Source: Pseudobutyrivibrio ruminis CF1b (GTDB lineage Bacteria; Bacillota; Clostridia; Lachnospirales; Lachnospiraceae). Taken from it: a stretch of DNA of 64,000 nucleotides. The DNA is taken from NCBI RefSeq assembly GCF_000424005.1, contig NZ_AUJB01000008.1, positions 310,001 to 374,000 on the forward strand, written 5' to 3'. Every line of letters begins with the position of its first letter. Position 1 is the stretch's first letter. The translations under genes and the position numbers were made by a program. Shown here one piece after another: positions 1 to 64,000 of this stretch. The notes beneath the pieces are model-generated. The model worked only from the letters and a program-made list of their open reading frames with translations, was not told where the DNA came from and did not search any database.

Positions 1-2430
1 GCATTGCCAAGTATTCAGTGGCAATGGTATGCAGATGATACGCCTATAGAAGGTGCCACCGAGCAGATTCTTGTATTAACAGAAAGAGAACTTGGAAAGA
101 CCATAAGGGTACAGGCTACACAGCCTCGCAATGCTGCAGGAGAAGGCCGACCAGGTACGGATATTTCTCTTATGTCTGATGCAACTCCTGCTGTAGTGGG
201 TAAAGTGGTTGGAACTATTACTACTGAAGAAGTGACAGCAGCCACTATATATGATTATGTAAACGAGACTATTAATGTGACAGCTGATTATGAGGTGGCT
301 TTGTCCGATTCAGTATTGGAAGGGCAGGCATCTTTAGTTATCACGGAAATACTAGATAGAGAAGTAAACAGGGTAGTTTATGTCAGAAGAAAGGCTACAG
401 AGACATCGCCTGCAAGTGAGTGGCTTCCTGTATTTCTTCCAGAACGACCAGCGGCACCAGTATTAAGTGTGGAAAATGCTGTGGTTACTGACTGGGATAA
501 TGGTGGATTGGTGGGAACAACCGCTGCCATGGAATACAGGCTTGCATCAGAAACAACTTATATCAGAGCAAACGATTCATACACCAAAGTAAAAGTTGGT
601 AAGTATGTGGTAAGATATGCAGCCAGCGACACCTCCTTTGCCGGAAAGACAGCAGAGTATACAGTACACAGGCAGTTTGTTGAGCTGACAGCCCAAAGCA
701 AACCTATTATTGTGAATATTACCGCATCCAGAACTCAGCCTGTTGTTGGTGATACCCTTGAGGTACAGGTAAATGCCGGCCCTGGACTTTCATATCAGTG
801 GTATGCAAACAGTACTGCCATCAGTGGTGCAACAGCCACAAGATTTACTTTGCCTTCAAGCACATATAATAAGAGGATTACTGTAAAGGTAACACAGGCT
901 GCAAATGTGGACGGAGAAGGACATCCAGCAAATGCCATAACAGTATCTTCGGATTATGTGGGCCCAGTAAAGAAGGCTCCGGGGGATTCCATTGGGGAAT
1001 CAGAAATACGAGGACACCTTAGCTACAATTATCCTATGGAGGTAGTAGCTGTTAGTTCAGGTTATGAGATTTCTACAGGCTCTGGTTCATCTGGTTCATC
1101 AAGCCTAAAGCTGACAAGTGTTCTGGATAGAAGCAGTGCTAAATATATTTACGGAAGGAAGAAAGCTTCTGACTGGCAGGAGGCAAGCTCATGGGTACGT
1201 GTTAGTATTCCAGAACGACCTGCAAGTCCTGGTAATCTTTCCACAGAAAGTGCATCAAGTGCTACTGCAGCTGATGGCAAGATAATTGGTACAAGCCCTT
1301 CAATGGAATATAAACTGAGTGGCTCTTCATCTTATACTCAGGCTTCACCTGGCGAAACTGTAGTTAAAGCAGGTACCTATTTAGTGCGAGTGGCTGCCAC
1401 AGGTTCAAATTTTGCCAGCAAATATGTGACAGTAAAAGTTGATTCAAAAAAGGAAGAAACTACAGTAAAAACTAAGACTACAGCAAAGAGAACCACTACA
1501 AAGAGTGCCAAGAAGGTCACCAGTGTTAAGAAAGATACAGAAGAGGAAGAGGTATCGGATTTAGATTTTGATCTTATTGATAAGGATGAATTATGGAAAA
1601 CTCTTCCACAGGATATCAAAACCACTTTAAAAGAAGTATTAGAGGAGTCAAAGGGAGAACTGGTAGATGCAAATGCAATTTTAGACCCTTCATTGGATAC
1701 AGGCATTCAGGTTGCTGTAAATGATGTCCCTATAGCCCTTGTAGTAGGAAAAGGTGTTATTATCATCGAACTGGAAAAAATAGATTCAGGGGTAATTTTA
1801 CCTGATGCTTATGGCGTGGCTAAAGGAATCCTTACAGAGGAGCAGATCGATTTAATCTCAAGAGGTGGAGTAGTTGAGTTAAAGATAGCTGCAGATTCTG
1901 TTATTGAAGATAGAATATCAGCAGAAGAGAAAACTGTTTTTGAAAATAGTTTTACTGAGTACAGTGGTGATTATCCTAATCTGACAAAAGCAGGATATAT
2001 GGAAATAAATATATCCTACAAATTCAGCGATCACGATTGGAAGGAAGTCACTGAGACACTGCAGCCAATAAAGTTTGTTTTCGCTTTACCTGATGACCTT
2101 AAAAATATATCAGATATCTTTTATATGATACGAGTACACAATGGTCAAAGCGCGCTTTTAAGCGATATGGATGAAGATGCTGAGACAGTTACCATCTGTT
2201 CAGAACAGTTTTCAACGTATCTTTTGGTTCGCACACCGTTTGTACCAGTAGCCAGTGAAGAATCACAGGCAGAGGTCACAGATGAAAAACAAGGAAATCC
2301 TATAAAGTTCTTTATAGCCAACCAATGGCCGATTCTTTTCTGGGCGTTAGTTGGACTTGACGTATTTTACATTGTTTTGAAAAAGGTTAGAAAAGTAAGA
2401 CGGCTGAAAAGATTAGAGGCTGCCAAATAA
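1..2430 (+). CDS. Cell-surface Ig-like repeat protein with C-terminal membrane anchor (5' partial)
   Basis: The reading frame is open from base 1, so the N-terminus lies outside the window; the TTG at 4 is probably not the real start. The protein has two tandem copies of a roughly 265-residue supermodule. Each starts with an Ig/Ig-like strand motif (QWYAD/QWYAN, then ITVKV-type strands and GEG) and later has an ERPA(A/S)P segment leading into a second beta domain ending in a Y(V/L)VR strand. A Lys/Thr-rich linker follows (about residues 480-515), then an acidic C-terminal domain (about 520-760), a single hydrophobic segment (about 773-795) and a basic tail, which suggests membrane anchoring with an extracellular stalk. 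There is no LPXTG motif. Adhesion or wall contact is inferred from architecture only. Confidence 0.75.
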   Translation, partial: ALPSIQWQWYADDTPIEGATEQILVLTERELGKTIRVQATQPRNAAGEGRPGTDISLMSDATPAVVGKVVGTITTEEVTAATIYDYVNETINVTADYEVALSDSVLEGQASLVITEILDREVNRVVYVRRKATETSPASEWLPVFLPERPAAPVLSVENAVVTDWDNGGLVGTTAAMEYRLASETTYIRANDSYTKVKVGKYVVRYAASDTSFAGKTAEYTVHRQFVELTAQSKPIIVNITASRTQPVVGDTLEVQVNAGPGLSYQWYANSTAISGATATRFTLPSSTYNKRITVKVTQAANVDGEGHPANAITVSSDYVGPVKKAPGDSIGESEIRGHLSYNYPMEVVAVSSGYEISTGSGSSGSSSLKLTSVLDRSSAKYIYGRKKASDWQEASSWVRVSIPERPASPGNLSTESASSATAADGKIIGTSPSMEYKLSGSSSYTQASPGETVVKAGTYLVRVAATGSNFASKYVTVKVDSKKEETTVKTKTTAKRTTTKSAKKVTSVKKDTEEEEVSDLDFDLIDKDELWKTLPQDIKTTLKEVLEESKGELVDANAILDPSLDTGIQVAVNDVPIALVVGKGVIIIELEKIDSGVILPDAYGVAKGILTEEQIDLISRGGVVELKIAADSVIEDRISAEEKTVFENSFTEYSGDYPNLTKAGYMEINISYKFSDHDWKEVTETLQPIKFVFALPDDLKNISDIFYMIRVHNGQSALLSDMDEDAETVTICSEQFSTYLLVRTPFVPVASEESQAEVTDEKQGNPIKFFIANQWPILFWALVGLDVFYIVLKKVRKVRRLKRLEAAK

Positions 2431-2436
2431 TGAAAT

Positions 2437-2467
2437 AACTCCCTTGCCAAAAGGCAGGGGAGTTTTT
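2437..2467 (+). terminator. Intrinsic terminator after the Ig-like surface protein
   Basis: AACTCCCTTGCC and GGCAGGGGAGTT form a near-perfect stem around an AAAA loop, followed by a run of T. It lies 6 bp after the stop codon, so the ABC operon downstream has its own promoter. Confidence 0.85.
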
Positions 2468-2566
2468 CTTTATGATTTTCACATAGCCGTCACATTCTAT
2501 TCAGCCAGCTATAAGATTACTCTTTTATATTTATCAAAGAATAAAAAGGTAAGGAGAGTAATAGCT

Positions 2567-3583
2567 ATGATAACCGTAGAGCATTTATCGAAAAGATATG
2601 GCGATGTTCTTGCAGTAGATGATTTGTCCTTTAAGATTGAGGACGGTCATATTTATGGTTTCCTGGGACCAAACGGTGCAGGAAAATCAACTACATTAAA
2701 TATCATTACAGGCTGTCTTGCTGCCACAAGTGGCGAAATAAAAATCGATGGTCACGATATATATGAGGAGGAAAAAGAGGCAAAGAAGCTTATCGGCTAT
2801 TTACCAGAGATACCACCACTTTATGTCGACCAGACTCCGAGAGAATACCTGAAGTTTGTGGCAGAGGCTAAAGGTGTCAAAAAAGCAGACATTGAAACAG
2901 AAATAGACAGGGTACTCGAAGAGACTCACATCACAGAGATGCAGAATCGTTTGATTAAACATCTTTCAAAGGGATACAGACAGAGAGTGGGAATCTCCCA
3001 GGCTCTGATTGGCAATCCATCTGTAATTATTCTAGACGAGCCAACTGTTGGCTTGGATCCAATGCAGATAATTGAAATCCGAAGTTTAATTGCAGAGCTG
3101 GGAAAAAAGCATACTGTAATTTTAAGCTCACACATACTTTCTGAAATTCAGGCTATATGTGAAAAGGTGCTCATTATTTATAAGGGCAGGTTGGTTGCTT
3201 TTGATGATATAGAAAGTCTTGGAAAAACTATGGCTTCTGGAAATGAGATAGATATTATATCTTCAGGAAATCCAGACCAGACTATTGAAGTGCTTGAAAA
3301 GCTTTCAAGTGTAGAAAGCTATAACCAAAATCAGTCTGCTGATGGTTTTAGCAGTTTTAGACTTACTGTTAAATCAGGAGATGTTTATGAAACATGTAAG
3401 GTTATATTCATGACCTTTGCAGCTAATAATATACCTCTTGTAAAACTCAATCCTATTCAGACTACACTTGAGGATATCTTCATTGAATTAACTTCATCTG
3501 AAAAAGAAGAAGGTATTAATGAGGAGATTGAATCTATAGAAGAGGCAGATGAAAACATCATGCCAGAACAGGAGGCAAGATAA
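2567..3583 (+). CDS. ABC transporter ATP-binding protein (GldA/CcmA type)
   Basis: ATPase of an ABC-2 type system. Walker A (GPNGAGKST), signature (LSKGYRQR), Walker B (VIILDEP) and a switch histidine (LSSH) are present in order, followed by a C-terminal extension of about 120 residues with an acidic tail. The open frame continues upstream to 2444, but the ATG at 2567 has an AAGGAGAG ribosome binding site and begins with MITVEHLSKRYG, the usual family start. The stop abuts the permease ATG. With the next three genes it forms a set like Bacteroidetes GldA/GldF/GldG, a set that is also widespread in non-gliding Firmicutes; substrate unknown. Confidence 0.9.
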   Translation: MITVEHLSKRYGDVLAVDDLSFKIEDGHIYGFLGPNGAGKSTTLNIITGCLAATSGEIKIDGHDIYEEEKEAKKLIGYLPEIPPLYVDQTPREYLKFVAEAKGVKKADIETEIDRVLEETHITEMQNRLIKHLSKGYRQRVGISQALIGNPSVIILDEPTVGLDPMQIIEIRSLIAELGKKHTVILSSHILSEIQAICEKVLIIYKGRLVAFDDIESLGKTMASGNEIDIISSGNPDQTIEVLEKLSSVESYNQNQSADGFSSFRLTVKSGDVYETCKVIFMTFAANNIPLVKLNPIQTTLEDIFIELTSSEKEEGINEEIESIEEADENIMPEQEAR

Positions 3584-4291
3584 ATGGTTGCGGTACTTAA
3601 ACACGAACTAGCACTTTATTACCATAGTCTTTCGGGCTATGTATTCGGAGCATTTCTGCTGGCATTTACAGGAATAGGAGCTTTGATTTACAACATAAAT
3701 GCATCAGTAGCGAATTTCGAATATGTCCTTAGCTTTATACAGGTTGTATTTATAATTATTGTGCCTATTCTTACCATGAGAATAATCGCCGATGAGAAAA
3801 GACAGAGAACAGATCAGCTGCTCTATTCACTTCCAATCAGCACCAGTGATATTGTTGTAGGAAAGTTTATGGCGCTGCTTATAGTTTTTTTGATTCCAAT
3901 GGTACTGATTTGTGTATACCCATTGATCTTTTCAGTTTATGGCGATGTATATTTACCAACAAGCTATGGTTCTATTTTTGCTTTTGTCTTTTTAGGATTA
4001 GCGCTAATAAGTATTGGAATGTTTATCTCTTCACTGACGGAGTCCCAGGGGATGGCTGCAGGTATATGTGTAGTCGTAATGCTTTTGAACTATTTCTGCG
4101 TTCAGATTGGTAATACGATTCCAAATGAAACTGTGCAGAAGATATTCAGACAGATTTCGTTATTTGAAAGATTTACCTTGTTTTACAATGGTGTTTTTGA
4201 TTTGACAGCGATTGTTTATTACATAAGTGTTATCGCCTTTTTCTTATTCTTATGTGTGCAGTCACTTGAGAAGAGGAGGTATAAGGGATAA
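3584..4291 (+). CDS. ABC-2 type permease (GldF-like)
   Basis: 235-aa integral membrane protein with about six hydrophobic segments. The cytoplasmic stretch MRIIADEKRQRTDQLLYSLP matches the elbow region typical of ABC-2 permeases (ADE+R+.GT...LL.s.P). It starts immediately after the ATPase stop codon and overlaps the next gene by one base (TAATG), so translation is coupled. It is the probable membrane partner of the ATPase at 2567 and of the extracytoplasmic GldG-like protein; the transported substrate cannot be told from sequence. Confidence 0.85.
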   Translation: MVAVLKHELALYYHSLSGYVFGAFLLAFTGIGALIYNINASVANFEYVLSFIQVVFIIIVPILTMRIIADEKRQRTDQLLYSLPISTSDIVVGKFMALLIVFLIPMVLICVYPLIFSVYGDVYLPTSYGSIFAFVFLGLALISIGMFISSLTESQGMAAGICVVVMLLNYFCVQIGNTIPNETVQKIFRQISLFERFTLFYNGVFDLTAIVYYISVIAFFLFLCVQSLEKRRYKG

Positions 4292-5763
4292 TGAAAATTC
4301 AAAAACCAAATATTAAGTTTAAAAGGTTTATATATAAACAAAGAGATTATTTAAATACAAGGGCAGCCAGAATAGGTGGATACAGTTTTGTTATGTCGAT
4401 CGTTGTTCTTGCTATCGTAATTGCGGTAAACATTTTTGTATCATCACTGCCTACAAAGTATACACAGTTTGATATTTCAGCAGTGAAGCTTTATTCACTT
4501 ACATCATCCAGCAAAGCAGTTGTCAGCAATATAGAAGATGATGTGACTATCTATTGGATCTGTCAGTCAGGCCAGGAGAATGCTGTTATAGAGAAATTAC
4601 TGGATGTATATGATTCACTTTCAGATAAGCTGACTGTAGTAAAGAAGGATCCAGATACATATCCTACCTTTGCGAAGGAATACACTGACGAGAAAGTGAC
4701 TAACAACTCCCTGATTGTAGTGTCAGGTGACAAGAGCAGGTACATCAGTTTTGAATCAATGTATAAGACAGATGCCAGCTCATATTACACTACTGGCTCA
4801 GCTTCCCAGTCTTTTGACGGAGAAAGCCTTATTACAACAGCCATAGATTATGTGGTATCTGATGTGTTGCCACAGGCATATGTTCTCACAGGTCATGGTG
4901 AGGCAGATATGAGCAACACTATGAAGACAGTATTGGAAAAAGCAAATGTTGAGACAAAGGAGTTTTCTTTGCTGAATGAGGATAGTGTTCCTGAGGATGC
5001 AGCTATAATTCTCGTAAATTCTCCAGCGAAGGATTTATCGGATAAAGAATTATCCATTTTGGAATCCTACATGGATAATGGTGGACATATTATTGTGCTT
5101 TCCGGTACAGAAAATGAGAATGATCTTACCAACTTCAAAGGGCTCCTCACTTATGTAGGCGTGGCAATGACAGATGGAATAGTTATTGATACAAACAGGG
5201 ATAACTATGCTTTTGAATACCCATATTTTCTTCTTCCTACATTAGGAGAATCTGATATTACAAATGCTCTTGTGGAGGATAACAGCAAGGTTATTATGCC
5301 TATTGCAGCAGGACTTACAATTGAGAATACCGCAGGGGCCTATGATGTGAAATCACTCTTAAGCAGTTCATCAGATTCATATTCTAAGGCAGCAGGTTAT
5401 TCATTAAGCACATATGAGAAGGAAGATGGAGATATAAATGGACCATTCTCACTTGCAATATCTGCAGAGAATTCAAGTGAAGGTTCACTCGTATGGATTG
5501 CATCAGATTATTTACTTGATGACCAGTACAATTCATACTCATCAGGAGCCAACTCAGACTTCTTTATGAATGCCCTGTCATGGAAAATGGCAGATAACGA
5601 ATCTCTTTCAATTAGATCAAAGTCACTTGACTATAACTATCTTACAATAAGTGCATCTGCAGCCACTATGATTAAGATAATCATGATTGGTGTGATTCCG
5701 CTTATTTACCTCTTATATGGTATTGACGAGGTATTTCGAAGAAGAAGATATAGTCTTGAGTAG
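4291..5763 (+). CDS. GldG-like ABC transporter auxiliary protein
   Basis: 490 aa. A TM helix near residues 30-52 is followed by a large extracytoplasmic domain and a C-terminal TM helix before a basic RRRR tail. The pattern KYTQFDISAVKLYSLTSSSKAVV is the hallmark start of GldG/ABC-type uncharacterized domains (n..D.t....ysLs..t...l), and VLTGHGE is the second family signature. It sits between the GldF-like permease (1-bp overlap) and a DUF4340 protein (9-bp gap), the standard neighbourhood. Its role in the transporter is inferred; the family has not been tied to a substrate in Firmicutes. Confidence 0.85.
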   Translation: MKIQKPNIKFKRFIYKQRDYLNTRAARIGGYSFVMSIVVLAIVIAVNIFVSSLPTKYTQFDISAVKLYSLTSSSKAVVSNIEDDVTIYWICQSGQENAVIEKLLDVYDSLSDKLTVVKKDPDTYPTFAKEYTDEKVTNNSLIVVSGDKSRYISFESMYKTDASSYYTTGSASQSFDGESLITTAIDYVVSDVLPQAYVLTGHGEADMSNTMKTVLEKANVETKEFSLLNEDSVPEDAAIILVNSPAKDLSDKELSILESYMDNGGHIIVLSGTENENDLTNFKGLLTYVGVAMTDGIVIDTNRDNYAFEYPYFLLPTLGESDITNALVEDNSKVIMPIAAGLTIENTAGAYDVKSLLSSSSDSYSKAAGYSLSTYEKEDGDINGPFSLAISAENSSEGSLVWIASDYLLDDQYNSYSSGANSDFFMNALSWKMADNESLSIRSKSLDYNYLTISASAATMIKIIMIGVIPLIYLLYGIDEVFRRRRYSLE

Positions 5764-5772
5764 GAGGACGTA

Positions 5773-7155
5773 ATGAAACGAAGGAAGAAACTGATAGTTC
5801 TTAGCTGTATTTTGGCTTTAGCTATCGTTGGAATAATTACTGAGAAGGCAGTAGCACAGCATGTAGATAAAATAAATACAATTGATGAGTCAGTATTTAG
5901 TATTTCAGAGGATGAGGTTACTCAGGTTGCAGTTACAAAAGGGGGCAATACTGCTGTAATCGAAAAGGTGGATGACAGCTGGAAAAATACAGCTGATACA
6001 GATTTTCCTGTAAATCAGGATTACGTTGCCAAGATATTTGATGCATTTAAATCTGTAAATGCCAGCTTTATCATTGATGATGTAGAAGATTACAGTCAGT
6101 ATGGTATCTCAAATCCTGAGGGTAAAATTACATTTACAACTACAGAGGGGACAAAGGAAATAGCATTTGGTTCATTTTCGACAATCGATGAAAAGAGATA
6201 TATCTGTGTAGATGGTGGTAGTGTTTATTTAATAGATACAGATTTACTTGAGAAGCTTTCTGGAGATGTGGAAGACTATCTGGACAGAGATAAGGTTGAA
6301 GAATACTCTCAGCTTACAGCAATGAGAGTTACCGGCGCCAGCAAAGTCAATGTTGTTTATGATCCAGATGGAAAATATACCTATACTGATACATATGATT
6401 ATTACAATGTAAGTGACAATGAGCATCAGCCTCTAGCTGATAGTAAGGTCCAGGGATATTTGAGTACATTATCACACCTGGACTTAAGCAAGTATGAAAC
6501 ATATAAGGCCACCGAAGATGATATGGCAAAGTATGGTCTTGATAATCCTACTCTTACTGTTACCCTTACTGGAGAAATAGCTGCAGATGATGACAGTGAA
6601 GACGCTGTTAAGTCTGTAAATCAGACTTTGTACTTCAGCCATAAGGATGGTAAGGATAAAGCATATCTTTGTTTCGACGGTTCTACTATCGTATATACCA
6701 TAACAGCCGAGGAATATGAGGACATCCTCAAGGTAAATTATGAAGACCTGAGACCAGATGAGGTCGTTTCCATTGACTGGACAAAGGTTGCTCAGATTTC
6801 TGCCAAGATTGACGGAGAGACAAACATAGTGGAGGTTGAACATAGTGGTGATGGAAATAAATATTACATCGGAGAGGATAAAGTAGATTTTATTTCTGTT
6901 ACAAGCAAGATTGATGGCCTGACTCTCACAGAGGCAGGAGAAGATTATAACAAGGGAACAGAGGAATTGGCATTTGCCATAACTTTAGACGATGATGATG
7001 CCACAGTGGTAAATGTTGTTATGTACCAGTATGATGGTGATTCATGTGTTGTTGCAGCAGACGGTAAGATTGTTGGCCTTTGTGACAGATCTTCGATGTC
7101 TAACCTTAGAGAGGAAATTACAAGTGCCATATTAAATAAGGGCAAGGACAAGTAG
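5773..7155 (+). CDS. DUF4340 domain-containing exported protein
   Basis: 460 aa. A single N-terminal TM or uncleaved signal segment (LIVLSCILALAIVGIITEKAVA) is followed by repeats of the DUF4340 pattern (a strand, then W, then N..yv.ki...f, then YG...P...). DUF4340 proteins usually close GldA/F/G-type ABC operons, as here. It is the last gene of the 2567-7155 operon. The region downstream has no strong terminator; the GC-rich inverted repeat there is explained by a flagellin remnant on the other strand. Confidence 0.8.
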   Translation: MKRRKKLIVLSCILALAIVGIITEKAVAQHVDKINTIDESVFSISEDEVTQVAVTKGGNTAVIEKVDDSWKNTADTDFPVNQDYVAKIFDAFKSVNASFIIDDVEDYSQYGISNPEGKITFTTTEGTKEIAFGSFSTIDEKRYICVDGGSVYLIDTDLLEKLSGDVEDYLDRDKVEEYSQLTAMRVTGASKVNVVYDPDGKYTYTDTYDYYNVSDNEHQPLADSKVQGYLSTLSHLDLSKYETYKATEDDMAKYGLDNPTLTVTLTGEIAADDDSEDAVKSVNQTLYFSHKDGKDKAYLCFDGSTIVYTITAEEYEDILKVNYEDLRPDEVVSIDWTKVAQISAKIDGETNIVEVEHSGDGNKYYIGEDKVDFISVTSKIDGLTLTEAGEDYNKGTEELAFAITLDDDDATVVNVVMYQYDGDSCVVAADGKIVGLCDRSSMSNLREEITSAILNKGKDK

Positions 7156-7169
7156 TCCTTACCCTGAGA

Positions 7170-7259
7170 TTAACTTAAAAGTGACACAACACCTTCAGTA
7201 CTACTATTAGCCTGGGCCAGGACAGCTTCTCCTGCCTGGGCTAAAATTTTAATACTTAA
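7170..7259 (-). pseudogene. Flagellin C-terminal remnant
   Basis: On the minus strand an open fragment reads LSIKILAQAGEAVLAQANSS, then TEGVVSLLS, then a stop (TTA at 7170-7172). This is the universally conserved C-terminal helix of flagellin (IL.QAG..(M/V)LAQAN....GV(L/V)SLL). It is closed upstream by an in-frame stop (CTA at 7260-7262) and has no start codon or ribosome binding site. No flagellin-like sequence was found further upstream in other frames, so only the last ~29 codons survive. The fragment explains the GCCTGGGC...GCCTGGGC inverted repeat, which otherwise mimics a terminator. Confidence 0.75.
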
Positions 7260-7351
7260 CTATTTATTATTTCGGTAACAATAGGTATATTATTAGAGGA
7301 AAAAATTGTATTTTATATTTAAAAATTTATTGCTTTAAAGCACTAAAAGAT

Positions 7352-7497
7352 GTACAATCTTTTCTAGGTTTTGATGAAGCATAGGATGGCTTCATCAAAA
7401 TCTAGCTTAAAGCTAGATAAACTTTTTGAAAGATTTCAAAAAGTTTACATGTACAGAAATAAATAATCTTGATGATTATTTATTTCTTAGATTGTGC
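7352..7497 (+). ncRNA. Structured leader RNA (predicted four-way junction) upstream of gdhA
   Basis: Three long hairpins occur in series. Hairpin 1: 7364-7380 with 7389-7405, 17 bp with one G-U pair. Hairpin 2: 7418-7430 with 7435-7447, 13 bp. Hairpin 3: 7456-7468 with 7474-7486, a perfect 13 bp. They are enclosed by a 9-bp stem joining GTACAATCT (7352-7360) to AGATTGTGC (7489-7497). CTAGC at 7402-7406 can instead pair with GCTAG at 7412-7416, which competes with hairpin 1. A GC-rich bulged hairpin (7494-7517) follows, then the gdhA ribosome binding site. It matches no riboswitch class I recognise; a cis-regulator, a processed sRNA or a MITE-like insertion are all possible. Confidence 0.6.
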
Positions 7498-7547
7498 CGG
7501 TAGAGGTCTCCGGTGCACCTGAACTTATTTTTGGAAGGAGAGAATAA

Positions 7548-8912
<1,365 letters not shown>

Positions 8913-8932
8913 TCACATATTCTTGATATTAT

Positions 8933-8967
8933 ATCTCCAGAACTATAATGTTCTGGAGATTTTTTTT
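8933..8967 (+). terminator. Intrinsic terminator of gdhA
   Basis: ATCTCCAGAAC / GTTCTGGAGAT is an 11-bp perfect stem with a 6-nt loop, followed by a run of T. Confidence 0.95.
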
Positions 8968-8975
8968 GTCTAAAA

Positions 8976-9024
8976 ATGGCAAAATATACTTCATTTGGCA
9001 AGAAGTTCCCATATTTGGCAAGAA
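8976..9024 (+). promoter_or_regulatory. Helically phased direct repeats upstream of the SRR adhesin
   Basis: ATTTGGCAAGAA occurs exactly at 8993-9004 and again at 9013-9024, 20 bp apart (two helical turns). A weaker ATGGCAAAA lies about 19-20 bp further upstream. Direct repeats at this spacing are typical of activators that bind one face of the DNA, such as LytTR-type regulators, but the sequence does not identify the regulator. A possible -10 (TACAAT, 9064-9069) lies downstream. Confidence 0.5.
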
Positions 9025-9129
9025 AAGCGTTATAAAAGGGCTTTTCAAATGAAAAAATCATGCTACAATAACATTGCTAATTTTGGGTTATAAAAGATAA
9101 GTGTTTCTTAAAATATTGAGGTAAAAGTA

Positions 9130-12100
9130 ATGTCGAGAAAGAAAGTTGAAAGTTTATTGAAAGGTGTTGCTATCACAGGAGCCACAGTTGGAGGTGCTTC
9201 TGTACTTGGTGATGCAAATTTAGCATACGCTGCTGAATTAGGTGAAGAGCAGGCAGCTGCAAGTGCACAGGGTGTTATTACTATAGAAGTGACACAGCAG
9301 CAACAGCAACAGGTTATTGAGTCAACAGTTCAGAGTGTTCAGGAAGAAACAGCTCAGGAATCTGCTAACGAGCAGGCTAAGGAAGAAACTGAAAAGCAGA
9401 CAGAAGAGATTGATTCTACAATTACAGCTGAAAGCCAGTCTGCTAGTGATTCAGCTGCAACAGAGTCATCTGAGCTTTCATCTCAGTCAGAGGTAGCCAG
9501 CGATTCTTTATCAGAAGAAGATTCAACAATTTCATCAACTTCAACATCGGCATTAGAGTCATTAACATCAGAGAATGAAAGTTTAGCAAGCACATCAGTG
9601 TCAGATTCGGAGAGACTTGCATCAGAAAGCACAAGTCTTTCTACAGCTATGTCTGAGGCTGAGGCTACATTTGATTCAGCTTCAACATCATTCTCAGAGG
9701 CAGGTCTTCAGGATGAGTATCTTGAGAATCTTATAAAGGAAATCGAGGAGGCTCAGGCTGAGCTTAAGGCAGCACAGGCTGATGCTCTTGCTCACGGCGA
9801 GAGACTTAACCATACTGGAGCTTCTAATAACTACTATGGTTATGGTGATAAGCTTGCAAACCTTCTTATTCAGTATTCTTTCTATCAGGAAGGTTATGTT
9901 GGAGAAATCCTTTACAGTGATTGGGATAGTTCTAATTACAACACTAACAGTGTAAAGGTTACTTATATTGATGCTGCAGGTGAGACAAAGTATGCATATT
10001 TTGATTATGTAACAGTTGATCAGAATGGTGATGCTTTAATTCCTGGAATGACAACAGGATGGGGACAGAATGATAACGCAAATATCGTTTCTGGAATCAT
10101 GGTTGTTAAGAAGACAGCACAGTACACAGATGCTGCTGGAAATGTTCTTACATGGAAGTATGAGACAGAGTTTTCTGCAGATGGAACACCTCAGACTGTA
10201 TGTAAGTACTATGTAAATGGCTACCAGCTTCAGGATGTCGTTAAGGTAAATTTAAATGATGACAATACATTTACACTTTCTTGGAATTCAGAAGAGTCTA
10301 CAGGAAAAATTGTAAATTTAGGTTGTGGCGACGATTACTATACATGTGATGGTAATGTATATAAGAATTTAGGTTATTTCTCATCAAAGGATAACGACTG
10401 GAATAACACTTTTGTAGGTATTTATAGAAATTCTTTCAATGACAATGTTGGTGTAATTGTTAATAACTGGAATGGAACAGGTACTTACAGTGAATTAACA
10501 GATACACAGGGCAATGTTGTTAGCCTTGTTACAAAAGAAAAGGCAGTTAATAAAGTGAACAAGTGGTGTTGGCAGATGGAAAGATACACTGCCATCTCTA
10601 TTGGAGGTAAGACTTATTATTATGAGTCTTCAAATATCACAAAGAACCCAGATGGTACATACCACCTTGTTGCTTATTTAGATGGAGTTGGAGAGACATA
10701 TGAGGCACAGCACATCACATTAAAGGCTGCTACTGTTTCTACAACAACTACAGTAAATTACAAGCTTAATTTTGTAGCTAAGGAACATGAAGATAGTGAT
10801 ATCTACTTTAACTATAATGGTGAGGCCAGAGATGGTAATTTCGATGTAAAAGGTTACACATACTTTGGAGAAGATGCATTTAACAAGGGTAAGGATGATT
10901 ATCATGAGGCTAGAAGTGAGGTTACATCATTATCTGAGTCTGTAAGTGCAATTGCATCACAGTCAGCTGCATGGTCAGAGTCTGTTAGTGCAAGCCAGGC
11001 TGTATCAGAGTCAGCATCAGCTCAGAGAAGTGAATCTATTTCAGAGAGCTTAAGAGTTTCAGAGAGTGCATCACAGTCTAGAAGTATGTCTCTTTCAGAG
11101 AGTGCTGCAGCATCAGAGTCTGCATCTTCTTCAAGATCAGAGTCTGCAAGCCTTTCTGCAAGTACATCAGCAAGTACAAGTGCATCTATGAGTGAAAGTG
11201 CATCTGCAGCTGCAAGTGAGTCAGCTAGCACATCAATGAGTCAGAGTATCTCAGAGTCTGCATCTACAAGTGCATCAGAATCTGCATCAACTAGTGCAAG
11301 TGAGTCAGTAAGTACTTCAGCATCTGAATCAGCAAGTACAAGTGCAAGCAACTCAGCTTCTGAAAGTGCATCAACATCAGCAAGCACATCAGCTTCAGAG
11401 TCAGCAAGCACTTCAATGAGCAATAGTGCATCAGAATCAGCATCAACAAGTGCAAGTGAGTCAGCAAGTACTTCAGCATCTGAATCAGCAAGTACAAGTG
11501 CAAGCAACTCAGCTTCTGAGAGTGCATCAACATCAGCAAGCCAGAGTGCTTCAACAAGTACATCAGCTTCAGAGTCAGCTAGTACTTCGATGAGCAATAG
11601 TGCATCAGAGTCTGGATCTATTAGTGCAAGTGAGTCAGCTAGTACAAGCGCATCAGAATCTGCATCAACAAGTGCAAGTGAGTCAGCAAGTACTTCAGCT
11701 TCTGAATCAGCTAGCACAAGTGCAAGCATCTCAGCTTCTGAGAGTGCATCAACATCAGCAAGCCAGAGTGCTTCAACAAGTACATCAGCTTCAGAGTCAG
11801 CTAGTACTTCGATGAGCAATAGTGCATCAGAGTCTGGATCTATTAGTGCAAGTGAGTCAGCTAGTACAAGCGCATCAGAATCTGCATCAACTTCAGCAAG
11901 CCAGAGTGCTTCAGCAAGTACATCAGCTTCAGAGTCTGCTAGTACTTCGATGAGCAATAGTATGTCAGAGTCTGCATCTACAAGTGCATCAGAGTCTGCA
12001 TCTACAAGTGCATCAGAGTCTGCATCAACTAGCGCAAGTGAATCAGCAAGTACTTCGGCTTCTGAATCTGCAAGCACATCAGCTTCAGAAAGTGCATCAA

Positions 12101-14124
12101 CATCAGTAAGTGAGAGTGCATCTGCAAGCACATCAGCATCTGAAAGTGCATCAACATCAGCAAGCCAGAGTGCTTCGGCAAGTACATCAGCATCAGAGTC
12201 AGCTAGCACTTCAATGAGCAATAGTGCATCTGAGTCTGCAAGTACTTCAATGAGCCAGAGTATGTCAGAGTCAGCATCAACAAGTGCATCAGAATCAGCA
12301 TCAACTAGCGCAAGTGAGTCAGCAAGTATTTCTGCATCTGAATCAGCTAGCACAAGTGCAAGCATCTCAGCATCTGAAAGTGCATCAACATCAGCAAGCC
12401 AGAGTGCGTCAGCAAGTGCATCAGCTTCAGAGTCAGCTAGTACTTCAATGAGCAATAGTGCATCAGAGTCTGCATCAACAAGTGCATCAGAATCTGCATC
12501 AACAAGTGCAAGTGAGTCAGCAAGTACTTCTGCATCTGAATCAGCAAGTACAAGTGCAAGCACATCAGCATCTGAGAGTGCATCAACCTCAGCAAGCCAA
12601 AGTGCATCTGCAAGTGCATCAGCTTCAGAGTCCGCTAGCACTTCAATGAGCAATAGCATGTCAGAGTCTGCATCAACTAGCACATCAGAGTCTGCATCTA
12701 CAAGTGCATCAGAATCTGCATCAACAAGTGCAAGTGAATCAGCAAGTACTTCAGCATCAGAATCTGCATCAACAAGTGCAAGTGAGTCAGCAAGTACAAG
12801 TGCAAGCATCTCAGCATCTGAAAGTGCATCAACATCAGCAAGTGAGAGTGCGTCTGCAAGTACATCAGCATCAGAGAGTGCATCAACATCAGCAAGCCAG
12901 AGTGCTTCTGCTTCAGCAAGCATGTCTGAGAGCATGAGTGCATCTGCCTCAATGAGTACTTCAGCATCTGAGTCAGCTAGCATGTCAGAGTCTGTAAGTG
13001 CAAGTACTTCAGCAAGCATGTCTGAGAGCATGAGTACATCCGCATCATTAAGTGCTTCAGAGTCTGCTAGTGTTTCTGAGTCAATTAGCGCTTCAGAATC
13101 AGCAAGTATTTCTGAAAGAATTAGTGAATTAGAGAGTGTATCTCTTTCATATAGTATGAGTCAGTCTGCTTCATTAAGCATTTCTGAGAGTACTTCAGTA
13201 AGTGCTTCAGAGTCTGCTTCAGTAAGTGAGAGCATCTCAACATCAGAGTCTGTATCAGAAAGCATCAGCACTCTGGAGAGCCTTTCAACTTCTGTAAGCC
13301 TTAGTGAGTCAGTATCAATTAGTGAGAGCACAAGTGTAAGCATTTCAGAGAGCATCTCAACAAGTGAGAGCATCTCTGTATCAGAATCAGTTTCAACAAG
13401 TGAGAGTATCTCAACTTCTGAATCTGCTTCTGTAAGACTTAGCGAGCTTGAGAGCGCATCAGCTTCTCAGAGATTAAGTGAGCTTGAAAGTACATCAGCT
13501 AGCCTTAGCGCTTCTGAATCTGCTTCTGCATCAGTAAGTATGTCAGCATCACTTAGCATGTCAGAGTCAGCAAGCACATCAGCATCAGAGAGTGCCTCAA
13601 CAAGTGCAAGTGAGTCAGCAAGCACATCAGCTTCAGAGTCTGCATCAACAAGTGCATCAACATCTGCTAGTGAGAGTGCATCAGCAAGTACATCAGCTTC
13701 TGAATCAGCTTCTGCAGCAGCATCTACTGCTAACCAGGGAAGCAATAATGGAAATGGTTCAGGAAATGGATCTGGTTCTTCATCATCTGCAACAGAGACA
13801 GCTCATGTTGCACCTGAGACTACAGCTACTAACAACTTTAATGAACTTGCAGATGCTAAGGTAACTGTAAAGACTACTAAGTTCAACGAGGTAGATGTGG
13901 CTCTTGAGAATCAGGAAGTTAGCCTTGCAGTAGTTCTCGATGACGAGGCTTCAAAGGTTGATGATGTAGTAGAGATTCTTGAGGAGGAGACACCTCTTGG
14001 AATGTCAAAGGCAGGCGTAGGCGGAAGAGTTTGGTGGTACTGGATTCTTATTCTTATCAGTGCTATTTCTGGAAAGATTGCAAAGGATAAGAGAAAGAGT
14101 AAGGTAAACGAAATTTCTGAGTAA
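9130..14124 (+). CDS. Giant serine-rich repeat (SRR) surface adhesin
   Basis: 1664 aa. Residues 1-35 are a basic N-terminus plus a glycine-rich hydrophobic stretch ([16 protein letters not shown]) ending near AYA-A, a signal peptide; glycine-rich H-regions are typical of accessory-Sec substrates. A short Ser/Thr-rich region (about 95-195) comes next, then an aromatic, Asn-rich globular domain (about 225-590), the likely ligand-binding region. The main repeat (about 597-1535) is [10 protein letters not shown]-type with almost no other residues. The C-terminus has EEETPLG, a hydrophobic [14 protein letters not shown] and a basic tail, but no LPXTG. Such proteins are normally O-glycosylated on the repeats. 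The next two genes encode a GT-C-like protein and an Asp2-like protein, supporting that here. The ribosome binding site is GAGGT before the ATG. Confidence 0.9.
10921..13734 (+). repeat. Degenerate Ser-Ala-Ser-Glu/Thr coding repeat
   Basis: About 2.8 kb of near-repetitive codons encoding SAS(E/T/Q) units inside the adhesin. Codons for Ser alternate (AGT, AGC, TCA, TCT), so the DNA is less repetitive than the protein, and larger blocks of roughly 180-200 bp recur (for example around 11530-11640 and 11740-11840). Long open frames on the minus strand across this stretch are by-products of the repeat. Confidence 0.9.
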
Positions 14125-14190
14125 ACAGGCTGCAGTGAATAAAAAATTCACAAAAGTTTGTAGATTGTAAAAAATAATTTTTCTATAATA

Positions 14191-14222
14191 AGAGAGTAGT
14201 GGGGTGTTATTGCTACTCTCTT
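14191..14222 (+). terminator. Hairpin between the adhesin and the GT-C gene (probable terminator)
   Basis: AGAGAGTAG pairs with CTACTCTCT around a 13-nt loop, followed by TTTACTTTTTT. A TATAAT at 14184-14189 directly before it could be a -10 for the next operon, in which case the hairpin would sit at its 5' end. Terminator is the simpler reading. Confidence 0.5.
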
Positions 14223-14252
14223 TACTTTTTTCTGAAATGAGAGGAGATACTT

Positions 14253-15275
14253 ATGAACAGAAAAGTAAAATCTGCATTGGAGGCACTTGCAATTCTTTCA
14301 ATCACTTTGATTATTGCCATGTCCAGTCCTTTCAATCCTTGGATCGAAGGATATTTCACAACAATTCAGTCTGAAATATTAGACATAGCATATTCTGTGC
14401 GACAGGGATTTCTGGCCTATGTAGAGCTTGATGGACACTATGGTCCTGTGTTGTACGAGTTTTATGGACTGGGATATCTTCCAACAGATACTCATATTGT
14501 TCATTTCATAATGGAGAGTGTAGTAATCTTCTTTACAGTTTTATTTAATTTCAAAACTGCAAAGTTATACACCTCTGATGTTTTTGCCTTGATAAGCACA
14601 TTTTTCCTTACGGTATTTGAAATGGGTTCCCTTACCCATGCCGGAGCAGAAGAGTTCATGTTCTTCCTGTTCTCGTTGACAGCTTATCATGTTGCAAGAC
14701 AGCTAAAGTATGGATTTCTTTCATACCATACATATCTTCTTACAATTGATTTTGGATTGGTATTTTTCCTTCAGCCAGTCTATTCACTTATATGGATTGT
14801 TTTGATTATTTTCTTTGCTGTAAAATTCAAAGCAGAGAAACTACCATCAGATGCATATAAAGCTTTCGTTATTTCGGTAATTGAAGGTCTTGTTACAGTA
14901 ATTATTCCGATGGGACTATATCTTTGGTACTTCAAAAATGCCAAAGCATTCTGGCAGCAGGTTGTAGTATATAACTTCAGCAATATGGGTACATTGGGCG
15001 AAGGTCTGAAAATTGTATGCGGCACCCCTTGGATTATCCTGCTTGTAGTACTAATCGTTGTGATTATTATCAAATATAATAAAAAAGAAAACGTTACGGA
15101 TTTATGTTGTTGGCTTGGATTCATGTTTGTATCCTATATTGTTATAGCGTTACAGGGAGAGAATCCAGATACAATAGTGCAGTTGTCAAAGGCTCTTTAT
15201 ATTGTTCCTTTAGCCAGTGCTTGTTCCCTTTTTGACAAGTTTCTTGGTTTGACAGTGGAAGAGCGTAAATTTTAA
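14253..15275 (+). CDS. Polytopic membrane protein, GT-C glycosyltransferase-like
   Basis: 340 aa with about eight to nine hydrophobic segments. After the first TM helix, an extracytoplasmic loop carries E..DIAYSVRQGFLAYVELDG.YGPVLYEFYGLGYL. This resembles the first loop of GT-C enzymes (acidic residue, R.G...Y, GP..Y), such as PMT/ArnT-type lipid-sugar transferases, though the protein is shorter than those families (usually 450 aa or more). It lies between the serine-rich adhesin and the Asp2-like gene (21-bp gap to the latter). A role in glycosylating or exporting the adhesin is inferred from position. The membrane nature is certain; the transferase call is tentative. Confidence 0.55.
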   Translation: MNRKVKSALEALAILSITLIIAMSSPFNPWIEGYFTTIQSEILDIAYSVRQGFLAYVELDGHYGPVLYEFYGLGYLPTDTHIVHFIMESVVIFFTVLFNFKTAKLYTSDVFALISTFFLTVFEMGSLTHAGAEEFMFFLFSLTAYHVARQLKYGFLSYHTYLLTIDFGLVFFLQPVYSLIWIVLIIFFAVKFKAEKLPSDAYKAFVISVIEGLVTVIIPMGLYLWYFKNAKAFWQQVVVYNFSNMGTLGEGLKIVCGTPWIILLVVLIVVIIIKYNKKENVTDLCCWLGFMFVSYIVIALQGENPDTIVQLSKALYIVPLASACSLFDKFLGLTVEERKF

Positions 15276-15296
15276 TTAATCAAATGGAAGAAAGCC

Positions 15297-16793
15297 ATGG
15301 ATAGAATTAGAATACTGCAAATTGGACAGAATAGCTGGGAAAACAGATTTCAGCTACCAGCCCGGGTAAAACTTATACATTCCGAAGACAAGGTTGAGCT
15401 CAAAAAGGAAATTTATGAGCTTGTTGTTTTGGAGCGTAATATTACCGAGGAGGAGTTCAAAGCAGTAGATAAGATGTCCATGGCTTATTGTTTTTTTGTG
15501 GTGGATTCCTTTGTATTGTCGCCATTAACAAAACAGCTTTTTGAACGAAAAATGGGCAAAATCATTCCTGAGGAAAAGATTCAGCATTTCCTTGATAATG
15601 AGATAAAAAAGTATTTCCCAAAACCATATGGTGAGAAATTTAGACCGGAGGCACTTGGTATTGCCCAGGGATTTAAAGGAAACATAAAGTGGTATGGTCA
15701 GTACAGTGTCACCGTAGAAGGAGATTTTGGTCAGGAGTACACCCAAATAGCATTCTGGAGAGGAAATATTCCTATCGAAGAAGGTCAGGCTATAGATTTT
15801 TGGCTGGAATATAAAAAGGAGCCAGGGGTTGAGATAATGCTTGTAATAAAGCAGTTTGTCTCAGGTAGTCTGGCGGATATTTGTGACAGCTGGGAATTCA
15901 ACGAGGAGGACCTTAATAATCCAGTTTTAATCGAAGGCAGAAATGGCGCTGGAACAATCTTTTGCGAGCTGAAAGCAAAAGGAAGCGGCAGACTGGACAT
16001 TATAGGATTACACGACCGTATTTCCAGATGGAATATGGGAACGTTCATGGTAGGCGGAGAAAGATATGTGACCTCGGATAGAGAGGAGATTTTCGCCTAT
16101 TTTGATCCAGGTGATATGAAACCACCAATGGCAGTATATTTCTCTGGTTATAAGACCATGGAGGGCTTTGAAGGGTATTACATGATGAAGAAAATGGGAT
16201 GCCCTTTCCTGCTTATTGCTGAGCAGCGCTTCCAGGGTGGCGGTTTTTATATGGGAAATACTGAATATGAAAAGCTGATGATTTCGGTGATTGAAGGATA
16301 TCTGAATCGGCTGGGATTTTATTCTGATCAGTTAATCCTGTCAGGAATTTCAATGGGAACTATAGGTTCCATGTATTATGGCTGTGACTTGAGACCACAT
16401 GCCCTGATACTTGGCAAGCCACTGGCAAGCCTTGGAAATATTGCAGAGAATGAGAGATTAAAGAGACCGGGAGGATTTCCTACCTCTCTTGATTTGCTGC
16501 GCTTTCATGGCGGTGGAATGAACCGTGATGCAATAGAAAATTTAAATGACAGATTTTGGAATAAAGTAAGAAATAGTGACTTTGGTCACACTAAGTTTAT
16601 AGTTTCTTATATGTATGAAGACGATTATGATGATACGGCTTACGACAAGCTGTTATCAGAATTGCATTCATCAGGAGTGCAGGTCTATGGTAAGGGGCTG
16701 CATGGACGCCATAACGACAATTCCGCAGGAATCGGCGCCTGGTTTAAGAGCCAGTACGAGCGAGTCCTGCGGGAAGATTTTGAACGTATATAA
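15297..16793 (+). CDS. asp2: Accessory Sec system protein Asp2-like
   Basis: 498 aa, close to streptococcal Asp2 in length. The N-terminus (RILQIGQNSW) and the central block GYKTMEGFEGYYMMKKMG, then PFLLIAEQRFQGGGFYMG, match Asp2. The hydrolase/acetyltransferase nucleophile motif GISMG has Ser352, with an acidic candidate at Glu441 (YMYEDDYDD) and a histidine at 469 or 472 (LHGRHND), fitting an alpha/beta-hydrolase triad. In streptococci Asp2 O-acetylates sugars on SRR adhesins and is needed for their export with Asp1, Asp3 and SecA2. Here it follows the adhesin and a GT-C-like gene, while asp1, asp3, secA2, secY2, gtfA and gtfB are not in the window. It ends 2 bp before a convergent gene. 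Confidence 0.8.
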   Translation: MDRIRILQIGQNSWENRFQLPARVKLIHSEDKVELKKEIYELVVLERNITEEEFKAVDKMSMAYCFFVVDSFVLSPLTKQLFERKMGKIIPEEKIQHFLDNEIKKYFPKPYGEKFRPEALGIAQGFKGNIKWYGQYSVTVEGDFGQEYTQIAFWRGNIPIEEGQAIDFWLEYKKEPGVEIMLVIKQFVSGSLADICDSWEFNEEDLNNPVLIEGRNGAGTIFCELKAKGSGRLDIIGLHDRISRWNMGTFMVGGERYVTSDREEIFAYFDPGDMKPPMAVYFSGYKTMEGFEGYYMMKKMGCPFLLIAEQRFQGGGFYMGNTEYEKLMISVIEGYLNRLGFYSDQLILSGISMGTIGSMYYGCDLRPHALILGKPLASLGNIAENERLKRPGGFPTSLDLLRFHGGGMNRDAIENLNDRFWNKVRNSDFGHTKFIVSYMYEDDYDDTAYDKLLSELHSSGVQVYGKGLHGRHNDNSAGIGAWFKSQYERVLREDFERI

Positions 16794-16795
16794 TT

Positions 16796-17629
16796 CTAAA
16801 ATGCTCTACATACCGGAAGCTTTGATGACAGGGCAGAGCGCACATGATTGTGAGCTATCTCTGTGTCACTTACGTTGAAATACTGATATGAGTAGGTATG
16901 TAAAGTTTCATTGATGGTATCATCTCCAGTAACATCTACGTTATAGAAATTTCCACCAATCTTTACGATGTTCCAGGCGTGTTCTTCGCCATTTGCAATG
17001 CCAGTAACATAATAACAGGTGATGCCAAGTTTCTGGCAGGCAACCTGGAAAGCTCTTGAATAGCCAGCACATACACTGCTTCCTTCAACCAAAGCAGAGT
17101 AGGCACTTTGATGGCTGCAATTAATGTTGTCATAGGTAGACAGGTCACAAATCATGTCATGAACGATTCGCTCCCTCTCTAAATCAGTAGGATAAGCAGC
17201 CGCCTGCTCAACTATATTGTTGACGGCGGAATTAAAAGCTAAAGTGGCAGATGCCAGATTAGACTTAGGAATGCAATAATTAAGTTTTATCTGTATAACT
17301 AAACCTTTGGAATTGTAGCCATACTTATAGGATGTGTTAACCCAGAATAGCTCAGGATGATCATTATATACGGCATTCATTGTGACGTATAAATCATCAT
17401 GAGTCAGTGGAGTTACCAAACGGAATATACCCTCGTTAAAGGACAGAATGTTTTCATAGACCTGGGTATACACCTGCCTCTGGCTAGAATTAAGAACAGT
17501 ATTGTAGATATACATATCATTAACGGCATAAGCCTCAAAATCGCAATTCACAAAAAGCATTATAAGAATCGAAATGATGCATATACCGGATATCCCTTTT
17601 CCGAAGTGCTTTCTTACTAATCTTACCAT
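16796..17629 (-). CDS. Secreted transglutaminase-like (papain-fold) protein
   Basis: 277 aa from the ATG at 17629; a GTG at 17638 is in frame, but GAGG sits correctly for the ATG. An N-terminal hydrophobic segment (GICIISILIMLFVNCDFEAYA) is a signal peptide or anchor. The transglutaminase-like core has Cys in SSVCAGYSRAFQ, His in EEHAWNIV and Asp in YNVDVTGDD, the complete Cys-His-Asp triad, near the C-terminus. Such exported proteins are often peptidases or crosslinkers of surface proteins; the substrate is unknown. It is convergent with the asp2-like gene with only 2 bp between stops, so its link to the adhesin locus is positional only. Confidence 0.85.
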   Translation of the reverse strand: MVRLVRKHFGKGISGICIISILIMLFVNCDFEAYAVNDMYIYNTVLNSSQRQVYTQVYENILSFNEGIFRLVTPLTHDDLYVTMNAVYNDHPELFWVNTSYKYGYNSKGLVIQIKLNYCIPKSNLASATLAFNSAVNNIVEQAAAYPTDLERERIVHDMICDLSTYDNINCSHQSAYSALVEGSSVCAGYSRAFQVACQKLGITCYYVTGIANGEEHAWNIVKIGGNFYNVDVTGDDTINETLHTYSYQYFNVSDTEIAHNHVRSALSSKLPVCRAF

Positions 17630-17826
17630 ATAATACACCTCAAAAGTTAAAGTTTCGGGTAGTAATTGGAGTAGGTAATATTATTATAATGGATGATGTC
17701 AGATAATATATGAAGAAACTGTTAACTACACAGAAAATTCATATTTGTTTAACCTAAAAAATACGATTGAATTGTGCCTACATGGTATTATTAGGCTACA
17801 TTCCTTTGTTCTATTGGGAGGTGCCT

Positions 17827-18528
17827 ATGAGTTTTGTTGAATTTAAAAATGTAGGTAAAATTTATAAGACTGGAGAGGTGAAAATTGAAGCTCTTCATGA
17901 TGTGAATTTTGAGATTGAAGAGGGGGAGTTTTGCATTATAGTAGGCGCTTCTGGCGCCGGCAAAACCACCATTTTGAATATACTTGGGGGAATGGATACT
18001 CTTTCAAGCGGAGGTGTTTACCTGGCTGATAGGGATGTTTCTGGATATTCCCCTAGAGAGCTAACCAGCTACAGACGTTTTGATGTAGGATTTGTATTTC
18101 AGTTTTACAATCTGGTAGGAAATCTTACAGCTAAAGAAAATGTGGAGTTAGCCGCACAGATATGTAAGGATCCAATTCCGGCAGAAGAAATATTGGAAGA
18201 GGTGGGACTTAAAGAGAGAATGAATAATTTCCCAGCCCAGCTTTCAGGTGGAGAGCAGCAACGAGTGGCAATAGCCCGAGCGTTAGCAAAGAATCCGAAG
18301 TTACTTTTATGTGATGAGCCTACAGGAGCTCTTGATGATGAAACAGGCCGTCAGGTCTTAAAGCTTTTGCAGGACACCTGCCGTAAAAACGGAAAGACGG
18401 TTGTGGTAATTACCCACAATCATGCATTGACTGCTATGGCTGACAGAGTAATAACAGTTAAATCTGGGACTATCGCAGATATGTATATGAATGAAAAACC
18501 AAAGAGTGTGGATGAGATTGAATGGTAG
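17827..18528 (+). CDS. ABC transporter ATP-binding protein (MacB/LolD type)
   Basis: 233 aa. Walker [11 protein letters not shown]-loop ([20 protein letters not shown]), signature [14 protein letters not shown], Walker [13 protein letters not shown] and switch His (VITHN) are all present. The open frame reaches back to 17767, but the ATG at 17827 has GGGAGG five bases upstream and begins with the family-typical [21 protein letters not shown]. It pairs with the FtsX-like permease 58 bp downstream. Such pairs export peptides or lipids or act in antimicrobial peptide resistance; no regulator or sensor kinase is adjacent to specify which. Confidence 0.92.
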
Positions 18529-18586
18529 CAAAGGCTCCCATTGAGGTGAAGCTGTCAGCATAGCTGACTGATGAGGTGTAAAAAAT

Positions 18587-21472
18587 ATGTTAGCTTTATC
18601 AACATTTAGAGAAATAAAACAGTCTCTAGGGAGATACATCGCACTTCTAATGATTATTGCCATCGGAGTAGGCTTTTTTGCAGGTCTGAAGGTCACAGAC
18701 CCTGCTCTTCGTGCGTCCATGCAACAATACTTTGAGGATAATGAATTCTATGATTTTCGTCTTATTTCGTCCCTCGGCTTTGGAGAGGATGAAATCGAGT
18801 ATATTAAGAATAATATTGATGCCAGATATGTAGAGGAATCTATAGCATTTGATGTAATGATGTCGTACGCGGATAGCGAATATGCTATGAAGATAATCAG
18901 CCTTTCAACAAACATCAATAAGGTAGTTCTTATGGAGGGCACCTGGCCAAAATATGAAAATGAGTGTCTTGTGGATGCAGCAGCATTTGATGAGATTCAT
19001 GTTGGGGATACCATTAAGGTGGCAGACGGTAATGAGAAGGAGGACAGGGATCGCTTTAAATACAGTAGCTTTAAGATTGTAGGAATAGCAAAATCACCTC
19101 TATATATTCAGTATGAAAGAGGTACCACATCTATTGGAACAGGAGTACTAGATGGATTCTTATATGTAAAAAATGAAGCATTTAAGGATGATATCTATAC
19201 GGATTGCTACGTTAAGCTTGATTCAGATCCACCTATTTATTCAGATGAATATGACAAGCTCATAGAATCTAAAGAAGATGCTGTTCAGGCAGTATTGGAT
19301 AAGGCGGCTGAGGACAGGTACGCTGGAATTATTAAAGAAGCACAGGATAAGCTGGATGATGCCAGGGAAGAACTGGAGGATAAGAAGGCATCCAAAGGTA
19401 AAGAGTTGGATGATGCCAAATCAGAATTGGATTCCGCCAAGAAAAAGTTAAATAGCGGTAAAAAGCAGATAGAGGAGTACGAGTCCCTGGAGTCTCAGTT
19501 AAAGGATGGGTTGGATCAGATGCTTTCTGGCATTAATCAGATGGAGATGGCCCGGTCTGTGAATTCAGCCATGTTTGATGAGAATCAGTACAATGCACTT
19601 ATGGCACAGTATCAGGAGAAATCTGCTCAGTTATATACACTTCAGTCTGGACTTGAAAAAGCCCGAAAGGAATACAACAGTGGTAAGAAGGAATACGAAG
19701 ATGGTTTGACTGAGTATGAGGATGGTGTTAAGGAGTTTGATGAAAAGATAGCAGAAGCAGAGGATGAGATTGCTGATGCACAAAAGGAGATAGATGACAT
19801 TGAGGAGGCAGACACATATCTTCTGAAAAGAGATGGAAATGCTGGATATGTTTGTTTTGAAAGTGATTCTACTATAGTAGGTGCTATCGGTAACGTATTT
19901 CCAATATTCTTCTTCCTGGTTGCAGCGCTGGTTTGTATGACTACCATGAACCGAATGGTGGAGGATCAGCGAACTCAGATAGGTGTGCTGAAGGCATTGG
20001 GCTACAGCAATGGAGCCATAATGGGAAAGTTTGCATTTTATTCAGGCTCAGCAGCATTTGTTGGTACATTGTTGGGATTCTTCCTTGGTACATTCGGATT
20101 CCCGCAGGCAATCTGGTATGCATATCAGATGATGTATAATACCAGAGGGGTGGATTATTACTTTGACCCTGTTATGCTTGTGATTTGTTTTGTAGTTGCT
20201 TTTTTATGTTCAGTTGGGGTGACACTTGTTTCATGTCGTGTGGAAATGACTGAGATGGCAGCATCCCTGATGAGACCAAAGGCACCTAAAGCAGGAAAGC
20301 GAATCTTTTTAGAATACATTCCGTTCTTCTGGAACAGACTTAAGTTTTTACGCAAGGTAAGTCTTAGAAACATATTCAGATATAAAGGTCGTCTGATTAT
20401 GATGGTAATGGGAATCGGAGGATGTACGGCACTGCTTGTTGCTGGTTTTGGTGTGTATGATTCCATCGCTGATATAGCGGAGAACCAATACACAAATATT
20501 TCGTTATACGATATGGATATAACCCTAAAGAAGGGAAGCAAGGTGCCAGTACATGTTTTAGAGAAGAATGGATATGATACAGAGGACTATATTCTTTTCT
20601 ATCATAGCTCGGTAGACTTGAAATTTGGCAAGCATACCAAGAATATCTATATGAACGTATATGATGACGGCGCTGACATCGATAAGTTTTTTGACATCCA
20701 TGATGTGAAGGGCAATCATATAGATATGGAAAGTCTTGGGGATGATGAGATAGTTCTTAACATGGGTATATGTGACAGGTTTGATATAAAGAAGGGGGAT
20801 AAGGTTACAATATCTTCTGAGGATATGAAGCCTGTGACTCTCACAGTAGGTGCAATCAATCAGAACTTTATTAACAACTATATGTACATGAATGCCAGCA
20901 CCTATGAGAAGAACATTGGCCCTATACCTGAAAAGAAAAATCTCTTTGTGGTTGTTGATGAGGGAATAGATTCTCACGAGGCAGGTGCTGCTCTTATGGG
21001 GGATAACGCCATAAGCATCGTTCAGCCAACTCAGGATATGTTAGACAGAGTAGAGAATATGATGGGCAGCTTGAATATCATAATATACCTTGTTATTGGT
21101 TCAGCTATGGCACTTGCGGCAGTAGTTGTATATAATCTAACAAATATTAATATTTCTGAGCGCGTAAGGGAAATTGCAACAGTGAAGGTGCTTGGCTTCT
21201 ATAAGGAAGAGACCAGATCTTATGTGTTTAGAGAAAATATTCTTTTAGCTATTATGGGTGCAGCAGTAGGTCTTGTGCTGGGTAAGTTTTTCCATGCATT
21301 TATAATGAGCCAGATTATTGTGGATCTCATCACCTTTGATGTGAGGGTAACTCCTCTTAGTTATGTTCTTTCATTTGTACTGACTGTAATATTTACGTTA
21401 GTAATAAATGTGCTGATGGGACCAAAGCTTGATGAGATTAGTATGACGGAGTCTCTGAAAGCAGTTGAATAA
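18587..21472 (+). CDS. FtsX-domain ABC transporter permease with coiled-coil stalk
   Basis: 961 aa. TM1 near residues 15-32, then an extracytoplasmic region that includes a Lys/Glu-rich coiled coil (about residues 240-410, heptads such as DELDDAKSELDSAKKKL). Two FtsX blocks follow: about 425-560 (three TM helices with the cytoplasmic RMVEDQRTQIGVLKALGYS) and about 820-955 (SERVREIATVKVLGFYKEET). A cytoplasmic connector and a second periplasmic-type domain lie between. This is the usual layout of large Gram-positive FtsX-like permeases with the LolD-type ATPase at 17827. The coiled coil suggests contact with a partner in the wall zone. Confidence 0.9.
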   Translation: MLALSTFREIKQSLGRYIALLMIIAIGVGFFAGLKVTDPALRASMQQYFEDNEFYDFRLISSLGFGEDEIEYIKNNIDARYVEESIAFDVMMSYADSEYAMKIISLSTNINKVVLMEGTWPKYENECLVDAAAFDEIHVGDTIKVADGNEKEDRDRFKYSSFKIVGIAKSPLYIQYERGTTSIGTGVLDGFLYVKNEAFKDDIYTDCYVKLDSDPPIYSDEYDKLIESKEDAVQAVLDKAAEDRYAGIIKEAQDKLDDAREELEDKKASKGKELDDAKSELDSAKKKLNSGKKQIEEYESLESQLKDGLDQMLSGINQMEMARSVNSAMFDENQYNALMAQYQEKSAQLYTLQSGLEKARKEYNSGKKEYEDGLTEYEDGVKEFDEKIAEAEDEIADAQKEIDDIEEADTYLLKRDGNAGYVCFESDSTIVGAIGNVFPIFFFLVAALVCMTTMNRMVEDQRTQIGVLKALGYSNGAIMGKFAFYSGSAAFVGTLLGFFLGTFGFPQAIWYAYQMMYNTRGVDYYFDPVMLVICFVVAFLCSVGVTLVSCRVEMTEMAASLMRPKAPKAGKRIFLEYIPFFWNRLKFLRKVSLRNIFRYKGRLIMMVMGIGGCTALLVAGFGVYDSIADIAENQYTNISLYDMDITLKKGSKVPVHVLEKNGYDTEDYILFYHSSVDLKFGKHTKNIYMNVYDDGADIDKFFDIHDVKGNHIDMESLGDDEIVLNMGICDRFDIKKGDKVTISSEDMKPVTLTVGAINQNFINNYMYMNASTYEKNIGPIPEKKNLFVVVDEGIDSHEAGAALMGDNAISIVQPTQDMLDRVENMMGSLNIIIYLVIGSAMALAAVVVYNLTNINISERVREIATVKVLGFYKEETRSYVFRENILLAIMGAAVGLVLGKFFHAFIMSQIIVDLITFDVRVTPLSYVLSFVLTVIFTLVINVLMGPKLDEISMTESLKAVE

Positions 21473-21500
21473 AAGTGAAATTTCATCTAGACTTTACTTC

Positions 21501-21519
21501 TTTACTGTGCTACAGTAAA
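21501..21519. promoter_or_regulatory. Inverted repeat upstream of thrC (candidate operator)
   Basis: TTTACTGT-GCT-ACAGTAAA is a perfect 8-bp inverted repeat with a 3-bp spacer, 37 bp before the thrC ATG. Its size and symmetry suit a dimeric repressor; it is not followed by a T-run. Confidence 0.45.
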
Positions 21520-21555
21520 CTGAAAAGAAATTTATAGATAAGCGAGGGAAGAATC

Positions 21556-23046
21556 ATGTCAGTTAATTATGTAAGTACTAGGGATTTGAATAAGCAGGAA
21601 ATCACTGCTTCACAGGCTATCTTAAAGGGCCTTGCAGATGATGGCGGTTTGTTTGTCCCAACATCTATTCCAAAGCTGGAGGTTCCTGTAGAAGAGCTTG
21701 CCAAGATGACATACCAGCAGGTGGCTTATGAGGTATTAAAGCTTTTCCTTTCTGATTTTACAGAAGACGAGTTAAAGCATTGTATCAACAGTGCATATGA
21801 CAGCAAGTTTGACACAGAAGAGATCGCACCACTCGTATTTGCAGACGGAGCTTACTATCTTGAGCTTTTCCACGGTGCTACAATTGCATTTAAAGATATG
21901 GCACTTTCGATTTTGCCACATCTTATGATTACTTCCGCTCGAAAAAATAATATTAAAAATGATATCGTTATTCTTACAGCTACATCAGGTGATACAGGTA
22001 AGGCTGCTCTTGCAGGTTTCGCAGATGTAGAGGGTACAAGAATCGTTGTATTCTATCCAAAGAATGGTGTTTCTGCAATTCAGGAGCGCCAGATGGTTAC
22101 ACAGAAGGGTGATAACACTCACGTTGTTGGTATCAAAGGAAACTTTGATCAGGCACAGACAGGTGTTAAGCAGATGTTCAATGACAAGGCTCTTGCAGCA
22201 GAGCTTGATGCAGCAGGGTTCCAGTTCTCATCTGCAAACTCTATCAACATTGGACGCCTTGTTCCACAGATTGCTTACTACGTATATGCGTATTCAAAGC
22301 TTCTTGCTGAGGAGAAGATTACTTCTGGCCAGGAGATTAATGTAGTAGTTCCTACAGGAAACTTTGGAAATATTCTTGCAGCATACTATGCAAAGAACAT
22401 GGGTCTTCCAATTGCCAAGCTTGTTTGTGCATCAAATGAGAATAAGGTTCTCTATGATTTCTTTACAACAGGTGAGTACGACAAGAACAGAGAATTCATT
22501 CTCACAAATTCTCCTTCAATGGATATTCTTATCTCAAGCAACCTTGAGAGACTTATTTATCATATAGCTGGTGATGATGCCGCTAAGAATGCTGACCTTA
22601 TGGAATCACTTAAGGTTACAGGCAAGTATCAGATTACTTCAGATATGAAGGACAAGCTTGACAGCTTCTATGGGAATTATGCATCTGAGAAAGAGACTGG
22701 TGAAATAATCAAGGCTCTTTACGAAAAGACAGGTTACGTTATCGATACACATACAGGTGTTGCTGCTTCTGTTTACAACAAGTATAAGAATGAAACAGGA
22801 GATGACAAGGTGACAGTTATCGCATCTACAGCAAGCCCATTCAAGTTTACACGTGCGGTAATGGGAGCTATCGACCATGCATATGAAAAGGAAGAGGATT
22901 TTGTGCTTGTAGATAAGCTTTCAGAGCTTGCAAAGGTTAATGTACCTAATGCAATTGAGGAGATTCGCTCAGCTCCAGTTCGTCACGACACAGTTGTTGA
23001 AGTAGATGACATGTGCGCCGAAGTAAAGCGTTTCCTTGGAATTTAG
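21556..23046 (+). CDS. thrC: Threonine synthase
   Basis: 496 aa, full length. A PLP enzyme that converts O-phosphohomoserine to threonine. The N-terminus (YVSTR, then ASQAILKGLADDGGLFVP) and the PLP-lysine segment FHGATIAFKDMALS identify threonine synthase. The substrate and PLP-phosphate motifs (TSGDTGKAALAGF, PTGNFGNILAAYYAK) support the longer Gram-negative/yeast-like class rather than the short class. The ribosome binding site is GCGAGGGAAG. It stands alone: no hom or thrB lies nearby. A structured repeat RNA follows 28 bp after the stop. Confidence 0.95.
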   Translation: MSVNYVSTRDLNKQEITASQAILKGLADDGGLFVPTSIPKLEVPVEELAKMTYQQVAYEVLKLFLSDFTEDELKHCINSAYDSKFDTEEIAPLVFADGAYYLELFHGATIAFKDMALSILPHLMITSARKNNIKNDIVILTATSGDTGKAALAGFADVEGTRIVVFYPKNGVSAIQERQMVTQKGDNTHVVGIKGNFDQAQTGVKQMFNDKALAAELDAAGFQFSSANSINIGRLVPQIAYYVYAYSKLLAEEKITSGQEINVVVPTGNFGNILAAYYAKNMGLPIAKLVCASNENKVLYDFFTTGEYDKNREFILTNSPSMDILISSNLERLIYHIAGDDAAKNADLMESLKVTGKYQITSDMKDKLDSFYGNYASEKETGEIIKALYEKTGYVIDTHTGVAASVYNKYKNETGDDKVTVIASTASPFKFTRAVMGAIDHAYEKEEDFVLVDKLSELAKVNVPNAIEEIRSAPVRHDTVVEVDDMCAEVKRFLGI

Positions 23047-23073
23047 TTTACGTTAATTATTTATAAAAAGTAA

Positions 23074-23168
23074 GAGCCTTAGGTAGGTAACAAGCTCTAA
23101 GATTTCTCAAGCGAATCATGTTAGATGAGCGGAGAAATACTTAGGCTTGTTACTGTAACTTAAGGCTC
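23074..23168 (+). ncRNA. Conserved structured RNA element, copy 1
   Basis: The outer stem is GAGCCTTA (23074-23081) with TAAGGCTC (23161-23168). Inside, TAACAAGC pairs with GCTTGTTA, CTAAG with CTTAG, and ATTTCTC with GAGAAAT, capped by a loop with AGCGAATC and TGTTAGATGAGCG. A second copy at 46719-46803 is identical at 67 of 78 core positions, and most differences preserve pairing (T-A to C-G, A-T to T-A, T-A to C-G, completely different outer arms). It lies between convergent thrC and the CheX-domain gene, so it could also serve as their terminator region, but it has no T-run. Strand is assigned by analogy with copy 2. Not a family I can name. Confidence 0.75.
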
Positions 23169-23175
23169 GTAATAT

Positions 23176-24057
23176 TTAGAAACAAACTAAAAGGTGCACA
23201 GTTCCGAATGGATAAGCCACTGGGAAATCTACACATTTATTTGGTCCTGAAAGTACACCTTCCTCTGTTATCACAGGTGGTGACAGGGAAATATCTTTTG
23301 AAAGCTGATTGGATGCATTTACAATAAATAGTCCGTTGTGGAGATTAAGGAAATCCTCCAATGCAGCTACAATATATTCATTGAATTCGTTAAAATCTTC
23401 TTTTGCATATCTTGATGAAAATGCAATTGCAGTTTCTCTGTCGCAGTCAATATGAGTGATAAATTCATGGTCACTGCTGACGCCCTGAGATACACCAAAT
23501 GTCACTGGGAACTCATCCAGTACCATAGGTGTAAGCGGAGAGAAGTCCTCTCCAATAAACCTTATTAAACTGTTAAACATCAACTCAAGATACATTAAGT
23601 TCAGGTCGTTGGTAGGCATTTCTGCCATAAGGAAGAACTTGGAAATAATATTCTCGATTGCATCCTGATTCTCAACATCAAGATCTAAATCATAAAGTTC
23701 AGCCTCGTTCTTATAGTCAAAGATAATTCTTTCCAGTTCTTCGTAAGAAAAAACTCCATCTTCAACTAAGTTTTGGCCCAACAATACAAAATCCGGAGTT
23801 TGCTTTGAAAGCAATTCTTCCACCTGAGATTCGTCGAGATAACCTCTTGCTATGGCTATTTCTCCAAAACGCTTATCTTCTCGAGTTTGTACATAGAGAC
23901 ACTCGTCCACTTCATTGGCCGTCATCAGACCCTCGTGGATGGCAATTGTACCAAGCTTTATATGGGTCTGAGAAAGTCGGGACATAGCATTGAAAAGTTG
24001 CTCCTGGGTTACAAGTCCCTTTTGCAACAAATAGTTACCTAAGAACTGTGTATACAT
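23176..24057 (-). CDS. MshEN-repeat plus CheX-like chemotaxis phosphatase domain protein
   Basis: 293 aa. Residues 1-115 contain about four repeats of the MshEN/GspE-N pattern (LG..L...GL.T..(Q/E)(L/V)......Q; for example RFGEIAIARGYLDESQVEEL). MshEN domains in other proteins bind cyclic di-GMP. The C-terminal half (about 150-293) is CheX/CheC-like, with VTFGVSQG, a beta-alpha core and an ALEDFLNLHNGLFIVN helix that corresponds to the E..N active-site helix of CheX phosphatases, which dephosphorylate CheY-P. Directly downstream of a CheY-like gene (3-bp gap, ribosome binding site inside the end of that gene). The domain calls are from pattern; ligand binding is inference. Confidence 0.75.
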   Translation of the reverse strand: MYTQFLGNYLLQKGLVTQEQLFNAMSRLSQTHIKLGTIAIHEGLMTANEVDECLYVQTREDKRFGEIAIARGYLDESQVEELLSKQTPDFVLLGQNLVEDGVFSYEELERIIFDYKNEAELYDLDLDVENQDAIENIISKFFLMAEMPTNDLNLMYLELMFNSLIRFIGEDFSPLTPMVLDEFPVTFGVSQGVSSDHEFITHIDCDRETAIAFSSRYAKEDFNEFNEYIVAALEDFLNLHNGLFIVNASNQLSKDISLSPPVITEEGVLSGPNKCVDFPVAYPFGTVHLLVCF

Positions 24058-24060
24058 AAA

Positions 24061-24441
24061 CTATTTTCCTCCAAGGCGAAGTTCGATTATTTCCTTGATT
24101 TGGTTTTTCTCAAACGGTTTCTGTATAAAATCTTTTGCGCCCAGCTTAATTGCCTTTTTTAACTGCTCCTGTGTTCCAACGGAAGAAACGATGATGATTA
24201 CTGCTTCCTCATCGAAAGACTTAATCTCTTTTAGAGCTTCGGTACCATCTTTTTCAGGCATAACGATATCCATGAAAACAAGATTAGGCTTCTCTTTTTT
24301 GTAAAGCTCTACAGCCTCAGCCCCATTTTTTCCTTCGATGAAGGTAGCACCGGTAGCAACTTCATTCACTGCATCAACTAATTGTTTTCTGGCAAGTACT
24401 GAATCATCACAAACTAGGATTTTTTTATTAGTTATGTCCAT
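24061..24441 (-). CDS. CheY-like single-domain response regulator
   Basis: 126 aa, a receiver domain only. The acidic pair (CDDS), phospho-acceptor Asp58 in LVFMDIVMPEKDG, the switch Ser/Thr (IIIVSSVG) and the conserved lysine (FIQKPFEK) are all present. There is no output domain. It is the first gene of a two-gene operon with a CheX-domain protein that could dephosphorylate it. No CheA or MCP gene is in the window, so the upstream kinase is elsewhere. It is convergent with neither neighbour and diverges from the small membrane protein at 24649. Confidence 0.92.
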   Translation of the reverse strand: MDITNKKILVCDDSVLARKQLVDAVNEVATGATFIEGKNGAEAVELYKKEKPNLVFMDIVMPEKDGTEALKEIKSFDEEAVIIIVSSVGTQEQLKKAIKLGAKDFIQKPFEKNQIKEIIELRLGGK

Positions 24442-24532
24442 AAAGCCAATACCTCCTGCATATTATAAATTAATAATACAATAACAATTATGTATATTCA
24501 AATATATTTATCAGATAAAATAAGGAGATTTT

Positions 24533-24589
24533 ATGAATTTAAGAAAAATTCAAAGGCGCAATTTATGCCAATTAAATTCGTGTATTTAA
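24533..24589 (+). CDS. Possible 18-aa leader peptide or micro-ORF
   Basis: ATG at 24533 has an excellent ribosome binding site (AAGGAGA, 4-base gap) and is followed by 18 codons (MNLRKIQRRNLCQLNSCI) and TAA, then TAG one base-triplet later. It lies in the divergent region between the CheY-like gene and the small membrane protein, 60 bp before the latter's ATG. It could be a leader peptide, a real micro-protein, or the decayed start of a longer gene. Only the Shine-Dalgarno spacing supports it. Confidence 0.3.
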   Translation: MNLRKIQRRNLCQLNSCI

Positions 24590-24648
24590 TAGAAATACAG
24601 CGGAATGTTGGGTATAATTAATTCATTAAGTTTTTGGAGGGAACAATA

Positions 24649-24999
24649 ATGACAATGAATTTTTTCTCAATTTTTGATGCGATTATTTCTTTACTTGGAG
24701 TATACCTTGTATTCGCTGGAGTAAAGGGATATAAGCGCGGCGAAGTAGATCCTATGGTTATTACAACAGAGGAACTTACAAGATGCGGAAATATAAAGGG
24801 ACTGTCTGCTTACCTGATGCCTAAGGTTGCTATCTTCGGTGGGTTTTGCATGCTTTTTGGTGCCCAGGGACTTTTAAATGATTCACAGGTATTTGAATTT
24901 CCAAAGTATGTAAATGTAGTTTTCCTTGTTGCATTTGTTATTGTTTGGATTCTATTCTCAGCTGTCATTCACAAAGCAAAAAAACAGTATATTCATTAA
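24649..24999 (+). CDS. Small membrane protein, unknown function
   Basis: 116 aa from the ATG at 24649, chosen because GGAGGG lies 8 bases upstream; an in-frame TTG at 24634 lies on the ribosome binding site itself. Three hydrophobic segments are visible (about residues 5-25, 52-72, 87-108), with a conserved-looking KGYKRGEVDPMVITTEELTRC stretch between the first two. A TATAAT at 24613-24618 may be its -10. I do not recognise the family. It is monocistronic, between a divergent CheY-like operon and a two-component system. Confidence 0.75.
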   Translation: MTMNFFSIFDAIISLLGVYLVFAGVKGYKRGEVDPMVITTEELTRCGNIKGLSAYLMPKVAIFGGFCMLFGAQGLLNDSQVFEFPKYVNVVFLVAFVIVWILFSAVIHKAKKQYIH

Positions 25000-25085
25000 A
25001 AAATTTGGATAACATCACCTAGAATTCACATAAATAATGGATACTATAAATTGATAGTTTACGTATCATGTTTTAGGAGGCTTAC

Positions 25086-25760
25086 ATGAAGAAGATTTTA
25101 GTAGTTGATGACGAGGAAAAGATTCGATCAATTATTCGTAAATACGGTGAGTTTGAAGGGTATGAAATTGATGAGGCCTGCGATGGAATGGATGCCATCG
25201 AAAAGGTAAAGGCCAACAGTGATTACGATGTTATTATAATGGACGTTATGATGCCGGAGCTGGATGGTTTCTCGGCATGCAGTGAGATAAAAAAGATAAA
25301 GGATATTCCTGTTATCATGCTTTCAGCAAGAGGTGAGGAATACGACAGAATTCACGGTTTTGAAGCTGGCGTTGATGACTACGTGGTTAAGCCATTTTCA
25401 CCTAAGGAATTGATGATGCGTGTAAACGTTGTCACCAGTCGTACCAAGGCTGATACTGGGGCTGCAATGGACATTTTCAAATACGAGGGATTGGAGATTA
25501 ATTTCACTGCCCGTACTGTTTCCATAGATGGAAAACGAATTGATATGTCCCCAAAAGAATATGAGCTTCTGTTTTATCTGGTTCGCAATAAAAATATTGC
25601 ACTTGAACGAGAGAGACTTATCACTGAGGTATGGGGATACGATTATTATGGCGATGACCGAACATTGGATACCCATATTAAGCTGTTGAGAAACAGCCTT
25701 GGTGATTACAGAAAATTATTAGTTACACTTCGTGGCGTAGGCTACAGATTTGAAGCGTAA
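25086..25760 (+). CDS. OmpR/PhoB-family response regulator
   Basis: 224 aa. The receiver domain (1-118) has DDE at 8-10, phospho-acceptor Asp53 (IIMDVMMPELDG), and Lys in VVKPF. The C-terminal winged helix (about 130-224) has the family signature MSPKEYELLFYLVRNKN, then RTLDTHIKLLR and LRGVGYRFE. The ribosome binding site GGAGG directly precedes the ATG. The gene overlaps or abuts the histidine kinase gene, its partner. The target genes are unknown; the pair resembles regulators of the cell envelope but nothing in the sequence fixes the signal. Confidence 0.95.
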   Translation: MKKILVVDDEEKIRSIIRKYGEFEGYEIDEACDGMDAIEKVKANSDYDVIIMDVMMPELDGFSACSEIKKIKDIPVIMLSARGEEYDRIHGFEAGVDDYVVKPFSPKELMMRVNVVTSRTKADTGAAMDIFKYEGLEINFTARTVSIDGKRIDMSPKEYELLFYLVRNKNIALERERLITEVWGYDYYGDDRTLDTHIKLLRNSLGDYRKLLVTLRGVGYRFEA

Positions 25761-25776
25761 CCCAGGGGGTATTCTT

Positions 25777-27333
25777 TTGAGAAATAATCGTATTAGTATA
25801 AAATGGAAGACCTTTTCAATATTTCTGATTTTTACCATAGTGCTCTTAGGGGTACTATGGTTTTTTCAGATAGTCTATCTTGATGACTTTTATAAGATAA
25901 TAAAAAGGCAGGAGACTGAGGCGGTCCTTAATCATGTGGAGAGTCTGATCTGTGATTCTGACGACTGTTCTGATGATATAGAAAAGATAGCGGCAAATCA
26001 TAATCTGGGAATTTATATCACTGATGAAGAAGGTAATTCCATCTACAACGCAGAATATATTTACAATTCCCAGATGTCATCTATTCCACCTTTCCTGTTT
26101 GAGATTTTCTATGACGAGGCAGTTGCCAATGGTGGCGAGGCTGTCATCGAATACAAAGGCGGGGAGATGCAAAACAAGGTCCGCGAGGTTCTTGATAGTC
26201 TGATGGCAGTTCAGGAGGCAGCAGAGCCTGAGCATGAAGGAAAAATAGCATACACCATACCACCTAAGAGAGAGAACGAAGGGCAGTTCCGCCAGAACAT
26301 TGGTGATGATATGGCCGAGTCGGTTATCTATGTCAGAGTTATTGATGTTGGTAATACTAAAAATGTAATCATGATCAACTCAGTTCTTACACCTGTTAAT
26401 GCAACGGTTGATACTTTAAAGGCTGAACTTAAATATATCTCGTTTATTATTATCGTAATTGCGTTTATTCTTGCGGTAGGATTATCGAGAAGTATTTCAA
26501 AGTCAATCATCAAGATTAATGACGGCGCAAAGAAGCTTGCATCAGGAGATTATTCAGTTAAGTTTAGTTCACATGATTACATGGAGGTTTCTGAGCTTTC
26601 TGATACTTTGAACTATGCAGCATCAGAGCTGGGTAAGGCGGACAGCTTCCAGAAGGAGCTTATTGCAAATGTATCCCATGATTTGCGTACACCACTTACC
26701 ATGATAAAAGGGTATGCTGAAGTTATGCGTGACATTCCAGGAGAAAATACACCTGAGAATGTGCAGGTTATAATTGATGAGACTGAAAGACTTTCAGGAC
26801 TTGTTAATGATATGCTTGATATTTCAAAACTGAAGGCTGGAACTATTACAATTCAGCCTGAAGAGTATAACATCACGGAAAGCATCCGCCACGTATTAGA
26901 ACGTTACAACAAGCTTCGTGAGGTTGATGGATATACTATTGATTTTATCTACGACGACGAAGTTATCGTATATGCGGACGAGCAGAAGATGTATCAGGTA
27001 CTTTATAATCTTATTAACAACGCCATTAATTACACCGGCGATGACAAGAAGGTTACAGTTACCCAGAAGGTTTTGGATAACATCCTTCGCATTGAAGTAA
27101 AGGATACAGGCCAGGGCGTAAAGCAGGAAGATATTCCATATGTATGGGATAGATACTATAAAGATTCATCGACTCACAAGAGAGCTATTCAGGGCACCGG
27201 ACTAGGCCTTTCAATTGTAAAGAATGTGTTGGAGCTTCACGGTGCAAAATACGGAGTTTTCTCCACTACAGGCCAGGGCGCTACCTTCTGGTTTGAAATA
27301 GTAATCAATCCTTTTGATGAGGATGAGGAATAA
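25777..27333 (+). CDS. Membrane sensor histidine kinase
   Basis: 518 aa from TTG at 25777, preceded by AGGGGG at suitable spacing; the frame is also open from another TTG at 25750. Order: TM1 (about residues 10-32), an extracytoplasmic sensor region of about 180 residues, TM2 (about 215-235), HAMP, a DHp domain with phospho-acceptor His301 (NVSHDLRTPLTMIKGY), then an ATPase domain with N box (NLINNAINYTG), G1 (DTGQGV) and G2 (GTGLGLSIV). It is cotranscribed with the response regulator upstream. The sensor domain is acidic and Glu-rich; its ligand is unknown. Confidence 0.93.
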   Translation: MRNNRISIKWKTFSIFLIFTIVLLGVLWFFQIVYLDDFYKIIKRQETEAVLNHVESLICDSDDCSDDIEKIAANHNLGIYITDEEGNSIYNAEYIYNSQMSSIPPFLFEIFYDEAVANGGEAVIEYKGGEMQNKVREVLDSLMAVQEAAEPEHEGKIAYTIPPKRENEGQFRQNIGDDMAESVIYVRVIDVGNTKNVIMINSVLTPVNATVDTLKAELKYISFIIIVIAFILAVGLSRSISKSIIKINDGAKKLASGDYSVKFSSHDYMEVSELSDTLNYAASELGKADSFQKELIANVSHDLRTPLTMIKGYAEVMRDIPGENTPENVQVIIDETERLSGLVNDMLDISKLKAGTITIQPEEYNITESIRHVLERYNKLREVDGYTIDFIYDDEVIVYADEQKMYQVLYNLINNAINYTGDDKKVTVTQKVLDNILRIEVKDTGQGVKQEDIPYVWDRYYKDSSTHKRAIQGTGLGLSIVKNVLELHGAKYGVFSTTGQGATFWFEIVINPFDEDEE

Positions 27334-27363
27334 TAAAGAGCCCCCAATTTTGGGGCTCTTTAT
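27334..27363 (+). terminator. Intrinsic terminator of the two-component operon
   Basis: AAAGAGCCCC with GGGGCTCTTT, 10-bp stem, 7-nt loop. It is A-flanked on the 5' side and T-flanked on the 3' side, so it may work on both strands. Confidence 0.9.
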
Positions 27364-27487
27364 TGATAGATGTTTACTTAATTTGAACAACAACTTTTTC
27401 AACACTTGATACTCTTTGCTTTATTTTGGAGTGTAAGGTAGAAGATATTTTAATTTATAAAGAAGATGAGTAAAAAGAAATTTCTGA

Positions 27488-27517
27488 GGATTTTAGTTTT
27501 GACTAAAATCCTTTTTT
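27488..27517 (+). terminator. Orphan intrinsic terminator in the gene desert
   Basis: GGATTTTAGT / ACTAAAATCC, a perfect 10-bp stem with a TTTG loop followed by six T. No coding region lies between it and the terminator at 27334, so it may end a short non-coding transcript starting within 27364-27487, or be a backup. Confidence 0.8.
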
Positions 27518-27519
27518 AT

Positions 27520-27640
27520 TTTCATCCTGCTGATTACATTATACCCATCAAGGCAGCGTATCAATGATACCCTTCGGCGCTGCGCGTCATTGACTCGCTA
27601 CCTTTTGATGGGCGCAAATTAATCAAGCAGGCTTGAAAAT
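27520..27640. repeat. Long imperfect palindrome (~120 nt)
   Basis: Outer arms TTTTCATCCTGCTGATTA (from about 27519) and TAATCAAGCAGGCTTGAAAA (27620-27638 region) pair with small bulges. Nested inside are CCCATCAAGGCAGCG (27544-27558) with CGCTACCTTTTGATGGG (27596-27612), then TCAATGA with TCATTGA, then a GC-rich apex (CTTCGGCGCTGCGCG). It can form a cruciform or a long RNA hairpin. It has no open frame. Its origin (dispersed repeat, MITE-like or RNA) cannot be told from one copy. Confidence 0.6.
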
Positions 27641-27660
27641 GAGACTGTGGCTACGCCCAG

Positions 27661-27855
27661 TTTTACTACCTAATTGGAGAAATGTTTTATAGGCAGTAAA
27701 AAATAGGGATATTTTACTACCTAATTATTGAAAGTGGAATTGAGGTAGTAAAAATGAGCAAAAAATTACTGCCTAGATTTTGAGTTGAAATATAGGTAGT
27801 AAAAAAGTGGTTTTATATACTGCCTGTAGATTTTTTGGGGTTCTAGGTAGTAAAT
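27661..27855. repeat. Hairpin array A: four units of TTTACTACCT...AGGTAGTAAA
   Basis: Eight copies of a 10-11-bp motif alternate in orientation and form four hairpin units: 27661-27702, 27711-27754, 27764-27806 and 27815-27855. Arms are TTTTACTACCTA / TAGG(C/T)AGTAAAA with one G-U or mismatch in some units. Loops (about 18-20 nt) and the 8-14-nt linkers are all different. Unit starts are 50, 53 and 51 bp apart. This is not a CRISPR layout (repeats alternate in orientation and spacers are short) and no ORF crosses it. Confidence 0.8.
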
Positions 27856-27865
27856 AGAAAGATAG

Positions 27866-28149
27866 AATTATCACAGGTAAACGAAAATATAGCTGATTTC
27901 AGAGGGTGAGTGATAAATATTAAGGAAATTTGCTGTAGATTTATCGCAGATGAGCGCAGCCAAGCGCTTAAGGAGGGGTGTTGCGATAAAAAATAGGGCT
28001 TATTTGGCGTAGAAAGCAATATTTTTATCACGGCATAGTATTGAAAGATTGATCTTTCGCTGTTCTGCGATAAAAGAATACTCAATGTGTAGTGCTTTTT
28101 ATCGCAATACCTTGGCTAGAGATTGTAATTACATTTTCTTGTGATAAAT
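27866..28149. repeat. Hairpin array B: four units of TTTATCGCA...TGCGATAAA
   Basis: A second family follows array A directly. Eight motifs (TTATCAC, GTGATAA, TTTATCGCA, TGCGATAAA, TTTTTATCACGG, TGCGATAAAA, TTTTTATCGCA, TGTGATAAAT) alternate in orientation and define units at about 27866-27919, 27939-27991, 28021-28076 and 28095-28149. Loops are 33-37 nt, all different; several contain a small inner hairpin (for example GAAAGAT/GATCTTTC in unit 3). Unit length (53-56) and period (73-82) are larger than in array A. No coding potential is evident. Confidence 0.8.
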
Positions 28150-28184
28150 ATGACTCGTGGCTTGCCACATATGCAAAGCAGGTT

Positions 28185-28219
28185 GAAAAAAAGGATTCTA
28201 GCCAAGAACTAGAATCCTT
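28185..28219 (-). terminator. Intrinsic terminator of gltA
   Basis: On the minus strand AAGGATTCTAG / CTAGAATCCTT (11 bp, 7-nt loop) is followed by a run of T. It lies 20 bp after the gltA stop. Confidence 0.9.
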
Positions 28220-28238
28220 TAAATTATTGTGTTGTTTA

Positions 28239-29612
28239 TTAATCTACAACTCTGTCTTCGATTGGAATGTATTTCTTGTGCTGGCATACTGTCATGTAAG
28301 CAGGACGCATAATCTTGCCCTTATGGCAGATTTCCTCCATGCGGTGAGCACTCCAGCCAGCGATACGAGCGATGGCGAAAATAGGAGTGAAGAGTTCGCC
28401 TGGAATGCCAAGCATCTGATAAACAAAGCCTGAATAGAAATCCACGTTTGGCGAAACACCCTTATAGATCTTTCGCTCTTCAGCGATAATCTTTGGAGCA
28501 AGCTTTGCAACTAATTCGTAAAGACGATATTCCTTTTCCATTCCTTTTTCAATGGCAAGGTCTTCAACGAATGAATGGAATGTAAGAGCACGAGGATCTG
28601 ATACTGAATAGATAGCGTGTCCCATACCATAAATAAGACCAGCATTGTCAAAAGCTTCGCCGTGAAGAAGAGCTCTAAGGTAAGTGCTAACTTCTTCTTC
28701 ATCTTCCCAGTCCTTAAGATGAGACTTCATATCCTCAAACATTCTAACAACCTTTATATTGGCACCACCATGCTTAGGTCCCTTAAGTGAACCAAGGGCA
28801 GCAGCGATAGCAGCGTAAGTATCTGTACCTGAAGATGATACCAGGTGAGTGGTGAATGTAGAGTTGTTACCACCACCGTGCTCCATATGAAGAATCAATG
28901 CAACATCAAGAAGCTTTGCTTCAAGTGGAGTGAACTTGCTGTCTGGTCTAAGGCAGTGAAGAATGTTCTCTGCTGTAGAATAGTCAGGTCTTGGCTGATG
29001 AATGATGAGAGAATTCTCATTATAGTAATAATCATAAGCTGCATAGCTATAAACCGAAAGCAATGGGAAATTAGCAATGAGCTGTAAACACTGTCTTAAT
29101 ACGTTTGGTTCTGAAGTATCATCTGCGTAATCATCGTATGAATAAAGAGCAAGTACTGAACGAGCAAGGGAATTCATCATATCCTTTGAAGGGCTCTTCA
29201 TAATCATGTCACGAACGAAATTTGGTGGAAGAGAGCGATAGTGAGCAAGGATACCCTTGAAATCCTCTAACTGCTCTTTTGTAGGAAGAGTACCAAATAA
29301 AAGCAGGTAAGCACATTCCTCGAAACCAAAATGCTGTTCCTGTGGAAGGTTTTTCACAAGATCCTGCACATTGTAACCGCGGTAGAAAAGCTGACCGTCG
29401 CAAGGTACTTCTTTGCCATCAACAAATTTCTTTGAATTAACTTCAGAAATTTCTGTGATTCCGACAAGTACACCTTTACCATTAAGATCTCGAAGACCTC
29501 TTTTTACATCATAGGTTGTGTACAACTCTGGATCTATATATGAAGATTTTTTAGAAAGCTCTGCAAGGCTTTCTAATTCAGGAGTTATCTCGCTGTAATT
29601 CTCTATGATCAT
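28239..29612 (-). CDS. gltA: Citrate synthase
   Basis: 457 aa from the ATG at 29612, which has AAGGAGGA upstream; an in-frame TTG at 29633 would lie before the ribosome binding site. It condenses oxaloacetate and acetyl-CoA. Motifs: LFYRGYNVQDLV, the catalytic His in LILHMEHGGGNNSTF, a second His in GHAIYSVSDPRA, and Asp/Arg in NVDFYSGFVYQMLG. The N-terminal extension of about 60 residues is typical of the Clostridia form. It diverges from a LysR regulator at 29789 with two AAATTGCAATT palindromes between them, and ends in a strong terminator, so it is monocistronic. Confidence 0.95.
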   Translation of the reverse strand: MIIENYSEITPELESLAELSKKSSYIDPELYTTYDVKRGLRDLNGKGVLVGITEISEVNSKKFVDGKEVPCDGQLFYRGYNVQDLVKNLPQEQHFGFEECAYLLLFGTLPTKEQLEDFKGILAHYRSLPPNFVRDMIMKSPSKDMMNSLARSVLALYSYDDYADDTSEPNVLRQCLQLIANFPLLSVYSYAAYDYYYNENSLIIHQPRPDYSTAENILHCLRPDSKFTPLEAKLLDVALILHMEHGGGNNSTFTTHLVSSSGTDTYAAIAAALGSLKGPKHGGANIKVVRMFEDMKSHLKDWEDEEEVSTYLRALLHGEAFDNAGLIYGMGHAIYSVSDPRALTFHSFVEDLAIEKGMEKEYRLYELVAKLAPKIIAEERKIYKGVSPNVDFYSGFVYQMLGIPGELFTPIFAIARIAGWSAHRMEEICHKGKIMRPAYMTVCQHKKYIPIEDRVVD

Positions 29613-29631
29613 GAAACATTTTCCTCCTTCC

Positions 29632-29676
29632 AAATTGCAATTACAAATTTCACTTTAGCACACTAAATTGCAATTT
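29632..29676. promoter_or_regulatory. Paired palindromes between gltA and the LysR gene
   Basis: AAATTGCAATT at 29632-29642 and AAATTGCAATTT at 29665-29676 are perfect palindromes with centres about 33 bp apart (three helical turns). Their location in the divergent region suggests an operator for control of gltA. The first overlaps the area just upstream of the gltA ribosome binding site. Confidence 0.5.
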
Positions 29677-29788
29677 AAAGTATACTACCATAAAACATGG
29701 CTTAGATACAAGTGGAAAACGATTTTATCTGAAGAGGAAATAGATTATAATTCATAAAGTATAGATAGATTTTTATAAGGAGAAGTTT

Positions 29789-30700
29789 ATGACACTTACA
29801 CAGCTTAGGTACGTAATCGTACTGGCAAAGGAGAATTCAATAAATGAGGCAGCAAAGAGACTGTTCATTTCTCAGCCATCACTTACTGCGGCTCTTAAAA
29901 GCCTGGAGCAGGAAATTGGGTTTGATATTTTTAATAGAAGTAAGAATGGAATTTCTCTTACGGTAAAAGGTTCTGAGTTTATTGGATATGCCCGTTCTGT
30001 AGTAGAGCAGTATGATATTTTGGATGCGAAATATGTTTCCAAGAGTAATATCAAGAGAACCTTCCATGTATCTATGCAGCACTACACATTTGCTGTTGAT
30101 GCCTTTGTGCAGGTAATCAAGCAGTACGGTATGGATGAGTACGAGTTCGAAATCCACGAGACTCAGACATATGAAGTTATTAAAAATGTAAGTGACCGTA
30201 AAAGCGAAATCGGAGTTCTATATTTAAATAATTATAATAAGGCAGTTCTTGAAAAGATTTTTAAGGATTCAGGAATACAGTTTAATCCACTTTTTGATTG
30301 TCGCATTTACGCATACATGCATAAGAGCAATCCTCTTTCTAAAAAGAAGTCAGTTACACTTAAAGAGTTGGATGATTATCCTTGTCTGGTCTTTAGCCAG
30401 GGTGATCATAATTCCCGTTCATTTGCAGAGGAAGTACTGAGCGATTATGACTACAAACAGATTGTTAGAGCAAGCGACAGAGCATCTATGCTAAACCTTA
30501 TGGTGGGCATCAAGGGTTACACACTTTGTTCCGGTATTATCTGTAAGAATCTTAACGGAGACGACTATGTGGCAGTTAAACTGGATGAAGATGAGACTAT
30601 GACAATCGGTTATATAGCTCAGAAAGATACAGTACTCAGTGACATTGCTCGAAAGTATGTAGAGGAGCTACAACAATATAAAAATGAAATACTTTTATAA
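29789..30700 (+). CDS. LysR-family transcriptional regulator
   Basis: 303 aa. The N-terminal winged HTH (MTLTQLRYVIVLAKENSINEAAKRLFISQPSLTAALKSLEQEIG) is canonical; the rest (about 90-300) is the periplasmic-binding-like effector domain. The ribosome binding site is AAGGAG. It is transcribed divergently from gltA, which makes gltA a likely target, the common arrangement for LysR proteins. It might also relate to the metNIQ operon downstream, since CysB/MetR-type LysR proteins often control sulfur genes; the sequence does not decide. Confidence 0.9.
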   Translation: MTLTQLRYVIVLAKENSINEAAKRLFISQPSLTAALKSLEQEIGFDIFNRSKNGISLTVKGSEFIGYARSVVEQYDILDAKYVSKSNIKRTFHVSMQHYTFAVDAFVQVIKQYGMDEYEFEIHETQTYEVIKNVSDRKSEIGVLYLNNYNKAVLEKIFKDSGIQFNPLFDCRIYAYMHKSNPLSKKKSVTLKELDDYPCLVFSQGDHNSRSFAEEVLSDYDYKQIVRASDRASMLNLMVGIKGYTLCSGIICKNLNGDDYVAVKLDEDETMTIGYIAQKDTVLSDIARKYVEELQQYKNEILL

Positions 30701-30732
30701 TGAAAGACAGTTGTCTTTCAGATAAAGACACT

Positions 30733-30769
30733 AAAGAATCGCCGAGACCCTATAAATTGGCGATTCTTT
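30733..30769 (+). terminator. Hairpin after the LysR gene
   Basis: AAAGAATCGCC and GGCGATTCTTT form an 11-bp perfect stem with a 15-nt loop. There is no clean T-run after it, so termination may be weak. A second hairpin, GTTATAGG/CCTATAAC, follows a few bases later. Confidence 0.5.
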
Positions 30770-30813
30770 GGCGTTATAGGCAAAACCTATAACTGATTAT
30801 AAAATATGTGTAT

Positions 30814-30842
30814 TTTACACGCGTACAGTAATTTTCTATACT
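30814..30842 (+). promoter_or_regulatory. Sigma-A-type promoter of metNIQ
   Basis: TTTACA (30814-30819), 17-bp spacer, TATACT (30837-30842). The leader includes an AACCTAG/CTAGGTT hairpin near 30855-30874 just before the ribosome binding site. No S-box or T-box motif is seen. Confidence 0.7.
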
Positions 30843-30898
30843 CATACAAGTAAAACCTAGATTTAACTAGGTTAACGATCGATCGGAGGCAATTTTAA

Positions 30899-31918
30899 AT
30901 GATACGACTTGAAAACGTATCCAAAGAGTTCAAAACAAAAGGCGGAAAAGTTGACGCCGTTCACAATGTTAGTTTTGAGATTCGCGATGGCGAAATATTT
31001 GGAATAATCGGTTTTTCAGGAGCAGGAAAATCTACACTTGTTAGATGTTTAAACCTGCTTGAAAGACCAACAGAAGGACATGTTTGGTTTGGTGATTTAG
31101 ACCTTACCCAGGCTAGTGAAAAAGAATTACGCAAAGCTAGAAAAAGCATAGGAATGATTTTCCAGCAGTTCAATCTTTTGGCTCAGAGAAATGTTATTGA
31201 TAACGTTTGTTATCCACTGGAGATATCTGGTGTAAGCAAGAAAGAGGCAAGAGAGAAAGCCAGAGAGTTACTTAAAATAGTAGATTTGGCCGACAAAGAA
31301 AAATCATATCCAGCACAGCTTTCAGGTGGACAAAAGCAGAGAGTGGCAATAGCAAGAGCGCTTGCCACAGACCCAAAGGTTTTACTTTGTGATGAGGCTA
31401 CTTCAGCACTTGATCCTCTCACCACAAGAAATACTTTAAATCTTCTCAAAGAGATTAATGAAAAGATGGGAGTTACCGTTGTTATCATTACTCACGAGAT
31501 GAGAGTAGTTGAGCAGATTTGTGACAGGGTTGCAATCATGAGCTCAGGTGTGGTTGAAGAAATTGGAGAGGTAAAGGAAATCTTTAGAAATCCAAAATCT
31601 GAGACAGGCAGAAAGCTTGTTACTCCAGAGGAAGAAGATGGTGGAGTTCCAGTGCCAACAAAGGACTATATAAGAATAGTCTTTGATGGACAGTCATCAT
31701 ACGAGCCAGTGTTAGCTCAGCTTATTTTACAGACTGGATTAGAGCTTAACATTTTGGGCGCCAGCACAGCAGATATTAACGGAAGCGCATTTGGTCAGCT
31801 TCTTATAGAAACTCCAGAAAAAATAGAAGATCTTAAGAAGATAAGAGAGTTTCTTTCAGCAAAAGGAGTTTTTGCTGAGGAGGTTAAAACCCTTCAGGAA
31901 GGAGGACTAAATGAGTAG
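30899..31918 (+). CDS. metN: Methionine ABC transporter ATP-binding protein
   Basis: 339 aa. Walker A GFSGAGKST, signature [14 protein letters not shown], Walker B VLLCDEATSALDP and switch His (IITHEM) are present. The C-terminal ~90 residues (from YIRIVFDGQSSYEPVLAQL) are the NIL/ACT-like domain that in MetN binds methionine and inhibits transport. The ribosome binding site is CGGAGG. It is the first gene of metN-metI-metQ; its 3' end overlaps metI by 8 bp. It could import D-methionine or related amino acids as well. Confidence 0.95.
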   Translation: MIRLENVSKEFKTKGGKVDAVHNVSFEIRDGEIFGIIGFSGAGKSTLVRCLNLLERPTEGHVWFGDLDLTQASEKELRKARKSIGMIFQQFNLLAQRNVIDNVCYPLEISGVSKKEAREKARELLKIVDLADKEKSYPAQLSGGQKQRVAIARALATDPKVLLCDEATSALDPLTTRNTLNLLKEINEKMGVTVVIITHEMRVVEQICDRVAIMSSGVVEEIGEVKEIFRNPKSETGRKLVTPEEEDGGVPVPTKDYIRIVFDGQSSYEPVLAQLILQTGLELNILGASTADINGSAFGQLLIETPEKIEDLKKIREFLSAKGVFAEEVKTLQEGGLNE

Positions 31919-32600
31919 TATTTTAAGTTATCTTGGTTTAGATCCAAGACTTGGTGAAGTAATAATAGCTGGTATTGGAGAGACTTTTTATATGGTAGTT
32001 ATCTCCACTGTAGCAGCCTATATTATAGGAATACCTGTTGGTGTTATTCTTTACATTACTGGTAAGGGTGGAATTAGAGAAAATGGAATTATTAATGGCA
32101 TTCTTAGCTTCATAGTTAATGTGCTTCGTGCCGTACCATTTTTGATTCTGGTTGTAACAGTTCTTCCAATTACAAGAGCAATCGTACATACAACTATCGG
32201 TTGCAATGCTACTATTGTTCCTCTTGTTATAGCAGCTGCACCATTTGTAGGCAGAATGGTTGAGTCTTCACTTAAGGAAGTTGATGAGGGCGTTATCGAA
32301 GCGGCAAAAGCCATGGGGTCATCAAACTGGCAGATTATTAGCAAGGTTCTTATTCCAGAAGCAAGACCTTCACTTTTAGTTGGTTTTACAATTGCATTTG
32401 CAACAATTCTTGGTTATTCAGCTATGGCCGGAATTATGGGTGCAGGCGGACTTGGAGCTATCGCTATAAATTATGGATACTATAGATTCCAGCCAGATGT
32501 TATGTGGGTTGCAGTCGTATTACTAGTTATCTTCGTAATTGTTTTCCAAGAAGGCGGTTTGAGATTAGTAAATAAGATAGATAGGAGAATTAAAAAATGA
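31911..32600 (+). CDS. metI: Methionine ABC transporter permease
   Basis: 229 aa with about five to six TM helices. The EAA loop is clear (EAAKAMGSSNWQIISKVLIPEARPSL), contacting the ATPase, and the C-terminal GAGGLGAIAINYGYYRFQPDVMW is typical of MetI. It overlaps metN by 8 bp and metQ by 4 bp, indicating translational coupling. Confidence 0.95.
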   Translation: MSSILSYLGLDPRLGEVIIAGIGETFYMVVISTVAAYIIGIPVGVILYITGKGGIRENGIINGILSFIVNVLRAVPFLILVVTVLPITRAIVHTTIGCNATIVPLVIAAAPFVGRMVESSLKEVDEGVIEAAKAMGSSNWQIISKVLIPEARPSLLVGFTIAFATILGYSAMAGIMGAGGLGAIAINYGYYRFQPDVMWVAVVLLVIFVIVFQEGGLRLVNKIDRRIKK

Positions 32601-33430
32601 GAAAGAGACTACTTACATTACTTACAGCAGGGGTTCTTGCAACATCTTTATTTGCAGGATGCGGTTCTAATGCAGCTGGGGATGCTGCAAAGACAAATTC
32701 GGCAGAGGATAAGGTTATCACTATTGGTGCTACACCATCACCACACGCAGAGATTCTTGAACTTGTAAAGGAGAATCTTGCTGCAGAAGGTTATACACTT
32801 GAAATCGTAGAGTACAACGACTACGTAATTCCTAACACAGCACTTGAAGATGGTGATTTGGATGCAAACTTCTTCCAGCATCAGCCATACCTTGATGATT
32901 TCAATGCGGAGAAGGGAACACACATTGTAAGTGTTGCAGCTGTTCACTTTGAGCCAATGGGTATCTACGCTGGAAAGACAGCTTCAGTTGATGAGGTTTC
33001 AGATGGCGCAGTAGTTGCTGTTCCAAACGATACAACAAACGAAGCAAGAGCATTACTTCTTCTTGAGGCAAACGGTCTTATCAAGCTTAAGGATGGCGCT
33101 GGTATTACAGCTACAGTTCTTGATATTGAGGAGAATCCACTTAACCTTGAGATTCAGGAGCTTGAGGCAGCACAGATTCCTAACTCACTTCAGGATGTTG
33201 ACATCGCAGTTATCAACGGAAACTACGCACTTTCAGCAGGTGTTTCAGATCCAATCGCAGTTGAAGCTTCTGACTCACTTGCAGCTGAGACATATGCAAA
33301 TATTGTTTGCGTAAAGGAAGGCAATGAAAATACAGACAAGACAAAAGCTCTTGTAGATGCAGTTCTTCAGGACAATGTAAAAGAGTTCATCGAAGGCAAA
33401 TATGAAGGAGCAGTAGTACCTGTTTTCTAA
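32597..33430 (+). CDS. metQ: Methionine-binding lipoprotein (NlpA family)
   Basis: 277 aa. Lipobox LFAGC with the lipid-modified Cys22 after a short signal peptide. The mature part matches NlpA/MetQ: TIGATPSPHAEILE, EYNDYVIPNTALEDGDLDANFFQHQPYLDDF, then AVHFEPMGIY. It captures methionine at the outer face of the membrane and delivers it to MetNI. It is the last gene of the operon and is followed by a terminator. Confidence 0.95.
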   Translation: MRKRLLTLLTAGVLATSLFAGCGSNAAGDAAKTNSAEDKVITIGATPSPHAEILELVKENLAAEGYTLEIVEYNDYVIPNTALEDGDLDANFFQHQPYLDDFNAEKGTHIVSVAAVHFEPMGIYAGKTASVDEVSDGAVVAVPNDTTNEARALLLLEANGLIKLKDGAGITATVLDIEENPLNLEIQELEAAQIPNSLQDVDIAVINGNYALSAGVSDPIAVEASDSLAAETYANIVCVKEGNENTDKTKALVDAVLQDNVKEFIEGKYEGAVVPVF

Positions 33431-33445
33431 TATAAAAATGATTGT

Positions 33446-33476
33446 AAAAAGCGCCATCTTTTGATGGCGTTTTTAT
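33446..33476 (+). terminator. Intrinsic terminator of metNIQ
   Basis: AAAAAGCGCCATC / GATGGCGTTTTT with a TTTT loop. Confidence 0.92.
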
Positions 33477-33544
33477 TTTGTAAATGTAACAAAAATTAAG
33501 GTGCAAAATTGTACAAAACATAAAGTACTTTTTTTGTGAATTTA

Positions 33545-33573
33545 TTGACAATAATTTGTGTAACGTCTAGAAT
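33545..33573 (+). promoter_or_regulatory. Sigma-A promoter of pckA
   Basis: TTGACA (33545-33550), 17-bp spacer, TAGAAT (33568-33573). The transcript would have a leader of about 80 nt. Confidence 0.8.
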
Positions 33574-33658
33574 GATATTTAGCGAAAATTAGTTTTTAGC
33601 CTTTATTTTATAGGGGTTAGCTAGTAAAAATTTATTTAGAAAAGTGAGGTAAGACAAG

Positions 33659-35272
33659 ATGGCTAATGTTGATTTAACAAAGTATGGCATCACAGGAACA
33701 ACAGAAGTTGTTCACAACCCTTCTTATGAGGATCTCTACAAGGAAGAGCTTGATTCTAAGCTTGAGGGATACGAGGTAGGTAAGGAAACAGAGCTTGGAG
33801 CTGTAAACGTAATGACAGGTATTTACACAGGTCGTTCACCTAAAGATAAGTACATCGTTATGGATTCAAACTCTAAGGATACTGTTTGGTGGACAACAGA
33901 AGGATATCCAAATGATAACCATCCTATGTCTGAAGAGGTTTGGGAGAAGGTAAAGGAGCTCGCTAAGAAAGAGCTTTGCGATAAGAGATTATTTGTAGTA
34001 GACGCATTCTGCGGTGCTAACAAGGATTCTCGTATGGCAGTTCGTTTTATTATGGAGGTAGCTTGGCAGGCACACTTCGTTGAGAACATGTTCATTAAGC
34101 CAACAGCAGAAGAGCTTGCAAACTTCGAGCCAGATTTCGTAGTTTACAATGCATCAAAGGCTAAGGTTGAAAACTTCAAGGAGCTCGGTCTTAACTCTGA
34201 GACTTGTGTAGCTTTCAATATCACATCTCGCGAGCAGGTTATCATTAATACATGGTACGGCGGAGAGATGAAGAAGGGTATGTTCTCTATGATGAACTAC
34301 TTCCTTCCACTTAAGGGTATGGCTTCAATGCACTGCTCAGCTAACTGCGATATGGATGGAAAGCACACAGCAATCTTCTTTGGTCTTTCTGGAACAGGTA
34401 AGACTACACTTTCTACAGATCCTAAGCGTCGTCTTATCGGTGATGATGAGCACGGCTGGGATGATAACGGCGTATTCAACTTCGAAGGTGGTTGCTACGC
34501 AAAGGTTATCGGTCTTGATAAGGAGTCTGAGCCAGATATCTACAACGCAATCAAGAGAGATGCTCTTCTTGAGAACGTAACAGTAGCTGCAGATGGAAAA
34601 ATTGATTTTGATGATAAGAGCGTTACAGAGAACACTCGTGTATCTTACCCAATCGAGCACATCAACAATATTGCAGCTGAGGTAAATAAGGTTTCTGCAG
34701 GTCCTGATGCTGAGAACGTAATCTTCCTTTCAGCTGATGCGTTCGGAGTACTTCCTCCAGTATCTATCCTTACACCAGAGCAGACAAAGTACTACTTCCT
34801 TTCAGGATTTACAGCAAAGCTTGCTGGTACTGAGAGAGGTATCACAGAGCCTACACCTACATTCTCTGCTTGCTTCGGTCAGGCATTCCTTGAGCTTCAC
34901 CCAACAAAGTATGCTGAGGAGCTTGTTAAGAAGATGGAGAAGTCTGGAGCAAAGGCATACCTTGTAAACACAGGTTGGAACGGAACAGGTAAGCGTATCA
35001 CAATTAAGGATACAAGAGGAATCATCGATGCTATCCTTTCTGGTGACATCAAGAAGGCTCCTACAAAGACAATTCCTATGTTCAACTTCGAAGTTCCTAC
35101 AGAGCTTCCAGGTGTTGATCCTAAGATTCTTGATCCTAGAGATACATATGCTAACGCTTCTGAGTGGGAAGAGAAGGCAAAGGATCTTGCACAGAGATTC
35201 AACAAGAACTTCGTTAAGTACACAACAAACGATGCTGGTAAGGCACTTGTTTCAGCAGGTCCACAGCTCTAA
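33659..35272 (+). CDS. pckA: Phosphoenolpyruvate carboxykinase (ATP)
   Basis: 537 aa, full length. It interconverts oxaloacetate and PEP with ATP/ADP; in rumen-type anaerobes it often runs in the carboxylating direction. Motifs: GRSPKDKY (substrate loop), the kinase-1a P-loop [11 protein letters not shown], kinase-2 [11 protein letters not shown], and R at the adenine-binding region ([22 protein letters not shown]). The ribosome binding site is AGTGAGG. Codon use is highly biased, as in gdhA, suggesting strong expression. Monocistronic between two terminators. Confidence 0.97.
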
Positions 35273-35307
35273 GATTGTAGCTTAAGTATTATAAATACTA
35301 ATAATTT

Positions 35308-35345
35308 ACCCACCTTGTGACATATTGTTACGAGGTGGGTTTATG
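35308..35345 (+). terminator. Probable terminator of pckA
   Basis: ACCCACCT (35308-35315) and AGGTGGGT (35333-35340) with a 17-nt loop, followed by TTATGTTTGT. The T-tract is interrupted. Confidence 0.65.
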
Positions 35346-35427
35346 TTTGTAATATAGGACTTACGTGTAACTTTGTGAAAAATCTGTTCTTTATTTTGTC
35401 ACAAATATATTGTAATATAATTGCAGG

Positions 35428-35640
35428 TACAAGATACCGACTTTTACCTAACCTGGGATGTGCGATTTAACTTATCCTTTTTGAACCTACATTTACTTTA
35501 AATGGAATGCCTATATTTCTAATCGGCTGTCAGGCCTCCTTTGCAGTGGAAGGCAAAAGATTAGTTGCGGCGATCCACCTAGCTGGCGCTAGGAGTCAAT
35601 TGATAGGCCCGGCATTTTGGGTTAGGTTTGTTAGAAACCT
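35428..35640 (+). ncRNA. ssrS: 6S RNA
   Basis: A long rod-like fold: the closing stem CCTAACCTGGGATG (35447-35460) with CATTTTGGGTTAGG (35613-35626); a large 5' bubble strand; GCCTAT with ATAGGC; a 3'-side bubble containing the small hairpin CCTAGC-TGGC-GCTAGG; CTAATC with GATTAG; and an apical GCCTCC/GGAAGGC stem. The 3' segment GCGGCGATCCACCT...AGG...CGGCAT closely parallels the 3' half of E. coli 6S RNA. A TATAAT at 35416-35421 and a terminator at 35643 bracket it. 6S RNA sequesters RNA polymerase housekeeping holoenzyme. The ends are approximate. Confidence 0.8.
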
Positions 35641-35642
35641 AC

Positions 35643-35672
35643 AGCGGCTATGCGTTGCATAGTCGCTTTTTC
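35643..35672 (+). terminator. Intrinsic terminator of 6S RNA
   Basis: AGCGGCTATGC / GCATAGTCGCT (11 bp with one G-U pair, GTT loop) followed by TTTTT. It separates the RNA from the yihY gene 33 bp downstream. Confidence 0.92.
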
Positions 35673-35704
35673 TTTGCTAAAATTTTGCATTGAGGAGAAT
35701 ATAT

Positions 35705-36577
35705 ATGTGGACATTTTTAGGATATGGAAAAACATATTTAGATAAATGCGGCAGAGATAACATTGGAGCATATGCGGCCCAGACAGCATACTTCATGATT
35801 ATGACTGCTATTCCTGTGACCATGCTTTTGGTGTGGATTGCAGGTCTTATTCCATCTATCAGTCATTACCTTAATGAGCTGATTTACGAGGTTATCCCTG
35901 CTGAGTTTTCGCCCTTCATGGCAAAGGTAGTTCATCTTGTCACAAAGGGTTCTGTTGGTGCGATTTCCATCTCAGCACTGATGGCTATCTGGTCATCTGG
36001 AAAAGCCTTCCAGAATCTTATGGTTGGTCTTAATCAGGTTAATCAGATTGAAGAGACAAGAAATTGGTTTGCCAGACGAATCAAGGCTGTTTTTTATACC
36101 ATGTTTCTTCTGTCTATTATTGTGGTAATCATGCTTATGCTTGTATTTACACAGAAGCTTCAGGGCTATGCGAAAAGCACATATGGATTCCTTGCTTACA
36201 TGTTTGGAATTCGCCCGTTGTTTAGAAGTATTTTTGTGTTCATATTTTTGGTTATCGTATTTACGTTTTTATTTACTGTTTTGCCAAATAAAAATCTCAA
36301 GTTTATGAGTCAGCTTCCAGGTGGAGTAATCTGTGCTGTCAGCTGGTATGTATTCAGTTTGTTCCTTGCTATATGGGTAAAATACTTTAACGGTTTTTCT
36401 ATGTACGGGGCACTGGCTACCATGATGATTTTTATGTTTTGGCTTTACTTTTGTATGTACTTTATGCTCATGGCTGCAGAGGCAAATGTATTCTTTGCAG
36501 ATGCATTTGGACTGGCATGGGAAAAGTTTAAAAATGACTTTAAAGCAAAGCATTTTAGCAATTGGACTAGTAAGTAA
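35705..36577 (+). CDS. YihY/BrkB-family (UPF0761) membrane protein
   Basis: 290 aa from the ATG at 35705 (GAGGAG upstream); an in-frame start at 35690 precedes the ribosome binding site. Six TM helices. The family signature near the N-terminus (GAYAAQTAYFMIMTAIPVTMLL, then SVGAISISALMAIWSSGKAFQNLMVGLNQV) and the C-terminal FNGFSMYGALATMMIFMFWLYF segment are present. The family was once called RNase BN by mistake; its true function is unknown. It begins just after the 6S RNA terminator and lies 52 bp before queA. Confidence 0.9.
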   Translation: MWTFLGYGKTYLDKCGRDNIGAYAAQTAYFMIMTAIPVTMLLVWIAGLIPSISHYLNELIYEVIPAEFSPFMAKVVHLVTKGSVGAISISALMAIWSSGKAFQNLMVGLNQVNQIEETRNWFARRIKAVFYTMFLLSIIVVIMLMLVFTQKLQGYAKSTYGFLAYMFGIRPLFRSIFVFIFLVIVFTFLFTVLPNKNLKFMSQLPGGVICAVSWYVFSLFLAIWVKYFNGFSMYGALATMMIFMFWLYFCMYFMLMAAEANVFFADAFGLAWEKFKNDFKAKHFSNWTSK

Positions 36578-36629
36578 TTCTGTGCTAAACTAGATTGAAT
36601 GTTTATAAAAAGCTTAGAAAGAAATTAAG

Positions 36630-37673
36630 ATGTTAGTAAAAGATTTTGATTATGACCTTCCTGAGGAGTTAATAGCTCAGGATCCTCTTGAAAAGAGAAG
36701 TAATTCAAGACTTATGGTCTTGGATAAAAAAACAGGCGAGATTGCTCATCGCCATTTCTATGATATCAAAGAATATCTCAGACCAGGCGACTGTCTGGTT
36801 ATCAATAACACTCGTGTTATTCCAGCAAGATTATATGGAGCCAGAGTAGGTTCAGGCGGAAAGGTAGAGATTCTTCTATTAAAGAGACTCAGTGACAATC
36901 AGTGGGAATGTCTTGTAAAGCCTGGTAAGAAAGCCCGCCCTGGAATGGAGATTTCCTTTGGAGATGGTCTTTTAGTAGGAAAGATTATCGATATTGTTGA
37001 TGAGGGAAATCGTATTATCGAGTTTACATATGATGGTATTTTCGAAGAGATTTTAGATAAGCTTGGAGAGATGCCACTTCCACCGTATATCACACATAAG
37101 CTTAAGGATAGAGACAGATATCAGACTGTATATGCGAAGTTTGATGGAAGTGCGGCAGCACCTACAGCAGGTCTTCATTTTACACCAGAGCTTTTAGAGG
37201 AAGTAAAGGCAATGGGAGTGAAGATAGCAGAGGTTACTCTTCATGTTGGTCTTGGTACATTCCGTCCTGTTAAAGAGGATGAGGTATTAGACCACCACAT
37301 GCACTCAGAATATTACGAACTCACTCAGGAAGCCTGCGACATTATTAATGAGACAAAGGCTAACGGAGGAAGAGTCATTTCAGTTGGTACCACAAGTACA
37401 CGTACTCTTGAATCAGCTGCGGAGCCAGGAAAGCCACTTGTTCCAAAGAGCGGATGGACACAGATTTTTATCTATCCTGGTTATGAATTCAAGGTAATAG
37501 ATTGTCTGATTACTAATTTCCATCTTCCACAGTCCACACTTATTATGCTGGTTTCAGCACTGGCTGGAAGAGAACATGTCCTTGCTGCATATGAGCAGGC
37601 TGTTCAGGAGAGATACAGATTCTTCTCCTTTGGAGATGCTATGATGATTACCGATTTACATCAGGGAGAGTAA
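36630..37673 (+). CDS. queA: S-adenosylmethionine:tRNA ribosyltransferase-isomerase
   Basis: 347 aa, full length. It transfers the ribosyl part of SAM to preQ1-modified tRNA to make epoxyqueuosine. Signatures: [14 protein letters not shown] at the N-terminus, [39 protein letters not shown] and the C-terminal [19 protein letters not shown]. Other queuosine genes are not nearby. It is followed after 47 bp by pheS. Confidence 0.96.
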
Positions 37674-37720
37674 CTGATAAAATTTTAACTTAGTGAGAAT
37701 TTAGTTTAGGGAGGCCACCT

Positions 37721-38776
37721 ATGGTAGATATTATTTCAGAGTTAAGTGCCAAGTTCGAGACAGAACTTCAGAATATCAAGAATTCTGAAGAACTTGAGAA
37801 CATCAGAGTTTCATACCTTGGCAAAAAGGGTAGTGTTACAGCTGCCATGAAAGAAATGGGCAAGCTCTCAGCGGAAGAGAAAAAAGAGTTTGGTCAGAAA
37901 ATTAATATGCTTAAGAACACTGTAGCAGACAAGATTGCAGAGAAGAAGGATGAGCTTGCAGCTTTAGAGCTTCAGAAGGAAATCGATAAGGTTCCTGAGT
38001 TTGATATTTCCCTTCCAGAGCATTTTGATCAGGGAAGCTATCATCCAATTACACTTGTTCAGCGTCAGTGCGAGACAATATTTAAGTCAATGGGATTTAC
38101 CGTTGAGGATTACAGTGAGGTGGTTACAGACTACGAGTGTTTCGAGTCAGTTAATATCCCTAAGTATCATCCTGCCCGCGATATGCAGGATACATATTAC
38201 CTTGAGAATGGTCAGCTCTTAAAGTCTCAGACAACAGCTGCCCAGAACGCTATCTACAAGAAATACAGAAAGCAGCTTCTTGAGAATGGTACACCTATCA
38301 AGGCTATCTTCCCAGGTCGTTGCTTCAGAAACGAAGCTACAGATGCATGTCACGAGAACACATTCTTCCAGATGGAAGGTGTTATGGTAGGTAAGGACAT
38401 TTCTATTTCAAACCTTATCTACTTCATGAAGACTATGCTTTCAGAAGTATTTAGAAGAGATATTAAGGTTAGACTTCGTCCAGGTTTCTTCCCATTTGTG
38501 GAGCCAGGTTTCGAGCTTGATATCAACTGCCTTAACTGTGGTGGTAAGGGTTGTCCTTCATGCAAGCACTCAGGATGGCTTGAGCTTTGCCCATGTGGTA
38601 TGGTTCATCCAAAGGTTCTTGAAGAGGGTGGCATCGATCCAGAGAAGTATACAGGTTTTGCCTTTGGACTTGGCCTTACAAGACTTGCAATGATGAAATA
38701 CGGTATTAAGGACATCCGTGATCTGAATAGCGGTAATCTTAACAGCTTAGCTCAGTTCACTGATGACGAGCAGTAA
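37721..38776 (+). CDS. pheS: Phenylalanyl-tRNA synthetase alpha subunit
   Basis: 351 aa. N-terminal coiled coil (about 1-95), then the class II catalytic core: motif 1 HP..L (YHPITLVQRQCETIFKSMGF), motif 2 (FPGRCFRNEATDACHENTFFQMEG) and motif 3 (GFAFGLGLTRLAMMKYGI). The C...C..C segment CLNCGGKGCPSCKHSGWLELC could bind zinc. It forms an alpha2-beta2 enzyme with pheT 14 bp downstream. No T-box leader precedes it. Confidence 0.97.
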   Translation: MVDIISELSAKFETELQNIKNSEELENIRVSYLGKKGSVTAAMKEMGKLSAEEKKEFGQKINMLKNTVADKIAEKKDELAALELQKEIDKVPEFDISLPEHFDQGSYHPITLVQRQCETIFKSMGFTVEDYSEVVTDYECFESVNIPKYHPARDMQDTYYLENGQLLKSQTTAAQNAIYKKYRKQLLENGTPIKAIFPGRCFRNEATDACHENTFFQMEGVMVGKDISISNLIYFMKTMLSEVFRRDIKVRLRPGFFPFVEPGFELDINCLNCGGKGCPSCKHSGWLELCPCGMVHPKVLEEGGIDPEKYTGFAFGLGLTRLAMMKYGIKDIRDLNSGNLNSLAQFTDDEQ

Positions 38777-38790
38777 GGGAGGACGAAGAC

Positions 38791-41151
38791 ATGTTTATTT
38801 CAATGAATTGGATCTCTGATTTCGTTGACCTTTCAGGTCTCGACAAGATGGAGCTTATCGCTAAGTTCTCTCTTGCAACAGCAGAGGTTGAAAATGATAT
38901 TTTCCATAAGGGTGAGGATTTATCAGGCGTAGTTGTTGCCGAGATTAAGTCAGTTGAGGAGCACCCAGAATCAAAGAAGCTTCACCTTTTAAAGGTTGAT
39001 GCCGGCGATGGAAAGCTTACAGATGTTGTCTGTGGAGCACCAAACGTTCGCGTTGGTATGAAGACAGCTTTTGCAAAGGTTGGAGCAAAGCTTGGTGAGA
39101 TTACAATCGCACCACGCCCACTTGCAGGCTTTGAGTCACATGGTATGTGCTGTTCAGAGAAGGAAATCGGTATCTCTGATAACAACGACGGTATCATGGA
39201 TATCACAGAGGATGTTGCAAATGGTACAGATATCAAGGATTTATATGAAATTGACGATATAATCTTTGAGGTCGACAATAAGTCACTTACAAACCGTCCT
39301 GATCTTTGGGGTCACTACGGTATTGCCAGAGAGTTCGCTACAATTGCAAAGCGTCCACTTAAGGAGCTTCCTACAATCGACTTAAGCAAGTACGACAATC
39401 TTGAAAAGATTGATCTTAAGATTGAGGACGAACTTTGCCAGAGATATTCTTCAATCAAGGTTGAGAACGTTGAAAAGAACGTTGCTCCTATGAACATGAG
39501 AATCCGTCTCTTCTATTGTGGTATGAGAGGAATCAACCTTCTCACAGACCTTACAAACTATCTTATGCTTGAAATGGGTCAGCCAATGCATGCTTTTGAT
39601 TCACGTAAGGTTGGCAAGATTCGTATCAAGAGATTTGATAAGCCATTTACTTTCACAACACTTGATGGTGTTGAGAGAAACATAGATGAGAACACACTTA
39701 TGATTTGCAACGATAACACACCAGTTGCTATCGCAGGTATCATGGGTGGTCTCGATTCAGAAATCGTTGAGGATACAACACAGCTTACTCTTGAGTCTGC
39801 TACATTTAACGCAGCTTCAATCAGAAAGAGTGCAGTTCGTCTTGCCCACAGAACAGATGCTTCTGCACGTTATGAGAAGAGCCTTGATCCAGAGATGACT
39901 ACAGTTGCCATCGCTCGTTTCATGAAGCTTCTTCTTGATATCGACCCAGGTGTAAAGGTTGTATCAGCACTTACTGATGAATATGCATTCCATTATCCAC
40001 ACATTGCCCTTGATTTTGACAAGAACTTTGTGGATAAGTACACTGGAATTGAGATTACAAACGAGCATATTGTGGATACACTTACAGCTCTTGGATTTGG
40101 TGTTACACACGATGGAGACAATTTCCATGTGGATGTTCCTTCATACCGTGCTACAAAGGATATCAGCTTAAAGGCAGATATCATCGAAGAGATTACACGT
40201 ATCTACGGTTATGATAACTTTGAATTAGTTACAACAGCTGCTCCTCTTTATCCAGTTCGTATGGATGAGACAAAGAACGTAGAGGACAGAATTAAGGATA
40301 TCCTTGTTAAGAGATTTAAGCTTCACGAGGTACATTCTTATGTATGGCAGTATGCTGATGAGTACAAGAAGCTTGGAATGGAAGTAGAAGAGAATGTTAA
40401 GCTTGCTAATTCTACTAACCCTAACATTGAGACTCTCAGAAACTCAATGATTCCAACACAGCTTTGCCAGGTTAATTACAATACAGGCTATGCTACTGAT
40501 TTTGGTATTTTCGAAGTTGGTCGTGTTGTTGAAGGACTTAAGGCTGATGGTCTTTGCGACGAGAAGAAGAAGCTTTGCATCACATTATTCTCTAAGACAA
40601 AGTCACTTGAGCAGCTTTACTTCGAACTTCGCGATATGATTGCTGAGACAGTAGATGATGTTAGAAATAAGGCTCTTACATATAAGAAGCTTGAGGCTAC
40701 ACATTCATATGAGCATCCAAAGAATCTTAATGCACTTGTTCTTGATGGTGTTCAGATTGGTAAAATCGGTGTTGCTCACCCAGTAGTTTCAAAGAAGATT
40801 GATAAGAAAGCAGCTATCGTATTTGCAGAAATCGATGTTGAGGCCCTTTCAGATATCAATCCAGAGCCTATAAAATATGTAGAACCATCAAAATATCCAT
40901 CAATTGAAGTAGATTTATCATTTATTGCCGAGAAATTTTCAGAAATAAATGATACAATAAAAGAAAGTGCTAAGGATATCTTGAAGAAGGTCGGTGTATC
41001 TGACGTATATTCAGATGGAGATAGCAAGTCAATTACCGTAAGATTGCTCTTTGGGGATGATGAGCGTACTCTTACACATGACGAAGTTCAGAAGGTAGTT
41101 GACGAGATTATTGAGAAGCTTAAGACTAAGGGGATAAATCTTAAAGCTTAA
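38791..41151 (+). CDS. pheT: Phenylalanyl-tRNA synthetase beta subunit
   Basis: 786 aa, full length. The N-terminal EMAP/tRNA-binding-like domain (VVVAEIKSVEEHPESKKLHLLKVDAG), B3/B4 editing domain (NLLTDLTNYLMLEMGQPMHAFDSRK), B5 domains (about 400-490), the catalytic-like core and a C-terminal FDX-ACB domain (YPSIEVDLSFIAEKFSEIND) are in order. Directly downstream of pheS. The C-terminal part uses fewer optimal codons than the first two-thirds. Confidence 0.97.
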   Translation: MFISMNWISDFVDLSGLDKMELIAKFSLATAEVENDIFHKGEDLSGVVVAEIKSVEEHPESKKLHLLKVDAGDGKLTDVVCGAPNVRVGMKTAFAKVGAKLGEITIAPRPLAGFESHGMCCSEKEIGISDNNDGIMDITEDVANGTDIKDLYEIDDIIFEVDNKSLTNRPDLWGHYGIAREFATIAKRPLKELPTIDLSKYDNLEKIDLKIEDELCQRYSSIKVENVEKNVAPMNMRIRLFYCGMRGINLLTDLTNYLMLEMGQPMHAFDSRKVGKIRIKRFDKPFTFTTLDGVERNIDENTLMICNDNTPVAIAGIMGGLDSEIVEDTTQLTLESATFNAASIRKSAVRLAHRTDASARYEKSLDPEMTTVAIARFMKLLLDIDPGVKVVSALTDEYAFHYPHIALDFDKNFVDKYTGIEITNEHIVDTLTALGFGVTHDGDNFHVDVPSYRATKDISLKADIIEEITRIYGYDNFELVTTAAPLYPVRMDETKNVEDRIKDILVKRFKLHEVHSYVWQYADEYKKLGMEVEENVKLANSTNPNIETLRNSMIPTQLCQVNYNTGYATDFGIFEVGRVVEGLKADGLCDEKKKLCITLFSKTKSLEQLYFELRDMIAETVDDVRNKALTYKKLEATHSYEHPKNLNALVLDGVQIGKIGVAHPVVSKKIDKKAAIVFAEIDVEALSDINPEPIKYVEPSKYPSIEVDLSFIAEKFSEINDTIKESAKDILKKVGVSDVYSDGDSKSITVRLLFGDDERTLTHDEVQKVVDEIIEKLKTKGINLKA

Positions 41152-41188
41152 ACGGGTAACTACTAATTAATGTATTGGGGGGCATGAG

Positions 41189-41536
41189 ATGGAGGAGAAA
41201 AGAAAAAGCAAACGTTTAGACATTGGTGTAAAGGTTGAGATCGAGCGAATTGATGAAGCCAACATCACCACCGTGAAGTACATGGAGGTTGAGGTAACCA
41301 ATATCTCGAAGACAGGTTTAGCTTTTAGGGTTCCTAATGTTGAATTTGAAATTGGAGCATGCTTTGATGCTAAGATTCAGATTTGGACAAAGGAAACCAT
41401 TGATTCCGTATTTAAGGTTGTTCGCTCAAACAAGCTTGATGGCGACATCTATGAGTATGGCTGTATCTTTGTCGGCATGACAGATACAGATGCGCTGAAG
41501 ATTGAGATTTATCAGTTGTTTAGCGACGCAGAATAG
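41189..41536 (+). CDS. PilZ-domain protein, probable c-di-GMP receptor
   Basis: 115 aa, a lone PilZ domain. The RxxxR motif (R5-K-S-K-R9) and the NISKTG (D/N)xSxxG motif, both needed for cyclic di-GMP binding in known PilZ proteins, are intact. No output domain or flagellar YcgR-N domain is present. The ribosome binding site is GGGGGG-like. It lies 37 bp after pheT and 12 bp before lgt, so it may be cotranscribed with lgt. Target unknown. Confidence 0.85.
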   Translation: MEEKRKSKRLDIGVKVEIERIDEANITTVKYMEVEVTNISKTGLAFRVPNVEFEIGACFDAKIQIWTKETIDSVFKVVRSNKLDGDIYEYGCIFVGMTDTDALKIEIYQLFSDAE

Positions 41537-41548
41537 AGGAGACATAAA

Positions 41549-42409
41549 TTGGATTCTAGCATTATTTTTCCAAATCTTCATATCACTCTAAACAATATTG
41601 AAAAAGGATTCCATATCGGGTCCTTTTTCATTGCGTTTTACGGCGTTATTATTGCCATCGGTATGTTGGTAGGGGTATGTTTTATTTTACATGAGGCAAA
41701 GCGACAGGGCTTTGATGAAGATAAGTTTTTAGATATTTGTATTATCACTATTATTGTTGGCGTCATAGGCGCCAGACTGTACTATGTTATATTTGCCTGG
41801 GAATATTATAAGGACAATCTGCTAAGCATATTTAACATCAGGCAGGGTGGACTTGCTATTTATGGTGGAGTTCTTGCAGGTATAGCAAGTGTTGCAGTCC
41901 TTTGTAAGATTAGAAAGCACAATTTCCTGCAGGTTATGGATATTTGCATTATCGGAGTTGTAATCGGCCAGATATTTGGACGCTGGGGCAACTTCTTCAA
42001 CAGAGAAGTCTTTGGACAGTACACAGATGGACTTTTCGCCATGTTGTTACCAATCAATTCCATTAGAAGCCAGCAGGATGTTACAGCGGAAATGCTGAGC
42101 AACCTTGTTCAGATAAACGGAGTCGATTACATATCTGTACATCCTACATTTTTATATGAATCATTATGGAATCTAGGCCTGCTTATTATCTTGCTTTTGA
42201 TGATTAAGAATAAGAAGTTCAATGGACAGGTATTCTTTACTTATCTCTTAGGCTATGGAGCAGGACGCTTCTGGATAGAAGGTATCCGCACAGATCAGCT
42301 TAAGCTTTGGGGAACAAGCATCCCTGTATCCCAGGCATTAGCTGCTATCTTAATTGTGCTTGGCACAGGATTGTATGTATATAATCTGCAGAAATTAAAA
42401 AATAATTAA
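41549..42409 (+). CDS. lgt: Prolipoprotein diacylglyceryl transferase
   Basis: 286 aa with about seven TM helices; TTG start with GAGGAGA upstream. It attaches diacylglycerol to the lipobox cysteine of prolipoproteins such as MetQ. The Lgt signature GRWGNFFNREVFG and the conserved arginine in FWIEGIRTDQLKLWG are present, as is IYGGVLAG. The C-terminus is followed by a strong terminator before the division cluster. Confidence 0.95.
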   Translation: MDSSIIFPNLHITLNNIEKGFHIGSFFIAFYGVIIAIGMLVGVCFILHEAKRQGFDEDKFLDICIITIIVGVIGARLYYVIFAWEYYKDNLLSIFNIRQGGLAIYGGVLAGIASVAVLCKIRKHNFLQVMDICIIGVVIGQIFGRWGNFFNREVFGQYTDGLFAMLLPINSIRSQQDVTAEMLSNLVQINGVDYISVHPTFLYESLWNLGLLIILLLMIKNKKFNGQVFFTYLLGYGAGRFWIEGIRTDQLKLWGTSIPVSQALAAILIVLGTGLYVYNLQKLKNN

Positions 42410-42437
42410 ATTAAATTGTATTTTTTTAAGAACAATC

Positions 42438-42469
42438 AAAGACATTGGTGCTTCCAATGTCTTTTTTTT
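42438..42469 (+). terminator. Intrinsic terminator of lgt
   Basis: AAAGACATTGG / CCAATGTCTTT, 11-bp stem, 5-nt loop, followed by T-run. Confidence 0.92.
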
Positions 42470-42596
42470 ATGTCTTTTTTAGCATATCTAGTGCCAATAG
42501 TGGGAACTGCCACCACTTTATACCACATGTGGGGAATATTGATTTTACGGGCTTCGCGGGTTGCGAAGAAGGGGAATTTGGTTTAGAATGTAGTTA

Positions 42597-42634
42597 AAAG
42601 TGGAGGAAAGTGGAATAAAAGTGTCATAAAGTGG
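42597..42634 (+). promoter_or_regulatory. MraZ-box array controlling the dcw cluster
   Basis: AAAGTGG occurs at 42597-42603, 42607-42613 and 42628-42634 and as AAAGTGT at 42618-42624, with start-to-start spacing 10, 11 and 10 bp. This matches the tandem ~10-bp repeats bound by MraZ upstream of mraZ operons. An inverted copy (CCACTTT, 42513-42519) and a CCACATGTGG palindrome (42523-42532) lie further upstream. Confidence 0.85.
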
Positions 42635-42678
42635 TGGATATGGAGACAGTCTGCCATTTGGAAAGGAGGAAGTGTCTC

Positions 42679-43110
42679 ATGTTCATGGGCGAATACAGTC
42701 ACAATTTAGACGCGAAAAACCGTCTTATTATGCCTGCCAAGTTTCGTGAGCAGTTGGGAGATCACTTCGTTGCCACTAAGGGACTTGATGGATGCCTCTT
42801 CGTTTATCCACTTAGCGAATGGCAGACTATCGAGGAAAAGTTCCGAGAAATTCCACGTACCACAAAGGATGCTAGAAAGTTCTCCAGATTCTTCTTTGCA
42901 GGAGCAGCAGAATGCGACATTGATAAGCAGGGAAGAGTACTTATTCCAGCTACTCTTAAAGAATATGCTGGAATCGATAAGGAAGTGGTTTCTGTAGGTG
43001 TACTTAATCGAATTGAAATTTGGTCTAAGGAACGCTGGATTGAGGAAGGCACTTACGACGATATGGATGAAATTGCAGAGCACATGGCTGAGCTTGGTCT
43101 CGGAATTTAA
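42679..43110 (+). CDS. mraZ: Transcriptional regulator MraZ
   Basis: 143 aa from the ATG at 42679 ([23 protein letters not shown]), the canonical start with AAAGGAGGAA upstream; the open frame back to 42631 crosses the repeat boxes. Two SpoVT/AbrB-like halves each carry the DxxxR motif (DAKNR; DKQGR). MraZ forms a ring-shaped oligomer that binds the repeats just upstream, controlling its own cluster. It is 8 bp upstream of rsmH. Confidence 0.96.
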
Positions 43111-43118
43111 GGAGTTAA

Positions 43119-44063
43119 ATGGAATTTAATCATTATTCGGTTCTCTTACATGAGACAGTGGACAATTTAAATATTAAGCCTGATGGAATTTATGTTGACG
43201 GTACACTTGGCGGTGGCGGACATTCATTTGAGATTGCAAGTCACCTTACTACCGGACACCTTTATGGATTCGATCAGGACACCGATGCCCTGAAGGCAGC
43301 TGGGGAGAGGCTTGCATGCTACGGGGATAAGGTCACCAGAATTCATAGCAATTATGAATTCATGAAGGAGCGTCTTGCTGAGCTTGGCGTCACAAAGGTA
43401 GATGGCATTATGCTTGACCTTGGTGTTTCCAGCTTCCAGCTTGATGAGGCAGACAGAGGTTTTACTTACAGAGTAGATGATGCTCCACTTGATATGCGTA
43501 TGGACAAGGACAATCCTATGACGGCTGCTGATATTGTTAATACATATTCAGCAGAGGATTTGACCCGTGTCCTATACACATATGGTGAGGAGAAATTTTC
43601 AAAGCAGATTGTTAAGAACATTATCAAAGAAAGAGAAAAGGCTCCTATTCTTACAGCTGGTCAGCTGAATAAGATTATTGCTGAGAGCATTCCAAAGAAG
43701 GCTCAGGTGGGACAGGGCCATCCTTCAAAGAGAACCTATCAGGCTCTTCGAATTGAATTAAACAGAGAACTTACAGTTCTTGAAAATCATATAGACGATA
43801 TGATTGATTTACTTAATCCAGGTGGAAGACTTTGTATCATCACCTTCCATTCGCTGGAGGACAGAATCACAAAGGTTGCTTTTAAGAGAAATGAGGACCC
43901 TTGTACATGTCCAAAGAATTTCCCGGTTTGTGTATGTGGGAAAAAGTCAAAGGGAAAAGTGGTTACGAGAAAGCCAATTTTACCTAGTGATGAGGAGCTG
44001 GAGGCAAACTCTCGCTCAAAGAGTGCAAAGCTTAGAGTTTTCGAACGTGGTGATGAAGCCTGA
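43119..44063 (+). CDS. rsmH: 16S rRNA m4C1402 methyltransferase
   Basis: 314 aa. SAM-binding region [13 protein letters not shown] then [31 protein letters not shown], and the C-terminal ITFHSLEDR and [23 protein letters not shown] signatures. It methylates N4 of C1402 in the ribosomal decoding centre. It holds the usual position between mraZ and ftsL. Confidence 0.97.
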
Positions 44064-44121
44064 ACAATTAGAGAAATTATATGCTAGTTTTGATTGCTAG
44101 TTGGGATAGAGGAATAGAGAT

Positions 44122-44610
44122 ATGCAGGAATTAAAGACTTACTACTACAACGATGGCAATGCCGTCCGCAAAGAGACAGGATATCAGATGCGTCCGGCTA
44201 GAAGTCTGCCTAATCGTGAACAGCGTGAGCGTGAGAAACGTGAAGAGGCCATCCGTCGTCAGAAGATTACAGATAGAAAACGTGCGAGAGCACTTAGAAA
44301 AAATAGATTATTAACAGCATATATGATTATGGCGGTAGTACTTACATGCCTTATGCTTGTAAGCTACGTGGCACTTCAGACAAATGTTACTACAAGAATG
44401 AGTCATATTGCAGATATGGAAAATGAGCTTTCTACTATCAATGCAGATAACAATGCTGCAGAGAGCAGAATCGCCACAAATACTAATCTTTCGGATATAA
44501 AAGACAAGGCAATAAATGAGTTGGGAATGGTATATGCAACCAGCAACCAAATAGTGTATTATAGTATAGATGGTTCTGACTACATGAGTCAGTACAAGGA
44601 TATACCATAG
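44122..44610 (+). CDS. FtsL-like cell division protein
   Basis: 162 aa. A very basic cytoplasmic N-terminal region (about 65 residues, REQREREKREEAIRRQK), one TM helix (about residues 68-90) and a short extracytoplasmic coiled coil (ADMENELSTINADNNAAESRI) with a C-terminal ELGMVY motif, the common FtsL/DivIC pattern. The sequence is poorly conserved, as is normal for FtsL, and its position between rsmH and the class B PBP gene carries much of the call. It should form a complex with DivIB/FtsQ (48937). Confidence 0.8.
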   Translation: MQELKTYYYNDGNAVRKETGYQMRPARSLPNREQREREKREEAIRRQKITDRKRARALRKNRLLTAYMIMAVVLTCLMLVSYVALQTNVTTRMSHIADMENELSTINADNNAAESRIATNTNLSDIKDKAINELGMVYATSNQIVYYSIDGSDYMSQYKDIP

Positions 44611-44624
44611 GAAGATAATGCATA

Positions 44625-46706
44625 ATGCCTAGTAATAAAAAACGAAGAAGAATAAAACCTAATAAAAAAATCTTAAAAAGAATGCAAAGAAAACTCTGGC
44701 TAGTCTTTGGAGTTGTTTGTATTCTTTTTGTTGTTCTAATAGGTCGTATTATGTACATCCAGTACACTAGTGGAGACAAATACGAAAAGATTGTTTTAGC
44801 TCAGCAAAAATACGACAGCACGATTATTCCATTTCAGAGAGGAAACATTGTTGATACCAGAGGAACAGTACTTGCTACCAGTGTGGATGTTTACAACGTT
44901 ATTCTTGATAGCAAGGTGCTTAATGAAAATGAAAAGAAAGCTAAGGATAAAAATAAGGATAGCTGTATTACAGCTACAGTAAACCTTGTAGCAGAATGCT
45001 TTCCTGAAATAGATAAAGAAAAGATTAGAACTCAGCTTGAGAAACATCCAAAATCAGCATATTATGTTCTGGCAAAAAAGGTTCCCTATGAAGAGATGGC
45101 TGCATTTGAAGAGAAGAAAGCTTCAAAAGAATACAAAGGAAAGGTCTTTGGTATTTGGTTTGAAAAGGAATACGTCAGACAATATCCATATGGAACACTT
45201 GCTGCAGCTACAATAGGTTATGCCAGCAGTGGTAATGTGGGTGTTATAGGTCTTGAAAATAAATATTCTAATGTGTTAAACGGAATCAACGGCCGTACAT
45301 ACGGTTATCTTAATTCAGACAGTAACCTTGAGCAGACAACAATCGATGCCACAAATGGAAACAACATTGTATTGTCACTTGATGTTAACATCCAGACTAT
45401 TGCAGAAAATGCCATCAAAGAATGGAATGAAAAGACAATGGCTCAGTATAATGCAGATCATCCTGACGAGCCAGAGTATCAGGGTTCACTTCATACGGCA
45501 GCACTGGTTATGAATCCAAATACTGGCGAGATTCTTGCCATGGCTCAGTATCCTTCATTTGATTTGAATAATCCTAGGGATTTATCTGCATACTATACAG
45601 AAGAGCAGATATCTCAGATGTCCACAGATGAAAAGATGGATAAGCTCAATAAGATTTGGCAGAACTTCCCAATTACCTACACTTACGAGCCAGGTTCCAC
45701 ATTCAAGCCATTCACGGTGGCTATGGGACTGGAGACAGGAGCTTTGACTGGAAATGAGACATACTTCTGTGATGGTGGTGAGATGATTTCCGGCTATCCA
45801 AAGCTGGTAAAATGTGTTGCCCACAATAAAGGTGGTCACGGCACACAGACTATTGCAGATGCGCTTTCTAATTCCTGCAATGATGCTTTGATGCAGATGG
45901 TAAGAGTAATTGGACCTGATATTTTTTCAGATTACCAGTCAATATTTGGTTTTGGACAGAAAACCGGAATAGATCTTACTGGAGAGGCCAGTACAGCAGG
46001 CTTGATTTACAGTAAGGAGGATTTGCATTCAGCAATCAACCTTGCTACTAATTCCTTTGGACAGAACTTTAACACCACCATGATTCAGCTTGGAACAGGA
46101 TTTTGTTCTCTTGTAAATGGTGGAAATCTTTATGAGCCTCATCTTGTAAAAAAGATAACCGACTCAAATGGAAACACAGTTAGTGAGATAGAGCCTACTC
46201 TTTTAAAGAAGACAGTTTCAAAAGAAGTTAGTGATATGTTAAAAGAGTATCTTCATTTCGTTGTATCAGATGGTACAGGAAAGACTGCCGGTGTTAACGG
46301 ATATACCATCGGTGGTAAGACTGGTACAGCGGAGAAGCTTCCTCGAGGCAATCACAAATACCTGGTTTCCTTCATTGGCTTTGCACCTGTTGATAATCCG
46401 CAGCTTGTAGTATATGTTATTGTTGACGAACCTGGAGTAGGAGCAGAGGGCAACAATCAGGCCCACAGTAGCTTTGCTCAGGAAATTGTTCATAATATTT
46501 TTGAACAGGCATTACCTTATATGGGTGTAGAATCTTCTCTTACAGAAGAAGAGGAGGCTGCCGCAGCATCAGCTCTTACCGAGGCTGCACAGCAGAGTGA
46601 GAGCGAGCCAGATGAAGGTGTAGCTGAAGACACACCAGAAGGAGGCGAATCTACAGCAGATCCGTCCGTAACACCAGACAATGGTAACGAAGAAGAACAT
46701 AATTAA
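44625..46706 (+). CDS. Class B penicillin-binding protein, FtsI/SpoVD type
   Basis: 693 aa. A basic N-terminus, a TM helix (about 25-47), a pedestal/dimerisation domain (about 55-240), then the transpeptidase domain with S358-T-F-K, SNS (SCND follows) and KTG (GGKTGTAEK). There is no PASTA domain, which argues for FtsI rather than the PASTA-bearing SpoVD, and the tail (about 635-693) is highly acidic and Glu/Ala/Ser-rich, unusual for this family. It makes septal peptidoglycan with FtsW. A structured RNA element lies between its stop and mraY. Confidence 0.93.
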   Translation: MPSNKKRRRIKPNKKILKRMQRKLWLVFGVVCILFVVLIGRIMYIQYTSGDKYEKIVLAQQKYDSTIIPFQRGNIVDTRGTVLATSVDVYNVILDSKVLNENEKKAKDKNKDSCITATVNLVAECFPEIDKEKIRTQLEKHPKSAYYVLAKKVPYEEMAAFEEKKASKEYKGKVFGIWFEKEYVRQYPYGTLAAATIGYASSGNVGVIGLENKYSNVLNGINGRTYGYLNSDSNLEQTTIDATNGNNIVLSLDVNIQTIAENAIKEWNEKTMAQYNADHPDEPEYQGSLHTAALVMNPNTGEILAMAQYPSFDLNNPRDLSAYYTEEQISQMSTDEKMDKLNKIWQNFPITYTYEPGSTFKPFTVAMGLETGALTGNETYFCDGGEMISGYPKLVKCVAHNKGGHGTQTIADALSNSCNDALMQMVRVIGPDIFSDYQSIFGFGQKTGIDLTGEASTAGLIYSKEDLHSAINLATNSFGQNFNTTMIQLGTGFCSLVNGGNLYEPHLVKKITDSNGNTVSEIEPTLLKKTVSKEVSDMLKEYLHFVVSDGTGKTAGVNGYTIGGKTGTAEKLPRGNHKYLVSFIGFAPVDNPQLVVYVIVDEPGVGAEGNNQAHSSFAQEIVHNIFEQALPYMGVESSLTEEEEAAAASALTEAAQQSESEPDEGVAEDTPEGGESTADPSVTPDNGNEEEHN

Positions 46707-46718
46707 AAAATTAGATGA

Positions 46719-46803
46719 GCTGGTAAGTGACAAGCTCCTAGATTTCCTTAGCGAATCGTGTTAGATGAGCGGGGAAATACTAGGGCTTGTTACTGTAACC
46801 AGC
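46719..46803 (+). ncRNA. Conserved structured RNA element, copy 2
   Basis: The outer stem GCTGGT (46719-46724) with ACCAGC (46798-46803), then TGACAAGC/GCTTGTTA, CCTAG/CTAGG, ATTTCC/GGAAAT and the loop with AGCGAATC and TGTTAGATGAGCG. Compared with copy 1 (23074-23168) the core matches at 67 of 78 positions and the substitutions are mainly compensatory. It fills the intercistronic gap between the PBP gene and mraY, ending 17 bp before the mraY ATG, and would be within the dcw transcript. Confidence 0.78.
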
Positions 46804-46820
46804 AGATTGGAGTAGTTAGA

Positions 46821-47768
46821 ATGTTAGAAGTTTTTTTACCTATGTTAATTGCATTTTTTATAGTTATTGCCCTTGCGCCAATTTGCATCCCTCTTTTGAG
46901 ACGTCTTAAGATGGGAAACACTGAGCGTGAGTACATCAAGGAACACAAGGCTAAGAATGGTACACCTTCCATGGGTGGTATCATGATTCTTATTGCTTTT
47001 GCTGTAGTTTCATTACTTTTTGGAAGAAACGTTCCACACATCTATCCAATTGTTATTCTTACAGTAGGTTTTGGTATCCTTGGGTTTGTTGATGATTTAC
47101 TCAAAGCATTAAAGCGCAGTTCAGATGGCCTTAAGGCATGGCAGAAGATGCTTGGACAGATTCTTTTAACAACAGGTTTTGCAGTATACATGGTAAAGTT
47201 TTCTGATGTTTCATTAGAGCTTCGCATCCCAGCTACAGGTGCGTTTGTTGATATTAGCTGGCTTTCAGTGCCACTTCTTTTCCTTGCAGTTCTTGGAACA
47301 GTCAATGGCGCCAACTTTACAGATGGTCTTGATGGTCTTGCTACTTCAGTTACACTTGCTATCGCAGGTTTCTGGGGTCTTGTAGCCATTCACCTTTCTT
47401 CAGATATCACTCCAGCAATTGCAGCTATGATTGGTGCGTTGTTTGGATTTTTAATGTTTAATGTTCACCCTGCAAAGATTTTCATGGGAGATACAGGTTC
47501 ACTTGCTCTTGGAGCATTTGTTGTTTCTGTAGCATACACACTTCAGATGCCTATTTTCATTATTGTTGTGGCTCTGATTTATCTTGCAGAGGTACTTTCT
47601 GTTATTCTTCAGGTAGGTTACTTTAAGATGACAGGCGGAAAGAGAATTTTCAGAATGGCTCCAATTCATCATCATTATGAGCTTGGTGGCTGGTCTGAGG
47701 TGAAGGTTGTTGCTGTTTTCACTACAGTTACAATTTTCTTATGCACATTTGCATACTTTTTGGTATAG
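46821..47768 (+). CDS. mraY: Phospho-N-acetylmuramoyl-pentapeptide transferase
   Basis: 315 aa from the ATG at 46821 (TTGGAG ribosome binding site); the open frame upstream to 46758 runs through the RNA element and is not part of the gene. Ten TM helices. Signatures: KNGTPSMGGIMIL, the DD pair in GFVDDLLKA, NFTDGLDGLATSV and the HHHYE motif in MAPIHHHYELGGWSE. It makes lipid I from UDP-MurNAc-pentapeptide and undecaprenyl phosphate. Confidence 0.97.
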   Translation: MLEVFLPMLIAFFIVIALAPICIPLLRRLKMGNTEREYIKEHKAKNGTPSMGGIMILIAFAVVSLLFGRNVPHIYPIVILTVGFGILGFVDDLLKALKRSSDGLKAWQKMLGQILLTTGFAVYMVKFSDVSLELRIPATGAFVDISWLSVPLLFLAVLGTVNGANFTDGLDGLATSVTLAIAGFWGLVAIHLSSDITPAIAAMIGALFGFLMFNVHPAKIFMGDTGSLALGAFVVSVAYTLQMPIFIIVVALIYLAEVLSVILQVGYFKMTGGKRIFRMAPIHHHYELGGWSEVKVVAVFTTVTIFLCTFAYFLV

Positions 47769-47786
47769 GGGAGTTAATTTAGTTTT

Positions 47787-48944
47787 ATGAAAAGAGACAA
47801 GGAGTTGGCCGCTTCAAGACGAGAGGCCAGACAACGAAAGAAAATTAAAAAGCTTCTGAATTTCGATTACACACTGCTTTTTATCGTTGTGTTTATTTTA
47901 GCCTTCGGTCTGGTTATGCTTTACAGTACATCAGCTTATGCAGCATCGCTGAAGATGGGAGATTCCACATTCTATCTTAAGAAGCAGTTGTTTGCTGCCG
48001 GGCTTGGTTTTGTGGGCATGAGCTTTTTTACTAAGGTTGATTATAGAAGGTGGAGTGCTTTTGTTATTCCACTTTATTTCATATCTATTTTCTTATGTGT
48101 AATTGTTAATTTCGTAGGTACCACTTTAAATGGTTCTACACGTTGGCTCAAAATCGGTGGAGTTTCTGTTCAGCCTTCAGAGATTGGTAAGGTTTCAGTT
48201 ATTTTACTGATTGCTTTTGTTGTGGACAGAGCGCCAAAATATCAGAGAACTCTTCAGGGTACAGTCCGTACATTGGCATTGATAATTCCTATTTTCGGTG
48301 TTGTTGCCTACAACAACTTGTCTACAGCTATCATTATTGCCGGAATAGCATTTATCATGACATTTGTGGCATCACCAAAATACAGACCATTCTTCCTTGC
48401 AGGTGCTGGATTTATTGGCTTGGGATTTTTGGCTATTCACTTTGTAAGCTACAGAGCACAGCGTATCGCAGCATGGCTTCATCCGGAAGATTATATCGAG
48501 GAGACTGGTTTCCAGATTCTTCAGGGTCTTTATGCCATTGGTAGTGGCGGATTGTTTGGAAAAGGCCTTGGCGGCAGTATGCAAAAATACATTGTGCCAG
48601 AGGCTCAGAACGATATGATTTTTTCAATTATCTGCGAGGAATTAGGAGTTTTCGGTGCAGTGTGTATCATACTGCTTTACATTTTGTTGCTCTACAGATT
48701 ACTTTTCATTGCAAATCACGCCAAGGACATGTTTGGCTCATATATTTGTATAGGAATAATGGCTCATATCGCGCTCCAGGTTGTACTTAATATTGCCGTT
48801 GTTACCAATTCTATTCCAAACACAGGTGTGTCCCTTCCATTAATCAGTTATGGTGGTACATCAGTAGCGATTCTTTTATCGGAATTTGGATTAGCCCTTA
48901 GCGTTTCTAAGAATATGGATTTTGACATGGAGGAATATGAGTAA
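47787..48944 (+). CDS. ftsW: SEDS peptidoglycan polymerase FtsW
   Basis: 385 aa, ten TM helices. The SEDS signatures LVMLYSTSAYAAS, STRWLKIGGVSVQPSEIGK and NTGVSLPLISYGGTSV are all present. It polymerises lipid II at the septum together with the class B PBP. Directly after mraY (18-bp gap), without the murD usually found between them. It overlaps ftsQ by 8 bp. RodA is a paralog, but the cluster context points to FtsW. Confidence 0.93.
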   Translation: MKRDKELAASRREARQRKKIKKLLNFDYTLLFIVVFILAFGLVMLYSTSAYAASLKMGDSTFYLKKQLFAAGLGFVGMSFFTKVDYRRWSAFVIPLYFISIFLCVIVNFVGTTLNGSTRWLKIGGVSVQPSEIGKVSVILLIAFVVDRAPKYQRTLQGTVRTLALIIPIFGVVAYNNLSTAIIIAGIAFIMTFVASPKYRPFFLAGAGFIGLGFLAIHFVSYRAQRIAAWLHPEDYIEETGFQILQGLYAIGSGGLFGKGLGGSMQKYIVPEAQNDMIFSIICEELGVFGAVCIILLYILLLYRLLFIANHAKDMFGSYICIGIMAHIALQVVLNIAVVTNSIPNTGVSLPLISYGGTSVAILLSEFGLALSVSKNMDFDMEEYE

Positions 48945-49701
48945 ACGAAGACGAAGACGTAGAAAAGCCATTGTGCTTATTCTTGTAGAGTTAATATTAG
49001 CTGTAGTTATCGTAGCTACTTTACTGGCCGTGGGTGCATATTTCCTTTGCCCTATTAAGGAATTGTCAGTAGAGGGAACAGATCTTTACACGTCTGAAGA
49101 GATTAAGAATTACATATTGGATGATAAATATTCCGGAAATGCAATTTATGCTTTTGCCAAAAATAAGCTGTTCCCTAAGGGGGATGCGGAATTTATTGAT
49201 TCCTTTGATGTAAAGCTTACAGGAATGAACTCAATTACGATTGTTTGTAATGAGAAGAAGATTCTTGGCTATATTCCTCAGGAAGATGGAAAGTACATTT
49301 ACTTTAACTATAGTGGAGAAATAGTAGAGATTAGTGACACCTTTGTGGATAGAGGCTATATGAAGGTGGAAGGAGTGGTCTGTGAGGACCCAGAGATTGG
49401 TGTGAAACTTCCTATAGGAAAGGAACAGATTGGATATCTCACCTCATTAATCAAGATATTAAATAAAAATGATTTAATGCCAAATGTGGTTTCATATGAT
49501 GAAGATGGTCGAATTACATTGTCATATGACACCTATAATATATCCCTTGGAAGTAGTGTTTATCTGGAGGAGAAGATAGACCGTGCACTACGCATCCTGC
49601 CACAGCTGGAAGGAATGGTCGGAACACTACATCTTGAAAATTATTCCACCTCCAGCACAGATATTGTATTCGAAAAGGACTCTGGAGAGGAAGAAAATTA
49701 A
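48937..49701 (+). CDS. Cell division protein FtsQ/DivIB
   Basis: 254 aa from the ATG at 48937, which has TGGAGG five bases upstream; an in-frame TTG at 48922 is less likely. An Arg/Lys-rich N-terminus (SKRRRRRRK), one TM helix (about 13-40) and a POTRA domain starting at CPIKELSVEGTDLYTSEEI. The beta domain follows. It is located between ftsW and ftsZ as in many Firmicutes. It links FtsL/DivIC with FtsW/FtsI at the septum. Confidence 0.9.
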   Translation: MSKRRRRRRKAIVLILVELILAVVIVATLLAVGAYFLCPIKELSVEGTDLYTSEEIKNYILDDKYSGNAIYAFAKNKLFPKGDAEFIDSFDVKLTGMNSITIVCNEKKILGYIPQEDGKYIYFNYSGEIVEISDTFVDRGYMKVEGVVCEDPEIGVKLPIGKEQIGYLTSLIKILNKNDLMPNVVSYDEDGRITLSYDTYNISLGSSVYLEEKIDRALRILPQLEGMVGTLHLENYSTSSTDIVFEKDSGEEEN

Positions 49702-49786
49702 CTTTTTTTGATAAAAAACGGTTGATAAATAGAGTGAAAAAATATAATATTATATATAGTATTTTGGTATTAGAGAATTTGTTTGA

Positions 49787-49816
49787 CCTCCCTTAGAGGT
49801 TTAATAATAAGGAGGA
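49787..49816 (+). promoter_or_regulatory. Possible anti-Shine-Dalgarno switch before ftsZ
   Basis: CCTCCCTTA (49787-49795) can pair with the ftsZ ribosome binding site TAAGGAGG (49808-49815), or its first part can pair locally (ACCTC with GAGGT, 49786-49800). The two folds exclude each other, the second leaving the ribosome binding site free. A TATAAT at 49743-49748 (with TTGATA 15 bp upstream) may be an ftsZ promoter. Confidence 0.35.
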
Positions 49817-49823
49817 TAAAGTT

Positions 49824-51047
49824 TTGATTAACATTACGACTGACGAGACAGGGGCTCCTGTCAGAATCATTGTTGTAGGCGTAGGCGGCGCTGGCAATAA
49901 TGCAGTAAAGCGTATGGTTGAAGAGGGAATTGGGGGAGTTGAGTTCATTGGCATCAACACTGATAAGCAGGCGTTGGATTTATGTAAGGCGCCTACTCTT
50001 TTAGCTATAGGTGAGAAAACAACAGGTGGTAAGGGCGCAGGCGCTAATCCAGAAGTAGGCATGAAGTCTGCTGAGGAGAGTGCAGAAGATATTTCAGCAG
50101 CTATTAAGGGTGCTGATATGGTATTCATCACATGTGGTATGGGTGGTGGTACTGGTACAGGTGCTGCTCCAGTTGTTGCTAGAATCGCAAAGGAACAGGG
50201 CATCCTTACAGTAGGTATCGTTACAAAGCCTTTCCAGTTTGAAGGAAAGCCACGTATGAACAATGCCCTTAATGGTATTGAAAGATTAAAGGAGAGCGTA
50301 GATACTCTTATCGTTATCCCTAACCAGAAGCTTGTTGAGATTTGCAACAAGTCTATGGGTATTGGCGAGAGCTTCCGTATGGCAGATCAGGTGCTTCACC
50401 AGTCTGTTCAGGGTATCACAGATCTTATTACTAAGAATTCGCTCATTAACCTTGACTTCGCAGACGTTCAGACTGTTATGAAGGACAAGGGATTAGCACA
50501 CGTAGGTATCGGTTCTGCTAAGGGTGATGAGAAGGCTCTTGAGGCTGTTAAGGCAGCTGTTGCTTCTCCACTTCTTGAGACAAGCATCCAGGGTGCTACA
50601 GATGTTATCGTTAATATCTGTGGTGATGTTGGTCTTAACGATGCAAACGAGGCTACATCATATGTTCAGGATATGACAGGTGCAGATGCAAATATCATCC
50701 TTGGTATCACAGTTGATGAGTCTATGGATGATGAGGTTTCTGTTACAGTTATCGCTACAGGTCTTGGCGAGCCAGTTGCAGCACCAACAGGTGCATTCCG
50801 CAACTCAGCAGGTATGGTTTACAATGCACAGCCTAGACAGTCTAGCGCAGATTTACTTGCCAGCATGAACAGAGCAGCAGCTCCAGCTGGTCAGGCAGGT
50901 GTTACAAATCCTACACCAGTAGTTAACAGACCTGTTACACCTACACCATCTATTCATAAGCCAGTTACACCAGTGGCTCCTACAGAGAGCTCAGTACCAG
51001 AGCTCAACATCAAGATGCCAGATTTCATGAGCTCAATCAAGAAATAA
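49824..51047 (+). CDS. ftsZ: Cell division GTPase FtsZ
   Basis: 407 aa with a TTG start after AAGGAGGATAAAG. The tubulin signature [12 protein letters not shown]-terminal [15 protein letters not shown], and the T7 loop ([11 protein letters not shown]) are intact. An Ala/Pro/Thr-rich linker (about 320-390) leads to the C-terminal peptide [15 protein letters not shown], a divergent form of the FtsA/SepF-binding tail. It is the last gene of the dcw cluster, with no ftsA upstream. Confidence 0.98.
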
Positions 51048-51063
51048 TATATATGTAAATACG

Positions 51064-51097
51064 AAACTCCCTTACATTTGTAAGGGAGTTTTTTTAT
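51064..51097. terminator. Terminator of ftsZ, shared with the convergent channel gene
   Basis: AAACTCCCTTAC / GTAAGGGAGTTT, 12-bp stem with an ATTT loop and a T-run on the plus strand. The minus-strand gene ends at 51094 inside it, and the A-rich left flank gives that strand a short T-tract as well. Confidence 0.9.
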
Positions 51098-51831
51098 ATT
51101 TCGTACTTGGATTTTTTCTTTGTTATCTCAGCCATGTAGGCTGCTGTAATAATACCTGTTGGAAGGGCGATGACAGCCATTCCGACCAAAGCTGAAATCA
51201 TAGTAATGAATCGTCCTACCGGTGTGATAGGAGAAATATCTCCATATCCGATAGTGGTAATTGAAATGGTCGCCCAGTATAAAGCATCAAAGAAGGTATC
51301 AAACAGGTTTGGCTCCAATTGGAAAACCAGCATTGCAGATACTATGATATAAACGATAATCAAAATCAATACTGCAAAGAGCTGAGCCTTTACCTTTCTT
51401 ACAACATTTGCGATAATTACCATGGTTTTTGAGTATCTTACTAGTTTAAGCACTCTGAAGATTCTAAAAAGTCTAAAGAGTGAAATGATGGTGGATACTG
51501 GGAAGAAGATATATAAAACCGGAGAAATAGATAACAGGTCAAATAAAGCCAATGGAGTAAAGATATAAGCTATATATGCTCTGTAATGCTTATATCCCAT
51601 TTTATAATCTGCGGTATATATTCTGGCTATATAGTCAATAATAAAGAGGATGCTTACAGTTAGATCTATAATCAGAGTGAGAGTGTTATTTCCTTTTTGA
51701 GTCAAAGGAACAAGGCCTACGACTATGGCTACGGTCATTAGTCTGTCGTAAGCACGACTGGAAACATCACCTACAGAAGATACTTCCAGAACCTCATAAA
51801 TCCTTCGCTTGAAATCATATTCATTATCCAT
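51094..51831 (-). CDS. Voltage-gated potassium channel (6-TM ion transporter)
   Basis: 245 aa with six TM helices. The S4 segment carries regularly spaced arginines (RLFRIFRVLKLVRYSK, about residues 120-135), and the pore has the K+ selectivity filter TIGYGD (193-198). It is short, with only a small C-terminal cytoplasmic tail and no RCK/TrkA domain. Its ATG overlaps by one base the stop of a 55-aa membrane protein gene upstream, so the two are translationally coupled. Confidence 0.93.
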   Translation of the reverse strand: MDNEYDFKRRIYEVLEVSSVGDVSSRAYDRLMTVAIVVGLVPLTQKGNNTLTLIIDLTVSILFIIDYIARIYTADYKMGYKHYRAYIAYIFTPLALFDLLSISPVLYIFFPVSTIISLFRLFRIFRVLKLVRYSKTMVIIANVVRKVKAQLFAVLILIIVYIIVSAMLVFQLEPNLFDTFFDALYWATISITTIGYGDISPITPVGRFITMISALVGMAVIALPTGIITAAYMAEITKKKSKYEI

Positions 51832-51998
51832 TAGATGTTACCACCTTTGATAAACGCAACTATACCAAGAATAATTAAAGCAATAGTAAGAATGTTGCAT
51901 AACAGCACAAATATCCTGGCTTGCTTTGTATGGGCATCCTGTGTTAGTCCTGAATCACTTATTAAGATGTCTTTATTAGATTTCTCTTTTTTATTCAT
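51831..51998 (-). CDS. 55-aa single-TM protein coupled to the K+ channel
   Basis: MNKKEKSNKDILISDSGLTQ begins the protein; a single TM helix follows (about residues 29-50, FVLLCNILTIALIILGIVAF) with a KGGNI end. The ribosome binding site AGGAGA lies 7 bases upstream of the ATG, and the stop codon TAA overlaps the channel ATG (TAATG). The cytoplasmic N-terminus is charged. The size, single helix and tight coupling suggest a channel-associated or regulatory peptide, which is inference only; I do not recognise the family. Confidence 0.8.
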   Translation of the reverse strand: MNKKEKSNKDILISDSGLTQDAHTKQARIFVLLCNILTIALIILGIVAFIKGGNI

Positions 51999-52177
51999 AG
52001 AAACAATCTCCTAAAATAGATAATATCATTGGAATGTGAAAAATAATTATACACATTATGATAATTTTCGTATCTTTATCTCAACAGCGTACTTGCAAAT
52101 CTTGCAAAGTATGGAAGGCTGGAGAATCATTTTTTGTAAATCACGATTTTATTTTAAAAATAATCTAAAAATTCATA

Positions 52178-52206
52178 TTGACACCATGTAATTGTAATGA
52201 TATAGT
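52178..52206 (+). promoter_or_regulatory. Sigma-A promoter of the trp operon
   Basis: TTGACA (52178-52183), 17-bp spacer, TATAGT (52201-52206). Transcription would start near 52213, at the beginning of the T-box leader. The 180 bp upstream (51999-52177) holds nothing else I can identify. Confidence 0.85.
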
Positions 52207-52212
52207 TACTTC

Positions 52213-52502
52213 AACGTAATAAAGTACTAAACCGATGAGGGAGAAGAGTACCTCTACATGATTCTTTAGAGAGAGCTGCGATGGTGGGATGCAGTAAGAT
52301 AGTGTTTTGGGAATGGACTCCTGAGGGCGTGAGGAAATAGCATTTGCTAGAGTATTGCACGACGTAAGACACACGTTAGTTGTCAGGGATATGATGGTAT
52401 CCTGTAAAGAGCATAAGCATTGCTTATGAATTCAAGGTGGCACCGCGGAATAGATTTTTCGTCCTTGATAGAAACCAGAGGTTTCTGTCAGGGACTTTTT
52501 TA
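52213..52502 (+). promoter_or_regulatory. T-box leader with tryptophan specifier
   Basis: The T-box sequence TTCAAGGTGGCACCGCGG (52431-52448) is near-canonical. Stem I elements precede it (GAGGGAGAAGAGTACCTCT, AGAGAGAGCTGCGATGGTGGG). The specifier codon is TGG (52314-52316) in GGAATGGACTCC, reading tryptophan, consistent with the genes downstream. A terminator (GTCC...GGGAC arms) at 52461-52502 closes it. Uncharged tRNA-Trp should stabilise the antiterminator and allow trp expression. Confidence 0.95.
52461..52502 (+). terminator. Regulated terminator of the trp T-box
   Basis: A 16-bp imperfect stem (GTCCTTGATAGAAACC with GGTTTCTGTCAGGGAC), AGA loop, then a T-run. Confidence 0.95.
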
Positions 52503-52540
52503 TTAGGCAGAAACCAAATATACATCAGGAGGATAAGAAA

Positions 52541-53614
52541 ATGATTAAAGAAGCAATCGCAAAAATCGTAAACAAAGGTGACCTTGCATATGATGAGGCT
52601 TACCAGGTAATGAATGAGATTATGAATGGAGAAACATCTCAGACCCAGAACGCAGCTTTCCTTGCAGCACTTTCAACAAAGAGTGCAAAGGCTGAGACTA
52701 CAGACGAAATCGCTGGATGTGCTACAGCAATGAGAGAGCATGCACTTAAGGTTGAAACTGGTATGGATGTTTTTGAGATAGTAGGAACTGGTGGAGACAA
52801 TGCACACAGCTTTAACATTTCAACAACTTCAGCTTTAGTAGCTGCAGCTGGTGGAATGAAGGTTGCAAAGCATGGAAACAGAGCAGCATCTTCACTTTGC
52901 GGAACAGCTGATTGTCTTGAGGCACTTGGAGTAAACATCCAGCAGGATCCAGAGAAGTGTGTAGAGCTTTTGGAAAAAGTAGGAATGTGTTTCTTCTTCG
53001 CTCAGAAATATCACACATCAATGAAGTATGTAGGAGCTATCAGAAAAGAGCTTGGATTCAGAACAGTATTCAACATCTTAGGACCACTTACAAATCCAGC
53101 TACTCCTTCAATGCAGCTTCTTGGTGTTTATGATGAATACTTGGTAGAGCCACTTGCACAGGTACTTGTAAGCCTTGGTGTTAAGAGAGGAATGGTTGTA
53201 TACGGAATGGATAAGCTTGATGAGATCTCATTAAGCGCACCAACTAAGATTTGTGAAATCTACAACGGAGAATTACTTACATACACAATTAAGCCTGAGG
53301 ACTTCGGATTTAACAGATGTACAAAAGAAGACTTACAGGGAGGCACACCTGAGGAGAACGCAAAGATTACAAGAGAAATCTTAAACGGTGCAAAGGGACC
53401 TAAGAGAGATGCAGTACTTTTAAATGCAGGAGCATCACTTTTCATCGGAGGAAAAGCAGAGAGCTTCTCAGAGGGAATAAAACTTGCAGCTGAAATCATT
53501 GATTCAGGAAAGGCTCTTGAGACATTAGAGAAATTTGTTTTAGTTAGCAACGAGATAAAAGCAGGAGAAACAGATGAACATACTACAGCAGCTAGGGCAG
53601 CATGCAACGCATAG
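52541..53614 (+). CDS. trpD: Anthranilate phosphoribosyltransferase
   Basis: 357 aa. It joins PRPP and anthranilate. Motifs: [27 protein letters not shown] (PRPP loop), [35 protein letters not shown] and the [10 protein letters not shown] segment. The ribosome binding site is CAGGAGGA. It is the first gene of the operon, with trpE and trpG at the end instead of the start. The 3' end overlaps trpC by 41 bp. Confidence 0.97.
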
Positions 53615-54353
53615 AGTTGAGGAAGCAAAAAAGAATATTTCTTTGGAAGAATTAAAGGCACAGGCACTTAGTCTTCCAAAGGGAAGCTTCGAATTTGAGG
53701 AAGCCCTTAAAAAGCCTGGTATTAGTTTTATCTGTGAGTGCAAAAAAGCTTCTCCTTCAAAGGGAATCATTGCTGAAGAATTTGATTATCTGCAGATAGC
53801 TAAGGATTATGAAAAAGCTGGTGCAGACTGTATATCAGTTCTCACTGAACCTAAATGGTTTTTAGGTAGTGATGAATATCTTAGAGAAATTGCAAATACG
53901 GTAAAGATCCCATGTATCAGAAAGGATTTTACTGTAGATGAATATATGATTTACGAGGCGAAAATACTTGGTGCCAAGGCAGTACTTCTTATTTGTGCCA
54001 TCCTCACAGAGGAGCAGATAAAAGAATATATTCGTATATGCGATATACTTGGACTTAGTGCTTTGGTGGAGGCTCATGATGCTGATGAAGTAAAAATGGC
54101 CATTAGGTCAGGAGCACGACTAATCGGTGTTAATAACAGAAATCTAAAAGATTTCTCAGTAGACACAGGAAACAGCAGAGGATTAAGAGAAATGGTTCCA
54201 GAGGATGTGATTTTCGTATCAGAAAGCGGTATCCAAGGACCAGAAGATATAAAGCTATTGAGAGATGCCAAAGTAGACGCAGTGCTAATTGGTGAAACCT
54301 TAATGAAGGCGGAAGATAAGGCAACAAAACTTAGAGAGTTAAGAGGAAATTGA
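53574..54353 (+). CDS. trpC: Indole-3-glycerol phosphate synthase
   Basis: 259 aa. A TIM barrel with [61 protein letters not shown] and SESGI.GPED motifs. The start at 53574 is supported by GGAGA seven bases upstream and by the family-like RVEEAKK N-terminus; the 41-bp overlap with trpD is longer than usual. The stop is followed at once by the trpFB ATG. Confidence 0.96.
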
Positions 54354-54354
54354 G

Positions 54355-56145
54355 ATGACAGCTATAAAATTATGCGGACTTACAAGAGAAGAAGATATAA
54401 GAAAAGCTAACGAAGTTAAGCCAGAATATGTTGGTTTTGTCTTTTACGAGAAGAGCAGACGTAATGTCACAAAGGATAAGGCAAAGAAGCTCAGAGCTAT
54501 GCTTAATCCAGAGATTAAAACAGTAGGCGTATTCGTTGATGCTAATCCTGTTGATATCGAAAATCTTTATGATGAGAGAATCATCGATGTGGCTCAGCTT
54601 CACGGAAATGAAAGCGAGGATTATATCAAGGAGCTTCAGGATAAGAGCATTCCTGTTATCAAGAGATTCAAGGGAGATGAGCCAGAGGAGCTTATCAAGG
54701 CTGAAAAATCCAGCGCAGACATGATTCTTTTTGATGTAGGACAGGGAGATGGAGAGACTTTTAACTGGAAGCTTTTAGGTTATGTGGACAGACCTTTCAT
54801 TTTAGCTGGAGGTCTCAATCAGGAAAATGTTGCAGAGGCTATTGAGGCTACAAATCCATATGGAGTAGATGTCAGCTCAGGTATCGAGACAGATAAACTC
54901 AAGGATGGCCACAAGATGCGTGAATTCGTAAATGCGGTAAGAGAGGATAAGAAAGTGGGAAAGACTACAGGAAGATTCGGAGTCCACGGTGGTCAGTATA
55001 TTCCAGAAACACTTATGAATGCAGTAAAAGAGCTGGAAGAGGCGTACAACCACTATAAGGATGATCCAGATTTTAATAGAGAATTGAAGGAACTTCTTGA
55101 TAACTATGCAGGTCGTCCAAGCCTTCTTTACTACGCAGAGAAGATGACTAAGGATTTGGGCGGAGCAAAGATTTACCTTAAGAGAGAAGATTTAAATCAC
55201 ACAGGTTCTCATAAGATTAACAATGTATTAGGTCAGGCTCTACTTGCAAAAAAGATGGGTAAGACAAGACTTATTGCTGAGACAGGAGCAGGACAGCATG
55301 GTGTGGCAACTGCTACAGCAGCAGCCCTTCTTGATATGGAATGTGTAATCTTCATGGGTGAGGAAGACACAAAGCGTCAGGCTCTTAATGTATATAGAAT
55401 GAAGCTTCTTGGCGCAGATGTTGTTCCAGTAACAAGCGGTACTGCTACTCTTAAAGATGCTGTTTCTGAGTGTATGAGAGAGTGGACTACAAGAATTGAT
55501 GACACACATTACTGCCTTGGTTCTGTAATGGGACCACATCCATTCCCTACTATTGTTAGAGATTTCCAGGCAGTTATTTCCAAGGAATCAAGAGCACAGA
55601 TTCTTGAGATAGAAGGCAGACTCCCAGATGCAGTTCTTGCCTGCGTAGGCGGTGGAAGTAATGCCATGGGTTCTTTCTATCACTATATTGGTGATGAGAA
55701 TGTAAAACTTATCGGCTGCGAGGCTGCTGGTCGTGGAATAGATACATTTGAGACAGCAGCTACAGTTAACACTGGTAAGGTAGGAATTTTCCATGGTATG
55801 AAGTCATACTTCTGCCAGGATGAGTATGGTCAGATTGCACCTGTTTACTCTATTTCAGCTGGTCTTGATTATCCAGGTGTTGGTCCAGAGCATGCTTACC
55901 TTCACGATATTGGCAGAGCAGAGTATGTACCAGTTACAGATGACGAAGCAGTAGAAGCATTTGAGTATATAGCAAAGACAGAAGGCATTATCGCTGCAAT
56001 CGAAAGCTCACATGCTATCGCATATGCGAAGAAACTGGCACCTACTATGGACAAGGATCAGATTATCATGGTTACAGTTTCAGGTCGTGGTGACAAGGAT
56101 TGTGCCGCAATTGCACGTTACAGAGGAGAGAACATCTATGAGTAA
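54355..56145 (+). CDS. trpFB: Fused phosphoribosylanthranilate isomerase / tryptophan synthase beta
   Basis: 596 aa in one uninterrupted frame. Residues 1-198 are Trp[52 protein letters not shown] and DVSSGIET. Residues about 204-596 are Trp[32 protein letters not shown] with PLP lysine at 287, [17 protein letters not shown], the PLP phosphate loop GGGSNAMG and the C-terminal SGRGDKD. A short charged linker ([11 protein letters not shown]) joins them. Both halves appear intact. It overlaps trpA by 8 bp, its tryptophan synthase partner. Confidence 0.96.
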
Positions 56146-56914
56146 GATAGCAGAAGCATTTAACAATAAAAAAGCATTCATTCCATTTATCACATGCGGT
56201 GATCCAGACCTTGAGACCACAAAGAAGATAATAAAGGAACTTGAGAAAAACGGGGCAGATTTAATTGAGCTTGGAATTCCATTTTCAGATCCTACAGCAG
56301 AAGGTCCAGTTATCATGGAAGCTAATATAAGAGCTCTCAAAAATAAGGTCACAACAGATGACGTGTTTAACATGGTTGCAGAGGTCAGTGGAGAGGTTAG
56401 CATCCCACTAGTATTTATGACTTATGCTAATGTTGTTTATTCATACGGCAGTGACAGATTCTTTGAAAAATGTAAGGAGACTGGAATCTGCGGAATTATC
56501 CTTCCTGATGTTCCATTTGAGGAAAAGGCTGAGTTTGAAGATGCAGCTGTTGAGTATGGAGTTGAGTTTGTATCAATGATAGCTCCTACTTCAGAAGACA
56601 GAATTGATATGATTTCAGCTGATGCAAGAGGCTTTATTTACATCGTATCAAGCCTTGGTGTTACAGGAACCAGAAAAGAGCTTAATGGAAATATTAAGTC
56701 TTTGGTAGAACGTGTAAGAAAGAACACTGATGTACCTTGTGCTGTTGGTTTTGGTATTTCCACACCGGAGCAGGCAGCAGAGATGGCTAATATTTCAGAC
56801 GGCGCTATTGTAGGTTCTGCCATTGTAAGAGTTATTGCAGAGCATGGAAAAGATGCACCAGAGCATGTAGGTAAGTTTGTTAAGGAGATGAAGGAGGCAT
56901 ATTATGTTTCCTAG
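56138..56914 (+). CDS. trpA: Tryptophan synthase alpha subunit
   Basis: 258 aa from the ATG at 56138 (MSKIAEAF); the frame is open upstream to 56012 only as a shadow of trpB. Catalytic Glu in [18 protein letters not shown] and Asp in the [11 protein letters not shown] segment, with [12 protein letters not shown] and the phosphate-binding [10 protein letters not shown] and GSAIV motifs. It supplies indole to the TrpB half of the fusion. It overlaps trpE by 11 bp. Confidence 0.96.
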
Positions 56915-58397
56915 TTTAGAAGAGGTAAAAAAGCTGTCTGAAAGCGGAGAATATAAACGTATTCCAGTGGCGATTGAGATGCTTTCTGACAGCCTTACTG
57001 CCATTGAGACAGTAAGAATTTTAAGAAATGCCAGCCATCAGTGTTATTTACTTGAAAGTGCCAGCCAGTCTGAGACCTGGGGCAGATATTCATTCCTGGG
57101 ATTTAACCCTAAAATGGAAATTACCTGCCAGGACGGAATTGTAAAGATTAAAGAGAATCATGGAGCAGACAAAACTCTTGTTGAAGAGAGAAAAGTTGCT
57201 CATCCAGGCCTCATATTACGTCAGGTGATTGCTGATTATAAGACTCCTACAGTAGAAGGACTTCCTACTTTTACAGGCGGTCTGGTTGGATATTTTTCTT
57301 ATGATTACATCAAATATGCTGAGCCTAAGCTTGCCCTTGAAAATCACGGCGAGGATGATTTTAAGGACATGGACTTAATGCTTTTTGATGATGTAATTGC
57401 ATTTGATAATTATAAGCAGAAGATTTTTATCATTACAGGAATTATGCTTGATACCGGTTCTCTTGAGGATGCCTATGAGCAGGCAGCCAATCGTTTGGCG
57501 CAGTTAAAGAAGCTTCTTAATGAGGGTGTAAAAAAAGAGTTTAAGCCACTTAAGCTTAATTCAGAAATCACTCCAAAGTTTACAAGAGAAGAGTATGGAC
57601 AGATGGTGGAAAAGGCCAGACATTACATCAAGGAAGGTGATATCTTCCAGGTGGTGCTTTCGAATCCAATGACTGCAAAAGCTGAAGGTAGTCTGTTTGA
57701 TACATACAGATATCTTCGTTCGACAAATCCATCACCATATATGTTTTACTTCAACAGTGATGATATTGAAATAGCAGGAGCATCTCCTGAGACACTTGTT
57801 AAGGTGGAACAGAAGAAGGTTAGCACATTCCCACTTGCAGGCACTCGCCCACGCGGCAAAAGTCAGAGCGAGGATGAAGCACTTGAGGCAGAACTTCTCA
57901 AAGATGAGAAAGAGCTTGCCGAGCACAACATGCTTGTGGACCTTGGCAGAAATGATATTGGAAAAATAAGCAAGCTTGGTTCTGTGAGTGTGGAAAAGTA
58001 TATGGGAGTAGAGCGTTATTCCCATGTAATGCACATTGGTTCTACAGTGGTAGGACAGCTGGCAGATAATAAAGATGTTATTGATGCAGTGGATGCTATT
58101 TTACCTGCAGGAACTCTTTCTGGAGCACCAAAGTTCAGAGCATGTCAGATTATTGAGGAGCTTGAGCAGAGCAAGCGTGGCATTTACGGTGGAGCATTAG
58201 GATACATCGATTTCGCCGGCAATCTGGATGTGTGCATTGCCATAAGACTTGTCTACAAGAAAAATGATACAATCTGTATTCGTTCTGGAGCCGGAATTGT
58301 CTATGATTCCGTTCCACTTACAGAGGCAGAAGAGTGCATCAACAAAGCAAAGGCAGTAGTAAATGCTGTGAAATATGCAGAGGGGGGATTGGCATGA
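56904..58397 (+). CDS. trpE: Anthranilate synthase component I
   Basis: 497 aa. The N-terminal tryptophan-binding LLES motif is present (YLLESASQSETWGRYSFLG). The chorismate-binding core has FQVVLSNPM, SPYMFYFN, GASPETLVK, PLAGTRPRGKS, DLGRNDIGK, PAGTLSGAPK and the C-terminal RSGAGIVYDS. Feedback inhibition by tryptophan is therefore likely, in addition to T-box control. ATG with AAGGAGG upstream, overlapping trpA by 11 bp. Confidence 0.96.
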   Translation: MFPSLEEVKKLSESGEYKRIPVAIEMLSDSLTAIETVRILRNASHQCYLLESASQSETWGRYSFLGFNPKMEITCQDGIVKIKENHGADKTLVEERKVAHPGLILRQVIADYKTPTVEGLPTFTGGLVGYFSYDYIKYAEPKLALENHGEDDFKDMDLMLFDDVIAFDNYKQKIFIITGIMLDTGSLEDAYEQAANRLAQLKKLLNEGVKKEFKPLKLNSEITPKFTREEYGQMVEKARHYIKEGDIFQVVLSNPMTAKAEGSLFDTYRYLRSTNPSPYMFYFNSDDIEIAGASPETLVKVEQKKVSTFPLAGTRPRGKSQSEDEALEAELLKDEKELAEHNMLVDLGRNDIGKISKLGSVSVEKYMGVERYSHVMHIGSTVVGQLADNKDVIDAVDAILPAGTLSGAPKFRACQIIEELEQSKRGIYGGALGYIDFAGNLDVCIAIRLVYKKNDTICIRSGAGIVYDSVPLTEAEECINKAKAVVNAVKYAEGGLA

Positions 58398-58957
58398 TTT
58401 TACTTATAGATAATTACGATAGTTTTTCTTACAATCTCTACCAGCTGGTAGGCGAAATCAATTCTGATATTCTGGTAATTCGTAATGACGAACTTCGTCT
58501 ATGCGATATTGAAAAGCTTAACCCAGATCAGATTATTATTTCGCCAGGTCCTGGACGACCTATAGATGCAGGAATCTGCGAGGATGTTATTGCTCATTTT
58601 GCAGGAAAGATTCCTATCCTTGGAGTGTGCCTGGGACATCAGGCAATATGTGAGACTTTTGGAGCAAATATTACCTATGCAAAGGAATTGATGCATGGTA
58701 AACAGTCAGTGGTTTCTATTGATAAGGAATGCAAATTATTCAAGGGACTTCCTGAAGAGATAAAAGTAGCCCGCTATCATTCCCTGGCTGCGGATCCAGA
58801 AGTTATTCCTTCCAATCTTAAGATAGTTGCCACTTCTGAAGATGGAGAAGTAATGGCTGTAAAGCATAAAGATTACGAAATCTATGGACTTCAGTTCCAT
58901 CCGGAATCAATACTTACACCTGATGGAAGACAAATGATAAAGAATTTTATAGCATAA
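58394..58957 (+). CDS. trpG: Anthranilate synthase component II (glutamine amidotransferase)
   Basis: 187 aa from the ATG at 58394 (MILLIDNYDSFSYNLYQ), overlapping trpE by 4 bp (ATGA). Class I GATase: oxyanion PGPGRP, nucleophile Cys in GVCLGHQAI, and the His/Glu pair in FHPESILT. It supplies ammonia to TrpE, and could serve PabB as well. It is the last gene of the operon. Confidence 0.96.
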   Translation: MILLIDNYDSFSYNLYQLVGEINSDILVIRNDELRLCDIEKLNPDQIIISPGPGRPIDAGICEDVIAHFAGKIPILGVCLGHQAICETFGANITYAKELMHGKQSVVSIDKECKLFKGLPEEIKVARYHSLAADPEVIPSNLKIVATSEDGEVMAVKHKDYEIYGLQFHPESILTPDGRQMIKNFIA

Positions 58958-58972
58958 AAAACAGTTGAATTT

Positions 58973-58999
58973 GCCAGCCTTCGGGCTGGCGTATTTTTT
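58973..58999 (+). terminator. Terminator of the trp operon
   Basis: GCCAGCC-TTCG-GGCTGGC, a 7-bp GC stem with a stable tetraloop, followed by GTATTTTTTG. Confidence 0.92.
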
Positions 59000-59058
59000 G
59001 CATTTTGGTATACTAATCATATGTGTAAATGAGAAATTGGAGGAAGAATATAACAACA

Positions 59059-60657
59059 ATGAAGGACTTTGATCATTTTGATTACAACAAGAAAGCTTCC
59101 AGCCGAGGAAGGAAGCAAAAAAATATTATTAAACGCAGGATACTTATTGGCGGCATCGCTGTAGGTATTCTGTTTTTCACCCTGGGGACTATTTTTATTG
59201 TGAAAAAATTCTCCGGAGGAAAGGAGGAGCCTGTGGAAGTGGCTGAAGAGCTGGAACCTGAAGATGATGTTAAAATCGAAGTGGTTATAGACGAGCCAGA
59301 GGAAGAGACGCCTGAAGAAACAGAGGATGATAAAGACGCTAAGGACCCACAGGTAGACGTAAAAGTGGAGTCAGGAGAGGCTGTTGATGTAGGAACTCTT
59401 GTTAGTGCCAGCACAGTAGGAGAGAATTCAAACATCACTTATGGTATAGATGTTTCTAAATTCCAGGGCACAATCGACTGGGCCAAGGTTGCTTCATCTG
59501 GTATCAATTTTGCGATGATTCGTGTTGGTTACAGAGATTCATCTACAGGAGAAATCAAAGCTGACACAAATGCAAAATATAATATGCAGGAAGCTGAAAA
59601 GAATGGAATTAAGATTGGTGCTTATTTCTTTTCTACAGCGATAAATTCTACAGAGGCTAATGAGGAGGCTACCTGGGTTGCAAATTATATTGCTCAATAT
59701 CCTATAACATATCCTGTTGGATATAACTGTGAGGGATTTGAAAATAGCTCAAGTCGACAGTACAATCTGACAAAGGATGAGAGAAGTGCAGTTGCAGATG
59801 CTTTTTTGGATGCCATATATAAGGCCGGCTATACACCTATTTTCTACGCTTCAAAAAATGAGCTGACAAATGATGCCAAGTGGAATGCATCTTCGTTAGA
59901 GAAAAAATGGAAAATCTGGATGGCATGGTATAACCAGGACACATCAGCCATTGCTACAGGTCCTGCATATAGCGGAAAATGCGCTATGTGGCAGTATACA
60001 AATCAGGGAACTATTCCTGGAATTAGCAAAAAGGTAGATGTTGATGTGGCATACTTTGGTTACAACGGCACAGAAACAGCCAAGGATACATCTGAAAGAG
60101 CAGTGGCGTCAGCTGATGTGGAAGCACTTATGAAGTTCGATGCTGTGGAGGAAACAGTTACAGCGAAGAGTAAGACAAACTTAAGAGATAAGCCTAGCCA
60201 GGGAGCAGACAGTACAGTAAAGGTGACCTTGCTTAATGGCCAGACAGCCACACGTACAGGAGTCAGCAAAAGCGGATGGTCCAGAGTAGTATATGAGGGT
60301 GGCACATATTATGCCGTATCAAGTTACCTTACAACAGATTTATCTGCAGCCGCCCAGACAGCACCTTCACCAACTCCTGCACCAGCAGCTGAAACAACTC
60401 CAGCGGAGCAGGCTACTGCCAATTCAGGCTTCAAGACTAAATTTACAGACTGCAACGAGCTTATTACTGCAAAGGAAATAGTAAACCTTCGCTCTAAGCC
60501 AAGCGTTACCGATGCAGATTCGCAGGTTGTTGTCACTTTATACAATGGAATGACAGCCACACGTACAGGAATTAACAATGAATATGGCTGGTCCAGAATT
60601 GATTACAATGGACAGACACTATATTGCGTAAGCAGTTATATAAAAGTAGTAGAGTAA
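59059..60657 (+). CDS. GH25 lysozyme-like protein with two SH3b domains
   Basis: 532 aa from the ATG at 59059 (GGAGGA upstream, rather long 13-base spacing; an ATG at 59029 lacks a site). One TM segment (about 28-50), an acidic Glu/Asp/Pro stalk (about 52-110), a GH25 domain (about 126-330; GIDVSKFQGTIDWAKV with Asp131, AMIRVGY, GAYFFS, WQYTNQG), then two SH3b domains (NLRDKPS and NLRSKPS) split by an Ala/Pro linker. It should bind and cleave peptidoglycan at the outer face. In the catalytic D-x-E motif the sequence is YNCEGF (Asn223, Glu225), so the usual first Asp is Asn. Monocistronic. Confidence 0.9.
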   Translation: MKDFDHFDYNKKASSRGRKQKNIIKRRILIGGIAVGILFFTLGTIFIVKKFSGGKEEPVEVAEELEPEDDVKIEVVIDEPEEETPEETEDDKDAKDPQVDVKVESGEAVDVGTLVSASTVGENSNITYGIDVSKFQGTIDWAKVASSGINFAMIRVGYRDSSTGEIKADTNAKYNMQEAEKNGIKIGAYFFSTAINSTEANEEATWVANYIAQYPITYPVGYNCEGFENSSSRQYNLTKDERSAVADAFLDAIYKAGYTPIFYASKNELTNDAKWNASSLEKKWKIWMAWYNQDTSAIATGPAYSGKCAMWQYTNQGTIPGISKKVDVDVAYFGYNGTETAKDTSERAVASADVEALMKFDAVEETVTAKSKTNLRDKPSQGADSTVKVTLLNGQTATRTGVSKSGWSRVVYEGGTYYAVSSYLTTDLSAAAQTAPSPTPAPAAETTPAEQATANSGFKTKFTDCNELITAKEIVNLRSKPSVTDADSQVVVTLYNGMTATRTGINNEYGWSRIDYNGQTLYCVSSYIKVVE

Positions 60658-60678
60658 AAATGATACTCGCCAATTTAA

Positions 60679-60751
60679 AGTTTTCCTTCTGAAAAAGGAA
60701 ACTCTAAAAAAAGACCCGATTTTTTTGTAAGAAAAAATTGGGTCTTTTTTA
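60679..60751 (+). terminator. Tandem hairpins/terminator after the GH25 gene
   Basis: AGTTTTCCTT/AAAGGAAACT forms a first hairpin at about 60678-60703. AAAAAAGACCCGATTTTTT (from about 60706) with AAAAAATTGGGTCTTTTTT (60732-60750) forms a long second stem ending in T. The second can work on both strands. Confidence 0.85.
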
Positions 60752-60890
60752 GTAAATATGCACAGTGAAAAATTAAATCGAAAGAGTAAAATATTAACAA
60801 AATATTACGGGAATGATACAAAATGCATAAAAAAATACTACAATTAATTGTTAAAAATACTAGTATATTAGTCTTGACAGAGTTTTTGCG

Positions 60891-60907
60891 ACGTGAAAAC
60901 TGCACGT
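60891..60907. promoter_or_regulatory. ACGTG inverted repeat upstream of the GH5 gene
   Basis: ACGTG (60891-60895) and CACGT (60903-60907) flank AAAACTG, placed just after a TTGACA (60874-60879) that lacks a good -10. It may be a second control site or an inactive promoter. No other feature is seen between 60752 and 60930. Confidence 0.3.
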
Positions 60908-60937
60908 GTGAAATAATACACAGTGGGGTATAAGTTA

Positions 60938-60967
60938 TTGACTATAACGTTTTCGAAAACTTATTAT
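60938..60967 (+). promoter_or_regulatory. Promoter and palindromic operator of the GH5 cellulase
   Basis: TTGACT (60938-60943) and TTATTA/TATTAT (60961-60967) at 17-18-bp spacing. The spacer holds a perfect 12-bp palindrome, GTTTTCGAAAAC (60949-60960), with a central CG as in operators of LacI/CcpA-family repressors. A repressor bound there would block polymerase. Confidence 0.65.
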
Positions 60968-61009
60968 ATATATAGGTCGCGACAGTAAGACGAAGGGAGA
61001 TGCATAAGA

Positions 61010-62632
61010 ATGCATAATGTTAAAAAAATTAAGCGATTATTATCGTTAGTATTGACATTAATAATCGTTGTAACAGCAGTTCCTGTAAAAACAGCAAATG
61101 CTGCCAGCGGTACAAATAAAACTGCTACACAGGTTGTCTCAGACATGACAGTAGGTTGGAATATAGGAAACAGCCTAGATTCTTATGGTCAGAAGTCAAA
61201 TTTCCCATATACAACTTCAAATGAGACATACTGGGGAAACCCAAAGACAACAAAAGCTTTAATTGATGAAGTAGCTAAGGCAGGCTTTAATACAATTCGT
61301 ATTCCTGTTTCATGGGGACAGTATACAACAGGATCTAATTATCAGATTCCTGATTTCTTCATGAAGAGAGTACATGAAGTAGTAGATTACTGTATTGCAA
61401 ATGATATGTATGTGATCTTAAATACACATCATGATATCAATAGTGATTATTGCTTCTATGTTCCAAACAATGCTAATAAGAATCGTTCAGAGGCTTATTT
61501 CAAGTCAATCTGGACACAGATTGGTAAAGAGTTCAAGGATTATGATTATCACCTTGTTTTTGAAACAATGAATGAGCCAAGACTTGTTGGACACAGCGAG
61601 GAGTGGTGGTTCCCAAGAAATAATCCAAGCTCTGATATTAAAGAGGCTGTTGCATGCATCAATGATTACAATCAGGTAGCACTTGATGCAATCAGAGCAA
61701 CAGGTGGAAACAACGCTACAAGATGCGTAATGGTTCCAGGTTATGATGCTTCTATCGAAGGCTGTATGACAAATTCATTTGCTATGCCTAAGGACTCAGC
61801 AAGCAACAGACTGATTCTTTCAGTTCATGCTTATATTCCTTATTATTTCGCTCTTGCAAGTGATACATACACAACAAAGTTCGATGATAGCAACAAGGGA
61901 GATATTGATTCATTCTTCAATGATTTAAATTCTAAGTTCTTATCAAAGAACGTACCAGTTGTTGTTGGTGAGACAAGTGCAACAAACAGAAACAATACTT
62001 CAGAGCGTGTAAAGTGGGCAGATTATTATTGGGGAAAGGCTTCAAAGTATAGCAATGTTGCAATGGTTCTCTGGGATAACAATGTATATGACAATAACTC
62101 AGCTGGTTCTGACGGTGAGTGTCATAGATACATTGACAGAAACTCTTTGAAGTGGTGTGATCCAGAAATCATCAGCGCTATTATGAAGCATGTTGATGGA
62201 ACTCCAGCTACAATCAATGGTAGCTCAGCTCCAACACCAACACCAACACCAAAGCCAACACCAACACCAAAGCCAACACCTACACCAACGCCAAAGCCAA
62301 CACCTACACCAACTCCTCAGCCAACAGCAACACCTTCAGCTACAGGTGATTTAAAGGCTGAGTACACAATTAATAGTTGGGGTTCAGGCTATCAGGTATT
62401 AATCAAGGTAAAGAATGATTCTTCAGCTAAGGTTAATACATGGACAGTGAAGGTAAATAAGAAAGATGTAAAGATTGATTCAAGCTGGTGTGTAAATGTT
62501 GCCGAGGATGGTGACTATTATGTAATCACACCAATGTCATGGAATTCTTCTATAGAAGCGGGAGCGTCGGTAGACTTCGGAATTCAGGGCAATGGTTCAA
62601 TTGGTACAACAGTAGATATAACTGTTAAGTAA
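61010..62632 (+). CDS. Secreted GH5 endoglucanase with CBM2
   Basis: 540 aa. A signal peptide (residues 1-32, ending ANA-A), a GH5 catalytic domain (about 38-400) with [26 protein letters not shown], the acid/base Glu189 in MNEP, SVHAYIP and the nucleophile Glu321 in VVGETSA, a TPTPKP linker (about 405-445) and a C-terminal CBM2-like cellulose-binding module (about 448-540; [15 protein letters not shown] in NTWTV and in SWN). It acts on cellulose or related beta-1,4-glucans outside the cell. The pattern most resembles subfamily GH5_4. No anchor is visible, so it is probably free. Confidence 0.95.
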
Positions 62633-62647
62633 GATTAAAAAATTAGA

Positions 62648-62693
62648 GAATGCGGGTAGATTTTTAGAGTAAATTTTACTCGCATTCCTTTTA
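62648..62693 (+). terminator. Terminator of the GH5 gene
   Basis: GAATGCGGGTA (62648-62658) and TACTCGCATTC (62677-62687) with an 18-nt AT-rich loop and CTTTT. Confidence 0.75.
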
Positions 62694-62704
62694 ATCAGAA
62701 ACTC

Positions 62705-62747
62705 AAACGTTTAAGTAAACTATGATATCAAGCGCGCGGATATCATA
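62705..62747. promoter_or_regulatory. Operator candidates upstream of the GH9 gene
   Basis: AAACGTTT (62705-62712) is a CG-centred palindrome. Next, TATGATATC (62721-62729) and GATATCATA (62739-62747) form a perfect 9-bp inverted repeat around AAGCGCGCG. A CATAAT/TAATAT at the right arm could be a -10. Confidence 0.5.
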
Positions 62748-62781
62748 ATATAAAAACAATTTTTAAGGAGGAAAATGTTAT

Positions 62782-64000
62782 ATGCACAAAAACACAAAAT
62801 CTTTTTGCAAAAAGGTTCTGATGTGCTCTCTGTCTGCATCCATGGTGATTGGAGGCTTTAGCCTTCCAACACTTAAGGCTGATGCTGCAAATTACAATTA
62901 TGGTGATGCTCTTGCAAAGTCATTATTGTTCTATCAGCTTCAGGAATCTGGAAAGCTTTCAGAGGAAACATTATCAAGAACAAACTGGAGAGCAGATTCT
63001 GCACTTAAGGATGGCGCAGACAACGGACTTGATCTTACTGGTGGATGGTATGATGCTGGTGATAACGTAAAGTTTAATTTACCAATGGCATATTCATCTA
63101 TGGTTCTTGGCTGGTCATACTTAAATAATCCAAAGGCATACAAGGAGTCTGGACAGGAAAAGTGGATGCTTCACGATATTAAGTGGGCAAATGATTACTT
63201 TGTAAAATGTAATCCAGATTCAAACACATATTATTATCAAGTAGGCGATGGTGGAAAGGACCATGGATTCTGGGGCGCACCAGAGCTTGTTGAAACAAAG
63301 ATGTCTAGACCATCCTTTAAGGTAGATGGAACATCTGCAGGTGGTGGTTCTTGTGTAACAGGTGAGGCTGCAGCTTCACTTGCAGTAGCATCTCTTGTAT
63401 TGAAGGATTCAGATCCTTCAAGAGCTGCAACTTATTTAGCTCATGCAAAGACTTTATATAAGATGGCAGAAAGTGCTAAGAGTGATGCTGGTTATACAGC
63501 AGCAAGTGGATTCTACACATCATACAGCGGATTCTATGATGAGCTTGCCTTAGCTGGATGCTGGTTATACAAAGCAACGGGAGATAAAACATATCTTACA
63601 AAGGCTGAGCAGTATGCTGAGAACTTTGGTTCTGAGTTCCAGGGTGGCGATGATATCGCTTATTCTTGGACAATGTCATGGGATGACACACACATGGGTG
63701 CATGCTTACTTCTTGCTGAGTTAACAGGTAAGGATAAGTATTACACACCAATTGAGAATAGTATTGATTGCTGGAATGGCAAGCTTGAAGGTTCTAATTC
63801 AGTAAGAATTACTCCTGGTGGACTTTCATTCTTAAGTGAGTGGGGCTCAGTTCGTTATGCTTGCAACCAGGCATTCATTGATACAATTTATCTTGGTCTT
63901 GATAAAGCAGATAAAGCTCATAAGGATGGAGCAAATGCTTATATCGAAAGAACAATCAATTACACACTGGGAAGCAATGGCCAGAACTTCATGGTTGGCT
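62782..64000 (+). CDS. Secreted GH9 endoglucanase (3' partial)
   Basis: The frame is open from the ATG at 62782 (AAGGAGGAAAATG upstream) to the window end, 406 codons. A signal peptide (about residues 1-35, ending ADA-A) is followed at once by the GH9 domain: NYGDALAKSLLFYQLQESGKL, NWRADSALKDG, then GGWYDAGDNVKFNLPMA with the two catalytic-base aspartates. QVGDGGKDHGFWGAPE and the later conserved blocks follow. The proton-donor Glu and the C-terminal modules lie beyond the window. With the GH5 gene it forms a cellulase cluster with separate promoters. Confidence 0.95.
   Translation, partial: MHKNTKSFCKKVLMCSLSASMVIGGFSLPTLKADAANYNYGDALAKSLLFYQLQESGKLSEETLSRTNWRADSALKDGADNGLDLTGGWYDAGDNVKFNLPMAYSSMVLGWSYLNNPKAYKESGQEKWMLHDIKWANDYFVKCNPDSNTYYYQVGDGGKDHGFWGAPELVETKMSRPSFKVDGTSAGGGSCVTGEAAASLAVASLVLKDSDPSRAATYLAHAKTLYKMAESAKSDAGYTAASGFYTSYSGFYDELALAGCWLYKATGDKTYLTKAEQYAENFGSEFQGGDDIAYSWTMSWDDTHMGACLLLAELTGKDKYYTPIENSIDCWNGKLEGSNSVRITPGGLSFLSEWGSVRYACNQAFIDTIYLGLDKADKAHKDGANAYIERTINYTLGSNGQNFMVG

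Follow-up and report, generated by a model that had tools for sequence, protein, structure and literature searches.

The window analysed here is the whole stretch of 64,000 nucleotides at positions 310,001 to 374,000 of contig NZ_AUJB01000008.1 (GCF_000424005.1) from Pseudobutyrivibrio ruminis CF1b, and coordinates are counted from its first letter. Two hairpins lie in it, one behind thrC, where a gene with a c-di-GMP-binding domain converges on it, and one in the gap between a spoVD-like penicillin-binding gene and mraY (Table 1). They measure 95 and 85 nt, for a model length of 94. Please note that the spoVD-like gene scores below the cut-off of that NCBIfam model. A GGAG within 10 nt 3' of P1 in copy 2 is likely the mraY ribosome-binding site. 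Copy 1 is a long-stem form between convergent genes, yet it lacks a clear T-run on the + strand.

Table 1. Features of the window. R1 is the first covariance model (see below); both copies are among the nine sequences that built it.
Feature	Position	Strand	Partner, basis or remark
thrC, neighbour of copy 1	21556-23046	+	NCBIfam
Copy 1, long-stem form	23074-23168	+	R1 match 23074-23167, 99.5 bits, E 4e-25; neighbours by NCBIfam
Copy 1, P1 5' arm GAGCCTTAGGT	23074-23084	+	partner 23158-23168; fold
Copy 1, unpaired A of conserved GTA	23085	+	opposite GTA 23155-23157; A in 43/43 genome copies
Copy 1, P2 5' arm GGTAACAAGC	23086-23095	+	partner 23145-23154; fold
Copy 1, conserved bulged U	23096	+	43/43 copies of the genome
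Copy 1, terminal part: symmetrical GA/GA internal loop and loop AUGUUA	23109-23130	+	fold
Copy 1, conserved GTA (within GTAAC)	23155-23157	+	faces A 23085; 42-43/43 copies
Copy 1, P1 3' arm ACTTAAGGCTC	23158-23168	+	fold
Gene with c-di-GMP-binding domain, convergent	23176-24057	-	NCBIfam
6S RNA	35447-35627	+	Rfam RF00013, 77.8 bits
spoVD-like penicillin-binding gene, neighbour of copy 2	44625-46706		NCBIfam
Copy 2, short-stem operon-internal form	46714-46807; hairpin proper 46719-46803	+	R1, 109.1 bits, E 9e-28
Copy 2, P1 5' arm GCTGGT	46719-46724	+	partner 46798-46803; fold
Copy 2, P2 5' arm AGTGACAAGC	46726-46735	+	partner 46785-46794; fold
Copy 2, terminal part: GA/GA internal loop and loop GUGUUA	46749-46770	+	fold
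Copy 2, P1 3' arm ACCAGC	46798-46803	+	fold
mraY, neighbour of copy 2	46821-47768		NCBIfam
T-box leader	52226-52469	+	RF00230, 116.3 bits; ahead of gene at 52541

Both hairpins are strongly folded (copy 1, -50.1 kcal/mol, z -9.6; copy 2, -46.2 kcal/mol, z -9.3), and 0/200 shuffles were as good in either case. A first-pass annotation had described a two-copy structured RNA here, and much of it stands. The copies are where it placed them, on the + strand; 67/78 core positions agree (23082-23159 against 46722-46799); six of the 11 differences make up three compensated pairs (in the third helix U-A to C-G and A-U to U-A, in the fourth U-A to C-G); and the outer arms pair in each copy despite unlike letters, GCCTTA with TAAGGC in copy 1 and GCTGGT with ACCAGC in copy 2. 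The terminal loop of ~20 nt, by contrast with that description, is not open but consists of a short helix, a GA/GA internal loop, and a 6-nt loop (GC-GA-AUC RUGUUA GAU-GA-GC). Its near-invariance holds within one subfamily and fails family-wide, where variation and covariation affect both the loop and its stem but leave the GA/GA letters unchanged. The count of two was far too low, as the genome has 43 copies.

No named RNA family could be assigned in that annotation, and none has been added: Rfam over the window returned the T-box and 6S only, neither at the copies. At relaxed thresholds copy 1 drew three miRNA scores far below gathering, and copy 2 none.

Fold and covariation

A pattern on the terminal part first picked out nine of the 43 genome copies, and these nine sites built R1. 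The model finds the 43 copies at E-values no higher than 1.5e-9; the match after these, at 0.085, is antisense to a copy. A second model (R2, 125 copies) likewise gives 43.

The hairpin begins with an outer helix (P1), followed by a 1x3 internal loop (A/GUA), a helix P2 that ends in CAAGC/GCUUG, and a bulged U. Above the bulge come P3/P4, the GA/GA internal loop, and the terminal loop. The inner CAAGC of P2 is conserved, while the outer 5 bp, as in copy 1, are very variable. In the 43 copies, 30/33 pairs have changed on both sides, against 9-14 when the partners are slid by 1-3 columns, and 96.0% of cells pair (27-43% slid; 99.6% in P1). Cells changed on both sides number 323, against 78.5 shuffled and 23-46 slid, and the covariation score is 0.658 against 0.183 shuffled and 0.048-0.089 slid. 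The pair types are 1,306 Watson-Crick, 52 G-U, and 0 A-C cells. Similarly, 123 distinct rows of a wider set (A4) give 30/33 pairs changed on both sides, 94.3% paired, and a score of 0.613; its 125 rows hold 3,742 Watson-Crick, 120 G-U, and 10 A-C. Model fitting of the two alignments, and the use of seven A4 rows in building R1 as well, make the slid controls flatter the structure somewhat.

On the strength of the both-side changes, the 96% pairing, and the 52 G-U against 0 A-C, we conclude that the fold of one strand, the given one, is selected. The earlier reading of selection on an RNA fold, not on protein, is strongly supported by those changes and by the excess of G-U over A-C. In addition, the G-U:A-C ratio is 148:7 for the two sense classes but 11:3 for antisense copies (p 0.04, for a contrast chosen post hoc), which leans weakly to RNA.

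It is important to remember that many A4 loci were fetched by a pattern that fixes GTAG, CAAGCTC, GGCTTG, and GTAAC. Column conservation in A4 is biased by this, so conservation was recounted on the 43 genome copies. The near-invariant unpaired letters are the A after GT (43/43), the bulged U after CAAGC (43/43), the GA/GA letters (42-43/43), and the GUA before AAC (42-43/43). The fourth P2 position from outside is unpaired in 23/43 copies.

Two side observations concern the ends of the fold (L numbers are our locus labels, G numbers our genome labels). Letters just outside P1 go together, as AUGAGC/GCGGAU, AAUAGC/GCGAGA, and AUAAGC/GCGUAG (e.g., L011, L010, L012), which suggests a further non-canonical base below P1. 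L161 and L173 represent subtypes with a different terminal part (e.g., CAGGTCACAUGUUAGUGACCGG), and L173 has three successive copies.

Taxonomic range and position of the copies

The covariance-model search of this genome and of other Lachnospiraceae, as the first-pass annotation had proposed, found many further covarying copies in related genomes, and neither of the outcomes it had named as refuting, an Rfam match or a lack of such copies, came about. R2 gives 1,673 matches in 28/29 Pseudobutyrivibrio genomes, at 0 to 141 each; up to 146 candidates were scored per genome, a limit that G003, with 141, comes near. By thrC, the three genomes with fewest copies, G020 (0), G006 (1), and G004 (8), also diverge most (82, 84, and 87%, main matches). 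In G006, a diverged look-alike (P1, GTA, P2 ... GTAAC; L330:494-592) lies ~0.9 kb upstream of the sole model match, and the models may overlook older relatives of the family.

Outside the genus, R1 found the hairpin in 0/16 genomes from other families of the order, and 0/297 other-genus genomes of the family had a match at a weak setting (14 scored candidates per genome). A stronger test, with R2 on the 36 other-genus genomes nearest by thrC out of 397 sampled family genomes, also gave 0/36. The exact core pattern occurs in at least 114 stretches of the GTDB collection; among the matches listed, 113 carry the title Pseudobutyrivibrio and 1 the title Butyrivibrio fibrisolvens 16/4, the latter probably a genome that counts as Pseudobutyrivibrio here. 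Viral contigs had 0 matches to this pattern, and the open-licence PMC literature gave no account of the family among the matches listed. Judged from sequence, this is a family of ~95-nt putative RNA hairpins without earlier description, restricted to Pseudobutyrivibrio in the genomes sampled.

To place the copies, neighbour genes were called with our own hexamer gene finder on 202 rows (A3 + A4) minus the antisense matches L056, L015, and L073, which leaves 185 unique copies, 170 of them with both neighbours. With signs for the flanking genes relative to the hairpin, 97 copies are ++, 52 +-, 20 --, and 1 -+, and 15 have one neighbour missing; this genome alone has 21, 14, 5, and 0, with 3 incomplete. 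As background, 400 + 379 kb of two genomes contain 53,979 intergenic bases, of which 9,844 (18%) are divergent and 4,937 (9%) convergent. Divergent gaps are depleted (1/170 copies against 18% of bases, p 8e-14) and convergent gaps enriched (52/170 against 9%, p 3e-15), and in co-directional gaps 97/117 copies are sense and 20 antisense (p 3e-13). The model's first base follows the upstream stop codon by a median of 21 nt (++) or 27 nt (+-); the upper quartile in ++ gaps is 76 nt, so some copies are not near a stop codon. For sense co-directional copies the median distance from their end to the next start codon is 21 nt; antisense copies have a stop codon, that of the gene flanking their other side, at a median of 9 nt. 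The comparisons demonstrate, as far as sequence can, a long hairpin selected on one strand, mostly sense, near stop codons.

Basal stem and tail go with position. A tail was called T-rich if at least 6 T fall in the 12 nt after the stem, in a count that covers 88/97 ++ and 50/52 +- copies. Such tails follow 3/76 short-stem and 6/12 long-stem copies in ++ gaps, 5/20 and 19/30 in +- gaps, and 2/14 and 2/6 in -- gaps, which makes 25/42 for long-stem copies in ++ and +- gaps pooled. Operon copies mostly have a short basal stem and no T-run; copies at unit ends are often long-stemmed, T-tailed, and terminator-like.

The neighbour genes are functionally mixed and, by eye, share no common theme. Those checked with NCBIfam also include leuB, ilvD, pyrC, pyrF, and rmlA, and those named by eye include leuC/leuD, hypD/hypE, purE/purM, and luxS/mtnN. 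The ilv/leu and pyr operons hold recurrent sites, seen in several species.

Copies also occur in doubles. Back-to-back doubles, a minus then a plus copy with a gap of 0-81 nt, are seen at L137:1532-1717, L089:1098-1311, L054:1501-1709, L075:1388-1595, and L157:3342-3609; they recall REPIN-type doublets, and part of the antisense copies are members of such doubles. Direct tandem doubles in one gap are seen at L128:6237-6465, L134:2032-2278, and L147:5082-5314 (pyrC-pyrF in L147).

Turnover, constraint and possible exchange

Synteny was compared on stretches of G000, G008, and G022 holding 16 elements at 13 sites. The element is absent from at least one close relative at 11/12 comparable sites, and at the twelfth it is present in both comparable genomes with differing letters. 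In element-free alleles the place is taken by an ordinary terminator, by a short leader that includes a ribosome-binding site, or by other inserted DNA. The mraY leader has an element in 3/29 genomes (by eye), with the same P1 and different upper parts, and none in the nearest relatives G008 and G022. Similarly, behind thrC there are elements of different subtypes in several species and ordinary terminators in others (19/29 loci compared, two of them at the wrong ORF). Inspection of the compared sites by eye revealed no target duplication.

In the alignments, resident copies have diverged less than fourfold codon sites. In nine same-site pairs with a fourfold divergence of 0.14-0.31, the element differs at 64/844 positions (7.6%) against 450/1,907 fourfold sites (23.6%), gaps and crosswise pairs of tandem copies being excluded. 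Singly, the pairs give 1/96, 2/94, 4/94, 2/92, 1/92, 6/96, 11/94, 18/93, and 19/93. The last two are at about the neutral rate and could reflect exchange or rapid change. For one, L147/L134, the adjoining tandem copy differs at 1/92, and the P1 arms of the changed copy no longer match, as in a chimera. The remaining same-site pairs, at a fourfold divergence of 0.39-0.68, have 16-36 differences.

The core and the lower stem have partly separate histories. Parsing succeeded for 182/185 copies, and 139 non-orthologous pairs have ~58-nt cores that differ at no more than 2 positions. In these pairs the outer P2 differs at a mean of 4.82/10 positions and is identical in 8; the neighbour test may have missed orthology in some of the 139. 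Three orthologous pairs average 0.67. Near-identical cores on different outer P2 imply either frequent movement of cores independently of their lower stems or a remaking of the lower stems. Nested copies, one inside another, are found at L165, L171, and L117.

Bare lower stems that might serve as docking sites were sought, and none was convincing: there were 64 hits, 58 of them with a core, against 17 in the reversed-sequence control, and GCnnGTAGTAACnnGC has 0 occurrences in this genome. The sole exception is the thrC terminator of one relative, which has the same basal stem minus the upper hairpin. A search of 2.4 Mb for arm pairs more than 120 nt apart gave ten, nine at 121-315 nt and one at 6 kb with 2 mismatches. 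An autonomous long form was considered and rejected, the far-apart arm pairs among those listed being mostly nested, tandem, or enlarged copies. A gene-cassette reading of pairs spaced by ~1.9 kb was also dropped, as the spacing at L041 fits the ilvD gene.

What the hairpins may be

Our preferred reading, to which we give a probability of roughly 0.58, is that of a dispersed mobile repeat whose resident copies would act as RNA hairpins at mRNA 3' ends and in operon gaps. Copies would spread by insertion and by swapping their central ~58 nt with one another. Once transcribed, a resident hairpin may protect or define the 3' end of the upstream message and loosen its coupling to the next gene, and the long-stem form would end transcription. 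Copies would be retained after insertion because the transcribed hairpin serves the 3' end of the upstream message. Plausibly, a protein would read the invariant unpaired bases (A, bulged U, GUA, GA/GA). Please note that a single-stranded DNA element purged from promoters could give the same strand asymmetry and gene-end position.

A bolder proposal, which we consider rather unlikely, is a self-spreading RNA module, in which the ~58-nt core (CAAGC...GCUUG) would be copied between loci by an RNA- or recombination-based process. The core would be set on lower stems (P1 and outer P2) that are complementary but site-specific, and up to ~140 gene ends per genome in one genus would gain a protein-recognised 3'-end hairpin.

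Slightly less likely still, in our view, is a selfish single-stranded DNA hairpin mobilised by an HUH/Y1 transposase, as in REP/RAYT systems, with a fold that serves the transposase and a gene-end position that reflects tolerance only. In passages of the literature, REP/REPIN elements with RAYTs are described as high-copy, extragenic, palindromic, strand-asymmetric, and presumed non-autonomous mobile (PMC3733652, PMC3116915, PMC2817692, PMC8266576). The REP palindromes are given as 20-40 bp with a GTAG tag at one end, and GTAG repeats are attributed to Proteobacteria, Cyanobacteria, and Chloroflexi in passages of PMC3733652, a text in which Firmicutes, Clostridi-, and Butyrivibrio do not appear. 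The present hairpins are likewise high-copy, extragenic, palindromic, and strand-asymmetric, they come and go between relatives, and the foot of their P2 may recall the REP tag, being GTAG in 27/43 genome copies and GTAA in 15, enclosed by P1 (112/125 GTAG in A4, biased by the GTAG-containing fetch pattern). However, they are 85-95 nt long and have an outer stem around GTA, an invariant bulge, and a GA/GA loop; they sit at gene ends, and resident copies are constrained in place. They also abound in genomes without a detected RAYT. The Y1 domain (PF01797) occurs in 10/29 genus genomes and is absent from this 43-copy genome; the 19/29 without it include genomes with 71-103 copies. The REP-associated tyrosine transposase model NF047646 is over its cut-off in 2/29 genomes, this one not among them, and no copy lies beside the gene, by a strict pattern, at the three closest REP-type loci (G009, G340, G002). 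At one of these genomes' loci, L272:1243-1863 (G009), the match is just above the cut-off (80.1 vs 80 bits). REP-type transposases do not account for the family here.

We rate just as low a cis-regulatory RNA regulon, in which a genus-specific RNA-binding protein or a ligand would control the next gene or the upstream message. The invariant unpaired bases and bulge, the short distance from sense co-directional copies to the start codon, and the recurrent ilv/leu and pyr sites all speak for it. Against it, close relatives lack copies at the same genes, and neither the mixed neighbours (by eye) nor the 52/170 copies between convergent genes, where there is no gene to lead, fit a riboswitch or leader.

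That the hairpins are merely unusual intrinsic terminators is improbable. The long-stem form does resemble terminators in lying at unit ends, often T-tailed, and ordinary terminators occupy several of these sites in relatives. Unlike terminators, the same upper module also lies inside operons without a T-run, as the 3/76 among short-stem ++ copies attests (a class that includes leuB-ilvD, pyrC-pyrF, and spoVD-mraY), and the upper part is conserved beyond what a terminator needs. Least credible by far is that template-switch repair, to which long palindromes are prone, keeps the arms complementary with no selection: chimeric-looking and nested copies do occur, but repair restores Watson-Crick pairs alike on both strands, whereas G-U:A-C is 52:0 and 120:10 here, and conserved unpaired bases persist.

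Two further comparisons are useful. Integron attC sites are hairpins after a stop codon in which structure is kept more than sequence and the terminal part is variable. These features are shared by the present family, but its copies are single and scattered at housekeeping genes, and no attC core boxes were seen by eye. NEMIS and BOX are examples of bacterial stem-loop repeat families; compared with such families (NEMIS and BOX through Rfam only), the present one differs in matching no Rfam family at its copies, in being found in Pseudobutyrivibrio only, and in having two basal-stem forms. Stem-loop repeat families are described as dispersed and intergenic, with a common secondary structure, and possibly acting as RNA (PMC2267715).

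With ~1,700 matches in one genus and no Rfam 15 match, the dispersed repeat points to a bacterial clade that, in the course of its own history, has remodelled many of its genes at their 3' ends and operon gaps. Presence and absence at the same gene in close relatives provide natural before/after pairs for the function of intercistronic hairpins. Similarly, near-identical cores on differing lower stems pose a concrete question of how a repeat may copy itself.
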